From Candidatus Pacearchaeota archaeon (lineage in GTDB: Archaea > Nanobdellota > Nanobdellia > Pacearchaeales > GW2011-AR1), in contig JAFCDB010000008.1 of NCBI GenBank assembly GCA_017609885.1, positions 1 to 39,015 on the forward strand: 39,015 nt of DNA, written 5' to 3'. Shown here piece after piece: positions 1 through 39,015 of the stretch. How positions within the stretch are numbered: the first letter of the stretch is position 1; each line of letters opens with the position of its first letter. The notes under the pieces are model-generated. The model searched no databases and was not told the DNA's origin. It was given only the letters and a program-made list of their open reading frames with translations. The position numbers and the translations under genes are program-made.

Positions 1-82
1 AAGCAGATTTCTTGAAACTCAGAAAAAAGAGATGTTGATTAGAATGATCACCTATAATATTGATAGGAAGATTATATTATCT

Positions 83-113
83 GCTTTGGTAATTATAGGA
101 TTTCACCAAAGCC
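83..113. repeat. Remnant of family A palindromic element end
   Basis: GCTTTGGT at 83-90 and ACCAAAGC at 105-112 form an 8-bp inverted repeat. The segment 99-113 is the same as the right terminal repeat (GATTTCACCAAAGCC) of the family A elements elsewhere in the window. The body of the element, with its hairpin and G-tract, is absent, so this looks like a deletion remnant. Confidence 0.5.
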
Positions 114-171
114 CCAAAGCTCCACCCAAAGTTGAAGCTATCTGCGAGCCAGCCCGAATTGAGCATAACAT

Positions 172-302
172 AGGAATTTAACGAAGTTTCGAAGACTCGA
201 GCTGGAGGAAGATTTTTTGAGGCAAACCACAAAAAATCTGACGACCTCGAGGCTGAGAAATTTGGGAAAAATGCGAGCCGAGCATTTTTCCGTTAAATTC
301 CT
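172..302. repeat. Nested palindromic element (family C)
   Basis: AGGAATTTAACG at 172-183 is perfectly complementary to CGTTAAATTCCT at 291-302. Inside are two further hairpins: AGATTTTTTG/CAAAAAATCT (210-219 with 230-239) and GAAAAATGC/GCATTTTTC (266-274 with 282-290). The segment is much richer in GC than its surroundings. The flanks 1-171 and 303-408 hold no gene I can support. Confidence 0.65.
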
Positions 303-408
303 GTTAATTGCCCCGAGCCGAAGGCGAGAGCGCAACGGGGTCGAGGCGAAGCCGAAGAAGTCGTGGACGTAGGGCGCCCTTTAAACTTCGGAGTAGTTAC
401 AAGAGGAA

Positions 409-417
409 GATTTATAA
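409..417 (+). promoter_or_regulatory. TATA box for the 443 gene
   Basis: AGATTTATAAAG lies about 27-30 nt upstream of the ATG at 443, the spacing expected for a leaderless archaeal transcript. This supports the internal ATG as the true start rather than the more upstream in-frame ATG at 308, which would translate the GC-rich repeat. Confidence 0.6.
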
Positions 418-442
418 AGTTTGGTTTAATTCTTTTTATAAT

Positions 443-1021
443 ATGGATAGAAAAATTGCTGAAACGTTAGTTGATGAATTGGGAAGACATGGTAGTCTAG
501 TAACTCTAGATAGTGAATTATTCTTAAATGAATTGGTTTCAGCAGATGTTCCTGAATCTTCAAAATTTTATGAAGTTCTTCCAGGTAAACGGCAATTGGT
601 TGAAGAAACTGGTCGTAATCATTACCTTTCATTAAGAAGAGTTTTAAGAAATAGAAATGCAAGGGATTATCAATTGTCTCAATGGAAAAAGGCATATGAA
701 ACTATAGCATCTGCCTTTGGTGTTTATTCATCAGATGCTTTAAGCAGAAATTTAAGAGTAGATGGTAATTTAGTAGAAATTATGTCAAGATCCGAACAGC
801 CATTTTCATTATTGGGTAAATTTCAATCATATGATTTTGATAATCCCAATGATATATTATTTGTTATAACTCGACCAGTTTTAGTAATTCCTGGAGCAAA
901 AGACATGAAACCAATTCATGATTGGGAAGAAGCGAATACAACTTATGAAAAAGAAGTTAGATTTATGGGGCTTTTTCCAACACAAAAAAGAATTAAACCT
1001 CAAGAATATTTTTCTCATTAA
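443..1021 (+). CDS. Hypothetical protein, probable foreign cassette gene
   Basis: I do not recognise this 192-residue protein. It starts MDRKIAETLVDELGRHG, has no clear signal peptide or membrane segment, and is mixed alpha/beta with a short hydrophobic strand near FVITRPVLVIPG. The frame stays open upstream to 308, but that part translates repeat DNA and precedes the TATA box at 409-417, so ATG 443 was chosen. The coding strand favours T/G-ending codons (GGT, GTT, TTG), whereas the neighbouring plus-strand genes favour A/C-rich codons. The gene lies between 18-bp inverted repeats (361-378 and 1030-1047). Composition and flanks suggest recent acquisition; function is unknown. Confidence 0.7.
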   Translation: MDRKIAETLVDELGRHGSLVTLDSELFLNELVSADVPESSKFYEVLPGKRQLVEETGRNHYLSLRRVLRNRNARDYQLSQWKKAYETIASAFGVYSSDALSRNLRVDGNLVEIMSRSEQPFSLLGKFQSYDFDNPNDILFVITRPVLVIPGAKDMKPIHDWEEANTTYEKEVRFMGLFPTQKRIKPQEYFSH

Positions 1022-1143
1022 ATCTTCTAGGCGCCCGAAGTCCACGATTGTAACTAACATCTATTACCCCCACATTCCAGCCATAACCCCTCAATAAACC
1101 CCAAAAAGCGAAGTTATATAAACACTAAATTACACAAAATATA

Positions 1144-1917
1144 ATGGACAATCAACTTCAAAAATTAAAGGAAGAACTTCTCTTAAGAAAATACTCTCCT
1201 CAAACAATTAAAACATACACAAAAATAACCGAAGAATTTCTAAAATCAAATAAAACCCCCAGAGAATTTCTCATATCAAAACAAAAAAACACTAATTCAA
1301 CATTAAGAACAATTTTTTTTGCCATCCAATTTTTTTACAAAACTTGTCTAAATAAAGAACTCAAACAAGAAATTCCTCTAGCAAAAAAACAAAACAAACT
1401 CCCAATAGTCTTAAATCGGCAGGAAACACAAACTCTTCTCTCCTCTCCAAATAATCCCAAACACCAACTATCTCTCTACCTCCTCTATTACACAGGACTA
1501 AGACTTCAAGAACTAATAAATCTAAAATGGGAAAATATCGATGAAAAAAGAAAAATAATAAACATAAAAAACGGCAAAGGAGGAAAAGATAGAGTTATCT
1601 TCCTTCATCCAGAAATTATAAAAAAATTTCAAGAAGTTAGAACAGGAAAAAACGGATTAATTCTCCTATCTTCAAGAGGGAAAAAATACTCTAAAAAATC
1701 AATACAAGAAATAGTAAAACAAAATGCAAAAAAAGCAGGAATAACAAAAAACACAACACCACACACTCTTCGACACTCGTTCGCAACCCATCTCCTAGAA
1801 GCTGGCGCAGATATCCGATACATCCAAAAACTTTTAGGACATTCCAAGCTCGAAACAACACAAATATACACACACATAGCAAACAAAGATATAAAAAACC
1901 TAGCAAATTTAATATAA
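1144..1917 (+). CDS. xerA: XerA/XerC-D type tyrosine recombinase
   Basis: This 257-residue protein has the two-domain layout of archaeal Xer recombinases: an N-terminal SAM-like core-binding domain (about 1-80) and a C-terminal catalytic domain. The full catalytic set is visible: R120 in TGLRLQE, K145 in GKGGKDR, H207 and R210 in HTLRH, H233 in LLGHS, and the nucleophile Y242 in TQIYTH. The family resolves chromosome dimers at dif sites, and related enzymes mobilise integrative elements. A TATA box (TTATATAAAC, about 1112-1121) precedes the start. srp54 begins 1 nt after its stop, so the two are probably co-transcribed. I did not identify a dif site. Confidence 0.9.
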
Positions 1918-1918
1918 A

Positions 1919-3292
1919 ATGTTAGAATCAATTGGGAACACATTAAAAAAAAGCATAGACAAAATCAGCTCTGCAATCTTTGTAGATAAAAAATTAATCG
2001 ACTCAATAGTCAAAGATCTCCAGCGCGCCCTAATTACAGCTGATGTCAACATCGCCTTAGTAAAAGAAATAAGCGAAAAAATAAAAAAAGCAGGAGAAAA
2101 AAACATCAAAGGAGTTGAGAAAAAAGAGCATTTAATAAAACTCCTTAATGACGAAATAACAGAAATACTTGGAAAAGAAAAAAAAGAACTTGAATTAGAA
2201 AAAAAAGAAAAAATAATATTCATAGGATTATATGGAACAGGAAAAACAACTACGATTTCAAAAATAGCTTCGTGGTACAAAAAACGCGGGAGAAAAATCG
2301 CACTCCTAGGATTAGATGTCCACCGCCCAGCTGCCCCAGAACAATTAGAACAACTCGCAAAAAAAATCGACGTCCCAGCGTTCATCGACAAACAAGAAAA
2401 AAACCCAATAAAAATTTACAAAAAATTCGAAAAACAATTAGAAAAATTTGACTTAGTATTAATTGACACAGCAGGCCGAGACGCCCTTGAATCTAATTTA
2501 ATAAAAGAAATAACAAAAATCTCTGAAAAAATAAAACCAACAAAAACCCTCCTAATTCTAGCAGCAGATATTGGACAAGCAGCAAAAGTCCAAATTGAAG
2601 AATTTCAAAAAGCCTGCAATATTTCAGGAGTCATAATAACAAGAATGGATTCCTCAGCAAAAGCAGGTGGTTCTTTAACAGCCTGCCACCAGACAAAAGC
2701 CCCAGTATATTTCATTGGAACAGGAGAAAAACCTCGCGACTTAGAAATCTTCAATCCAAAAACGTTCATCACAAGACTTCTCGGAATGGGGGACATAGAA
2801 ACATTATTAGAAAAAGTTAAATCAACAACAGATGAAAAAAAACAAAAAAAACTTCAAAAAAATCTCAAAGAAGGCAAATTCACCCTCCAGGACCTTTATG
2901 ATCAGCTCGAATCAATGCAGTCAATGGGCTCAATTTCAAAACTTAAAGATTTAATCCCCGGATTAAGAAAAGCAAAAATCCCCGATGAACTTCTTGGCCA
3001 GCAGGAAGAAAAAATGAAAAAATGGAAATTTGCAATTCAATCTATGACAAAACAAGAAATCGAAAATCCAGAAATCTTAGAAAAACAAACTTCAAGAATT
3101 TCGCGAATTGCAAAAGGCTCGGGAACCTCAACTACCGAAATTAGACAGCTTTTGAAACAATACAAAATGATTAAAGAGTTAGCTGGAAACACAAAAGACC
3201 TAGAAAATATTTCTGATCCAAGTCAGCTAATGTCAAACAAACAAATGATGAAGATTGTAAAGAAATTCGGGAAGAAAAAATTTAGGGTTTAA
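1919..3292 (+). CDS. srp54: Signal recognition particle GTPase SRP54
   Basis: SRP54 (Ffh) binds signal peptides and SRP RNA and docks ribosomes to the FtsY receptor in a GTP-dependent way. At 457 residues the length is normal. The N domain is about 1-95. The G domain shows the P-loop GLYGTGKT (103-110), DVHRPAAPEQL (about 133-143), DTAGRD (183-188) and TRMDSSAKAGGSL (241-253). A methionine-rich M domain begins near FTLQDLYDQLESMQSMG (about 320). The TRMDSSAKAGG motif deviates from the usual TK(L/M)DGTAKGGG. The start ATG lies 1 nt after the xerA stop with no obvious separate promoter, so expression probably depends on the xerA transcript. Confidence 0.97.
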   Translation: MLESIGNTLKKSIDKISSAIFVDKKLIDSIVKDLQRALITADVNIALVKEISEKIKKAGEKNIKGVEKKEHLIKLLNDEITEILGKEKKELELEKKEKIIFIGLYGTGKTTTISKIASWYKKRGRKIALLGLDVHRPAAPEQLEQLAKKIDVPAFIDKQEKNPIKIYKKFEKQLEKFDLVLIDTAGRDALESNLIKEITKISEKIKPTKTLLILAADIGQAAKVQIEEFQKACNISGVIITRMDSSAKAGGSLTACHQTKAPVYFIGTGEKPRDLEIFNPKTFITRLLGMGDIETLLEKVKSTTDEKKQKKLQKNLKEGKFTLQDLYDQLESMQSMGSISKLKDLIPGLRKAKIPDELLGQQEEKMKKWKFAIQSMTKQEIENPEILEKQTSRISRIAKGSGTSTTEIRQLLKQYKMIKELAGNTKDLENISDPSQLMSNKQMMKIVKKFGKKKFRV

Positions 3293-3348
3293 TCAGAATC
3301 TCTGCCTTCTAAAACCTTATTAACAACTGCATCAGCAAATCTTTCTAA

Positions 3349-3525
3349 AATTTGCAGATACTATTCTCAAAAATCTAAATCATAGTAAATATTGTTCCAA
3401 ACATCAACTATATTTCCTGCAGAGAATCTTTCTCGCAACCTGACTCGCCTTTTTTTCCTTGCTCACCTTTCGCACCGCTCATCAAATCACTCGTGAAAGC
3501 AGATTCGAGAGCATTCCCATTCCCC
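3349..3525. repeat. Family D repeat carrying an inserted family F hairpin
   Basis: This stretch matches 6542-6655 along both ends (AGTAAATATTGTTC...CTGCAGAGAATC and GATTCGAGAGCATT). An extra segment of about 66 bp (near 3429-3494, TCTCGCAACCTGACTCGCC...CAAATCACTCG) has no counterpart at 6542-6655, but resembles the insert at 12470-12535. It lies between srp54 and aglB. No gene is supported in 3293-3638. Confidence 0.6.
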
Positions 3526-3542
3526 TCCCAGAAGGCGACAGC

Positions 3543-3617
3543 GATGTAGTTCCATAATTCATAATTCAATCCGAAAGGGTTGGTTAGGGGATGGAGGTAG
3601 GACATGGAACTATGTCA
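3543..3617. repeat. Family E palindromic element, intergenic copy
   Basis: GTAGTTCCAT at 3546-3555 pairs with ATGGAACTAT at 3604-3613. The region between contains a G-rich tract (AAAGGGTTGGTTAGGGGATGGAGG). The same order of motifs (TTCCATA..ATTC, G-tract, GATGGAGGT, GGAAC-type arm) occurs in the copies inside bud32 (8320-8393) and endoQ (15160-15227). This copy lies 21 bp beyond the 3' end of aglB. Confidence 0.6.
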
Positions 3618-3638
3618 CGATAAAACATCAATAAGAAA

Positions 3639-6407
3639 TCAAGCAAACTTCAGTTCCTTAGGATATTCTTTGTTTAAAAATTCAGGATTTTTCTCAATAT
3701 CTTCAGGATAATTAATTTCCCAAATCTTTATCGGCCCTAAAAAATTCCCTTGAAACAAAATAAAATCATCAACTTCTGCTCCCTGCTCCCTTAAGTTTCC
3801 GATAACAAAATTTGGCTCTGAATGAACAAGCCTAAAATCTCCCTCCTCCCCAAATAAATATTTTCTCACCATAAATGAATTTACAGTTCTGCTGCTAAAA
3901 TAAAATCCTGCACCTCTCTCAACCCCTTTCAACTCCCCGCCAGAAGGATTCACAAAATCCATTAAAAAAATTCCTGACTCAACACCTGACTCAAAATCAT
4001 ATAATTCATCATCAGAGTAAACATATCTCATAGGCAAAGTTGTTTGAATTCCCTGCGAAACAACTACAACACTTGGCTGCAACATTTCTCCTGCAGTATT
4101 CAAATTAACAATCACACCTGCAATACCAGAATTTTCCTTGGCAAAAGAATATGTCGTCCCAGGAATTTCAGTACCATTTTCAATTGTCCCATTCTCCTCA
4201 TAAAAAATATCCTCGTCAAGTCCAATCCCAAGATTATAAACAAACATAATCCCATCTTGGGTCTCCTGAGTTGCCTGCTGATTCATTGTAAATGTCGGAA
4301 TATAACTAATCCTATCATAACTTGCATTACTCCCAATCTTGCTATATGCTCCGTATTTTCCAATCTCAGTTGAATCAATTAAATAATGCGTAGCATCATG
4401 AGTGTAAAGAAATTCCAAAGCAGTCGCATCATCTGGCGTTGTCAAAACATACCGCCCCATTAAATGATTCCAATATGGGATAGAATTTCCTCCATCTACA
4501 ATTGTTGCTCTCTCCCCAATACTCTGTAGCCAATATCCATAATCCCACCAGTGTCCAAAAACAGCATCCTCTGAAACATTCTCTCTAATCCAAGACATCG
4601 CCTTTTGCCATTGCCACTGATACTGCGAAGGATAAAATGTTTCTGCCTGTCCAAGAGAAGATTTATAAAAAAACAATCCACTATAGGCTCCTCCAATCAA
4701 AACAATACCTGCAACAATTAATACAAATATCTTCTTAAAATCATCTCCCTCTTTTCTTGAAAAACTCTTCAGCCCTTTAATTAAAACAAAAACAATAAAA
4801 TAAGCAGCAATCGCGCTTGTCGAAGGAACCAACATCATAATCAATCTCACAGCTCCCCGCGCAGAAACAATTCCCAAAACAAAAAATGAAAGTAAAAGTA
4901 TCAGTCCAAAACTAATTGTCTTCAATTTCTCCAATCTATTCTCTTTATACAAGTTAATATACTGCCAACCCAAAATCCCAAAAAACAAAATCACCCCTCC
5001 AAAATAAACAGTCAAACTCTGCCAATTTTCCCCATTTAAAATACTATTCGAAGCATACCTACTAAAAACAATTGTACTTATAAAAACCACATAGCTAAAA
5101 CTCAAAAAAAACTTTTCCTTAGTTCTCAATTTCCGAATCATATTATAAAATAACAAAACAGAGCCCACAAAAAACAAACTGAAAAAAATCGGAATCTGTC
5201 CAAAATAAGGCCCAAAACTTCCAGACCACTCTTTAAAAAACGGCTGTCGATTTTCTGCAACTGTTTGGATCAATCTGCTTGTTGCTGGTTTAACTAAATC
5301 AGTAAATGAAGTAGAAAACTTGCCAACAATAAAATCAGGCCCAAAGAAAACTAAAGAAACAATAATCAACAAAACCAAACCAATAACCGCAGAAATTAAT
5401 TGCAAAGGCAATTTAGAAAACATTTCAGACTGAAAATAATTTTTAATTTTCGTCTTAGAAATCGCAAAATAAACAAGAACAATAGCTAATACTACAAAAC
5501 AAGCACCAATATTTCTTGATTCAATTACTGTTTTCAAAGTAAATCTAGAAGAAAAAAATATCATAACACTCAAAGAAACAGCCAGCCAAATACAAAAAGC
5601 ATAAAATTTTTTCAAATCAACCTGCCCAATTAAAAATCCAATAAAAACTGTCAGCCCAATTGTAAGAAAAATATAAGCATATCCTCCCCAAATCAAAGCC
5701 ATACACCCAGTTGCAATACCTGACAAAATAGAAAATAAAATTCTTGACTTTCCTGTTTTAGAATCCCAAGCACAAATAAAAAAATAAAATGCAAGAAACA
5801 TAAAGAAAAAAGCAGCAGATTCTTTTTCAGGAATTCCTGCAATTGTCCTCGCAAGCAACGGAGGCAAAACCGTCAGAAAAAAACACGCAACAAGTGCAAT
5901 CAAATTCGGAATTTTCTTATCTCCAAAAGAATTATAGAAAATCTTTCTAACTAAAAAGAAAAACGCAACAACTGTAAGTGCAAACATCACAACAGGAAAA
6001 ATTATCGCAGCATAAGTCACACTCATCTCATTTGAAAAAACAGAAAGAAACTTGTAAAGCCAAACAATCATATAAGGCAATAATTTCGTCTCCCCAAGAG
6101 TATTATACCCTAAAGGAACATACCTCATATTATCAATTACAAAAAGAGAACCATGCTCAATAATATATTTCGCCCATCTCAAAAACAAAAACGGATCTAA
6201 GTCAGGCCCAAGTGTCCAAGTTCCTGTTGTAATATCCTTCAATCCATGCAAATTCCGCGTCCGAATATAAACAGCCAGCCCAACAATAGCCGCAAGAACA
6301 AGATAAAAAATCCACATCGCATTTTTCTTAAAGAAATTAAAAACATCTTGCTTTCTCTGTTCAATTAATTCCTTTGTATCAATTTCACTTCTTTGAAAAT
6401 CTTCCAT
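3639..6407 (-). CDS. aglB: AglB oligosaccharyltransferase (STT3 family)
   Basis: AglB transfers a lipid-linked glycan to Asn of secreted proteins on the outer face of the membrane. At 922 residues it is full length. The N-terminal half has about 13 membrane segments, beginning at MWIFYLVLAAIVGLAVYI (31-48). The first DxD metal-binding motif is D69-L70-D71 in GPDLDPFLFLRWA. The STT3 signature WWDYG is at 620-624, followed by a soluble C-terminal domain rich in beta strands. A TATA box at 6431-6440 fits a leaderless start at 6407. It is transcribed alone, away from the gene at 6819. The many secreted pilin-like proteins in this window are plausible acceptors (inference). Confidence 0.95.
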   Translation of the reverse strand: MEDFQRSEIDTKELIEQRKQDVFNFFKKNAMWIFYLVLAAIVGLAVYIRTRNLHGLKDITTGTWTLGPDLDPFLFLRWAKYIIEHGSLFVIDNMRYVPLGYNTLGETKLLPYMIVWLYKFLSVFSNEMSVTYAAIIFPVVMFALTVVAFFFLVRKIFYNSFGDKKIPNLIALVACFFLTVLPPLLARTIAGIPEKESAAFFFMFLAFYFFICAWDSKTGKSRILFSILSGIATGCMALIWGGYAYIFLTIGLTVFIGFLIGQVDLKKFYAFCIWLAVSLSVMIFFSSRFTLKTVIESRNIGACFVVLAIVLVYFAISKTKIKNYFQSEMFSKLPLQLISAVIGLVLLIIVSLVFFGPDFIVGKFSTSFTDLVKPATSRLIQTVAENRQPFFKEWSGSFGPYFGQIPIFFSLFFVGSVLLFYNMIRKLRTKEKFFLSFSYVVFISTIVFSRYASNSILNGENWQSLTVYFGGVILFFGILGWQYINLYKENRLEKLKTISFGLILLLSFFVLGIVSARGAVRLIMMLVPSTSAIAAYFIVFVLIKGLKSFSRKEGDDFKKIFVLIVAGIVLIGGAYSGLFFYKSSLGQAETFYPSQYQWQWQKAMSWIRENVSEDAVFGHWWDYGYWLQSIGERATIVDGGNSIPYWNHLMGRYVLTTPDDATALEFLYTHDATHYLIDSTEIGKYGAYSKIGSNASYDRISYIPTFTMNQQATQETQDGIMFVYNLGIGLDEDIFYEENGTIENGTEIPGTTYSFAKENSGIAGVIVNLNTAGEMLQPSVVVVSQGIQTTLPMRYVYSDDELYDFESGVESGIFLMDFVNPSGGELKGVERGAGFYFSSRTVNSFMVRKYLFGEEGDFRLVHSEPNFVIGNLREQGAEVDDFILFQGNFLGPIKIWEINYPEDIEKNPEFLNKEYPKELKFA

Positions 6408-6430
6408 GCTTTTTAGTTAGAAAACTGCTT

Positions 6431-6440
6431 TTATAAATTT
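6431..6440 (-). promoter_or_regulatory. TATA box of aglB
   Basis: On the minus strand AAATTTATAA lies about 24-33 nt upstream of the aglB ATG, the expected leaderless spacing. Confidence 0.6.
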
Positions 6441-6475
6441 AATTAAAGTGGGGAAAAAGAAATTCCGCCACCGCT

Positions 6476-6506
6476 CAAAAATCTTCGAGCGCCGAGAAGA
6501 TTTTTG
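6476..6506. repeat. Perfect 11-bp hairpin upstream of the aglB promoter
   Basis: CAAAAATCTTC (6476-6486) and GAAGATTTTTG (6496-6506) are perfect inverted repeats around a 9-nt GC-rich loop. The hairpin lies about 35 bp upstream of the aglB TATA box. It may be a regulatory site or another palindromic element; the sequence does not decide. Confidence 0.5.
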
Positions 6507-6541
6507 TAGGAAATAAGTTAATTCAGAGAATTCTATAATGA

Positions 6542-6655
6542 TTTACAAATTCTGTTCTCAAAAAGTTAATCTAAGTAGTAGTAAATATTGTTCTAGACAT
6601 TAGCTAAATTCCCTGCGGAGAATCGTGCTGAAAGCCGATTCGAGAGCATTTCCCC
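6542..6655. repeat. Family D repeat, uninterrupted copy
   Basis: This copy aligns with 3349-3525 but lacks the roughly 66-bp internal segment, so it looks like the empty-site version. Shared blocks are AGTAAATATTGTTC, GAGAATC and GATTCGAGAGCATT, followed by a C-rich tail. Most of 6408-6684 is repeat sequence. Confidence 0.6.
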
Positions 6656-6684
6656 TTCCTCAAAATCCAATTCCCTTCTCCCAA

Positions 6685-6819
6685 TCAATTAAATTCATCC
6701 AACAACTCCTGCGCATTCTTTTCCTCTGCTATCTCATTGCCACCACAATTCAAACAAATCGCCGGCTCTCTCTCTGCCTTAAATGAGTAATTACATTCCT
6801 TGCATCTAAATTCTCTCAT
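6685..6819 (-). CDS. 44-residue zinc-ribbon protein
   Basis: A short open frame from ATG 6819 encodes MREFRCKECNYSFKAEREP followed by CLNCGG. The two CxxC knuckles (C6/C9 and C22/C25) are separated by 12 residues, like the one-domain zinc ribbons common in archaea. The C-terminus is acidic (AEEKNAQELLDEFN). It begins 5 nt after the stop of the SpoIIM-like gene, so the two probably form an operon. The partner and function are unknown; a nucleic-acid or protein-binding role is only a family-level guess. Confidence 0.75.
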   Translation of the reverse strand: MREFRCKECNYSFKAEREPAICLNCGGNEIAEEKNAQELLDEFN

Positions 6820-6824
6820 TTTAA

Positions 6825-7682
6825 TCACTTAAATATCATCGGAGTAACATAAACTTCTACCAGTCCAGCTATTAAAAGCAAAATAATTGCTGCAATTATC
6901 AACAACAGCGAATCAAACAAAATATTCCAAAACTTCCCGTCTCTAAATTCCCTCTTAATTATTGAGATTCCTAAAATTCCTCCTGCAAGCGTCCCAACAA
7001 AATACGCTCCAATCTCAGGCAGTCCGTGAATCATATATCTCCCCAAACTCAACGGCAGCGAATACAAATCCTGTTTGGCAAAAATCACCATTGCTGCAGC
7101 AATAACACTCGCATTCCACGCCAAAATAAAAATCCCTCCTGCTCCAAAAATAATTGAAAAAACAATTGCAAAAATCAAAACATAAAGATTGTTTGTAAAA
7201 ATACTTCCCAAAAACCACCCACTTGTCGAAGAACCTGTAACCTCTCCAGTTGTCAAACCATACTGCTGAGTGCAGGAATCAAATGCTTGAGGGTCATTAA
7301 TTGCGCAATATGTTTCAATCTGCGCTTTGTAATTATCTGTAGAACCTAAAATAATATACATAAAAGAAAACGCAACTATCAAACCAATAAAAAGCCACAT
7401 AAAAGCATGAATAGCCCTGCCATGTTCTCTCAAAAGCCGCCAGGAATTTTCAATCTGCGAATCTTTCGACTCCTCAAGCTGAATCATATAAAAAACAAAC
7501 GGCATTGAAAACATAACTGTAAAGGTCACAACAAGAATTCCAGAATACTTCACAAGAACAGCATCACCTGAAAAAATCCAGTGAACCAAAAGCACAGAAA
7601 GCGCTGCATAAAACAGCCCCACAAAAAACATCTCCCACGGTCTCTGCAAAGAACGCCGAGGATTCAATATCATCTCTAACAT
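6825..7682 (-). CDS. SpoIIM-like (DUF95) integral membrane protein
   Basis: This 285-residue protein has about six membrane segments. It also has the conserved pattern of the stage II sporulation M / DUF95 family: a glycine-rich helix IFGAGGIFILAWNASVIAAAM (about 183-203), HGLPEIGAYFVGTLAGGILG (about 224-243) and a basic loop KREFRDGK. The family is widespread in archaea without sporulation; its role there is unknown, and a membrane-permeation or remodelling function is often assumed. N-terminal residues RRSLQRPWEMFF form the cytoplasmic lead-in. It is the first gene of a two-gene minus-strand unit with the zinc ribbon at 6819. Confidence 0.8.
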   Translation of the reverse strand: MLEMILNPRRSLQRPWEMFFVGLFYAALSVLLVHWIFSGDAVLVKYSGILVVTFTVMFSMPFVFYMIQLEESKDSQIENSWRLLREHGRAIHAFMWLFIGLIVAFSFMYIILGSTDNYKAQIETYCAINDPQAFDSCTQQYGLTTGEVTGSSTSGWFLGSIFTNNLYVLIFAIVFSIIFGAGGIFILAWNASVIAAAMVIFAKQDLYSLPLSLGRYMIHGLPEIGAYFVGTLAGGILGISIIKREFRDGKFWNILFDSLLLIIAAIILLLIAGLVEVYVTPMIFK

Positions 7683-7749
7683 AATTAAACATACATTAAC
7701 TTGTTTTTAAAGTTTGTTGCGAAATAGAAATTGGAAATAAAGTAAAAAG

Positions 7750-7852
7750 GAATTTTGATTTTAGCAAATTTTGGGGGGGGAAAGAAAGAGGAGGTGGCAA
7801 GAGATGATTTTCGACGAAGTCGAATTTAGTGGGAATTCTAAAATCAAAATTC
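7750..7852. repeat. Palindromic element with G-tract (family B-like)
   Basis: GAATTTTGATTTTAG at 7750-7764 is perfectly complementary to CTAAAATCAAAATTC at 7838-7852 (15 bp). Between them lie a G8 run with further G-rich sequence (7773-7798) and an inner hairpin TTCGACGAAGTCGAA (7810-7824). The order outer arm, G-tract, GACGAAG hairpin, outer arm, and the block GAATTCTAAAATCA, match the B elements at 13661 and 16344. Lies between two divergent genes. Confidence 0.7.
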
Positions 7853-7912
7853 AAAGATTTTTCCAAAGCCTAAAATCAAAAAACTATTAAACCATCTCAA
7901 TCTAAAAAACAC

Positions 7913-8650
7913 ATGAAAAAAATACTATATCAAGGTGCAGAGGCAATCATTTACAAAAAAAATAACTTAGTAATTAAAGACAGAATTTCAAAATCTTATA
8001 GATTAAAAAAAATAGATGAAACTATAAGAAAACGCAGAACAAAACGCGAAAAAAAACTATTAGAAAAATCTTCAAAAATAATTAATTCTCCAGTTCCAAT
8101 GCCAACAAAAGAAAAAACAAAAATAATTCTTCCCTACATTAAAGGAAAAAAACTTTCAGAACATTTAGACAAACTTCCAGAAAAACAAGCAAAAATTATC
8201 TGCGAAAAAATCGGACAATCAATTGCAAAACTCCACGACAACCACATCATCCACGGAGATTTGACTACGAGCAACATGATTTTAGAAGGTGAACAATTTC
8301 GCGAGCAAACTAAAGCAGAGACGCGGTTTCATAATTCAGATACTCCTTCCGGGAGGGCGGGAGAGGAATGGAGGCGAGATATAAAATCGCGTCGGGGAGT
8401 GGAGGATAACAAAACACCAGATAAAAAACTATACTTCATAGACTTCGGCCTCGGATTTCAGTCAGAAAAAACAGAAGACAAAGCAGTTGACTTACATTTA
8501 ATAAAACAGGCTCTCGAAGCAAAACACTTCACAAAATTCAAGGATTATTGGAAATGGATCCTTCAAGGATATAAAATCTCGAAAGATTATGAAAAAAACT
8601 TAGAGAGGTTAAAAAAGGTTGAGGTACGGGGGAAATATAAGAAACACTAA
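7913..8650 (+). CDS. bud32: Bud32/KEOPS kinase with an in-frame palindromic insertion
   Basis: Bud32 is the small atypical kinase/ATPase of the KEOPS complex that makes t6A37 in tRNA. Visible features: a short N-lobe with YQGAEAIIY (6-14) and VIKDR (K22 as the probable nucleotide-binding Lys), IIHGDLTTSNMI (112-123, catalytic D116, N121), FIDFGLG (175-181, DFG Asp 177) and a basic C-terminal tail VRGKYKKH. In the family about 10-15 residues separate the Asn of the catalytic loop from the DFG Asp; here 56 do. The extra 44 or so residues (about 126-170, rich in E, R, G, S) are encoded by a family E palindromic element that keeps the frame. All catalytic motifs are intact, so the protein is probably functional with a surface loop. 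Confidence 0.93.
   Translation: MKKILYQGAEAIIYKKNNLVIKDRISKSYRLKKIDETIRKRRTKREKKLLEKSSKIINSPVPMPTKEKTKIILPYIKGKKLSEHLDKLPEKQAKIICEKIGQSIAKLHDNHIIHGDLTTSNMILEGEQFREQTKAETRFHNSDTPSGRAGEEWRRDIKSRRGVEDNKTPDKKLYFIDFGLGFQSEKTEDKAVDLHLIKQALEAKHFTKFKDYWKWILQGYKISKDYEKNLERLKKVEVRGKYKKH
8320..8393. mobile_element. Family E palindromic element inside bud32
   Basis: GACGCGGTTT at 8320-8329 pairs with AAAATCGCGTC at 8383-8393. Between them lie TTCATAATTC, a G-rich tract GGGAGGGCGGGAGAGG (8351-8366) and AATGGAGGCGAG. The same ordered motifs occur at 15160-15227 inside endoQ and at 3543-3617. The inserted DNA may reach from about 8290 to 8420. The element reads in the sense direction of bud32 and adds no stop codon. 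Confidence 0.75.
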
Positions 8651-8668
8651 TCCCAAAAAATCACAACA

Positions 8669-8676
8669 TTTATAAA
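8669..8676 (+). promoter_or_regulatory. TATA box deciding the start of the 8698 gene
   Basis: TTTATAAA lies 22-29 nt before ATG 8698. The in-frame ATG at 8686 is only about 10 nt from the box, too close to be inside the transcript, so the downstream ATG is favoured. Confidence 0.6.
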
Positions 8677-8697
8677 GTTTAAACAATGTATAAACTT

Positions 8698-9462
8698 ATG
8701 AATGAACTAAAAAATGTAGTAAAATGGGGAAACAGCGGAGGCGTTCTTGTTCCCCGAGAATGGATTGGAAAGCAAATAAAATTAACATTAGTAGATAGAA
8801 CCTCAGAAATTAAAAAAGAAATATTCAAAATTCTTGACACATATCTTGAGGATATAGTAGGAATTTATCTGGTAGGAAGTTATGCAAGAAACGAACAAAA
8901 CAAACAATCAGACATTGATGTCATTGTTATTTCAACCACTACAAAAAAAGAAATATTCTCAGGAAAATACCATATATTCATTTCTCCTCTAACAAACATA
9001 AAGAAAACCCTAGAAAAAAATCCAATATTAATTTATCCAAGATTAATTGAAGCAAAAACAATTGTAAATAATTCTTTATTAAAAGAATTAATTTCAAAAA
9101 AAATTTCAAAAAAATTATTTACAAATTTCATCACAGAAACAAAAAGAATCATAAAAATAAACACAGAAATAATTGAACTTGACAAATTAGATGGCGAATA
9201 CTTGGAATCAACAAGCGTAATATATTCAGCAATACTAAGACTCAGAGGAATTTTCCTAATTAAATCCCTATTAACCGGCAAAAGATATTCGAACAAAAAT
9301 TTCAAGAAATATGTTCTGCAAAATATCCCTAAATTAGATTTTGAAAAAACCTATAATATTTACAGATTAATAAAAGAAAAGAAAAAAGTATCTGAAAAAA
9401 TAAAAATTGTAGACGCTGAAAAACTTATAGACTTACTAAAAAAAGAAGTAAATAAATGGTAA
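8698..9462 (+). CDS. AbrB-like domain fused to MNT-type nucleotidyltransferase
   Basis: The 254-residue protein begins with a short swapped-hairpin-like segment VVKWGNSGGVLVPREWIGK (7-25), typical of AbrB/SpoVT or transposon-linked DUF2080-type DNA-binding domains. A minimal nucleotidyltransferase domain follows: VGSYARNEQNKQSDIDVIVI (G60-S61 with D72 and D74). The C-terminal half is helical and resembles the helical domain that follows such NTase folds. The fusion suggests an antitoxin or regulator that combines operator binding with an NMP-transfer or regulatory NTase fold; this is inference. The next small gene overlaps its end by 7 nt. Confidence 0.75.
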   Translation: MNELKNVVKWGNSGGVLVPREWIGKQIKLTLVDRTSEIKKEIFKILDTYLEDIVGIYLVGSYARNEQNKQSDIDVIVISTTTKKEIFSGKYHIFISPLTNIKKTLEKNPILIYPRLIEAKTIVNNSLLKELISKKISKKLFTNFITETKRIIKINTEIIELDKLDGEYLESTSVIYSAILRLRGIFLIKSLLTGKRYSNKNFKKYVLQNIPKLDFEKTYNIYRLIKEKKKVSEKIKIVDAEKLIDLLKKEVNKW

Positions 9463-9638
9463 ACAGAAAAAAAAGACTGAAAAAGGGAATTAAGTCAATG
9501 AGCAGACAAATAAAACTGCATGAAAAAAAATGTCAAGAAGTTAAGGAAGAAGGAAATTTTGAATTAGAAGAATATTATGGACATGAAATTGAGAATTTAA
9601 GGAAAGTCAAAAAACAGAAGGAAAAATTGTTGGATTGA
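9456..9638 (+). CDS. Small charged helical protein
   Basis: This 60-residue, Lys/Glu-rich protein is predicted by eye to be one long helix or coiled coil (MSRQIKLHEKKCQEVKEEG...IENLRKVKKQKEKLL). Its ATG lies within the last codons of the AbrB-NTase gene (7-nt overlap), which suggests translational coupling and a shared function. I do not recognise a family. It could be the small partner of a toxin-antitoxin-like pair, or a spurious frame, since the local sequence is A-rich. Confidence 0.5.
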   Translation: MVNRKKRLKKGIKSMSRQIKLHEKKCQEVKEEGNFELEEYYGHEIENLRKVKKQKEKLLD

Positions 9639-9682
9639 TTAAAAAGAAAAGTTTAAGAACTAAAACAAGATAATTCAAGTAT

Positions 9683-9755
9683 AGCCCCGTAGCACAGCGG
9701 TCAAGTGTGCAGGTCTTTGGAACCTGCGACCCCGGTTCGAATCCGGGCGGGGCTA
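9683..9755 (+). tRNA. tRNA-Gln (anticodon TTG)
   Basis: The 73-nt cloverleaf is intact. The acceptor stem AGCCCCG/CGGGGCT has discriminator A at 9755. The anticodon stem CAGGT/ACCTG has loop CTTTGGA, giving anticodon TTG. The T arm is CCCGG-TTCGAAT-CCGGG. No intron and no encoded CCA are present. Confidence 0.95.
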
Positions 9756-9793
9756 TTACAAACTTTTTTAAACCCAAAGAGTAAAAGAATAAT

Positions 9794-10150
9794 ATGACAA
9801 AAGAAAAAAAACAAGAAAAAACCTCAGAAAGAACAGAAGCAGAAAACATAGAAAAAACAGTCGTAGATTTGGCAAAAAAAGGAAAATCTCCTTCTGAAAT
9901 AGGAATAATTCTAAAAGAAAAACACGGCGTAAAGAAAATAAAAGTCCTCGGAAAAAGCATAACAAAAATCTTAGAGAAAAATAAAATCTCACATGACAAT
10001 GATTTAGCAGTAATCAACAAAAAAATAGAAAACCTTCAGGCCCATTATGCAAAAAACAAGCAGGACAAACGCGCAAAAAGAGAAATTGTTCGGTTTATTG
10101 GGTTGAGGAGGAAGTTAGAGAAGTATGGGAAGAAGAAAAAGAATTCTTAA
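9794..10150 (+). CDS. rps15: Small-subunit ribosomal protein uS15
   Basis: This 118-residue protein matches archaeal uS15 (S15/S13e), which binds the central domain of 16S rRNA. LAKKGKSPSEIGIILKEKHGV (about 37-57), GKSITKILEKNKI and the basic helix with DKRAKREIVRFIGLRRKLEKYGKKK are hallmark segments. The first 25 residues are a charged leader. A TATA-like TTTTTAAACC (about 9765) lies upstream, just after the tRNA. In many archaea rps15 precedes a RecJ-like gene, as here, although a repeat-filled gap of 604 bp now separates them. Confidence 0.93.
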   Translation: MTKEKKQEKTSERTEAENIEKTVVDLAKKGKSPSEIGIILKEKHGVKKIKVLGKSITKILEKNKISHDNDLAVINKKIENLQAHYAKNKQDKRAKREIVRFIGLRRKLEKYGKKKKNS

Positions 10151-10187
10151 TTAGACATTTTTCAATTTAACAGAGCGGTTCAAGAAA

Positions 10188-10426
10188 GCACAGTTTTTTG
10201 ATTTGGCTTTGGTGAAATCATAGGATATATAACATTTTTCTCAATTTAAAATCTACATTGCGAGACAAATCACGTCGAGCAATACTGGGCGGGCGGGTAG
10301 GGAATTGAGAAAAATGTTCAAAAATTTAATGGTTTCACCAAAGCCTTTGATTTCAAATAAGACATTGCGAAACGCGAAGCGTTAAGCAATATCGCGGGCG
10401 GGTTGGGCGGGATAAAAAAACTGTGC
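10188..10426. mobile_element. Host palindromic element, interrupted by family A copy
   Basis: GCACAGTTTTTTGA (10188-10201) and TAAAAAAACTGTGC (10413-10426) are inverted arms matching at 13 of 14. The element has its own inner hairpin ATTGCGAAACG/CGTTAAGCAAT (10364-10390) and a canonical G-quadruplex motif GGGCGGGTTGGGCGGG (10396-10411). A direct repeat AAGAAA flanks it (10182-10187 and 10427-10432). A second complete element (10205-10345) lies within its left half. Confidence 0.75.
10205..10345. mobile_element. Family A palindromic element A1 (complete, 141 bp)
   Basis: Terminal inverted repeats are GGCTTTGGTGAAA and TTTCACCAAAGCC. A second pair of arms (AACATTTTTCTCAATT and AATTGAGAAAAATGTT) and an inner hairpin ATTGCGAGAC/GTCGAGCAAT lie inside. 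The G-quadruplex motif GGGCGGGCGGGTAGGG is at 10287-10302. TTTGATTT occurs exactly on both sides (10197-10204 and 10346-10353), an 8-bp target-site duplication. The left 100 bp are nearly identical to 16222-16321. Confidence 0.85.
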
Positions 10427-10508
10427 AAGAAAATAGCAGAATTTCCTAAGAATTTTTGCCAACCGTGGAAGTAAAAATCCCCGATGTAACTAAAAAATCA
10501 AACAAAAA

Positions 10509-10517
10509 TTTATAAAC
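10509..10517 (+). promoter_or_regulatory. Probable TATA box for recJ, distant
   Basis: TTTATAAAC is the best archaeal TATA match in the gap before recJ. If used, transcription would begin near 10540 and leave a leader of about 215 nt that contains the palindrome 10564-10719. A purine-rich AAGAGG lies 8 nt before the recJ ATG and could act as a ribosome-binding site. Confidence 0.4.
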
Positions 10518-10563
10518 CTAGTTGAATTTTCTTGGTAACAATGTAGCTCCAACAGCTAAAATA

Positions 10564-10719
10564 ATTTTGAAATTCATAAACTTTTAGGGGGTGAAACAAG
10601 GCAGGGCGAGTGATTTGACGAGTGAGTTTCAAAAGAGTGCAAAAAGGCGAGCGAGATTGTGAGCAGGAAAGGGATGGTATCAGCGAAGTTGAGTAAGGGG
10701 GAATAATGAATTTCAAAAT
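10564..10719. repeat. Palindromic element with family F core
   Basis: ATTTTGAAATTCAT (10564-10577) and ATGAATTTCAAAAT (10706-10719) are perfect 14-bp inverted arms. The centre (GCGAGTGATTTGACGAGTGAG ... GCGAGCGAGATTGTGAGC) matches, on this strand, the reverse complement of the family F core at 12470-12535. It lies between a TATA box and the recJ start. The other part of the 10427-10563 gap holds only the TATA box and a weak family D-like stretch near 10450-10480. Confidence 0.65.
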
Positions 10720-10754
10720 AAGAAGGTTGAAGATACAAAACAAAAGAGGCCAAA

Positions 10755-12071
10755 ATGTTAAACAGTATTAAAGAATTCACAAAAAAATTTCTGGAAAAAA
10801 CAGCTAACAAACAAATACAAATTGTAAGCCACAATGACACAGATGGAATAACATCTGCAGCAATCATAACAAAAACCCTGCAAAGATTAGGAAAAGATTT
10901 TTCTATAAAAATCGTTAAAGGACTTGATGAAAAAATAATTTCCTCCCTTCCACAAAACAAATCATTGCTATTCTTAGATCTTGCATCAAACAGCTTTAAT
11001 TATTTAGAAAAACTAAAAACAGAAATTTTCATTTTAGATCACCACGAAATAACTTCAGAAATTCCAAATAACATAGAAATAGTAAACCCTCACCTTTTTA
11101 ACGAAGAAGAAATATCAGGAGCAGGGCTGACATATCTTTTCGCAAAATCAATTAGCGAAGAAAATAAAGATTTAGCAGATTATGCAGTTATGGGAATGGT
11201 AGGAGATTTATTAGAAAAAAATCCAGGAAAAATCCTAAATGAAATAATAAATGATTCAAAAGTCGTAGTAAAAAAAGGCATCATTATGTATCCTGCAACA
11301 CGCCCAATAAACAAAGTCCTTGAATACAGCTCAGATATTTATATTCCTGGAGTTACAGGAAGTTTCATTGGAACATCAAATTTTTTAAGAGAACTTGGGA
11401 TAACAAAAAAAGGAAATCAATACAAAAGCATAATTGAACTAAGTGAAGAAGAAACTTCAAAACTTATCACAGCAATTTCATTGCAAAGAGCAGACAACGG
11501 CAAACAATCAGAACTTATTGGAAACATTTATCTTGTAAATTTTTTCAACAATCTCGAAGACATCAGACAAATAAGCGCAACAATAAACGCCTGTTCTCGT
11601 TCAGGAGAAAGCGGCACAGCAATTGCCTATTGTCTCCAGAACAAAAACGCAAAAGAACGAGTTGACAAAATCTACACAACACACAAACAAGCAATTGTAA
11701 AAGCCCTTAACTCAGTTTCAACTCTCAAAAAAATCGAAGACAAAAATTATCTAATCCTAAACGCAGAAGACAAAATAAAAGACACAATCATTGGAACAGT
11801 CGCAAGCATCATTTCAAATTCAAGAGAATACAAAGAAGGGAAAGCAATAATTGCAATGGCTTACAACGAAGACAAAATAAAAATTTCTGCACGGATGGTT
11901 GGAAAATCAAGGAAAAATATCAGGGAACTTTTAAATTCAGTTGTAGAAATTATCGGCGGAGAAGTTGGCGGGCATCATGCAGCAGCAGGAGCACTAATTG
12001 AAAAACAAAAAGAACAGGAATTCATTGATGAGTTGAAAAGAAAGTTGGAAGTTGAGTTGGTTAAGATTTAA
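10755..12071 (+). CDS. recJ: RecJ-like DHH phosphoesterase / GAN-type nuclease
   Basis: This 438-residue protein has both DHH-family domains. DHH domain: SHNDTDGIT (25-33, D28 and D30), LFLDLAS (D75) and ILDHHE (D95-H96-H97). DHHA1 domain: VGGHHAAAGA (404-413), the substrate-binding GGH motif. The family includes the archaeal GAN nuclease and Cdc45-like proteins, which act on single-stranded DNA at the replication fork with GINS. Length fits the 430-480 residue archaeal type. All metal-binding motifs appear intact, so it should be an active exonuclease rather than a degenerate Cdc45. The neighbourhood with rps15 is typical. Confidence 0.92.
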   Translation: MLNSIKEFTKKFLEKTANKQIQIVSHNDTDGITSAAIITKTLQRLGKDFSIKIVKGLDEKIISSLPQNKSLLFLDLASNSFNYLEKLKTEIFILDHHEITSEIPNNIEIVNPHLFNEEEISGAGLTYLFAKSISEENKDLADYAVMGMVGDLLEKNPGKILNEIINDSKVVVKKGIIMYPATRPINKVLEYSSDIYIPGVTGSFIGTSNFLRELGITKKGNQYKSIIELSEEETSKLITAISLQRADNGKQSELIGNIYLVNFFNNLEDIRQISATINACSRSGESGTAIAYCLQNKNAKERVDKIYTTHKQAIVKALNSVSTLKKIEDKNYLILNAEDKIKDTIIGTVASIISNSREYKEGKAIIAMAYNEDKIKISARMVGKSRKNIRELLNSVVEIIGGEVGGHHAAAGALIEKQKEQEFIDELKRKLEVELVKI

Positions 12072-12377
12072 TCAAAACCCACGCGTAAATAAATATAACC
12101 AAAGTAATGAGTACAAAACAAGAAAAATTATTGAAATAATTAAAGAAGAAATTGCCATCCACATCCCATCCAATCTATTCTTTTTTATTTTAACAATTGC
12201 TATAATTGAAGTTATTAAAGAAATTATTGCAACAACTGGAAAAATATAAAAAAGGAAATATTCAAAAAATACACCAACAACCTTAATACTAGGAAGACTA
12301 AGAAAAAACAATAACAAAAATAATAATAAATTAACAACAACCAATACTAAAGACGCAATAGCTAATTTATTTCTCAT
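12072..12377 (-). CDS. Small membrane protein, DUF4190-like
   Basis: The adopted ATG at 12377 gives 101 residues with three hydrophobic segments: LAIASLVLVVVNLLLFLLLFF, YFLFYIFPVVAIISLITSIIAIV and MAISSLIISIIFLVLYSLLWLYLF. The pattern of small helix, KIKKNRLDGMWMAISS loop and helix resembles the DUF4190 membrane domain. The frame stays open to 12443, but a minus-strand TATA box (TTTTTATATC, about 12398-12406) lies 25 nt before 12377, which supports the shorter leaderless form. It is convergent with recJ and abuts its stop. Confidence 0.7.
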   Translation of the reverse strand: MRNKLAIASLVLVVVNLLLFLLLFFLSLPSIKVVGVFFEYFLFYIFPVVAIISLITSIIAIVKIKKNRLDGMWMAISSLIISIIFLVLYSLLWLYLFTRGF

Positions 12378-12441
12378 ACCAAACAAAACAAACCACGATA
12401 TAAAAACCTTTCCACAAATCTGCAAATCATAATCGAATATC

Positions 12442-12556
12442 ACACATTAACAGTATTTTCTTGAATTTTTTCTCGCGATCTGACTTGCCTTTCTCTCCTT
12501 GCGAACCTTTTTCATCTCTCGTCAAATCGCTCGCGACCGCGGAAGCAAAAATTCAA
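12442..12556. repeat. Family D-type hairpin filled by family F insert
   Basis: TTGAATTTTT at 12461-12470 and CAAAAATTCAA at 12546-12556 are hairpin arms identical to those at 26890-26924, where only a 13-nt loop separates them. Here about 66-75 bp (TCTCGCGATCTGACTTGCC ... CAAATCGCTCGCGA) fill the loop. The insert resembles the one at 3429-3494 and, reversed, 19457-19514. Confidence 0.65.
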
Positions 12557-12613
12557 CTCCCCTTTCCAAAAATTTCACATCCAACAAAACATTTTTTTAA
12601 TATCAAATAAATT

Positions 12614-12703
12614 CGAAGAAATTTTCTCATTTAAAATAGGACAGCGCTAAACATCCTCGTTTAGCGCTGTCGGGTGGGTGGGCGGGAAAAAGAAAATTTC
12701 TTG
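12614..12703. repeat. Palindromic element with perfect hairpin and G4 motif
   Basis: The inner hairpin GACAGCGCTAAAC/GTTTAGCGCTGTC (12640-12652 and 12659-12671) is perfect over 13 bp. It is followed at once by the G-quadruplex motif GGGTGGGTGGGCGGG (12672-12686). Outer arms AGAAATTTTC (about 12617-12626) and GAAAATTTCT (12692-12701) close the element. The order matches family A. It lies about 100 bp before aif2A. Confidence 0.75.
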
Positions 12704-12807
12704 ATTTCTTGAAAATTTTCCACAAACAAAAAAACCGCGCAAGAAATTCCCCCCCTCCCAAATCTCCTCTCCCAAAATCTTAAAAACCCTCTCCCAATAA
12801 TAATTCT

Positions 12808-13506
12808 ATGAAATATGAAGAAGGAGACGTAATACTTTGCAAAGTAACAGACATAGCTAGAACTACAGTCTTCGTAGAAACTCTCAATGGAACAAAAGGC
12901 AGTATTGTCCTCAGTGAAATCGCTCCAGGAAGAATCAGAAATCTCCGAGAATATGTTGTCCCAAAAAAAGTAATATCCTGCAAAATACTCAACATAAAAG
13001 ACAACCATCTATTTCTCAGTTTAAGAAGAGTAAAAACAGATGAAAGAAGAGAACTAATGGACCAATATAAAAAAGAAAAAAGTTTTCAAGGAATATTAAA
13101 AAAAATCTGCGGAGAAAAACGCGCAAAAAACATCATAGAAAAAATAAAACAAAGCCAAACAATCACAGAATTTTTTGAAGACGCAAAAGAAAATCAAAAA
13201 CTTCTTGAAAAATATTTCACAAAAGAACAAATCCCTCAAATTAAAAAAATACTTGAAACAAAAAAAGAAAAGGAAAAACAAATCAAAAAACAATTCAAAC
13301 TTTCCTGTATTCAATCAGATGGAATAAAAAAACTCAAAGAAATTCTTTCGCCTTATGAAAACATTAAATATCTTGGTAATTCTAAATTTTCAATAAAAAT
13401 AAAATCAAGGGATTTGAAAAAAGCAAGTCACGAAATGAATAAAATCCTTGAAAAAATTGAAAAACAGGCAAAAAAAGGGAAATGTGATTTTGAAGTGAAA
13501 AAATAA
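12808..13506 (+). CDS. eif2a: Translation initiation factor aIF2 subunit alpha
   Basis: aIF2alpha is part of the trimeric factor that delivers initiator Met-tRNA to the small subunit. At 232 residues it is slightly shorter than most (about 260-270). The N-terminal S1 OB fold (5-80) shows GDVILCKVTDIARTTVFVET, GSIVLSEIAPGRIRNLREYV and KDNHLFLSLRRV. A helical middle domain and a C-terminal alpha/beta domain (ENIKYLGNSKFSIKIKSRD...) follow. A TATA-like TCTTAAAAACC (about 12778) lies upstream. nop10 follows after 18 nt, the conserved archaeal order, although rpl44e and rps27e, usually upstream, are absent here. Confidence 0.93.
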   Translation: MKYEEGDVILCKVTDIARTTVFVETLNGTKGSIVLSEIAPGRIRNLREYVVPKKVISCKILNIKDNHLFLSLRRVKTDERRELMDQYKKEKSFQGILKKICGEKRAKNIIEKIKQSQTITEFFEDAKENQKLLEKYFTKEQIPQIKKILETKKEKEKQIKKQFKLSCIQSDGIKKLKEILSPYENIKYLGNSKFSIKIKSRDLKKASHEMNKILEKIEKQAKKGKCDFEVKK

Positions 13507-13524
13507 AAAGGAAAAATTAGAAAA

Positions 13525-13749
13525 ATGAAACTCAAAAAATGTTTGAAATGTGCAACCTACACAATGAAAGAATTTTGTCCAAAATGCAAAACAAAAACTA
13601 AAGAAGCAGGAGAAAAATATAAGGAAAAATTTGTAAAAAACTTAGGATGGAGCCAAAATTCAGTATCTCCGACAGTTATAAATGATTTTGGAATTCACAA
13701 TTTTCTGGGGGGTGGAAAGGGCGGGTTTCCGACGAAGGAGGATTTATAG
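13525..13749 (+). CDS. nop10: Nop10-like H/ACA RNP protein, extended by a mobile element
   Basis: Nop10 is the zinc-binding subunit of archaeal H/ACA guide RNPs. The first 45 residues show C6-x2-C9 and C18-x2-C21 in MKLKKCLKCATYTMKEFCPKCKTKT, the archaeal Nop10 zinc ribbon. Position directly after eif2a supports the call. The classical HPPxFSPxDxYxxYR tail is replaced by a shorter basic tail (EKYKEKFVKN). The frame runs on for 29 residues through a family B element (13661-13795). Removing the element and one AAATT duplication restores AGC CAA AAT TAA, a stop after residue 45. So the ancestral protein was 45 residues, and the present C-terminus SVSPTVINDFGIHN... is element-derived. Confidence 0.75.
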   Translation: MKLKKCLKCATYTMKEFCPKCKTKTKEAGEKYKEKFVKNLGWSQNSVSPTVINDFGIHNFLGGGKGGFPTKEDL

Positions 13750-13795
13750 TGAGAATCTAGAATTCTAAAATCATTATGTGTCATCGGAGATACTG
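13661..13795. mobile_element. Family B MITE-like element B1 (135 bp)
   Basis: Terminal inverted repeats CAGTATCTCCG and CGGAGATACTG bound the element. AAATT is duplicated on both sides (13656-13660 and 13796-13800). Inner arms AATGATTTTGGAATTC and GAATTCTAAAATCATT pair with one mismatch. Between them are a G-rich tract GGGGGGTGGAAAGGGCGGG (13708-13726) and a small hairpin around TCCGACGAAGGA. It is about 97% identical to 16344-16477, which suggests recent movement. No protein is encoded. Confidence 0.9.
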
Positions 13796-13870
13796 AAATT
13801 AACGAAAATTATTTAAAGAAAGCATTCTCAAATACAATATTAATAAATTTTTAAAAAAATAAAATGGAAG

Positions 13871-14356
13871 ATGAAGAGCACACGAAGAAAAGTTTTACAA
13901 ACAATTGTAGCAGGAGTTCTTTTAGTTGGTCCTTTATCTTATTCAAATGATTCTGAACAATTTATTTTAAAAAACCCTTTGCTTAAACAAAATATTTTTA
14001 CATTGGACACAACAGGCCCTTACGAAAATCCAGGGGTTGTAGATTATAATGCAATCACTAGAGAAACTCCCCAAGGTAAAAAAATAGTGAAAGAGAAAAT
14101 TGAAACAAATAGTGGAAAATATGTGATATTAAATGCCAAAGGTTCAGATGTAGCTCAAAGATGGATAACCGAATACGCAAAGAAAAATAACCATGATGTT
14201 GTAATAAAAAGAGATATCTTAGAAGAAAGAGTAAAAAATGGAGAAACACTTTTTGAATCTGTCCCCTTAGAATATAGAGAACTAAAACCCAAAGAATTCC
14301 TCGATAAAATAGACATAACAAAAGAGGTCATTAAAGAAGGAAAGTCAAACAAATAA
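13871..14356 (+). CDS. Exported hypothetical protein with Tat-like signal
   Basis: I do not recognise the 161-residue protein. The N-terminus MKSTRRKVLQTIVAGVLLVGPLSYS has a twin Arg followed by a hydrophobic stretch, resembling a Tat signal (S/TRRxxL) although the following Lys is replaced by Gln; a Sec signal is the alternative. The mature part has a region near GKYVILNAKGSDVAQRWITEYAKKNNHDVVIKRD and a charged C-terminal half. The gene is T/G-rich on its coding strand, unlike its plus-strand neighbours. ATG 13871 overlaps an out-of-frame ATG at 13864. Confidence 0.65.
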   Translation: MKSTRRKVLQTIVAGVLLVGPLSYSNDSEQFILKNPLLKQNIFTLDTTGPYENPGVVDYNAITRETPQGKKIVKEKIETNSGKYVILNAKGSDVAQRWITEYAKKNNHDVVIKRDILEERVKNGETLFESVPLEYRELKPKEFLDKIDITKEVIKEGKSNK

Positions 14357-14385
14357 TTTAAATAACTCTCTTTCTTATAAATTAT

Positions 14386-14847
14386 ATGAAAAAAGAGAAA
14401 TTATTCCTCGCACTCTGTTACATTTCCTCACTTGTAATCGGAGCAATTGCAATAACAATTTTCATCGCGTCGTGGGCAATGTACCCTCCAGACAAAATCT
14501 CATTTGCAATAATCGCATTAATTTTCCTATTTATTGCCTCATTAACATATTTCTCTCTAAAAAACTTTAAAATAAAAAAAAGAAACATTCTATTTTCAAC
14601 TCTATCAATAAGCATCTTAATTTCTATTTTAGCTACAACAACAAAATCTCTTCTTATAAAATACATTGAAACTCAATCAAAAATGATTTCAAGCATCCAA
14701 GATCCAGGACTTGCAGAAACAGCAACACAAACTGTATCAAACTTGCTAACAATCTTCAACAACTCTCAAAACATAATTATCACAAGCGCAATCATAATAA
14801 TAACTTACAACATTCTACCAATAATTTTTTTAAGAAAATCAAAATAG
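14386..14847 (+). CDS. Four-helix hypothetical membrane protein
   Basis: The 153-residue protein has four hydrophobic segments: about 7-28, 38-55 (FAIIALIFLFIASLTYF), 66-90 and 120-145. Loops are short and basic on the predicted cytoplasmic side (KNFKIKKRN). No known family is evident. A TATA-like TTTCTTATAAATTATATG precedes the start directly. Its 3' end overlaps the convergent endoQ gene by 9 nt. Confidence 0.7.
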   Translation: MKKEKLFLALCYISSLVIGAIAITIFIASWAMYPPDKISFAIIALIFLFIASLTYFSLKNFKIKKRNILFSTLSISILISILATTTKSLLIKYIETQSKMISSIQDPGLAETATQTVSNLLTIFNNSQNIIITSAIIIITYNILPIIFLRKSK

Positions 14848-16179
14848 CGTCTTCTGCTCTTCAATAACTGCCTCCCCATACCTGCCATCAAAACCTGGTT
14901 TAACTTTTATCTTCCCCTCCCTATTCCTAATAATCAACCCAGTAAGTTTTTCATCAATCCCTTTATCAGCCAAATCTTCTTTAGTAACATTCAATAAAAT
15001 ATTAAATTCATTTCCAAATTTTTCAATCAAAGAATTATAAATTTTCCAATTTCCCTTTGCAGAAATTCCAATCCCTGTAAACAAAGAAATAATTTCATGT
15101 AGTGGCAAAATCTTATAAAATTTTTTCGCGTTTGGGGACTTCATCCCGAGAGAAGATGAGCGTGGTTCCATAGATTCCTCTATTCGGGAGGGAGGGAGGG
15201 GGATGGAGGTGGAACATAGAACCACGCCAGAAGAAAGATTGTTTTGGGATGAAGTCTCACCCTCAAATTCAAATCCTTCTTCTCTTGAAGAATCAGCCAA
15301 TTCATTAACTCGACTATCAACTCCAATTGTCAACTTCTCATTACAAACAGGACATTTCCCTTCTAACTCCTTTGTTTTTTCAGAAGAGCAGGAAAAATCA
15401 CAATTCCGATGCCCATCCCAGTGATACATTCCATAAGCAGGATCAACTTCAATAGTTCCAAGAATTTCATTTTTCCTTATCGCAGAAATAATTTTCGAAT
15501 AACTTAAATCCATTTTATCCAAATCAAAAATCGTCGCTTCCCTGCCAATTCTCCAAGGCCAAAAACTATGCAAATCTGAAAAAGATAAAATCGCAAAATC
15601 ATCTAATTCTTTAATTCTCCAATTCATTGGCGGGTCACTTGACAAACCAGTTTCAATTGCATGGATATTTTTTATCTGCTTCCCGAATGCTTCTTTTAAG
15701 GAATTAAATCCACTCTTTGAACCTAAAATACCGAACCAAGGTGTCCAAATATGCGCAGGAAAAACCTCAATCTCAAAAGAAATCTTCATAATTTCTTTAA
15801 CAAATTCCTCACATGAAATATTAAAAATTGGCCGCCCATCATAATCCCGCCTTCCTTTTGTATCCAAATAGGAATTTATCTTCTCAGCAATTTTAATTGA
15901 AGGAATAAGCAAACAAAGATGCACTCTCCTTCCCTTTCCCTGAGTATACATCAAACTAATCTCCCCAGAAATCACAAAAGGAAATCCGTCAAAATAATAA
16001 ATCCCCTCCTTCTCTTTTAATTTTTTAATTTCACTCAAATGTTTTTCGTGAGTAAAATCTCCTGTCCCAAGCAAACCAACCCCTTTAATCCGAGCATATT
16101 TCACAAGATTTTCAAAACTTAAACTTCTAGAAGTTGCCCGAGAATATTTTGAATGGATGTGTAAATCTGCAATTAACAT
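14839..16179 (-). CDS. endoQ: Endonuclease Q (PHP family) with in-frame palindromic insertion
   Basis: EndoQ nicks DNA 5' of deaminated bases and abasic sites. The 446-residue protein begins with the PHP motif DLHIHSKYSRATS (H7, H9). A C4-type zinc region spans about 255-285 (CDFSC...CPVCNEKL), followed by LTIGVDSRVNELAD. The C-terminal helix-hairpin-helix part and the end KVKPGFDGRYGEAVI are typical. Between ELAD and PNAKKFYKILPLHEII there are about 40 extra residues (about 308-348, SSQNNLSSGVV...SMEPRSSSLGMK). They are encoded by a family E palindrome (15137-15256) read on the strand opposite to that used in bud32. Domains on either side are intact, so the enzyme probably remains functional. 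Confidence 0.88.
   Translation of the reverse strand: MLIADLHIHSKYSRATSRSLSFENLVKYARIKGVGLLGTGDFTHEKHLSEIKKLKEKEGIYYFDGFPFVISGEISLMYTQGKGRRVHLCLLIPSIKIAEKINSYLDTKGRRDYDGRPIFNISCEEFVKEIMKISFEIEVFPAHIWTPWFGILGSKSGFNSLKEAFGKQIKNIHAIETGLSSDPPMNWRIKELDDFAILSFSDLHSFWPWRIGREATIFDLDKMDLSYSKIISAIRKNEILGTIEVDPAYGMYHWDGHRNCDFSCSSEKTKELEGKCPVCNEKLTIGVDSRVNELADSSREEGFEFEGETSSQNNLSSGVVLCSTSIPLPPSRIEESMEPRSSSLGMKSPNAKKFYKILPLHEIISLFTGIGISAKGNWKIYNSLIEKFGNEFNILLNVTKEDLADKGIDEKLTGLIIRNREGKIKVKPGFDGRYGEAVIEEQKTLF
15137..15256. mobile_element. Family E palindromic element inside endoQ
   Basis: Outer arms GACTTCATCCC (15137-15147) and GGGATGAAGTC (15246-15256) are perfect. Inner arms GCGTGGTTC (15160-15168) and GAACCACGC (15219-15227) are perfect. 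The loop holds a canonical G-quadruplex motif GGGAGGGAGGGAGGGGG (15186-15202) and GATGGAGGTGG. Its motif order matches the bud32 copy in the same window orientation. Because endoQ lies on the minus strand, the C-rich strand is translated here (PLPPS). Confidence 0.85.
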
Positions 16180-16221
16180 AAAATTAAATAATCTAAAGAG
16201 TATAAAAAGATTGTTAAATTA

Positions 16222-16343
16222 GGCTTTGGTGAAATCATAGGATATATAACATTTTTCTCAATTTAAAATCTACATTGCGAGACAAATCACGTCGAGCAAT
16301 GCTGGGCGGGCGGGTAGGGAATTGAGAAAAATGTTTAAATTAA
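16222..16343. mobile_element. Family A element A2, right end lost
   Basis: The left TIR GGCTTTGGTGAAATCAT, inner arms, hairpin ATTGCGAGAC/GTCGAGCAAT and G-quadruplex motif (16304-16319) match A1, with one substitution across the first 100 bp or so. The expected right TIR is absent; a B element begins at 16344 and unrelated sequence follows it. It lies upstream of endoQ, outside its probable promoter. Confidence 0.8.
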
Positions 16344-16477
16344 CAGTATCTCCGGCAGTTATAAATGATTTTGGAATTCACAATTTTTGGGGGGTGGAAA
16401 GGGCGGATTTCCGACGAAGGAGGATTTATAGTGAGAATCTAGAATTCTAAAATCATTATGTGTCATCGGAGATACTG
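16344..16477. mobile_element. Family B element B2 (134 bp)
   Basis: TIRs CAGTATCTCCG and CGGAGATACTG with ATTAA duplicated on both sides (16339-16343 and 16478-16482). It differs from B1 by about four substitutions or indels. The left duplication lies in the tail of A2. The right duplication contains the stop codon (TTA on this strand) of the 29-residue gene at 16479-16568. Confidence 0.9.
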
Positions 16478-16478
16478 A

Positions 16479-16568
16479 TTAACTAGCAGTCATATAAACT
16501 AAAATCAAAATGACCAAAAAAAGTAAAGCATAAGGCCAAATTTCAGAGATAAATTTTTTAAGTTTCAT
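16479..16568 (-). CDS. 29-residue single-span membrane protein
   Basis: ATG 16568 opens MKLKKFISEIWPYALLFLVILILVYMTAS, a basic N-terminus followed by one membrane helix. A TATA-like ATTATATTA (about 16582-16590) lies upstream on the minus strand. The stop codon falls within the right target duplication of element B2, so the insertion left the reading frame intact. It could be a subunit-like micropeptide; no family is recognised. Confidence 0.5.
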   Translation of the reverse strand: MKLKKFISEIWPYALLFLVILILVYMTAS

Positions 16569-16666
16569 TTAACTAACCACCGATTTAATATAATAAAAAA
16601 TAATCCCTGAGCACTTATATACATTTAGGTATAAAAAAATAATTCTAAAAAACCAACTTCCTTAAA

Positions 16667-16762
16667 TTAAGTTATCAATCCAACCAACGCAATTAAAACA
16701 CCTAAAGAAGTAGAAAAAGCAATCATACTCGTCGCCATCAAAGTTCCTTTTGCAATATTCAT
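16667..16762 (-). CDS. 31-residue small membrane protein downstream of radA
   Basis: The frame MNIAKGTLMATSMIAFSTSL followed by GVLIALVGLIT starts 1 nt after the radA stop, which suggests co-translation from the radA message. It is largely one hydrophobic segment with small residues. No family is recognised, and a link to RadA function is not implied by sequence. Confidence 0.45.
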   Translation of the reverse strand: MNIAKGTLMATSMIAFSTSLGVLIALVGLIT

Positions 16763-16763
16763 A

Positions 16764-17780
16764 TCAATCCTTTAGCACAACATCCTTCAACCCATCTTTT
16801 TCAACCATAAAAACAGTTTCAGAATCAGGCAAATTTGGTGAGTCAATCAACTTCGCAACTCGGCTATCTTTTCTTCCTCTCCGAAGATAAATCCTATAAG
16901 TAGAAGCGTGAGCCACAATATTCCCGCCAATTGCCGTCGTAGGATCTCCAAACATCATCGCAGGATTTGACATTACCTGATTTGTAACAAGAACTGCAAT
17001 ATTTCTCTGCTCTGCAAGTTTCATCAACTCATGCAAATATCGATTCAACCTTTGCTGCCTGTCTGCCAACTGCCCTCTCCCAGAATACTCTGCTCTAAAA
17101 TGAGCTGTCAACGAATCAACAATCAGCAATTTAATCTTCTCTCCATTTTTAATCATCTCATTAATTTTCTCAATCAGCAAAATCTGATGGTCGCTGTTAA
17201 AAGCACGTGCAACAAAAATATTTTTCAAAACTTTTTCAGGATTCGCTCCAATACCCTCGGCAAATTGCTTTATCCTATCAGGCCTGAAAGTCCCTTCTGT
17301 ATCAATATAAACAGCTTTGCCATTAGCTCCTCCGCTCTCCTTTGGCAACTGAACACCAACAGCAAGCGAAAGAGCTAACTGAGTTTTACCACTTCCAAAA
17401 GCACCAAAAACTTCTGTAATTGACTTACTTTCAACCCCCTTTCCCCCAAGCAAATTATCCAGATTCTTCGAACCTGTAGTAATATAATTAATATCCTTTC
17501 TCTTTTTCTCAAACTCCGCAGCATCCACAAATCCCAAATCAAGCATATTCCGCGCTGCCTGAATCGCCTTCCTTGCAACACTCTCCCCAATCCCAGACAA
17601 CTCAGACAAAGCAGGAGGAGTCAAAGTTGCAACCCCCATTAAATCATAAATTCCTACAGTTTCAAGTTTCGCAATCGACGTCGGCCCAATCCCAGGAATA
17701 TCATTCAACCCCTTTTCCTCTTCTTCAACTTTCTCATTTTTTTTCTTAGAATCTTTTCTCTCAATTTTCTTCTCAACCAT
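16764..17780 (-). CDS. radA: RadA recombinase
   Basis: RadA is the archaeal Rad51/RecA-type recombinase. The adopted start ATG 17780 (338 residues, MVEKKIERK) is 22-29 nt from the minus-strand TATA box at 17802-17809; an in-frame ATG at 17795 lies too close to it. Features: acidic/basic N-terminal tail, helix-hairpin-helix domain (about 24-80, GLNDIPGIGPTSIAKL), Walker A GAFGSGKT (126-133), YIDTEGTFRPDR, Walker B LLIVDSL, and L2 region VTNQVMSNPAMMFGDPTTAIGGNIVAH. The C-terminal LIDSPNLPDSETVFMV is typical. Length and motifs are complete. A 31-residue membrane protein follows immediately. Confidence 0.97.
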   Translation of the reverse strand: MVEKKIERKDSKKKNEKVEEEEKGLNDIPGIGPTSIAKLETVGIYDLMGVATLTPPALSELSGIGESVARKAIQAARNMLDLGFVDAAEFEKKRKDINYITTGSKNLDNLLGGKGVESKSITEVFGAFGSGKTQLALSLAVGVQLPKESGGANGKAVYIDTEGTFRPDRIKQFAEGIGANPEKVLKNIFVARAFNSDHQILLIEKINEMIKNGEKIKLLIVDSLTAHFRAEYSGRGQLADRQQRLNRYLHELMKLAEQRNIAVLVTNQVMSNPAMMFGDPTTAIGGNIVAHASTYRIYLRRGRKDSRVAKLIDSPNLPDSETVFMVEKDGLKDVVLKD

Positions 17781-17801
17781 AATAAAATCTACCACTTCGA
17801 C

Positions 17802-17809
17802 TATATAAA
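17802..17809 (-). promoter_or_regulatory. TATA box of radA
   Basis: TTTATATAG on the minus strand lies at leaderless distance from ATG 17780 and decides this start over ATG 17795. Confidence 0.6.
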
Positions 17810-17838
17810 GATTATTTCAGTAGCAAGGTTATTTCGCG

Positions 17839-18297
17839 TTACATGTTTCCAAACAATCTAGTCCCTGCCAGCCCTAAATCAATTATCACAAATCCTACAA
17901 ATAATCCCTTATCAATCAAGCTCCCTGTCCTCACAAAACCCCTTGCAGTCCGGGAATAAGGCCAGAAAGGAGCAATTCCAGATTTTGTAAAACCATCTGC
18001 AACTAAATGTAAACTATATCCTAAAAAAAATCCAAATGCCAAACTAGGCAAAAAAAGCGCAAGTGCAAATGAAACAACCAAACAAAAAGTCAAACTGTGA
18101 ATAAAACCACGATGCTCTGTAAAAACTTGCGTCATTTTTGCAAACTTATATTTCCCAAGTCGTGAAAATGGAGTATCAATATCTGGAAAAGCACTAGCAA
18201 CTAAAACCATAATTGAAAAAATCACAGGATTATTTACAACAGGAAAAAATAAAAGCGCTGCAAAAACCCCAATAGCTAAGTGTGTTTTAAATTGCAT
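17839..18297 (-). CDS. DUF457/YdjM-type membrane metal-dependent hydrolase
   Basis: This 152-residue protein has four or so membrane segments and the metal-binding pattern of the YdjM/DUF457 family: N-terminal HLAIG (H6), FPDIDTPFSRLG (about 38-49), EHRGFIHSL (about 61-69) and GYSLHLVADGFTKSGI (about 93-108). FWPYSRTARGFVRTGS follows. The conserved Asp and His residues that would bind metal are all present. The biological role of the family is not established; lipid-related hydrolysis is one suggestion. It is transcribed apart from rpa, with a short gap to the upstream gene. Confidence 0.82.
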   Translation of the reverse strand: MQFKTHLAIGVFAALLFFPVVNNPVIFSIMVLVASAFPDIDTPFSRLGKYKFAKMTQVFTEHRGFIHSLTFCLVVSFALALFLPSLAFGFFLGYSLHLVADGFTKSGIAPFWPYSRTARGFVRTGSLIDKGLFVGFVIIDLGLAGTRLFGNM

Positions 18298-18327
18298 AAA
18301 TTACAAAAGAAACTAAAGCTTATAAAT

Positions 18328-19254
18328 TTAATTCTTCAAACCCTCAATCAAACCATCCAATTCAATATCCTCCATATCATTAACAATCAGCTCAGTTGTA
18401 TTAAACATCTGATTTTCCCTAACATTACAAATAAAAAACTTCTCCTCTCCCAAAAGTTCCTCTTTCTTCCTCGTAAACTTATCTAAATCATTAATTTCAT
18501 CCTGCGAAAATCCTAATTTCGCAATTTGCTCCTGAAACATAACTCCCCTCATATTCTCACTCCCATCATCTAAAACAATCCCTAACAAAGCCCGTTTCTC
18601 AACTTCAACACCAGATTGCTTCTCAGCCTCAGTAACTTTCTTCCCTGTCTCCTTATTAATCTCAAAAAACCTCGGAGGATAAATCTGCACGACAACTCCC
18701 CGAATCTTAACACTTTCTCCTATTTTTAATTCATTTATTTTCTTAAAAGAAAACTCTCTTTCCATTTTAACATTATCCAAAATCTCGCTGCTCTTTTTAA
18801 TATCTGAAAATCCGGAGAGATGTAGTTCATCATTCCGAACACCAGCATTTGAAATTTCCACAACCATCTCTTTTTTCAACTGTCCTTTCTCAAACAACTC
18901 GATATGATTTGTATCCCATAAAACAGTCCGAATATTATTTGTATCATCAGCCAAAGTCATAGACAAAACTTTTCCTGAATTTCCATTTTTTGTAGTAAAC
19001 TCTCTAATAGGATTAACCTCAACAATCTTTCCAACTAAATTCACCTTTCTCATTCCAGAAACAAGCTCAGAAATTTTCATCTTCTCCTTATCTAAATTAA
19101 CCCCTAACTCAGAAGAAACAATCTGCGCACTTCCCTCTTTCGAAATCAAACCCGAAAGCTTAGCGCACTTCGCCTCAACCTTCAAATTCACATCTTCAAC
19201 ACTCAAACCCGAAGCCCGGGCAATTTTATCAATTAACTGTTCATAATTCGGCAT
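18328..19254 (-). CDS. rpa: Replication protein A-like single-stranded DNA-binding protein
   Basis: The 308-residue protein has the archaeal RPA layout: an N-terminal helical segment MPNYEQLIDKIARASGLSVEDV, a wedge-like helix around KCAKLSGLISKEGSAQIVSSELGV, an OB fold (about 65-160, VGKIVEVNPIREF...GKVLSMTLADDTNNIRTVLWD) and a second OB-like domain (about 165-265, VKIRGVVVQIYPPRFFEINKETGKKV). It binds single-stranded DNA in replication and repair. A ribosome-binding site GAGGT lies 3 nt before ATG 19257 and 6 nt before ATG 19254; the latter was chosen. The frame is open to 19290, but that part lies at the promoter. Confidence 0.85.
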   Translation of the reverse strand: MPNYEQLIDKIARASGLSVEDVNLKVEAKCAKLSGLISKEGSAQIVSSELGVNLDKEKMKISELVSGMRKVNLVGKIVEVNPIREFTTKNGNSGKVLSMTLADDTNNIRTVLWDTNHIELFEKGQLKKEMVVEISNAGVRNDELHLSGFSDIKKSSEILDNVKMEREFSFKKINELKIGESVKIRGVVVQIYPPRFFEINKETGKKVTEAEKQSGVEVEKRALLGIVLDDGSENMRGVMFQEQIAKLGFSQDEINDLDKFTRKKEELLGEEKFFICNVRENQMFNTTELIVNDMEDIELDGLIEGLKN

Positions 19255-19456
19255 CATCTTACCTCTAATCTTACAAAAAAACCAAGACACTTTTTAAGTA
19301 TTATGTTAGTAGAGTTTCTTATTTTATCAAATCAACTATTCGCTATTCCTTTTTTATTAAAATCAATTGGACGAAGTCTAACATGGGTTGGTGAGAAATT
19401 TCGCGAGTGGTAAGTCAAAAGGGGAAAACAAAGCGAGCGAGATTGGGAATTAGGGG

Positions 19457-19514
19457 GCGAATGATTTGACGAGTGGGAGTCAAAAGGGTGAAGCAAGGTA
19501 AGTCAGATCGCGAG
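19457..19514. repeat. Family F repeat, reverse orientation
   Basis: GCGAATGATTTGACGAGTG ... GCAAGGTAAGTCAGATCGCGAG is the reverse complement of the insert core at 12470-12535. It lies in the gap between rpa and ef1b, where G-rich degenerate repeat sequence extends from about 19380. The remainder of 19298-19587 shows only the ef1b TATA box (ACTTAAAAACC, about 19558). Confidence 0.55.
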
Positions 19515-19587
19515 TTAAAGAAACGATATAAAAATCTTGGAATGAACCAACGAAAAAACTTAAAAACCTATTTCAACAACTTTTAAC

Positions 19588-19860
19588 ATGACAGGAGCAG
19601 CAGTAAAAATAAAAATAATGCCCAATTCTCCAGATACAAATCTTGAGGAAATTCAAAAAGCAGCAATTCAAACAATAGAAAAAGCACAGGGCACAAACTG
19701 CAAAGCAGAAAAACAGCCAATTGCATTTGGACTAAACGCAATCATCATTACATTTGCCTGGGATGAGGGGAAGGATAGGGAAAAGTTAGAAAAGAATTTG
19801 GGGAAAATTGAAAATGTCAACTCAGCTGAAGTGATTAGTTTTGTGAGGGCGTTCGGGTGA
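19588..19860 (+). CDS. ef1b: Translation elongation factor aEF-1beta
   Basis: aEF-1beta is the guanine-nucleotide exchange factor for aEF-1alpha. The 90-residue length is standard for the archaeal single-domain form. The pattern VKIKIMPNSPDTNLEEIQ, the central PIAFGLNAIIITFAWDE and the C-terminal IENVNSAEVISFVRAFG match the family. It ends with a TGA stop, one of several genes here showing that TGA is read as stop in this organism. Upstream TATA-like ACTTAAAAACC fits a leaderless or short-leader start. Confidence 0.93.
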   Translation: MTGAAVKIKIMPNSPDTNLEEIQKAAIQTIEKAQGTNCKAEKQPIAFGLNAIIITFAWDEGKDREKLEKNLGKIENVNSAEVISFVRAFG

Positions 19861-19862
19861 TT

Positions 19863-19964
19863 AAGTCAAATGTCTTAAGTAAGTTAAGATAAGTGTCTTA
19901 AAATTAAATAGAAAATTATTTAAAGTCAAATGTCTTAATTTTGTTAAGATAAATGTCTTAAAAT
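19863..19964 (+). promoter_or_regulatory. Duplicated 42-bp operator-like repeat before the HEPN gene
   Basis: Two copies at 19863-19904 and 19923-19964 are spaced exactly 60 bp. Each contains the palindrome TCTTAA-N5-TTAAGA (19873-19889 and 19933-19949) and a further TGTCTTAAA half site. The second copy lies between a TATA-like TTATTTAAA and the HEPN start at 19963, and it touches the ATG. This is the arrangement expected for an autoregulated toxin-antitoxin operator. Confidence 0.7.
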
Positions 19965-20373
19965 GAGAGAATCAAATAAAAGAATAATAAAAGAAACATT
20001 AGATGAAATAGAATCGGCTCTCGAAGATAGTGGAAATCTATCAGACCATCAGTCAAGATTAATATTTTTAATTTCATCGGCAACAATTTCTCTGATTGAA
20101 GAATATCTAATCAAAAAACAAGTTTTCAAAACAGGAGGAAAAATAAAACATTCTTGGATGAAAAAGAAAAAAGAAAATGTTAAATCTTTAATAGAAAATC
20201 AGATGATAACCAAACTTGAAAATATTCCAGAAATTGATAGAATTTTAGATCTCGCATTCAAAATAGAAGATAGAAGAAACCAAATAGCATACGGAAAAAT
20301 TATATCTGAGAAAAATTTGAAAGAAAGAATCGAGACATTTCTAAAACTAAAAGGAGAAATTGAAAATGATTAA
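19963..20373 (+). CDS. HEPN-like protein (probable toxin of HEPN/MNT pair)
   Basis: The 136-residue all-helical protein is followed, with overlapping codons, by an MNT nucleotidyltransferase, the standard HEPN/MNT toxin-antitoxin layout. HEPN RNases carry Rx4-6H. Here the corresponding segment is EDRRNQIAYGK (103-112), with R105 and Tyr 110 in place of His, so the RNase site may be altered or inactive. An upstream double operator (19863-19964) suggests autoregulation. Related HEPN families with RxxxxY exist; in HepT the Tyr is in RxxxxxxY-type sites and can be AMPylated by MNT. The match to that motif is approximate. Confidence 0.7.
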   Translation: MRESNKRIIKETLDEIESALEDSGNLSDHQSRLIFLISSATISLIEEYLIKKQVFKTGGKIKHSWMKKKKENVKSLIENQMITKLENIPEIDRILDLAFKIEDRRNQIAYGKIISEKNLKERIETFLKLKGEIEND

Positions 20374-20956
20374 AGCATATGCAAGTTATTTCGCATCTTA
20401 TCTATTAAAAAATTTAAAATCGCGTGATAAAGTAAATAAAATAATCCTTTTTGGGTCAGTTGCAAAAAATCAATCAACAAAAGAAAGCGACATTGACATT
20501 TTTATAGAAGTTAACAAAAAAACAAAATCATTAGAAAAAGAAATAGAAAATTTAACAAAAAGATTTTATGGAACCAGAGAAGCATTAGTATTCTCAATAA
20601 AAAAATCTTGTAAAATAAATGTAATTGTAGGAAAATTAGAAGAATGGCTAGACTTAAAAAAAAGCATTGAAAGCACAGGAATAATTCTTTATAGTCCTTA
20701 TATCTCAAGTTCAAAAAAAGGAAAAAAATACGCAATAATCTCCTGGGATAAAATAAAAAAGAATAGGGGGGCATTTCTTAATAAACTTTACGGATTTAAA
20801 ATAAAAGATAAAAGATATCCTGGATTGATAATACAACTCGGTGGGAAAAAATTAGGAAAAAGCAGTATTATGATTCCAATTGAACACAACGAAAAAATTG
20901 CAGAGCTTCTGAAAAAATATCAAGTCAGAGCAAAGATGATTGAGGTTTGTTATTAG
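20366..20956 (+). CDS. MNT-type nucleotidyltransferase with C-terminal extension (antitoxin)
   Basis: ATG 20366 lies 10 nt after an AAGGAG ribosome-binding site and overlaps the HEPN stop by 8 nt. The 196-residue protein has the NTase signature LFGSVAKNQSTKESDIDIFIE (G30-S31, D42, D44). Residues about 120-196 form an extra domain (NRGAFLNKLYGFKIK...GGKKLGKSSIMIPIE...VRAKMIEV) that recurs in the other MNT protein at 21089-21649. The protein probably neutralises the HEPN partner, by binding or by nucleotidylation (known for HepT/MntA; inferred here). Confidence 0.8.
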   Translation: MIKAYASYFASYLLKNLKSRDKVNKIILFGSVAKNQSTKESDIDIFIEVNKKTKSLEKEIENLTKRFYGTREALVFSIKKSCKINVIVGKLEEWLDLKKSIESTGIILYSPYISSSKKGKKYAIISWDKIKKNRGAFLNKLYGFKIKDKRYPGLIIQLGGKKLGKSSIMIPIEHNEKIAELLKKYQVRAKMIEVCY

Positions 20957-20978
20957 TTTTTTAATTTAAGAAGGAAGA

Positions 20979-21050
20979 GAGATTGAATTTGCAATTAGGC
21001 AGGCAAAACTTTCAGGGAGAAGGGTTGTGAGACAGGAAGATTTTAGGTAA
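20979..21050 (+). pseudogene. Histone-fold C-terminal-like remnant, copy 1
   Basis: The frame reads EIEFAIRQAKLSGRRVVRQE then DFR and a stop, similar to the last helix and loop of archaeal histones (A...L..HAGRKTV..EDI). There is no start codon; an in-frame TAA lies just upstream. A second, similar fragment occurs at 22044-22143. The pair are direct repeats on either side of the second HEPN/MNT module. Confidence 0.45.
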
Positions 21051-21088
21051 TTTTTTAAGAGGGTTGATTAAAAAAACTAATAAGAATT

Positions 21089-21649
21089 TCACATAACCAT
21101 AACTTTTCTAATTTTAAATTTAGAAGTAATTCTCTTAATATGATTAATGAAAAGTTCATCAAAACCAGGTTCAATTTCTATCAAACCAGGATTTAATAAT
21201 TTCCCGCCATGTTTTTTTAATAAACCATAATTTCCAGATTTACCTCTCAACAAATAATTAAATTTTACTTTATCTCTCTTTTTTAAATTGCTTAAATCAT
21301 AGGAAATTTGAATTTTAGGAGTAAATCCCAACCTATTAGCAAAAATCTTCTTAGAAATTAAACTTTTTCCATAAAATAAAATGCTCTCCCTCGCAAAATT
21401 AGATGGATCTAAAAAGCCATACAAGTCAAAAGAAGTCATATGAAGGGGCATTTTAGAAATTTTTTCTAATTGTCTTTTTATTTTTTGAGATTGAATTAAT
21501 TGCTCTTTAACAGCAATTTTATTAAAAATAACGCAAATGTCTATATCTCTAGGCTCCTTTCCTTCAATAACTGATGAACCAAATTGAACAATATCAAAAA
21601 CATCTTTACTATAATTCAATCTTAGTTTTTTCTGCCATAAATCGAACAT
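21089..21649 (-). CDS. MNT-type nucleotidyltransferase with C-terminal extension
   Basis: The 186-residue protein has QFGSSVIEGKEPRDIDICVIF (G24-S25, D35, D37) as NTase motif. Its C-terminal part (FNYLLRGKSGNYGLLKKHGG...GLIEIEPGFDELFINHI...IRKVMV) resembles the extension of the MNT protein at 20366 but is otherwise divergent. The start overlaps the upstream HEPN gene by 41 nt, an unusually long overlap; no later ATG precedes the catalytic motif. The gene is probably the antitoxin of a second HEPN/MNT pair. Confidence 0.78.
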   Translation of the reverse strand: MFDLWQKKLRLNYSKDVFDIVQFGSSVIEGKEPRDIDICVIFNKIAVKEQLIQSQKIKRQLEKISKMPLHMTSFDLYGFLDPSNFARESILFYGKSLISKKIFANRLGFTPKIQISYDLSNLKKRDKVKFNYLLRGKSGNYGLLKKHGGKLLNPGLIEIEPGFDELFINHIKRITSKFKIRKVMVM

Positions 21650-21956
21650 CTTCTTTTATTACCTCCACTAAATCTTTAGTTATAATCTGAACATAACTTG
21701 ATTGATAAAAAGGAAAAGTCCTATCTAAAATATCATAGATTTCAGGAAATCTTTTTCTTGTAATAAAAAATCTTCTTCCATGTGAAGATGGAGTTTCATT
21801 AATTTCATTCAAAAGAAATAAATCAACAAAAGCAATCAAGGATTTAAAAAATAAAATTAGCGAGGAATTAAATCTACCTTTCTCAAAATTATCTTCAGCA
21901 GATTGAAAATACTCTCTGGCAGTCTTTATCAAAATATTTTTTTTCTCTTCATCCAT
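21609..21956 (-). CDS. HEPN domain protein (probable toxin)
   Basis: This 115-residue helical protein matches the archaeal HEPN type with AREYFQSAEDNFEKGRFNSSLILFFKSLIAFVDLFLL, then ETPSSHGRRFF (H59, R61, R62) and FPEIYDILDRTFPFYQSSY, a common signature of HEPN proteins paired with NTases. A minus-strand TATA box AGTTTATAAAG (about 21978-21988) fits a leaderless start at 21956. It is the first gene of the second HEPN/MNT module. Confidence 0.75.
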   Translation of the reverse strand: MDEEKKNILIKTAREYFQSAEDNFEKGRFNSSLILFFKSLIAFVDLFLLNEINETPSSHGRRFFITRKRFPEIYDILDRTFPFYQSSYVQIITKDLVEVIKEDVRFMAEKTKIEL

Positions 21957-22043
21957 ACAAAAATTAAAAATTAAAACTTTATAAACTTTTCTACCAAGTA
22001 AGAAAATAATGATATTATCCCTATTTTTTCTTATCTGGTAAGA

Positions 22044-22143
22044 ATGGAGGATTTTGGGATAATTAATAAAGAGATTAAATTTGCAGTTAGACAGACGAGA
22101 CTTTCAGGGAGGAGGGTTGTGAAGGGGGGGGGATTTTAGGTAG
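22044..22143 (+). pseudogene. Histone-fold C-terminal-like remnant, copy 2
   Basis: From ATG 22044 the frame reads MEDFGIINKEIKFAVRQTRL then SGRRVVKG, similar to copy 1 and to histone C-termini. A G9 run (22124-22132) shifts the frame; with eight Gs it would continue to DFR and a stop at 22141-22143. It is either a decayed fragment or affected by a homopolymer sequencing error. Confidence 0.45.
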
Positions 22144-22164
22144 TTTTTTTGAGGGGAAGTGTGA

Positions 22165-22782
22165 TTATTTTTCTTTTAATTTCTCTTTCATTTCTTTTTG
22201 TTCTTCAGCTTCTTTTTTAATAGTTTTTTTAGTATATTTTTCAAACCTCTCCATCAAATAAACATACCAATATAAAATAAAACTGACAACAACGATTGCA
22301 ATAACAATCCTCAAATTATCTTTCAAAAGAGGAGAAATCAATTCTATAAATTTTGAAAAAAGTTTAAACTGAGCTAACAAAATTGAAACAAAAACACCAA
22401 CACCAAAATTAACAATTTCACTAGAAGCAAAAATAGCTTTAACTGCATAAAAAACCATCAAAAAAACATAAATCCAAGCCCCTAGAGAAAGAAAAAACAT
22501 CCAAGATAATGAATATTCAACTCCTAAAATAACTTTAAAAACAGGATTCAGATATTTCAAAAAATCGCCTATAAATAAAACAATTTTTCCAAATCCCTTA
22601 TTTTCTAATATTTTATCCCACTCATCCTCTAAATAATCTTGTGCAACATTTTTTGCATCTTCAGAATCTATTGAAATATCATTGGGGTCAAAACCTAAAA
22701 CCTCTTCGGGATTTGGAATAGCTGCAGAAATAAAACTAAGACAAAACAATATCAACAAAAAAATTATCAAACTCTTTTTCAT
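22165..22782 (-). CDS. Secreted-signal multi-pass membrane protein of the local family
   Basis: A signal peptide MKKSLIIFLLILFCLSFISA is followed by an acidic extracytoplasmic segment (about 24-65), then about four membrane helices (about 85-110, 115-135, 140-165, 172-192) and a Lys/Glu-rich cytoplasmic tail. The region GVGVFVSILLAQFKLFSKFIELISPLLKDN parallels the IIxxIVxxIxIRFI segment in the two proteins encoded at 22832 and 23803, so I group it with them. No known family is recognised. Confidence 0.7.
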   Translation of the reverse strand: MKKSLIIFLLILFCLSFISAAIPNPEEVLGFDPNDISIDSEDAKNVAQDYLEDEWDKILENKGFGKIVLFIGDFLKYLNPVFKVILGVEYSLSWMFFLSLGAWIYVFLMVFYAVKAIFASSEIVNFGVGVFVSILLAQFKLFSKFIELISPLLKDNLRIVIAIVVVSFILYWYVYLMERFEKYTKKTIKKEAEEQKEMKEKLKEK

Positions 22783-22831
22783 AATAAACTAATGAATAAG
22801 TTGTTTTTAAAATTTTAGATTAAACAAAAAA

Positions 22832-23707
22832 TTATATCAAATCAAGATTCCCATAAAGATTCTTCAATTCTCGAAGTTGTTTTTTAGCTTCATTCCTATC
22901 ATCCTTTGGAGTTTTACGATCTGAAGCAATTTCTTGCCATTTATCAATTTCATTCCTTAACTCATGACGTTCTTCAATAGATTTTGTTGCCAATTGTTTC
23001 TCAACAGCATGCTGATGTTTTTCCCTACCAATATATCTTCTTACAGTTGAATCAAAAAAGAGCATGATTCCAGCTAAAACCAAAAACACTATATAAATCC
23101 AAATAAAATCATTCCAACCTCCAGGGGATATCTGATCTCTACCCATTTCTCCTGGAAAAAATATTAAATATGACATAAATATAATATAAAATAACCAAAG
23201 AAGTTTTCTTGCAAGAGGATATTTAAGTTTCATAGTAACAAAAAATAAAGCTAAAAAGGGAGCTCCAACTAATATGGTAGCAACAAATGCACTAGATGGA
23301 GCAGTTAAAGAAAGCCACATATTGTTAGGCATAAATCTAACACCAATAATTGAAACAATTATTCCAACCGCGAGATTAGTTAAATTTCCTTTATTATCAT
23401 CTCCAAAAATATTCACGGAATCAAGTGTTCCAACGATAATTATAGATATTAAAATAAATGTTAAAATCACTAAAAAATTGGTATTTGCATCTTCACCTAA
23501 ATTTAATAGAACATTAAATAAGGGACCCAACACAGTCATAAAATTAGTCGAAACAGAATCTAAAGAATTTTGCAAAGCACCTCCAAAATCACTCCTCCCA
23601 TTATTGCTCCAATCAACAAGAGCAATACCAAGAACTATAATCAAAAATAAACCTATCGATCCGAGAACTATTTGTGTTACACCAACTTGGCCTCTTCTTT
23701 CTTTCAT
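22832..23707 (-). CDS. Multi-pass membrane protein with coiled-coil tail
   Basis: The 291-residue protein has six or seven membrane helices. The N-terminus MKERRGQVGVTQIVLGSIGLFLIIVLGIA resembles a class III (prepilin-type) signal (RRG-Q). The central block NLAVGIIVSIIGVRFMPN then GAPFLALFFVTMKLKYPLARKLLWLFYIIF aligns by eye with blocks in the proteins at 23803 and 24596 (IRF...GILAIxxIPMxIFFYF...RKMFWxxY). A helical, charged tail (about 230-291) follows. Function unknown. Confidence 0.7.
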   Translation of the reverse strand: MKERRGQVGVTQIVLGSIGLFLIIVLGIALVDWSNNGRSDFGGALQNSLDSVSTNFMTVLGPLFNVLLNLGEDANTNFLVILTFILISIIIVGTLDSVNIFGDDNKGNLTNLAVGIIVSIIGVRFMPNNMWLSLTAPSSAFVATILVGAPFLALFFVTMKLKYPLARKLLWLFYIIFMSYLIFFPGEMGRDQISPGGWNDFIWIYIVFLVLAGIMLFFDSTVRRYIGREKHQHAVEKQLATKSIEERHELRNEIDKWQEIASDRKTPKDDRNEAKKQLRELKNLYGNLDLI

Positions 23708-23802
23708 AAATAAAATAATGAAAAAGACTTTATAAACTTTATTATAAAATCGGCCAAATATAAAAAGGCAATATTTTTAAACATGGGCTACATTAAATTA
23801 AA

Positions 23803-24594
23803 ATGAAAAAAAGAAGTAAACTACTATTATTTTTTGCGATAATGTTTTTTTTATTGGCATTGCCATTTACTAGTGCACAATCTTTCAACTTTGACAATAT
23901 AAGTTATGCAATAAATGATATAATTGAAAAAGGCATAGAAATTCTAACACCTTTTTTCCAAAAAGTAATAGGAGATTATTCCACCAGTAGTTTCTTTTTC
24001 ACAAAAATCTTATTTCTTATTCTCCTAACAATAATCATTAAAAATATATTGGATAGAACTCCAATTGGAGAGGGAAACAAAAATATAAGCATAATTATAT
24101 CCTCAATTGTTTCAGTCATTGCAATAAGATTTATACAAGAGAATGAATTCTTTGAAGCAATTTTAATTCAATATGGAGTCCTTGGAATTGCAATAACAAC
24201 AATTCTACCAATGGTAATCTTTTTCTATTTCATCCACAATACAAAAGTTGGAACATTTGGGAGAAAAATGTTTTGGGGAATATATGCCATAACCCTCGGA
24301 GCAATATGGATGACAAAAGCTAACGAACTACCTGAAATTGCAAATTGGATTTATGGTTTAACATTTGTAGCCGCAATAATTTTCATATTTCTTGATAAAT
24401 CAATACATTCATATTTTGGACTTTCAGAATTTACACATTATGAAAAAAAAGTTAATAAAAAAATGATTCGAAAAATCCTAAAAGATTTGGATGAATTAGA
24501 AGAAGATTATAGAAATGGAAGAGTAACTGAAAGAGATTACAAGTACGAAAAAAGAAATCTTCGAAATCAAATAAAAGAATTCTCAAAAGAATAA
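23803..24594 (+). CDS. Multi-pass membrane protein, paralogue of the 22832 protein
   Basis: The 263-residue protein has a signal peptide (MKKRSKLLLFFAIMFFLLALPFTSAQ), then FDNISYAINDIIEKGIEILTPFFQKVIGD, six or so membrane helices with IIISSIVSVIAIRFIQENEFFEAI and GRKMFWGIYAIT, and a helical charged tail (about 210-263, KKVNKKMIRKILKDLDELEEDYRNGR). Signal, block order and tail parallel the minus-strand neighbour, so the two divergent genes appear to be paralogues. The next gene begins 1 nt after its stop. Confidence 0.7.
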   Translation: MKKRSKLLLFFAIMFFLLALPFTSAQSFNFDNISYAINDIIEKGIEILTPFFQKVIGDYSTSSFFFTKILFLILLTIIIKNILDRTPIGEGNKNISIIISSIVSVIAIRFIQENEFFEAILIQYGVLGIAITTILPMVIFFYFIHNTKVGTFGRKMFWGIYAITLGAIWMTKANELPEIANWIYGLTFVAAIIFIFLDKSIHSYFGLSEFTHYEKKVNKKMIRKILKDLDELEEDYRNGRVTERDYKYEKRNLRNQIKEFSKE

Positions 24595-24595
24595 A

Positions 24596-25054
24596 ATGAA
24601 TATCCTATTTAATGACATCTCAATAAGAATTCTAATATTTATGCTCACATTCGCAATAATTTTCCCTATAATAAAAAAGATATTCAAAGATAAAGGAGTT
24701 TCTGCAGTAATTTCTATGGCAATTGCAGGTATAGCTTCATTTTATATTTCTTACGAACAAATAGAAATTCTCTTTAAAACATATGGAATAATAGGAATAA
24801 TTCTTGCAATGTTAATTCCTTTCATGATAGCTTTCTTCTTTATTTATTATTCAAATATCGCCAATCCAATAAGAAAAATGTTTTGGATATTTTATAGCAT
24901 TCTTACAATAGTAATCTTACAATCTATTATTTCTTCTCAAGAAACATTAACTTTAATAATCATTGCAATTGTTATTTTGATTATTTTAATAATTTTATTT
25001 GACAAAACAATAAAGGATAAAGTTGAGGGTATGAGAAATCTTAGATCACGTTGA
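24596..25054 (+). CDS. Shorter paralogue of the local membrane family
   Basis: The 152-residue protein has five hydrophobic segments and retains the common blocks IISMAIAGIASFYISYEQIEILFKTYGIIGIILAM and NPIRKMFWIFYSILT, but lacks the signal peptide and the long charged tail. It starts 1 nt after the stop of the upstream paralogue, so it is certainly co-transcribed. Function unknown; a hetero-oligomeric membrane assembly is a plausible inference from the tandem paralogues. Confidence 0.7.
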   Translation: MNILFNDISIRILIFMLTFAIIFPIIKKIFKDKGVSAVISMAIAGIASFYISYEQIEILFKTYGIIGIILAMLIPFMIAFFFIYYSNIANPIRKMFWIFYSILTIVILQSIISSQETLTLIIIAIVILIILIILFDKTIKDKVEGMRNLRSR

Positions 25055-25073
25055 TTAATTTAAAGATTCCCCA

Positions 25074-25337
25074 TCACATCCTCCGATACCCAACCACATC
25101 CTTGCCCTGATAAATAGGAACCTCTGAAGATTTCTGTTTTTTTCCAGAACCACCTCGCTTCATTAAAAAAAATCCAACAACTAAAATCACAGCTCCAACA
25201 CCAATTAAAATAAAACTATTAATTTCCTCTAAAAAAGGAACAATTTCAATAAAAAATTCTTTGATAGGTTTCAAACTCAGCGACAAAATCGCCAATCCCA
25301 AAACCATGACAAAATACGAAATTATTTTCCTCACCAT
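25074..25337 (-). CDS. Two-helix small membrane protein
   Basis: ATG 25337 is 26-33 nt from the minus-strand TATA box ATTTATATAAC (about 25361-25371), which favours this start over the open frame to 25391. The 87-residue product has two membrane helices (MVRKIISYFVMVLGLAILSL and INSFILIGVGAVILVVGFFLM), a Lys/Gly-rich linker and the C-terminal peptide EVPIYQGKDVVGYRRM. That last motif looks conserved-domain-like, but I cannot name the family. Confidence 0.65.
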   Translation of the reverse strand: MVRKIISYFVMVLGLAILSLSLKPIKEFFIEIVPFLEEINSFILIGVGAVILVVGFFLMKRGGSGKKQKSSEVPIYQGKDVVGYRRM

Positions 25338-25377
25338 CTTATATTTACTAGGAAATCTAGTTATATAAATTTTATGT

Positions 25378-25542
25378 CTAACTTTCAACATCAGGAATCA
25401 AAGAATTAATCAAATTGTTCTGCTGTCTGCTCCATTCCTTATCTGAATGCGTCCGAACAAATTCTGCCCAAAACTCCACAAAATTCATCCGCTCCTCACG
25501 ATTATTCCTGCCTGGTTTCAAAAAAATTCTTTTCTCTTTCAT
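25378..25542 (-). CDS. 54-residue partner of the nucleotidyltransferase at 25502
   Basis: ATG 25542 opens a basic N-terminus MKEKRIFLKPGRNNREERMN followed by FVEFWAEFVRTHSDKEWS and a short polar tail. It overlaps the upstream NTase gene by 41 nt in another frame. Small proteins coupled in this way to NTase-fold genes are common in archaeal toxin-antitoxin-like pairs, so a partner role is likely, but no family is recognised. Confidence 0.5.
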   Translation of the reverse strand: MKEKRIFLKPGRNNREERMNFVEFWAEFVRTHSDKEWSRQQNNLINSLIPDVES

Positions 25543-26122
25543 TTTCTTTTCTCCTATTAATAAGCTCCTTTACTTTATTAAGTTTATCATAATCTATTTT
25601 CCCTCTAAATATCTTCTCCAAATGATGTGCATCTTCAATATCTTTATCAGAACCAAGAAAATATTTTTTAAAAGCAATATTTCTTTCCAAACAAGAAATT
25701 TTAATTTTTCCTTTAGACAAAATAACAGTAACAAAATCATTAAAAACATTTTCATCAAGTTCATCCTTAGGAAACTTAACTTCAAAATTAGGAATTGACT
25801 CTCCTTTTTTCGCAAATCTAATTGCATACCCCTCTTTCAAATAATCAAATGCTTTTTCATTTGTATCAGTATTCAAACACCAAAAACCCTTTTCCTCAAG
25901 TTCACCATACATATTAAAAAAAACATCTGAAGAAATTTTAGGAATAAACATATCAATATCCTCGGTAACTCTGCTCCTCCCCAAAAGAATAGATACATAA
26001 CCAGAGATAATTACATAATCAGTATGTTTTCTAACAATTTCAACAAAATCCAGGGCAAACCTATCTAAATTACTCAATTCTTTACATACCTCAATTTCCC
26101 TTTTCTCAACATCATATTCCAT
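25502..26122 (-). CDS. AbiEii/DUF6036-like nucleotidyltransferase-fold protein
   Basis: The 206-residue protein has the motif YVIISGYVSILLGRSRVTEDIDMFIP (37-62), where G41 with D55 and D57 correspond to the G(S/G) and DxD of AbiEii- or DUF6036-type NTases. A downstream block KISCLERNIAFKKYFLGSDKDIEDAHHLEKIF is typical of the same group (R-x-x-K-D-xxD pattern). The C-terminus is Arg/Glu-rich. It is paired with a 54-residue downstream gene. A role as toxin or antitoxin component is inferred from the family. Confidence 0.7.
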   Translation of the reverse strand: MEYDVEKREIEVCKELSNLDRFALDFVEIVRKHTDYVIISGYVSILLGRSRVTEDIDMFIPKISSDVFFNMYGELEEKGFWCLNTDTNEKAFDYLKEGYAIRFAKKGESIPNFEVKFPKDELDENVFNDFVTVILSKGKIKISCLERNIAFKKYFLGSDKDIEDAHHLEKIFRGKIDYDKLNKVKELINRRKENEREKNFFETRQE

Positions 26123-26172
26123 ACAATATCCAATTACACAATCTATAAAAACTTAATTACACTAAACTAAAC

Positions 26173-26790
26173 ATGCTATCAGAACAAGAAACAAAACAAA
26201 TAAAAGAACAATTCTTCAAACAATTAGAAAATCTTCCAGAAGAACAGAGAGAATTAATAAAAGCAGAAATCCAGGCAATGACTCCAGAACAGCTTGAGGA
26301 ATTTCTCAAAAAAAACAACATGATGCAATCTCAAGGAGAAAACCAAAATCCATTTCGAATGATTGCAGAGGGAAAACTTCCAAGCTATAAAATCGCAGAA
26401 ACAGAACAAGCACTTGCAGTTTTAGAAATAAATCCTGTTTCAAAAGGCCATACTATAATAATACAAAAGGTTCCTGCAAAAACAATCTCAGAAAATATAA
26501 AAAAATTCGCAGAACAAATAGGAGAACTCCTCAAACACAAACTAAAATGTGAAAAAACAGAAGTCAGCGAAGCAGAAATTCTCGGAGAAAAAATAATCAA
26601 CATAATTCCGCTTTACAAAAACCAACAAATTTTAGATAAACGAGAAAAAGCAAGTGAAGAAGATTTAAAAAAAATCCAGGAAGAAATTCTAGCCATTTCT
26701 ATAGAAGAAAAACAAGAACCAACTAAACCAAAAAAGCCAAGGAAAATTCCTTTGAAGAGATTGCCAAAAGCACCGGTTAGGATGCCGTGA
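26173..26790 (+). CDS. HIT-like protein lacking the catalytic triad
   Basis: Residues about 60-155 follow the HIT fold: NPFRMIAEGKLPSYKIAETEQALAVLEINPVSKGHTIIIQK corresponds to the CIFCKI.EGEIPSYKVYED...INPVSKGHTLVIPK start of HIT hydrolases. At the place of the HxHxH triad there is ILGEKIINIIPLY, with no histidines, and the zinc-binding Cys residues are absent. An N-terminal helical region (1-50, MTPEQLEEFLKK) and a Lys/Pro-rich tail (KPKKPRKIPLKRLPKAP) are added. It is probably a non-catalytic nucleotide- or RNA-binding protein; the basic tail supports nucleic-acid contact (inference). Confidence 0.7.
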   Translation: MLSEQETKQIKEQFFKQLENLPEEQRELIKAEIQAMTPEQLEEFLKKNNMMQSQGENQNPFRMIAEGKLPSYKIAETEQALAVLEINPVSKGHTIIIQKVPAKTISENIKKFAEQIGELLKHKLKCEKTEVSEAEILGEKIINIIPLYKNQQILDKREKASEEDLKKIQEEILAISIEEKQEPTKPKKPRKIPLKRLPKAPVRMP

Positions 26791-26871
26791 ATTTTCATAT
26801 ATTCAATTAATCCATCTTTATTCATTAATCAAATACTAAACAACAGCATCTACAAAACATTATCGATTTAT

Positions 26872-26924
26872 CACATTAACAAAATCTCCTTGAATTTTTG
26901 CCGACCATGGAGTCAAAAATTCAA
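26872..26924. repeat. Family D-type hairpin, empty form
   Basis: TTGAATTTTTG (26890-26900) and CAAAAATTCAA (26914-26924) are perfect 11-bp arms around a 13-nt loop. The sequence from CACATTAACA through the right arm aligns with 12448-12556, where the loop is filled by a longer insert. It lies between the HIT-like and prepilin peptidase genes. Confidence 0.65.
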
Positions 26925-26936
26925 CTCCCTTTCCCC

Positions 26937-27785
26937 TCACCCAAAAACCCCCCAAAGCCCCCAATCCCCGCCATAAATCCACAAAACAATAATTGTCAAA
27001 AAAGCAAACAAAAACGCAGGAGTAAAAGGAATCCCATATTTCACCAAAACTTTTTTCTTATAATTTTTCTGCAGCAATTTCAAATCCTTTTCACTAAGCC
27101 CTTCCCAATTTGGCTCAACTGTTTTCCTTTCAACCTTAATCTTCCCAACAACCCAATCACCAACAGTCAACTTTTCAACATCAATGCGCTTAAACAAAGC
27201 TGACTTTTCAACTGCCTTCAAATAAACATACAAATAAGGAAGCACAGAAATAATCAACGCAGGAATCATCAAAATCATATCTTGAATAAAAGATAAAACC
27301 AAAAAAGCCAAAGCAAAAATAAGCGAAACATAAAAATAAAATCTATGCAAATAAAATTTTTTCTTAAATTCTTTCGCAAAACTTTTCCAATTAACAAAGG
27401 ACAAAATAAAACTATAAATTAAACTATACAAGGCCCCAAACAAAAAAAGTGCAATAATAAAAACAAAAAATATCAAAACATTTTCATAATACGTTCCTGC
27501 AATTGGAATAACAGCACCAAGCGCAATCATAAGTTTCGCATCTCCTCCAGCAAAAAGCCGAGAATAATAAAATCCATGAGCTAAAACAAAAAACACTCCA
27601 AATCCAAAAAAACCAAACACAATAAAACTCCAATCATTTGTAAACAAGCTATAAAAAAACCTCGCCACCAAAGCAAAAACAATCAAACTAAAATTAATCC
27701 AATTCGCAACCTCGCGCATTTTAAAATCCTGAATAACTGCAAACAAAATCCACAGCAATCCAAGGATGATTAAAAATTGTATCAT
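26937..27785 (-). CDS. Archaeal prepilin peptidase (A24 family)
   Basis: Class III signal peptidases remove the short basic leader of archaeal pilins and archaellins. The 282-residue protein has about seven membrane segments. The first catalytic Asp is D20 in QDFKMREVANW, and the second is D82 in LFAGGDAKLMIALG, the GxGD-type motif. A soluble insert (about 195-245, VEKLTVGDWVVGKIKVERKTVEPNW) precedes the last helix, as in the larger archaeal versions. It is the likely processing enzyme for the pilin-like operon at 30600-35712 (inference from co-occurrence). Confidence 0.9.
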   Translation of the reverse strand: MIQFLIILGLLWILFAVIQDFKMREVANWINFSLIVFALVARFFYSLFTNDWSFIVFGFFGFGVFFVLAHGFYYSRLFAGGDAKLMIALGAVIPIAGTYYENVLIFFVFIIALFLFGALYSLIYSFILSFVNWKSFAKEFKKKFYLHRFYFYVSLIFALAFLVLSFIQDMILMIPALIISVLPYLYVYLKAVEKSALFKRIDVEKLTVGDWVVGKIKVERKTVEPNWEGLSEKDLKLLQKNYKKKVLVKYGIPFTPAFLFAFLTIIVLWIYGGDWGLWGVFG

Positions 27786-27835
27786 GAAAATATCAAAGTA
27801 AAAACCTTTATTAATCTAACTAACTTAACTAAACA

Positions 27836-28825
27836 ATGGAAAAAGAGGCAGTTAGAGCAAAAAGATATTTATTTTGGGGAATCATCATTGCAATCACAGT
27901 TCTCTCATACCTTCTTCTCAAAGATCTCCTTATTGCAATCATGACCTCGGTTCTCCTTGCTTACATTTCAAAACCTCTTTACAAAAAACTATCTAAAAAA
28001 ATAAATAAACAAATCGCCGCATTTCTAACTGTAGTAGCAATAATTCTTACAATTTTCATCGTTCTTTCACTTTTTGTAGGCGCGTTCATCAACCAATTAA
28101 TAGGTTTTCTAAGCAGGGAAAATATCACAAATCTAGTAAATATCCTCTCAGAAATTATCAACTCCGAAATAATTAAAGAAAATCTCAGCGCAATAATAAA
28201 CGAAATCGGAAAAACACTTTTAGAAAAAATCCCTTCAACAATAAGCTACGCACCAATAATGCTTCTCAATCTTTTCGTAATATTTTTCACAACTTTTTAT
28301 CTATTGATGGAATGGGATTATCTTGAAAAAAAAGTAGAAGATATAATTCCCTTCAAAAACCGCCAAGACATTGTTAAAAAAATAAAAAACAAAACAAGCA
28401 GCATTATCTCTGGAACATTTTTTATAGCATTTATTGAATTTATCATAGCAGCAATTATTTTAAAACTCCTTGGAGTTGGCCCTTATTTAATTCTCGCATT
28501 TGCAATCGGACTACTTGCCTTTATTCCTGCTCTCGGCCCTGCAATAATCTGGGTACCATTGGCAATCATCGAATTTCTCTATGGAAAAACAGGAATCGCA
28601 ATCGGCGTCATGCTAATGGGAATTTTCCTCAGCATGGTAATTGACTTTATGCTTCGAGCCAAAATCCTCAGCTCAAAAACCGGAACTCATCCAGCAATAA
28701 TGCTCTTTGGAATAATCGGCGGAATCAAACTCTTCGGTTTCATAGGATTAATTATTGGCCCTTTAATTCTCAGCATCTTTGTAACCATTATTGAAAACAT
28801 TCCAAAAAACCATAAGGAAAATTAA
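27836..28825 (+). CDS. AI-2E/PerM family permease
   Basis: The 329-residue protein has about eight membrane helices with the family layout: two N-terminal helices (LFWGIIIAITVLSYLLLKDLLIAIMTSVLLAYISKPLYKKL), a soluble stretch (about 95-140), and a conserved C-terminal half GVGPYLILAFAIGLLAFIPALGPAIIW, MVIDFMLRAKILSSKTGTHPAIML and FGFIGLIIGPLILSI. Members include sodium/proton antiporters and putative export permeases; the substrate cannot be told. Transcribed alone, divergent from the prepilin peptidase gene. Confidence 0.85.
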   Translation: MEKEAVRAKRYLFWGIIIAITVLSYLLLKDLLIAIMTSVLLAYISKPLYKKLSKKINKQIAAFLTVVAIILTIFIVLSLFVGAFINQLIGFLSRENITNLVNILSEIINSEIIKENLSAIINEIGKTLLEKIPSTISYAPIMLLNLFVIFFTTFYLLMEWDYLEKKVEDIIPFKNRQDIVKKIKNKTSSIISGTFFIAFIEFIIAAIILKLLGVGPYLILAFAIGLLAFIPALGPAIIWVPLAIIEFLYGKTGIAIGVMLMGIFLSMVIDFMLRAKILSSKTGTHPAIMLFGIIGGIKLFGFIGLIIGPLILSIFVTIIENIPKNHKEN

Positions 28826-28860
28826 TATTTAAATCTCTTTTCATAATGTTTATGACTAAA

Positions 28861-29157
28861 TCATTCAAGTATCATTGAAACTAATTTTATATCATTACCG
28901 GCCAAAGTATAAGTTAATCTCCACGCATTAGGCAGATTATATTTCCATAAATTTGTCACTTTATATTTCTCCAGATAAATTTTAGGCCATAATCTCTTAG
29001 GAATCCTAACTCCACAAAATGGATCATCCTTAAGATCATCAATAGCCCTATTAATAAAATCAAATAATTTTTTATCTTCGAATTTTCCCTTCTCTAATTC
29101 CAAGTAAGCTTTCATTAATTCTTCGCTAACAAAAGAAACTTGATTAATTCTCCTCAT
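28861..29157 (-). CDS. RelE-like toxin, truncated by a TGA at a Trp codon
   Basis: The 98-residue product matches archaeal RelE-like toxins: DDPFCGVRIPKRLWPKIYLEKYKVTNLWKYNLPNAWRLTYTL. It ends ...VSMILE-TGA. The intact paralogue at 29735 continues ILDWMDHKDYERLFNF. Beyond the TGA the same frame continues FSHKHYEKRFKY and stops at 28822, so the Trp codon (TGG) has become TGA. The lost tail contains the conserved His/Tyr region of the family, so the toxin is probably inactive or weakened. The start overlaps the antitoxin gene by 4 nt (ATGA). Confidence 0.8.
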   Translation of the reverse strand: MRRINQVSFVSEELMKAYLELEKGKFEDKKLFDFINRAIDDLKDDPFCGVRIPKRLWPKIYLEKYKVTNLWKYNLPNAWRLTYTLAGNDIKLVSMILE

Positions 29158-29420
29158 TTTACAATAAGATTCTTACTCTCAAGTCGTCGAATCATCTCCG
29201 GATTCCACACCCACATAATGCAACCTTCATCATCAATAACAATCTTCCCAGAACTCTCAAGATAATCAAGTATAACCTGAAACGTCTGATACATCATTTT
29301 TTTCGGCAACTTTTTCCAAAGCTGATACCTTCCACATTCCTGACTATACTTTTCAATAGTTTTCTCAACCATAAGTATTGATTCTAAAGTCGGGCTATGA
29401 ATTTGCAATTGTTTTGTCAT
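29154..29420 (-). CDS. Antitoxin partner of the RelE-like toxin (copy 1)
   Basis: The 88-residue protein pairs with the downstream toxin. The block SPTLESILMVEKTIEKY, LWKKLPKKMMYQTFQVILDYLESSGKIVIDDEGCIMWVWNPE reads as a winged-helix fold (helices then a beta wing). It is paralogous to the protein at 30043-30321 (SPTLQTVLMVENFI...LPKKVMWQTFQIIMEYLES). AT-rich TATA candidates lie upstream at about 29430-29452. A DNA-binding autoregulator and toxin-neutralising role is inferred. Confidence 0.78.
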   Translation of the reverse strand: MTKQLQIHSPTLESILMVEKTIEKYSQECGRYQLWKKLPKKMMYQTFQVILDYLESSGKIVIDDEGCIMWVWNPEMIRRLESKNLIVK

Positions 29421-29465
29421 ATTATATAACTATATATAAGAAAGTATTTAAATTTTTCTGTAGAA

Positions 29466-29605
29466 GACTTTGGTGAAATCCTATGAAATTTGACATTTTT
29501 ATCTAATTTAATATCTCATTGCGAGACAGCACGTCGAGCAATGTTGGGAGGGCGGGCAGGGATTAGATAAAAATGTCTGAAAAATTAGGGGGGTTCACTA
29601 AAACT
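29466..29605. mobile_element. Family A palindromic element A3 (140 bp)
   Basis: Imperfect ends GACTTTGGTGAA / TTCACTAAAACT, second arms GACATTTTTATCTAAT and ATTAGATAAAAATGTC, inner hairpin ATTGCGAGAC/GTCGAGCAAT, and G-quadruplex motif GGGAGGGCGGGCAGGG (29546-29561). Near-identical 8-bp flanks CTGTAGAA (29458-29465) and CTATAGAA (29606-29613) look like a decayed target duplication. It lies between the small basic gene and the antitoxin gene of module copy 1. Confidence 0.8.
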
Positions 29606-29613
29606 CTATAGAA

Positions 29614-29733
29614 TTAAACACGGTTCTTATCAGTCCGATTCTGCCCGCCCTTCTTATATCCGCGTTTCAAACGCTTCTTCTTCAAATCCTTTTTTGTTTT
29701 CCGTTTTCCTGGAACTGCATAATCGTTTACCAT
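29614..29733 (-). CDS. 39-residue highly basic protein
   Basis: MVNDYAVPGKRKTKKDLKKK then RLKRGYKKGGQNRTDKNRV; nearly half the residues are Lys or Arg. It starts 1 nt after the stop of the toxin at 29735, so it is probably translated from the same message. A shorter relative (MPNDYVTPGKWKTKKDF...) lies at 30502-30579. RNA or ribosome binding is a guess from charge only. Confidence 0.55.
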   Translation of the reverse strand: MVNDYAVPGKRKTKKDLKKKRLKRGYKKGGQNRTDKNRV

Positions 29734-29734
29734 T

Positions 29735-30046
29735 TTAAAAATTAAATAACCTCTCATAATCTTTATGATCCATCCAATCTAAAATAACTGCAATAATTCC
29801 TACCTCATTTTCCATAGTAATCGTATAAATCAATCTCCAAGCAGAAGGAAGATTATAAATCCACAAATTATTAAGATGAAATTTATCGGGAATTAATTTC
29901 TTTTTAACATTTCTTCCGCAAAAAGGATTCTCTTGAATGGTTTGAATAGCTCTTTTCAAAGATTTCTTAAGGGGATCATTTTCAGAAATATCATTAAATG
30001 AATCTTCCAAATTCTCATCAATAAAAATAATTTTTTCAGCTTTCAT
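29735..30046 (-). CDS. RelE-like toxin, intact copy
   Basis: This 103-residue toxin has ENPFCGRNVKKKLIPDKFHLNNLWIYNLPSAWRLIYTI followed by the full tail VILDWMDHKDYERLFNF, typical of archaeal RelE-like mRNA interferases. It is the intact paralogue of the truncated toxin at 28861. Its start overlaps the antitoxin gene by 4 nt. RelE toxins cleave mRNA in the ribosome; this activity is inferred from the family. Confidence 0.82.
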   Translation of the reverse strand: MKAEKIIFIDENLEDSFNDISENDPLKKSLKRAIQTIQENPFCGRNVKKKLIPDKFHLNNLWIYNLPSAWRLIYTITMENEVGIIAVILDWMDHKDYERLFNF

Positions 30047-30321
30047 AGTTTAATAGCAGAACGATGTTTAATTTTTGCATAAAACTCAGGACTCCAAATA
30101 TACACAACATATCCTTCAACATCATAGGCAATTTTATTTATACTTTCAAGATATTCCATGATAATCTGAAATGTCTGCCACATCACCTTCTTAGGCAAAT
30201 TATGAAACAACTCAGTTTTCTTAAACTCGCCGCTATTTTCATTAATAAAATTCTCCACCATCAAAACCGTCTGAAGTGTCGGGGACCTTGCTGTTTGATT
30301 TTGCTGAATTGTTTCTACCAT
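30043..30321 (-). CDS. Antitoxin partner of the RelE-like toxin (copy 2)
   Basis: The 92-residue protein has the same winged-helix-like layout as the copy at 29154: SPTLQTVLMVENFINENSG, LFHNLPKKVMWQTFQIIMEYLES, then DVEGYVVYIWSPEF as the wing. It overlaps the toxin by 4 nt. The start lies only about 15 bp from the inner end of a family A element (30336-30465), so the promoter must lie in or be displaced by that element. Autoregulation is likely for the family. Confidence 0.78.
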   Translation of the reverse strand: MVETIQQNQTARSPTLQTVLMVENFINENSGEFKKTELFHNLPKKVMWQTFQIIMEYLESINKIAYDVEGYVVYIWSPEFYAKIKHRSAIKL

Positions 30322-30335
30322 TTTAACAATAATCC

Positions 30336-30465
30336 TTTAGTGAAATCCTTGATAATTGGGCATTTTTCTCTTTAAAAAATCAATACTGTGAGACGTTCCA
30401 CATCGAACAATATTGGGCTGGTGGGCAGGAATAGAGAAAAATGCCTAAACCTTTTATTTCACCAA
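30336..30465. mobile_element. Family A palindromic element A4, degenerate
   Basis: Ends TTTAGTGAAAT (30336-30346) and ATTTCACCAA (30456-30465). Second arms GGCATTTTTCTCT and AGAGAAAAATGCC have sequences different from A1 and A3 but still pair. The G-tract (30415-30429, GGGCTGGTGGGCAGG) has decayed from a canonical motif. It lies immediately upstream of the antitoxin gene of module copy 2. Confidence 0.7.
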
Positions 30466-30501
30466 TACATATTATCTAATAGTATCAATTGATATGATTA
30501 T

Positions 30502-30579
30502 TTAAGTTTTTCGGTTTTGGGCTTTTGAGAAATCCTTTTTTGTTTTCCATTTCCCAGGGGTTACATAATCGTTTGGCAT
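30502..30579 (-). CDS. 25-residue basic protein, shortened relative of the 29614 gene
   Basis: MPNDYVTPGKWKTKKDFSKA followed by QNRKT parallels the first 17 residues of the 39-residue protein at 29614 and then diverges. It precedes element A4 and the second toxin-antitoxin pair, in the same order as its relative precedes A3 and the first pair. Probably a degenerate copy. Confidence 0.4.
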   Translation of the reverse strand: MPNDYVTPGKWKTKKDFSKAQNRKT

Positions 30580-30599
30580 TTTAAGAAATAAAATTTAAA

Positions 30600-31193
30600 T
30601 TATATATCTGAAGGAGATGATTTACAGCATCTTTTTCCGATATTAGAATTAAAATTATTCTTATCAGTAACTTCCATAGTAACATCTTCACCAACCAAGC
30701 AATCACTCTCCCACCCTATCGTTAAAGTTTCACTACCTCCCAAATCAGCACATGCAACACCTCCACTCTCTTCCAAAGGCTCGCAATCAATAATTCCTTT
30801 TCCTCCATCAAAAACACGAATAGCATCACTAAAATCAGGATCTTGTTTTTTCCTCAAACAAAAAGCAACACCCTCATTCTCTCCACACTTAACAAAATCA
30901 TCCATTGCCTCCTCAATTAAACTATACTGGCAATTACTCCAAATTTTCCCCTCATCCAATTCAAGTTCCTTAAACTCAGTGCAATAAGCAGAATTATCTG
31001 ACGAAGCATAACCTGAACAAACCTCTCTTCTTAAAACAACATCTTCTGGAAGCTGACCAACAGATTTATTAAAATACCCCCAAACAGTCCAAAGAAAAAA
31101 CCCAACCAACAAGACCGCAACTAAACCGATAATCCACCCAAGTGTCGAAGTTCTCTCCTGCCCCTTCTTGCTTTTTATCTTCCTCTTTTTCAT
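30600..31193 (-). CDS. Class III signal-peptide protein, Cys-rich
   Basis: The N-terminus KKRKIKSKKGQERTSTLGWIIGLVAVLLVGFFLW (2-35) is a prepilin-type leader: basic segment, KKG-Q processing site, then a hydrophobic helix. The remaining 160 residues are extracytoplasmic and contain about a dozen Cys residues (CSGYASSDNSAYC, NCQYS, KCGENEGVAFC, GKRCC), so disulphides are likely. It is the last gene of the pilin-like operon. No named family recognised. Confidence 0.72.
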   Translation of the reverse strand: MKKRKIKSKKGQERTSTLGWIIGLVAVLLVGFFLWTVWGYFNKSVGQLPEDVVLRREVCSGYASSDNSAYCTEFKELELDEGKIWSNCQYSLIEEAMDDFVKCGENEGVAFCLRKKQDPDFSDAIRVFDGGKGIIDCEPLEESGGVACADLGGSETLTIGWESDCLVGEDVTMEVTDKNNFNSNIGKRCCKSSPSDI

Positions 31194-31241
31194 AACTCAA
31201 TAAACAATTTCTACTTTATAAATCTTTTTAAATTACATGGT

Positions 31242-31709
31242 TTACTTTACACAAACTTCTGCTTCAAAACTTTTCTTATATTCATAACTCACAGAAAGCC
31301 CATCCTCAAAATCCTCTTCAATTAAAAGATCAAACTCAATTCCTAACTTCCTTCCATCAAAAACAATCTCATCTAATTGCCCTTCAATCTGCTCCAATCC
31401 TTCAACAACAATATCAGAGCCACCATACAATTCAATCTTCTCTATAAAACAATTAACAAATTCCTCCTCAGAAACAAAATTCTCTGAACATTTATCAAAA
31501 ACATTTTCAAGATAAAAATTTAATTTTACTTCTTTAGAATAAATCTCCTCTAAAAAAACAGCTGAAGAAATATCTCCGGTCAAATCATCTGCCCGAATAT
31601 GAAAATAAAACAGCGAAGAAATAACTAAAATCAGCGTCGCTAAAACTAGCAGAACAATTGAAATCGACACTCCTGCTTTTTTATTACATACCAAAGTTTG
31701 TTTCATCAT
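31242..31709 (-). CDS. Pilin-like class III signal protein
   Basis: The 155-residue protein begins MMKQTLVCNKKAGVSISIVLLVLATLILVISSLFYF; KKA-G is the likely peptidase site and the helix follows at once. The outer domain is acidic with two Cys (DKCSENF, VNCFIEKIELYG) and a C-terminal Cys (EAEVCVK). The start overlaps the upstream gene by 26 nt, showing tight operon packing. Confidence 0.7.
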   Translation of the reverse strand: MMKQTLVCNKKAGVSISIVLLVLATLILVISSLFYFHIRADDLTGDISSAVFLEEIYSKEVKLNFYLENVFDKCSENFVSEEEFVNCFIEKIELYGGSDIVVEGLEQIEGQLDEIVFDGRKLGIEFDLLIEEDFEDGLSVSYEYKKSFEAEVCVK

Positions 31710-32244
31710 AATAATAAACCTCCACTAATTTATCCTGTTCAGACAACATAACAAAATTATTTGAGATAATACCCTTAACATTATTACTGCATCTTTCATG
31801 AGGAGGAAGTGGCCTCCACTCGTAAACATCAAAAGCACTTCCCTTATCAATAATCAAATTTTTATCACCTCTTTCAAAACAAATAACAGGTTTATCAATA
31901 TCTAATTTTTCAAAATAATCTTTCGCACCTTCATAAACTAAAATATATTTTTCTTCAGCTTCCTTGTCAACATTCTGTGTATGTCTATCAATTAACGTCA
32001 CAATTTTTTCATCATCAGCCCAATCAGAAATCGCTTGCTCATTCTCCTCAATAAAATTCAAAAAAAGTTTTGTCTGCAAAAATTCCTCTTGGTTTTCCCC
32101 AACACTAATTGCCCTGCTGCTAAAAACTTTATCCATCACAAATAAAACACCAAAAAAATAAAGTAACAAAATGAAAATAATAAGAAAAGTCGCTGCTATC
32201 CAAATTACTGTAGTTCCAATCTGTCCCCCCTTCCCCCTCATCAT
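31684..32244 (-). CDS. Pilin-like class III signal protein
   Basis: MMRGKGGQIGTTVIWIAATFLIIFILLLYFFGVLF shows a G-Q processing site and a hydrophobic helix. The 186-residue product has an acidic helical outer domain (EEKYILVYEGAKDYFEKLDIDKPVICFERGDKNL). The start ATG overlaps the upstream stop by 4 nt. Function unknown beyond pilin-like membership. Confidence 0.7.
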   Translation of the reverse strand: MMRGKGGQIGTTVIWIAATFLIIFILLLYFFGVLFVMDKVFSSRAISVGENQEEFLQTKLFLNFIEENEQAISDWADDEKIVTLIDRHTQNVDKEAEEKYILVYEGAKDYFEKLDIDKPVICFERGDKNLIIDKGSAFDVYEWRPLPPHERCSNNVKGIISNNFVMLSEQDKLVEVYYYDETNFGM

Positions 32245-32729
32245 ACCTTACCTCCTAAATTATTCGAACCAGCAAAAATTTCAATCCTTGCTTTCTTAAT
32301 CTCATCTTCACCAACATAATCAAAAATCAAATTTCCATCAGAACATCTTGCAAATTGCTCATCATCTCCTAAAGAACACTGCATCTCCAAATCCTTATCC
32401 CCTTCACTTCTCTCATTTAACTCCTCACCACTTTCAAAATCAAAAACACTAACTCTAAAATAAAACTTCAATCCACTAAATCCCTTTTCATCTAAATTAC
32501 ATTCACTAAAAATATCAAACTTATCATCAAACAGCCCTTCACTAATTTCCCCATCAACAACAAAACAATCAACAACTTTATTTTTCAAAGATTCTGCCTG
32601 CAATTCCCGAACATCTGCTTCAGCAGAATAAATCAAATAAACCCCCCCAACAATTGCAATTCCAATAACTCCCCAAATCAAAAAATTCCACACAGACATT
32701 ATTTTCTCATCACCTTTCTTATTCATCAT
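32241..32729 (-). CDS. Pilin-like class III signal protein
   Basis: MMNKKGDEKIMSVWNFLIWGVIGIAIVGGVYLIYSAEADVREL gives NKKG-D as leader, and the helix is interrupted by a charged spacer. The 162-residue protein has an outer domain with Cys pairs (VDCFVVDG, SECNLDEKG, MQCSLGDDEQFARCSDG). It overlaps the upstream gene by 11 nt and the downstream gene by 4 nt. Confidence 0.68.
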   Translation of the reverse strand: MMNKKGDEKIMSVWNFLIWGVIGIAIVGGVYLIYSAEADVRELQAESLKNKVVDCFVVDGEISEGLFDDKFDIFSECNLDEKGFSGLKFYFRVSVFDFESGEELNERSEGDKDLEMQCSLGDDEQFARCSDGNLIFDYVGEDEIKKARIEIFAGSNNLGGKV

Positions 32730-33117
32730 TTTCCATAATCTGCAAATTTAAAATTAAATCATCTCCCTTTTTCACAAAAGTCCTGTCAACTTTATAGTCG
32801 CTAAAAATCATAAAAGAATATCCGCTCCCTCGCGTCAATTTAACATTCACTTTATCTCCACCAACTATAACAACCTCACTTTCAGAAATATCATTTTTCT
32901 CAATAAACTTCTGAACATTTTCCAAATTTAAGGAAATCAAAGTTCCGGGTTTTGCTCCATCAATCAAAAGCGCAATTTCCTTAGCCAAAACTTGTTCATG
33001 CAGCGACGCATCATTTGTAGCTCTAAAAACAAACGCAAACATAGCCCCAAAAAAAATCGCATTAAGAATTAAAAAAATCACAGCTCCATAAATCAAATTT
33101 ATTCCTCTTTTATTCAT
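32719..33117 (-). CDS. Pilin-like class III signal protein
   Basis: MNKRGINLIYGAVIFLILNAIFFGAMFAFVFRA is a prepilin-like leader (NKRG-I) and helix. The 132-residue product has an outer domain of beta-strand character (SEVVIVGGDKVNVKLTRGSGYSFMIFSDYKVD) without Cys. It begins after a gap of about 34 nt from the 33152 gene, which ends upstream of it. Confidence 0.68.
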   Translation of the reverse strand: MNKRGINLIYGAVIFLILNAIFFGAMFAFVFRATNDASLHEQVLAKEIALLIDGAKPGTLISLNLENVQKFIEKNDISESEVVIVGGDKVNVKLTRGSGYSFMIFSDYKVDRTFVKKGDDLILNLQIMENDE

Positions 33118-33151
33118 AAAATAAATAACAAAAACACATTAATAAAATTAA

Positions 33152-34135
33152 CTAAGGCAAGTTTGTATATTCTCTGCAACCAAAATCTCTTAATTTTTCA
33201 GGTTCATATGGAATTATCAATGGAGGAATATATGTGCTGCCTCCAGGCGTAACATAAAAAAAGGATATCGCTCCTCCTGAAAATATAGCTGCTACAGGCA
33301 CAGTCCCTAATGAATACCCTGCAGCAATAATTCCCCCAGCCACAAATACAGAAGTCACAGCATACTGTGTCCATCTTCCTTCCTCTTGAATTTGCACAAC
33401 TACCGCACTATGATCTGAAGTAATAACTTTAAATTCATCTAATCCACTAATTTCTCTTCCTCCAAGAACAGAATCTTTAAAACTTTCATATCCTTCACCT
33501 TTTTTTATTATGCCATTGAAAATTAAATTCATTATTATTGGATTCTCAACTCCATATATATATTTCAAATATCTTATGCCTTGCGAATTCTTTTTTTCAT
33601 GTAAATCTTCATAGAATTCCATATAATTATAATCCTCTAATAATTCCCTACTTGAACCATCAAATCCTATTCGTGAACAAATCGGACAATAATTTGTTAA
33701 AAAAACTCGATTTGGTAAAAAATCTGCCTGTCCCTCCCCCATCATCCAATGGCAATCATATAAAGCATCAGATAAAACATCAATTGCTTCCTGCTTTGCT
33801 TCTTCCTCATTATTTCCACTCAATTGAACAACTCTAATTGAATTCTCTTCACTTTTTGGACCAAAAATATCTTCACATTCGCCGCTTCCTTGAGTAAGAC
33901 ATATTTTTTCGGTCTTGCATTTAAGGGGAATAACATTTCCGACATTTGCTGATTGAATATTAAATGTACTCCGAGAAATTACAGAAGAACGGCAGGTTTT
34001 CTTGTCAATATCTTCTCTAAAATCTGAAAAAAACATATAATACACTAAAAGCAAAAAAACAACACTTATCACTAAAACAGCTACACCTAAAACAAACTTC
34101 GGCATCTGCGCTTTTTTACTTTTTATCTTTTTCAT
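33152..34135 (-). CDS. Pilin-like protein with second hydrophobic region
   Basis: MKKIKSKKAQMPKFVLGVAVLVISVVFLLLVYYMFF is a KKA-Q prepilin-like leader. At 327 residues it is the largest of the set. Cys residues recur (CRSSVIS, CKTEKICLTQGSGECEDIF, NYCPICS). A glycine/alanine-rich hydrophobic stretch (about 270-300, SVFVAGGIIAAGYSLGTVPVAAIFSGG) could be a second membrane anchor. Starts directly before the stop of the 37-residue gene. Confidence 0.7.
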   Translation of the reverse strand: MKKIKSKKAQMPKFVLGVAVLVISVVFLLLVYYMFFSDFREDIDKKTCRSSVISRSTFNIQSANVGNVIPLKCKTEKICLTQGSGECEDIFGPKSEENSIRVVQLSGNNEEEAKQEAIDVLSDALYDCHWMMGEGQADFLPNRVFLTNYCPICSRIGFDGSSRELLEDYNYMEFYEDLHEKKNSQGIRYLKYIYGVENPIIMNLIFNGIIKKGEGYESFKDSVLGGREISGLDEFKVITSDHSAVVVQIQEEGRWTQYAVTSVFVAGGIIAAGYSLGTVPVAAIFSGGAISFFYVTPGGSTYIPPLIIPYEPEKLRDFGCREYTNLP

Positions 34136-34249
34136 TTATCCTCCTGTTAGAATTTTTAAAAGATAATAAATTCCGCCAATTGCAATCACAGTAAAAACTA
34201 CCCACAAAATAATTTTTCCCACAATGTCCAATTCAGCTTTGTTTTTCAT
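34136..34249 (-). CDS. 37-residue single-helix membrane protein
   Basis: MKNKAELDIVGKIILWVVFT followed by VIAIGGIYYLLKILTGG. The frame starts 4 nt inside the end of the 34246 gene and stops immediately before ATG 34135 of the next gene, so it is embedded in the operon. It resembles the stripped-down helix of the neighbouring pilin-like proteins. Confidence 0.6.
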   Translation of the reverse strand: MKNKAELDIVGKIILWVVFTVIAIGGIYYLLKILTGG

Positions 34250-34767
34250 TTTGTTGTTACTGGTTTAATTGTTAATTTTCCATCTTGCAATTTTATCTCA
34301 AGTTCCTGCCCATCTTTAACTAATGTATCTATCTTAATTGGAGAATGCTCCCCTTTATACTCAACAACATATTCATTAAAATTTATTTCTTCACAAACAG
34401 ATAAGGTGTTGCACCCATCTAAAACTTTTTCTGAATCGCTAATATGCCAATTTATGATGCACATACAAAGACATTTATCAAATCCTTTTGTTGTACATTG
34501 ATTTGGATATTTACCTTCAAAAGGCCAGCCTGTCAAAACCCACATATTTGGTGAATACAAATAATAGTTTTCAGTTTCACCATCCTCTAAATCATTTATT
34601 ATTCCCATAATATTCCCCATATGAATCTCTGCTATTTTTAAATCCTGTTTATCTCCAAAAAATCCCCAAAGCATCCATCCTAAATAAAACAAAACAAGCA
34701 AACACATAACTGCTATGACTATTCCAACAATATTATTCCCTAACAAACTTATTCCTTTTTTATTCAT
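34246..34767 (-). CDS. Pilin-like class III signal protein
   Basis: MNKKGISLLGNNIVGIVIAVMCLLVLFYLGWMLWGFFG gives NKKG-I and a long helix. The 173-residue protein has an outer domain with a Cys cluster (NQCTTKGFDKCLCMCIINW, DGCNTLSVCEE) and a beta-rich end (EYKGEHSPIKIDTLVKDG). It overlaps the upstream gene by 8 nt. Confidence 0.7.
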   Translation of the reverse strand: MNKKGISLLGNNIVGIVIAVMCLLVLFYLGWMLWGFFGDKQDLKIAEIHMGNIMGIINDLEDGETENYYLYSPNMWVLTGWPFEGKYPNQCTTKGFDKCLCMCIINWHISDSEKVLDGCNTLSVCEEINFNEYVVEYKGEHSPIKIDTLVKDGQELEIKLQDGKLTIKPVTTK

Positions 34768-35560
34768 TTCTTTCCTCCTTAAAAATTTTATTTCCGATAA
34801 TTATCGCGCCGTTTAAATCGTCTAAAATAAATATACGTTTCATTTTAGTTATCCCATTATTCGGTAAGGATCCATCAAGATAATCGTCAACAATCTCAAT
34901 TTTATGTTCAACAACTTCTCCAACAAATATCTCCTTGTAAATATCAAAATAAATCCTATCATAAATATCAATAAATAACTCTGTATCTCCTCCCCTGATT
35001 ATTTTTCTCCTATGTCCATCAACCATAATCTCTGCATAAACGCCCTCTCTAAATCCTTCAGGCGCTTCAACAACTGCCCTTTCATTCCGACAGAATAAAA
35101 CATCATATACAAGTTCAGAATCCTCTAAATTAATCAAATTATCATAAGAAGGCAAAAACTCTTCTAACCTCATCCAAACATATCCATCTAATTCCATAAT
35201 TTTATTATCAATCAGTATTCCATCTTCTCCTAAAATTCCTATGGTTTGTTCGCTTTGATGTGCAATTGATTTGACAATTAAATTTCCTTTTTCCAAATAC
35301 AAATCTGACTTATCAACATTTAAACATTCCTCATTTCCACAAAAACCAATACGATTTCCATCCTGAAGAACTGCAACCTTATACAAACACTCTTTCTCTT
35401 CCTCCCCATCACCATCATCAAAATCAAATCCAGGAATTAAAATATCCAACTTATGAATTATTCCCAAGTTCCAGAGAAACATAAGAACAAACCCAAGCGC
35501 AAGCAAACTCAAAATAATATAAAGAGTCATTTTTCTTTCTTGTGCTTTTTTATTTACCAT
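34760..35560 (-). CDS. Pilin-like class III signal protein, large outer domain
   Basis: MVNKKAQERKMTLYIILSLLALGFVLMFLWNLG gives KKA-Q and a helix. The 266-residue product has an acidic linker (DFDDGDGEEEKEC) and a predicted beta-rich outer domain (LYLEKGNLIVKSIA, GVYAEIMVDGHRRKIIRGGDTELFIDIYDRIYFDIY). It overlaps both neighbours by 7-8 nt. Confidence 0.7.
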   Translation of the reverse strand: MVNKKAQERKMTLYIILSLLALGFVLMFLWNLGIIHKLDILIPGFDFDDGDGEEEKECLYKVAVLQDGNRIGFCGNEECLNVDKSDLYLEKGNLIVKSIAHQSEQTIGILGEDGILIDNKIMELDGYVWMRLEEFLPSYDNLINLEDSELVYDVLFCRNERAVVEAPEGFREGVYAEIMVDGHRRKIIRGGDTELFIDIYDRIYFDIYKEIFVGEVVEHKIEIVDDYLDGSLPNNGITKMKRIFILDDLNGAIIIGNKIFKEERNE

Positions 35561-35712
35561 CTTAACTTAAAAAACTCCCTCAAAGATTCAACTCGCGGCC
35601 AAAGAACAATTATTATAACTCCCAAAATTATCGCAATAATCACGATAGCAACTATCAATCCGACAACATTATCAATTCCTAAAAATCCTTTCTTTCCAAT
35701 CCTCTTTTTCAT
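35554..35712 (-). CDS. 52-residue minimal pilin-like protein
   Basis: ATG 35712 opens MKKRIGKKGFLGIDNVVGLI, then a hydrophobic helix VAIVIIAIILGVIIIVL and a short basic tail. KKG-F is a plausible prepilin peptidase site. It ends 7 nt inside the start of the next gene and begins 34 nt after the TadC-like gene, so it is the first pilin-like member after the platform protein. Confidence 0.65.
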   Translation of the reverse strand: MKKRIGKKGFLGIDNVVGLIVAIVIIAIILGVIIIVLWPRVESLREFFKLRW

Positions 35713-35746
35713 AAAATATAAACAAAAAACAAGTTAATAAAATTAT

Positions 35747-37984
35747 CTAAATCCCTGCCAACGCAATCCCAGCCAAAATACTCAAAACCAAAGTCGCCCC
35801 CAAAGTCACAATAAAATACATTAAAATCCCGCGATTCAAATTCTTGCCAGTATCCGAAGTCCTCTTCAACTTATCATCTCCAGAATCAACAGCAACCAAA
35901 ACATTTGACAAAATAAAAACAATTTGAATAATATAAATTCCAATTGCAATCTGCATATAATACGGTGGCACCATTTTCAGAATATCAAATAAATTCAAAA
36001 GCCCTCCAATGTCTCCAAACCCAGAAATACTCGCCCCTCCCTCGCCAACTTGCGCGAAAATCGCCTCCAACTTATTCAAAATAAAAGTAATCATCGCAGT
36101 CAATCCCACAATAATTCCAGACAACAAAGGAGCTAAAAAAACTATATTACTTTTCATATCACTCACAACTTCTGCCAACAAATCCTGCAATCTCCTTGTA
36201 ACCTTCTGAATATTTTTAATATACTCTGAAATACTCATCAAACTTTCAGCAGCAATCTTCAATCCCTTCCTCACACTCTCTAACAAAATTCGCATACTTG
36301 TCTCAATTAACCGAGATGGAAAATAAATAATCGCCCCAGCCCTCTTATCAAAAATCGCCCTTTCCAAACTCATCCCCCTTTGCCTCAAATTCCCATTAAC
36401 AATCTTAAAAAAATCTGCAGTTTTCTGTCCTCGAGTTGACTCTGCAACTTTCGCAAACGCAATTTCTGCAGGCATCCCATCTCCCAATCTATTTCCAAGC
36501 TGAAACAGCGAATTTGTAAACTCTTTCTCAAGCTGTTTTGTATCTTTTCGCGCCTTAATCAAATATTTTGTCTTCATTCCATAAGCCATTGAAAAAAACA
36601 GCGCAATAGAAAGAGGAATAAACAAACTTAAAAGCAACGCTCCAACTCCAAACGGCCCAACCACTGAAGAAAAACTCCTAGCATTCCGAAGCTCATCCAA
36701 AGTTTTAATTGTCTCCCCTGTTTCAACACTCTTAAAATCAAAAAACCAAACATCTTCCATTTGTTCTAATCCAAAAGTCGCAAGTGAATAATCAGGTTGT
36801 AAACCAAGAGTCTCAACAAAAAAAACACTCGAAAACAAAAGCGGCAAAATCCCCAAAATAAAAAAAGGAATACAAATCGCAGCAGCAGTAAAATAAGGCC
36901 CCTTACTCGCATACCTCTTATACTCTGGATTCAACTCAAGATTCTCACTCTCCCCATAACCCTCTGGTCTCCTCAACAAAATCTGATTTGTCAAATAAAA
37001 AACAAAAAACGGAACAATCAAATTAAACAAAATAAAAACATGATAAAATTTAATCATATCTCCAAGCAAAGTTGAAGCCAACGGCAAAAGCGCAAGTCCA
37101 AGAGTCGGCAAAACAATCCCCAGCATATAAAGATTTGTCAACGGTGAACGAATACTCCGCGAAAAAACCATCATATTTTCATAAACACCATCAAGAATAA
37201 CTTGTAGCGATTTTTCCAGAGTCAAAACTCTTTGCGCATTTGACGGCTCATACAAACTGCTTTCAATCAAATGAAACGCCTCTACAAACTCAACAGCATC
37301 ATTTTCCCAGCTCTTCAAATAATTATCTAAACTTTCCTTAATTGTACTAAACTTCCCAGTTTCAACATCCCAAAAAATCTTCTTCAAATCCAGAGACAAA
37401 GGAGCTTTCAAATGCTTCGACGCAAAAGCAATCGCCCTCTCTAAATTAGAAGTATGTTTCATATAAACAACAACATAAAGAATACACGGAACCATCTGCG
37501 CCCCTGCCTTCAATCTCCAAAGTTTCGCCATCCTCTCAGGAGAAATATAAATATAATAAAAAACAAACATCGCTCCGATAAAAATCAGGAACAAAAAAAG
37601 TCCTGCAGGTCCCATAACATACCTCATCAACCCATCAACCCCAGCATTTGGCTGAAGAAAAAAAATCCCTAAAAAAATCAGCAAACCAACAACAAAAATA
37701 ATAAAAGCTCCAAAAAAAGAAAACGAAACAACTTCTGCAGGGGTTATATCTAAATGTGCAACACTTAAATTTCTCTGCATCTTTACCAAATCTTTTTTCG
37801 ATGGATTTACTTTCATTAAACCACCAAAACTCCGTGCCCATTTTTCATAACGAGAAAACTGGGGCATCATATCTTTCTTAAACTGCACATACTCCTTGCT
37901 GACATCTCCGACAGCAACATCGCTCTTGCTTGAAATCTTCCCGCTATACTTTCTCAAAATTTCCTCTACACTTTTGCTTGTCAT
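35747..37984 (-). CDS. TadC/GspF-like type IV pilus membrane platform
   Basis: At 745 residues this is the duplicated archaeal form of the T2SS F-domain family (TadC/ArlJ/PilC-like). The first unit (about 140-330: MVPCILYVVVYMKHTSNLERAIAFASKHLKAPLSLDLKKIF) and second unit (about 470-700: LEKEFTNSLFQLGNRLGDGMPAEIAFAKVAESTRG) carry the characteristic helix bundles; eight or more membrane helices separate them. Such proteins anchor the pilus and connect to a cytoplasmic assembly ATPase. That ATPase is not in the window. It starts within the last codons of the winged-helix gene (4-nt overlap). Confidence 0.85.
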   Translation of the reverse strand: MTSKSVEEILRKYSGKISSKSDVAVGDVSKEYVQFKKDMMPQFSRYEKWARSFGGLMKVNPSKKDLVKMQRNLSVAHLDITPAEVVSFSFFGAFIIFVVGLLIFLGIFFLQPNAGVDGLMRYVMGPAGLFLFLIFIGAMFVFYYIYISPERMAKLWRLKAGAQMVPCILYVVVYMKHTSNLERAIAFASKHLKAPLSLDLKKIFWDVETGKFSTIKESLDNYLKSWENDAVEFVEAFHLIESSLYEPSNAQRVLTLEKSLQVILDGVYENMMVFSRSIRSPLTNLYMLGIVLPTLGLALLPLASTLLGDMIKFYHVFILFNLIVPFFVFYLTNQILLRRPEGYGESENLELNPEYKRYASKGPYFTAAAICIPFFILGILPLLFSSVFFVETLGLQPDYSLATFGLEQMEDVWFFDFKSVETGETIKTLDELRNARSFSSVVGPFGVGALLLSLFIPLSIALFFSMAYGMKTKYLIKARKDTKQLEKEFTNSLFQLGNRLGDGMPAEIAFAKVAESTRGQKTADFFKIVNGNLRQRGMSLERAIFDKRAGAIIYFPSRLIETSMRILLESVRKGLKIAAESLMSISEYIKNIQKVTRRLQDLLAEVVSDMKSNIVFLAPLLSGIIVGLTAMITFILNKLEAIFAQVGEGGASISGFGDIGGLLNLFDILKMVPPYYMQIAIGIYIIQIVFILSNVLVAVDSGDDKLKRTSDTGKNLNRGILMYFIVTLGATLVLSILAGIALAGI

Positions 37985-38508
37985 TTAAACACCTCTATAT
38001 ATCCATACAATTTAACACCATTTAAAATATTATTCTTTAATTCTTTCGCCAACCTACTAAAATCTCTTTCAAAAAACACATTAATTTTCCTATTCAATAT
38101 CTTTTCAAATTTAGACAAATCTAATTTCATTTCTTTTGACTGAACAAATAAATCAATATCACTTTTCTCAATATCCTCGCCTCTTGATGCAGAACCAAAT
38201 AAAATTATCGAAATAGGGTAACACTTTTCTTCAATATAAAAAATTAATCCCCCATTCCTCATCCTTTCAACAATATTCAAAGATTTTAAAAAACGAAATA
38301 CTTCTTCATCCTGATTAGCAATAAAATAAGGATAAATTCCCCCATTAACCTTTAAAACTAAATTCTCTTTAATTAATTCTTCAAGATGTTTTTTTACAGA
38401 AGTCGGTGCAATTTTAATTTTCCTGCTTATTTCTCTTAATTGAAATCTCGAAGTAGGAAAATCAAAAAACAATTCCATTATTCTCTTCTTACTTTCTTTC
38501 TGTAACAT
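37981..38508 (-). CDS. Winged-helix / nucleotidyltransferase fusion, operon leader
   Basis: The 175-residue protein starts with a winged-helix domain (about 5-65: RIMELFFDFPTSRFQLREISRKIKIAPTSVKKHLEELIKENLV). An MNT-type NTase follows: IILFGSASRGEDIEKSDIDLFV (G105-S106, D117, D119). The DNA-binding part suggests a transcriptional regulator; the fused NTase fold is common in archaea. It is the first gene of the pilus operon and overlaps the TadC-like start by 4 nt, so it may control that operon (inference). Confidence 0.8.
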   Translation of the reverse strand: MLQKESKKRIMELFFDFPTSRFQLREISRKIKIAPTSVKKHLEELIKENLVLKVNGGIYPYFIANQDEEVFRFLKSLNIVERMRNGGLIFYIEEKCYPISIILFGSASRGEDIEKSDIDLFVQSKEMKLDLSKFEKILNRKINVFFERDFSRLAKELKNNILNGVKLYGYIEVFK

Positions 38509-38542
38509 TTTCAGTACATCTGTAATAAAAAAAGAACAAGTG

Positions 38543-38552
38543 TTATATAAAT
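38543..38552 (-). promoter_or_regulatory. TATA box of the pilus operon
   Basis: TTATATAAAT (window strand) reads ATTTATATAA on the minus strand, about 35-44 nt upstream of ATG 38508, leaving a leader of roughly 10 nt. It is the only strong promoter seen for the operon running to 30600. Confidence 0.55.
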
Positions 38553-38625
38553 GTTAGGGTTATGGGAAATTTGTGTGAGAAAAAGTAAAAGGAAAGAAAA
38601 AATAAAGAAAAAGGAGGGAAATAAA

Positions 38626-39015
38626 TTAAGGTGTTGAGCAACAATTGCAATAAACTACTGCTTTCATCTCAATATAACCAGGGTCACTATGGATATTGAA
38701 ATCCCTATTGCAATCAATAGGACTAACAATAAATCCTGCTTCTACATCAAGAATATCAGATACTGCAATATATCCTTGAGTGCACCTGTCTCTTCCTCCA
38801 AAACTACAAATTTCCTTGCAGGTATCTAAAGCGTCATCACCAACAATATGATCTCCCAACATTGTTGAACCAATTAGATTCCCTCCAGTAGTTTTACAAT
38901 TACTCAACATATCCAAAACACCTTGATAAGTTTCATCAGAAACACCCTCGCAAAAATCCATCCCCCTTTGTTGTTCGCAAGTTAAACCAGCTTTACACTC
39001 AGAATCACTATCGCA
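38626..39015 (-). CDS. Cys-rich secreted protein, 3' part only
   Basis: The frame is open through the window edge, so the N-terminus lies beyond 39015. The visible 129 residues include CDSDSECKAGLTCEQQRG, CSFGGRDRC, DCNRDF and a terminal NCCSTP, with about 12 Cys in all. The CxSDSECxxGLxC pattern resembles EGF/Dickkopf-like secreted repeats. An internal ATG at 38961 is probably not the start. It is probably exported and disulphide-bonded; family unknown. Confidence 0.7.
   Translation of the reverse strand, partial: CDSDSECKAGLTCEQQRGMDFCEGVSDETYQGVLDMLSNCKTTGGNLIGSTMLGDHIVGDDALDTCKEICSFGGRDRCTQGYIAVSDILDVEAGFIVSPIDCNRDFNIHSDPGYIEMKAVVYCNCCSTP

Follow-up and report, generated by a model that had tools for sequence, protein, structure and literature searches.

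How do several short palindromes of one archaeal locus come to combine inverted arms, inner hairpins and G-quadruplex (G4) motifs, and what keeps this combination together? The window, a stretch of 39,015 nucleotides, comes from a 750-kb archaeal draft in 37 contigs, of which it is one, and it carries genes of archaeal type (S15, DHH phosphoesterase, eIF2-alpha, Rad51/RadA, EndoQ, Bud32 and others). Short palindromic insertions number dozens in this small genome, and most of them are mobile. Our analysis points, with a probability of roughly 0.7, to non-autonomous transposons whose folding core would be read strand-specifically at the replication fork.

Census of the elements and their G4 motifs

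An earlier note on this DNA had claimed at least nine such elements and six canonical G4 motifs. The six motifs lie on the + strand at 10287, 10396, 12672, 15186, 16304 and 29546, and the elements are real, the set being larger than had been thought. In 403 kb of the genome we counted 25 G4 motifs with 1-3-nt loops, compared with a mean of 0.1 in order-1 Markov simulations of the same sequence length, and palindromic elements house 25/25 of them. Enclosing arms and an adjacent hairpin were found at 21 of the 25 motifs versus 0.5% of random positions under strict thresholds (arm score of at least 9, hairpin score of at least 5); the other four are elements by inspection (a B element with a nested A, two D elements and a B-type element with a weak hairpin). 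Comparable stretches of genomes from the same genus and family (about 575 kb, G005 apart) contained no short-loop G4 motif, and 199 kb of G005 contained one.

The idea of a single class stands in part. The core of A, B and E keeps one architecture, in the order 5' arm, AT-rich linker, hairpin, 0-2 nt, GGGnGGGnGGGn(n)GGG and 3' arm, but at least three lineages (A/B/E; D; C/F) have to be distinguished: in D the G4 lies between the arms, and C and F carry a weak G-tract and are poor G4s.

The segment 10188-10426 is a single element inserted in another. Element B (10188..10426, +; arms GCACAGTTTTTT/AAAAAAACTGTGC; hairpin ATTGCGAAACGCGAAGCGTTAAGCAAT; G4 10396-10411) is interrupted by a full-length family A copy of 141 bp (10205..10345, +; TIR GGCTTTGGTGAAA; inner arms AACATTTTTCTCAATT/AATTGAGAAAAATGTT; a hairpin; G4 10287-10302), which is flanked by the 8-bp duplication TTTGATTT at 10197-10204 and 10346-10353. 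The second A copy (16222..16334, +; G4 16304-16319) lacks its right end, probably through an assembly effect, and lies between TTAAATTA at 16214-16221 and 16335-16342. The third is diverged (29467..29602, +; core 29492-29577; G4 29546-29561), with a C->A change in one arm compensated by G->T in the other, and the fourth and most diverged (30334..30466, +; core 30359-30445) has an eroded G tract at 30415-30429. Element E (12617..12701, +; arms GAAATTTTCT/AGAAAATTTC; G4 12672-12686) has a homologous core and a different hairpin, 13 bp long (GACAGCGCTAAAC/GTTTAGCGCTGTC).

Family C occurs at 13661..13795 (+; TIR CAGTATCTCCGA; 5-bp duplication AAATT at 13656-13660 and 13796-13800), with a G-rich tract at about 13707-13726 that makes a weak G4, and with the same TIR at 16344..16477 (+; 5-bp duplication ATTAA at 16339-16343 and 16478-16482). 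The C-related element F (7750..7852, +) combines arms GAATTTTGATTTTA/TAAAATCAAAATTC, a G-rich tract and the hairpin TTTCGACGAAGTCGAA. Among the weaker tracts, those at 7773, 13708 and 16388 (C/F) are indeed G-rich but not canonical, and C folds unconvincingly as a G4.

Mobility of family A and in-frame inserts of family D

Family A is a MITE, which bears out the earlier suggestion of a non-autonomous group for this family. About 35 copies in the genome have the TIR GGCTTTGGTGAAA in common, and target duplications of at least 7 nt, mostly 8, flank 8 of the 11 full-length copies; matches in shuffled controls are explained by self-pairs. Several contigs end inside a longer element with A ends that codes for the C-terminus of a DDE transposase. 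In the window, the cut-off right end of this IS5-family element (1..113, +) shares the family A terminal repeat (GGATTTCACCAAAGCC). The draft assembly holds no intact copy, and the relative G030 carries a complete 913-bp element with GGCTTTGGTGAAA ends, whose single ORF is a 284-aa transposase matching NCBIfam IS5 NF033579 (151 bits vs cutoff 140) and Pfam DDE_Tnp_1. Target duplications of 8 bp belong to the ISH1 subgroup of IS5, with which those of A agree. An IS1595 partner was searched for and not found; the IS5 partner was found later via the contig ends. Ends, duplications and the IS demonstrate the mobility of A; an IS5-family DDE transposase acting in trans would recognise the GGCTTTGGTGAAA ends, move A by cut-and-paste and make the 8-bp duplications. 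Across 91 relatives, a search for the family A element gave nothing beyond short IS-end or chance matches.

In every truncated A copy, the missing end is the right one as the contig is read, regardless of the direction of the element. One-ended insertion, considered for truncated copies with duplications, was therefore dropped, and these copies are likely short-read assembly artefacts at palindromes. Contig C6 starts (1-640) within a transposase resembling IS6 (PF13610; below the NCBIfam IS6 cutoff), and contigs C19, C23 and C27 break in another multicopy element with ends GAGCGTGTCTAATAATTAGCACG. The segment 28861-30321 (-) comprises two tandem two-gene modules with a family A copy after each, as if co-duplicated, and a YoeB-like toxin match falls on 28861-29157 within it.

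The TIR of family C is CAGTATCTCCG, and contigs C20 and C33 start in another element with the same end. Since these ends differ from those of A and the duplications are 5 bp long, C would presumably have been moved by a different transposase. No clear target duplications were found for B, D or E; for B, a 6-nt repeat (AAGAAA) is possible.

Family D lies in frame in conserved genes, an observation that, like the fixed polarity of the elements relative to strand skew, was absent from the earlier note. In the EndoQ gene (14839-16179, -), the D copy at 15137..15256 (-; inner arms 15160-15227; G4 15186-15202 on the + strand) is in frame, and two blocks are separated by 51 residues, versus 4 in PfuEndoQ; the blocks flanking residues ~299-344 adjoin in seven relatives, four of them from the same genus. 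Similarly, the gene of a Bud32-type KEOPS kinase (7913-8650, +) contains an in-frame copy at 8320..8393 (+; arms GACGCGGTTT/AAATCGCGTC; G tract 8351-8366), with a 44-residue insert between the catalytic loop and DFG versus 0 in MjBud32 (Methanocaldococcus). Elsewhere in the genome, D is found in leucyl-tRNA synthetase (48 vs 18 residues, 37 of them absent in three relatives) and in GatD, where it is absent from relatives. D copies are lineage-specific in-frame inserts of about 20-45 residues with no stops in the used frame, and by eye the three copies whose coding strand is the C-rich one share a reading frame. Two copies lie outside open frames, one at 3543..3616 (+; arms GATGTAGTTCCAT/ATGGAACTATGTC) and one on contig C34. 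The pattern of presence and absence suggests that D is mobile as well.

Rickettsiales are known to have in-frame palindromic elements. Like Rickettsia palindromic elements (RPEs), D is a short palindrome that sits in frame in unrelated conserved genes and is absent from orthologues, and it may spread in an RPE-like manner, as stop-free short palindromes that persist in frame in conserved proteins. In contrast to RPEs, D is archaeal, bears a G4 and has arms that change with compensation; the likeness is one of behaviour, and we claim no membership.

Conservation and distribution of the hairpin-G4 core

The core alignment consisted of 13 diverged copies and 90 columns. Across arms and hairpin, 24 cells have changed on both sides versus 8.4 in shuffles, a count reached by 0/500 shuffles, and the pairing is lost when the partner is slid along the alignment. 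Column identity in the four G-runs is mostly 0.7-1.0, with a few weaker columns at 0.54-0.59, and that of the loops between them is 0.29-0.47. In some copies the hairpin sequence is wholly swapped (CATTGCGAGAC..GTCGAGCAATG; GACATTTCTTAAC..GTTAAGAAATGTC; GCCCGGCGAAGCCGGGC). Several A hairpins have a symmetric GA/GA internal loop; its counterpart in other copies is Watson-Crick paired, consistent with a continuous helix. For D, the arms across both genera in which such elements were found gave 14 double-changed cells vs 5.4 in the control. Conserved G-runs and covarying arms are the reverse of the lack of conservation that the earlier note had named as counter-evidence.

G4 prediction, proposed in the same note, was performed by folding with G4 energies and RNA parameters. 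Stem, hairpin and G4 together are predicted for the A, B and E cores, the G005 element and the type I core of G172, with a gain of about 20-34 kcal/mol when G4s are allowed; for D and the loop type of G172 the prediction is a stem and G4 only. C gains little from the G4 energies, and its G4 fold is unconvincing. Four conserved G-runs of at least three with short loops are present in A/B/E and D and lacking in C. The predictions suggest that in vivo the core, when single-stranded, combines an outer stem with a hairpin and a G4, and D encloses a G4 between outer arms. The best reading of the alignments is that selection within element lineages preserves the fold and not the sequence, although the arm covariation could also come from template switching or gene conversion, with no need for selection on the fold.

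Searches of the genome and its relatives with models R1 and R2 recovered about 42 core copies in this genome; G005 and G036 have one or two, and in the six other genomes from the genus the core is nearly absent. G005, G036 and G172 show the architecture again, with unrelated arms. The last of these, from another genus of the same family, was pointed to by a scan of 181 family genomes for the G4 pattern, which mixes elements with other G4s and is not used as proof. G172 has its own set of type I cores, D-like elements and loop-type hairpins. Its D-like elements have an internal TCCTCTATTCGGGAGGG in common with position 15176 of the window and differ in their arms. In the loop type, the hairpin loop is exactly the G4, pairing reaches 98.2%, and 23 cells are double-changed vs 6.9 in the control. 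The claim that the arms differ and the combination is kept holds in this genome and in another genus.

Two further loci of G172 deserve mention. At L248:1113, a type I core lies inside further outer arms (GCTCTGTT/AACAGAGC), which mirrors the double-arm plan of A with unrelated ends; at L251:940, an open frame of 245 aa contains a loop-type G4 hairpin, which is possibly another in-frame insertion. A B-type element at the same locus in G005 and this genome was rejected, as the TFE-side spacer here has no element. Some matches outside the genus (G046, G050) are due to chance, and exact-pattern scans of named genomes and viral contigs gave no matches.

The elements could also be ordinary MITEs whose founder carried a hairpin and G-rich tract by chance, the fold being without a role and kept by recent descent. 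Many A copies are 95-99% identical, and young copies keep any content. However, diverged copies retain the G-runs although their loops and linker have drifted, hairpin and arm changes are compensated, three other genomes show the architecture with unrelated arms, and the polarity described below holds across families. We consider descent alone an unlikely explanation.

Strand polarity and the proposed role of the fold

Of 43 elements in regions with an absolute GC skew of at least 0.1, 40 have their G4 or G-rich tract on the strand that is locally G-poor, GC skew serving as a proxy for replication direction in the 37-contig draft. When the skew was corrected for gene direction (again at least 0.1), orientation followed it in 43/46. 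Clustering on contigs lowers the effective sample, and a sign test per contig still holds (13 consistent, 1 not; p ~0.002). In G172, the G4 is on the G-poor strand in 12/12 palindromic elements, and the three exceptions among 18 G4s are ordinary G-rich sequence. The control, a dispersed G-rich repeat of 60-70 nt without this structure (GCGAGTGATTTGACGAGTG...AAGGCGAGTCAAGTCGCGAG; 10604-10700, 19413-19520 and 12467-12540, with 3427-3500 on the opposite strand), gave 12/20. About 23 copies of this repeat occur in the sample, some of them inside C elements.

As the polarity is common to families with different ends, the common G-rich core is a likelier cause than one transposase, and the near-uniform orientation suggests that the G4 matters during DNA replication. 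The G-rich strand is usually the leading strand; if this applies here, the G4 sits on the leading-strand template.

Fixed polarity to a replication-type skew in two genera would also suit polar chromosomal signals for replication or segregation (KOPS- or Chi-like) that were spread by transposition. Just some 42 copies in 750 kb, their near-absence from the rest of the genus, a sequence that is not conserved, and in-frame and nested insertions speak against such signals, and this is the least probable of the readings considered. Hardly more credible is an action of hairpin and G4 in transcripts, as terminators, leaders or small RNAs. The predicted RNA fold with G4 is stable and the A/B/E copies are nearly all intergenic, but the elements show no bias relative to the direction of flanking genes (10/9/6/6 over four classes), and for this reason we reject a terminator or RNA function. 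Moreover, only tRNA matched Rfam in 7000-31000, the positions are lineage-specific, target duplications are present, and D is in frame on either strand.

We therefore return to non-autonomous transposons with a folding core. At the fork, this core would be read strand-specifically, so that copies persist, or insert, with the G4 on the G-poor strand. One possible explanation, which we favour, is that a G4 on the exposed lagging template makes a copy harmful or leads to its loss; alternatively, insertion might occur preferentially into the folded strand at the fork. Either way, replication would cause the polarity. The fold may also help the element to spread, since it is kept through complete sequence change.

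Among known systems, the IS200/IS605-type REP/PATE elements likewise have hairpins, replication polarity and single-strand folding. Unlike them, A has TIRs and 8-bp duplications, and no Y1 transposase is linked to it; an IS200/IS605-derived identity was rejected for A on account of its TIRs and target duplications. With IS5-family elements, the partner of A shares the DDE_Tnp_1 domain, the NCBIfam IS5 model and 8-bp duplications, whereas A is without a transposase. Like the archaeal MITEs of Sulfolobus and haloarchaea (PMC10969869), A is small and non-coding and has TIRs, target duplications and the ends of an autonomous IS, to which it adds the covarying hairpin and G4 core, inner palindromic arms and skew polarity. 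The same review calls RPE in-frame fusions unusual, places archaeal MITEs in few lineages and leaves quadruplexes unmentioned (PMC10969869). A literature search drawn largely from freely accessible papers found no report of archaeal in-frame palindromic elements or of MITEs built on a covarying hairpin-G4 core, and the literature on quadruplexes together with MITEs, REPs or archaeal transposons held no equivalent. Hairpin-G4 MITEs and archaeal RPE-like inserts are thus provisionally new.

A broader reading, which we rate as less likely than not, is that transposable palindromes occur family-wide in these archaea, that a single-strand fold of stem, hairpin and G4 would define them and be used at the fork, its G4/hairpin strand being inserted or kept on a single template strand, and that one branch, which would be the first archaeal counterpart of RPEs, entered essential proteins in frame. 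The strand polarity offers a testable natural experiment on the fate of G4s on leading versus lagging templates in archaea, and the D inserts bear on the survival of short palindromes inside essential proteins.

Follow-up and report, generated by a model that had tools for sequence, protein, structure and literature searches.

The nop10 gene of a Pacearchaeota-like DPANN archaeon has almost certainly received a 135-bp MITE of the ISH3 type (IS4-like DDE) within an AAATT that overlaps its stop codon, and the predicted protein is therefore longer by 29 residues (74 instead of 45 aa). The window that we analysed, 39,015 nucleotides, is one contig (C26) of a 750-kb draft genome in 37 contigs. In it, nop10 is read as a frame of 74 aa at 13525-13749 on the plus strand, directly after the aIF2-alpha gene (12808-13506, plus strand; PF07541, 25.3 bits with a cut-off of 22.8). 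This position, together with the Pfam and NCBIfam models, supports the assignment of the original 45 codons (13525-13659, plus strand) to nop10; the scores, both below their cut-offs, are 27.1 bits for the 74-aa frame with PF04135 (cut-off 27.2) and 31.1 bits with the NCBIfam Nop10 model (cut-off 68). All four zinc-ribbon cysteines are invariant among 19 aligned Nop10 sequences. Reading of the frame and a check of the sequence place the 29-codon tail and its TAG stop at 13660-13749 (plus strand), and the tail would yield the peptides SVSPTVINDFGIHNFLGGGK. Only its first base (13660) comes from the target duplication; the remaining 89, down to the end of the TAG, are MITE. The original prediction of an element lying over the nop10 stop codon and adding 29 residues was thus borne out.

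The element itself occupies 13661-13795, as had been predicted; it is delimited by its inverted ends, by the duplication and by its BLAST copies. Its terminal inverted repeats, CAGTATCTCCGA at 13661-13672 (plus strand) and at 13784-13795 (minus strand), are perfect over 12 bp, one more than the 11 bp first proposed. Comparison of the flanks located the AAATT duplication, also foreseen, at 13656-13660 and 13796-13800 (both plus strand). When the flanks are rejoined over a single AAATT, AAT-TAA is restored and a 45-aa frame ending in GWSQN is obtained, so the claim that excision gives a stop right after residue 45 is exact. We call the element a MITE as it is short, has inverted ends, is flanked by a duplication, occurs in several copies and is non-autonomous, all its frames being too short to encode a transposase. 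The whole element is predicted to be able to fold as a long hairpin; as RNA with both duplications, it gave -50.2 kcal/mol with a z score of -6.3, and none of 200 shuffled sequences was equally stable. A search for known structured RNAs gave no Rfam family within positions 10000-17000 of the window.

A BLAST search with the MITE gave 17 matches in its own genome, of which many are partial and some are pieces of one copy, and at an E value of 1e-5 gave no match in 54 other related genomes. Because of this distribution, the MITE is not a chance sequence; it is multicopy. We inspected ten places in the genome. Both ends were recognisable in five of them: the two copies of the window and single copies on contigs C21, C18 and C28. 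Four of these five are flanked by duplications (AAATT, ATTAA, ACTTT and, on C28, the 6-bp AAACTA); a flanking duplication was looked for around the C18 copy and none was found. A copy on C17 was left out of this count, as one end is degenerate and the border of its 6-bp repeat was set by eye. The second copy in the window lies at 16344-16477, with ATTAA at 16339-16343 and 16478-16482, and differs from the nop10 copy at 3 positions over 135 aligned columns. The insertion had been called recent. This holds relative to the other copies, given the three differences and the intact ends and duplication, and not as an absolute date. The second copy directly adjoins a truncated copy of another repeat family of up to about 145 bp, which is found in the window at 10194-10344, 16211-16339, 29443-29587 and 30310-30456; the copy at 10204-10344 has the ends GGCTTTGGTGAAATC and GGTTTCACCAAAGCC. 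Three other stretches of the window (10540-10740, 12427-12610 and 19415-19520) resemble the interior of the MITE family or longer relatives of it, with ends that are decayed or absent.

The ends of the MITE link it with complete transposons. The 11-bp end CAGTATCTCCG occurs exactly 24 times in the genome, against no occurrence of the reversed pattern, and is present in 21 of 55 genomes, this one included. In other Pacearchaeota and Woesearchaeota, such ends flank ISH3-like transposases. In one genome (G028, locus L098), CAGTATCTCCG begins a 1382-bp IS with the duplication GGGCA, which encodes a 349-aa DDE transposase (PF01609, 35.4 bits). A DUF2080 frame (66.7 bits) lies directly before the transposase, at 1578-1736 of this locus, within the ISH3-like element, and frames like it can also be seen within the ends of other IS. 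The ends of the MITE also delimit an element of 198 bp, with a 6-bp duplication, in another genome (G030, locus L091). The L098 transposase scored 94.9 bits (E 4.5e-27) with the ISH3 model, and the others that we scored gave 89.4, 57.9, 51.3 and, for a fragment, 38.9 bits; all are below the equivalog cut-off of 225 bits. We speak of ISH3-like transposases because ISH3 is the best family by far, yet the scores stay below this cut-off.

With an alignment of five such proteins, 26 ISH3-like transposase loci were found in named genomes, chiefly of Pacearchaeota, Woesearchaeota and Nanoarchaeota, with one locus in Aenigmatarchaeota, one in Methanosarcinales and two in Thermoplasmatales. Both ends, within one mismatch, are present at 14 loci. 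Three of these 14 elements run off their contig; among the 11 that allowed a test, six have an exact duplication of at least 5 bp (7 bp in one case), and five have no exact 5-bp duplication. The traits given for ISH3 in the family description of De Palmenaer 2008 (PMC2266710) are ends with CRGT, a length of 1225-1500 bp, direct repeats of 4-5 bp and the motif Y-(2)-R-(3)-E-(3)-(R). The ends here are CAGT, the MITE has a direct repeat of 5 bp, and 11 of the 14 two-ended elements, which span 1113-1516 bp, fall inside the length range. The motif is present at 22 loci, with K at the last position in three; of the four loci that do not have it, three are truncated, and in the fourth the frame is interrupted by eight stops. 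Low model score apart, the features of these IS agree with that family description. The MITE thus belongs to an ISH3-type transposon family, a link that is new here and ties a MITE family of DPANN archaea to ISH3-like transposons.

An ISH3-type transposase gene was not found in the assembled genome. At ten contig ends (of C3, C4, C6, C8, C12, C20, C29, C30, C32 and C33), the assembly breaks off 109-114 bp into a single kind of IS, whose end is CAGTATCTCCGCA; five of these breaks belong to each end of the IS. The flanks of C3 and C32, of C4 and C20, and of C6 and C8 share an exact 5-bp duplication, which suggests that these contigs join; the ends of C12 and C30 could not be paired in this way with those of C29 and C33. 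Displaced controls gave at least three duplication-matched pairs in 2 of 10,000 cases, a figure that is not a formal probability as the controls overlap. Because three pairs match, there are at least three near-identical copies of the IS; their number is probably five or higher, and all of them are missing from the assembly, which would explain why the transposase is absent too. Although the assembly does not show this putative partner IS, contig ends betray its presence, and its 5-bp duplications indicate which contigs join. Searches with the IS end in public genome and viral contigs found nothing, and translation of its 113-bp second end gave no convincing transposase match (best E value, 0.28). 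The IS and the MITE have only their ends in common, with the same terminal 11 bp. As a direct parent of the MITE, the five-copy IS was rejected on the bases further in: beyond the 11 bp, the nop10 copy agrees with it at 3 and 7 of 24 positions on the left and at 8 and 9 of 24 on the right. The inner ends of the nop10 copy fit best to two other loci (L143 and L145; 14 and 15 of 24). This link is weak for the nop10 copy, because shuffled sequences reached these values in 263 and 63 of 2000 trials. It is strong for one end of the C21 copy, with 18 of 24 positions, a value reached by 1 of 2000 shuffles.

A comparison of Nop10 lengths in close relatives had been proposed as a check, and a close relative with an unrelated long tail would have spoken against the insertion. 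A search with the 45-aa core matched 52 of 92 genomes, this one included. We fetched 30 loci (our own and 29 others; 22 genomes with weaker matches were left out) and dropped one (L043), whose frame reads as a translation-factor GTPase, so that 28 related Nop10s were compared. In the same genus, five of the six other genomes encode a Nop10 of 44, 44, 44, 44 and 41 aa, none of them with a long tail, and the sixth (G006) gave no nop10 match with the 45-aa core. Judging from these sequences, the short form is the ancestral state. No empty allele from the same species was found. Following the A[GH]xK[FY] motif, 27 of the 28 proteins have 6-18 residues; the exception, from another genus (G022; locus L034, 1387-1605, minus strand), has 41. 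Its tail contains a different dispersed repeat, which is unrelated to the MITE and has five matches in that genome including itself, so it is apparently an independent extension. As regards other H/ACA proteins, Gar1 (PF04410) gave no match in any of the seven genomes of the genus and a match in 3 of 14 controls, although a diverged Gar1 could escape this model. A Cbf5 DKCLD match, barely above the cut-off, is found on contig C14 at 5921-5992.

The long tail could in principle be native to Nop10, with the repeat having evolved around it, and the 41-residue tail of G022 shows that one member of the family does have such a length. However, that tail comes from another repeat, every congener in which nop10 was found has the short form, and the tail studied here falls entirely within a repeat whose flanks are duplicated; we regard a native tail as vanishingly improbable. 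Another alternative is an assembly artefact that put a copy of the repeat into nop10 by mistake; in its favour, the MITE is repeated, the draft is fragmented and related repeats do break contig ends. Yet a wrong join would not produce a duplication of 5 bp without any mismatch. The near-identical copy, at a distance of 2.7 kb, is flanked by another duplication, and the two copies can be told apart by their three differences. A misjoin is hence extremely unlikely, and the insertion of a MITE is the reading that we follow. An ISH3-type transposase acting in trans would have moved the MITE into the AAATT, and the insertion would have created the 5-bp duplication. With the MITE in place, the T of the former TAA would lead on into the C-A of the element, and ribosomes would read 29 codons on, up to the TAG inside the element.

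What this means for the protein is less certain. A change of the C-terminus had been claimed, and this stands for the predicted protein only. The Nop10 C-terminal helix binds Cbf5. The Nop10-family profile matches solved archaeal chains (at 2e-11) only over the zinc ribbon, at profile positions 3-29, and because of this the added residues fall beyond the part of Nop10 that can be aligned with a solved structure. The likely consequence is a neutral, tolerated C-terminal tail, probably disordered, with no selected function. It is very unlikely that the tail or the 3' hairpin has been co-opted and is kept by selection for an effect on Nop10 function, on mRNA stability or on termination. The very stable predicted hairpin, the 29 open codons and the finding that the 45-aa core matches no second nop10 in this genome would fit such a role. 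On the other hand, the tail stops inside the MITE, the MITE was found in one genome only, and the open frame is unremarkable, as the C21 copy has no stop anywhere in this frame either, although it adjoins no recognised gene in that frame. We also consider it unlikely, though somewhat less so, that the tail is translated and alters a stripped-down H/ACA machinery (with a short Nop10 and no Pfam-recognised Gar1) and that the nop10 3' end is a repeated landing place in the Nop10 family. The idea of a landing place comes from G022, as another dispersed repeat is independently present there. If such an altered machinery exists, it would be a natural test of how much the Nop10 C-terminus can vary. 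The MITE hairpin could affect the decay of nop10 mRNA, by analogy with Coxiella enhC.

Searches of titles and abstracts in the open-access literature found no work on DPANN MITEs or DPANN ISH3 transposons, which is weak evidence of absence. In bacteria, C-terminal extensions made by MITEs are already known; what is new here is the archaeal host and the ISH3-type ends. According to the account of QMITE2 in PMC5896051, this element lies at the 3' end of enhC in Coxiella burnetii Dugway and supplies a 33-residue C-terminal extension (29 residues here), the stop precedes the QMITE2 position in enhC of another Coxiella strain, and an effect on mRNA decay was proposed. Whereas QMITE2 is described there from a bacterium and with variable duplications of 7-11 nt, the nop10 MITE has ISH3-type ends and a 5-bp duplication and sits in a housekeeping RNP gene of an archaeon. 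The RU-1/ERIC element in the ECA3499 amidase of Erwinia carotovora, as presented in PMC2759123, also apparently removed a stop and lengthened a protein, but it is of a different family and its host is a bacterium. The Rickettsia palindromic elements, according to the review PMC10969869, are palindromes of about 150 bp that are likewise read in frame; they occur in many genes and often inside them, whereas nop10 has a single element, which is fused to its 3' end. With the ISH3 family as portrayed in PMC2266710, the elements studied here share CAGT ends, duplications of about 5 bp, the transposase motif and archaeal hosts, but the MITE has no transposase and the related transposases score below the NCBIfam equivalog cut-off. 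The Sulfolobus MITEs SM3A and SMN1 are described in PMC3718332 as archaeal, non-autonomous and moved by resident IS; their partners are ISC1058 and ISC1733, and their host lies outside the DPANN archaea. Next to these systems, nop10 offers a base-exact case of a mobile element rewriting the stop codon of an archaeal housekeeping gene.
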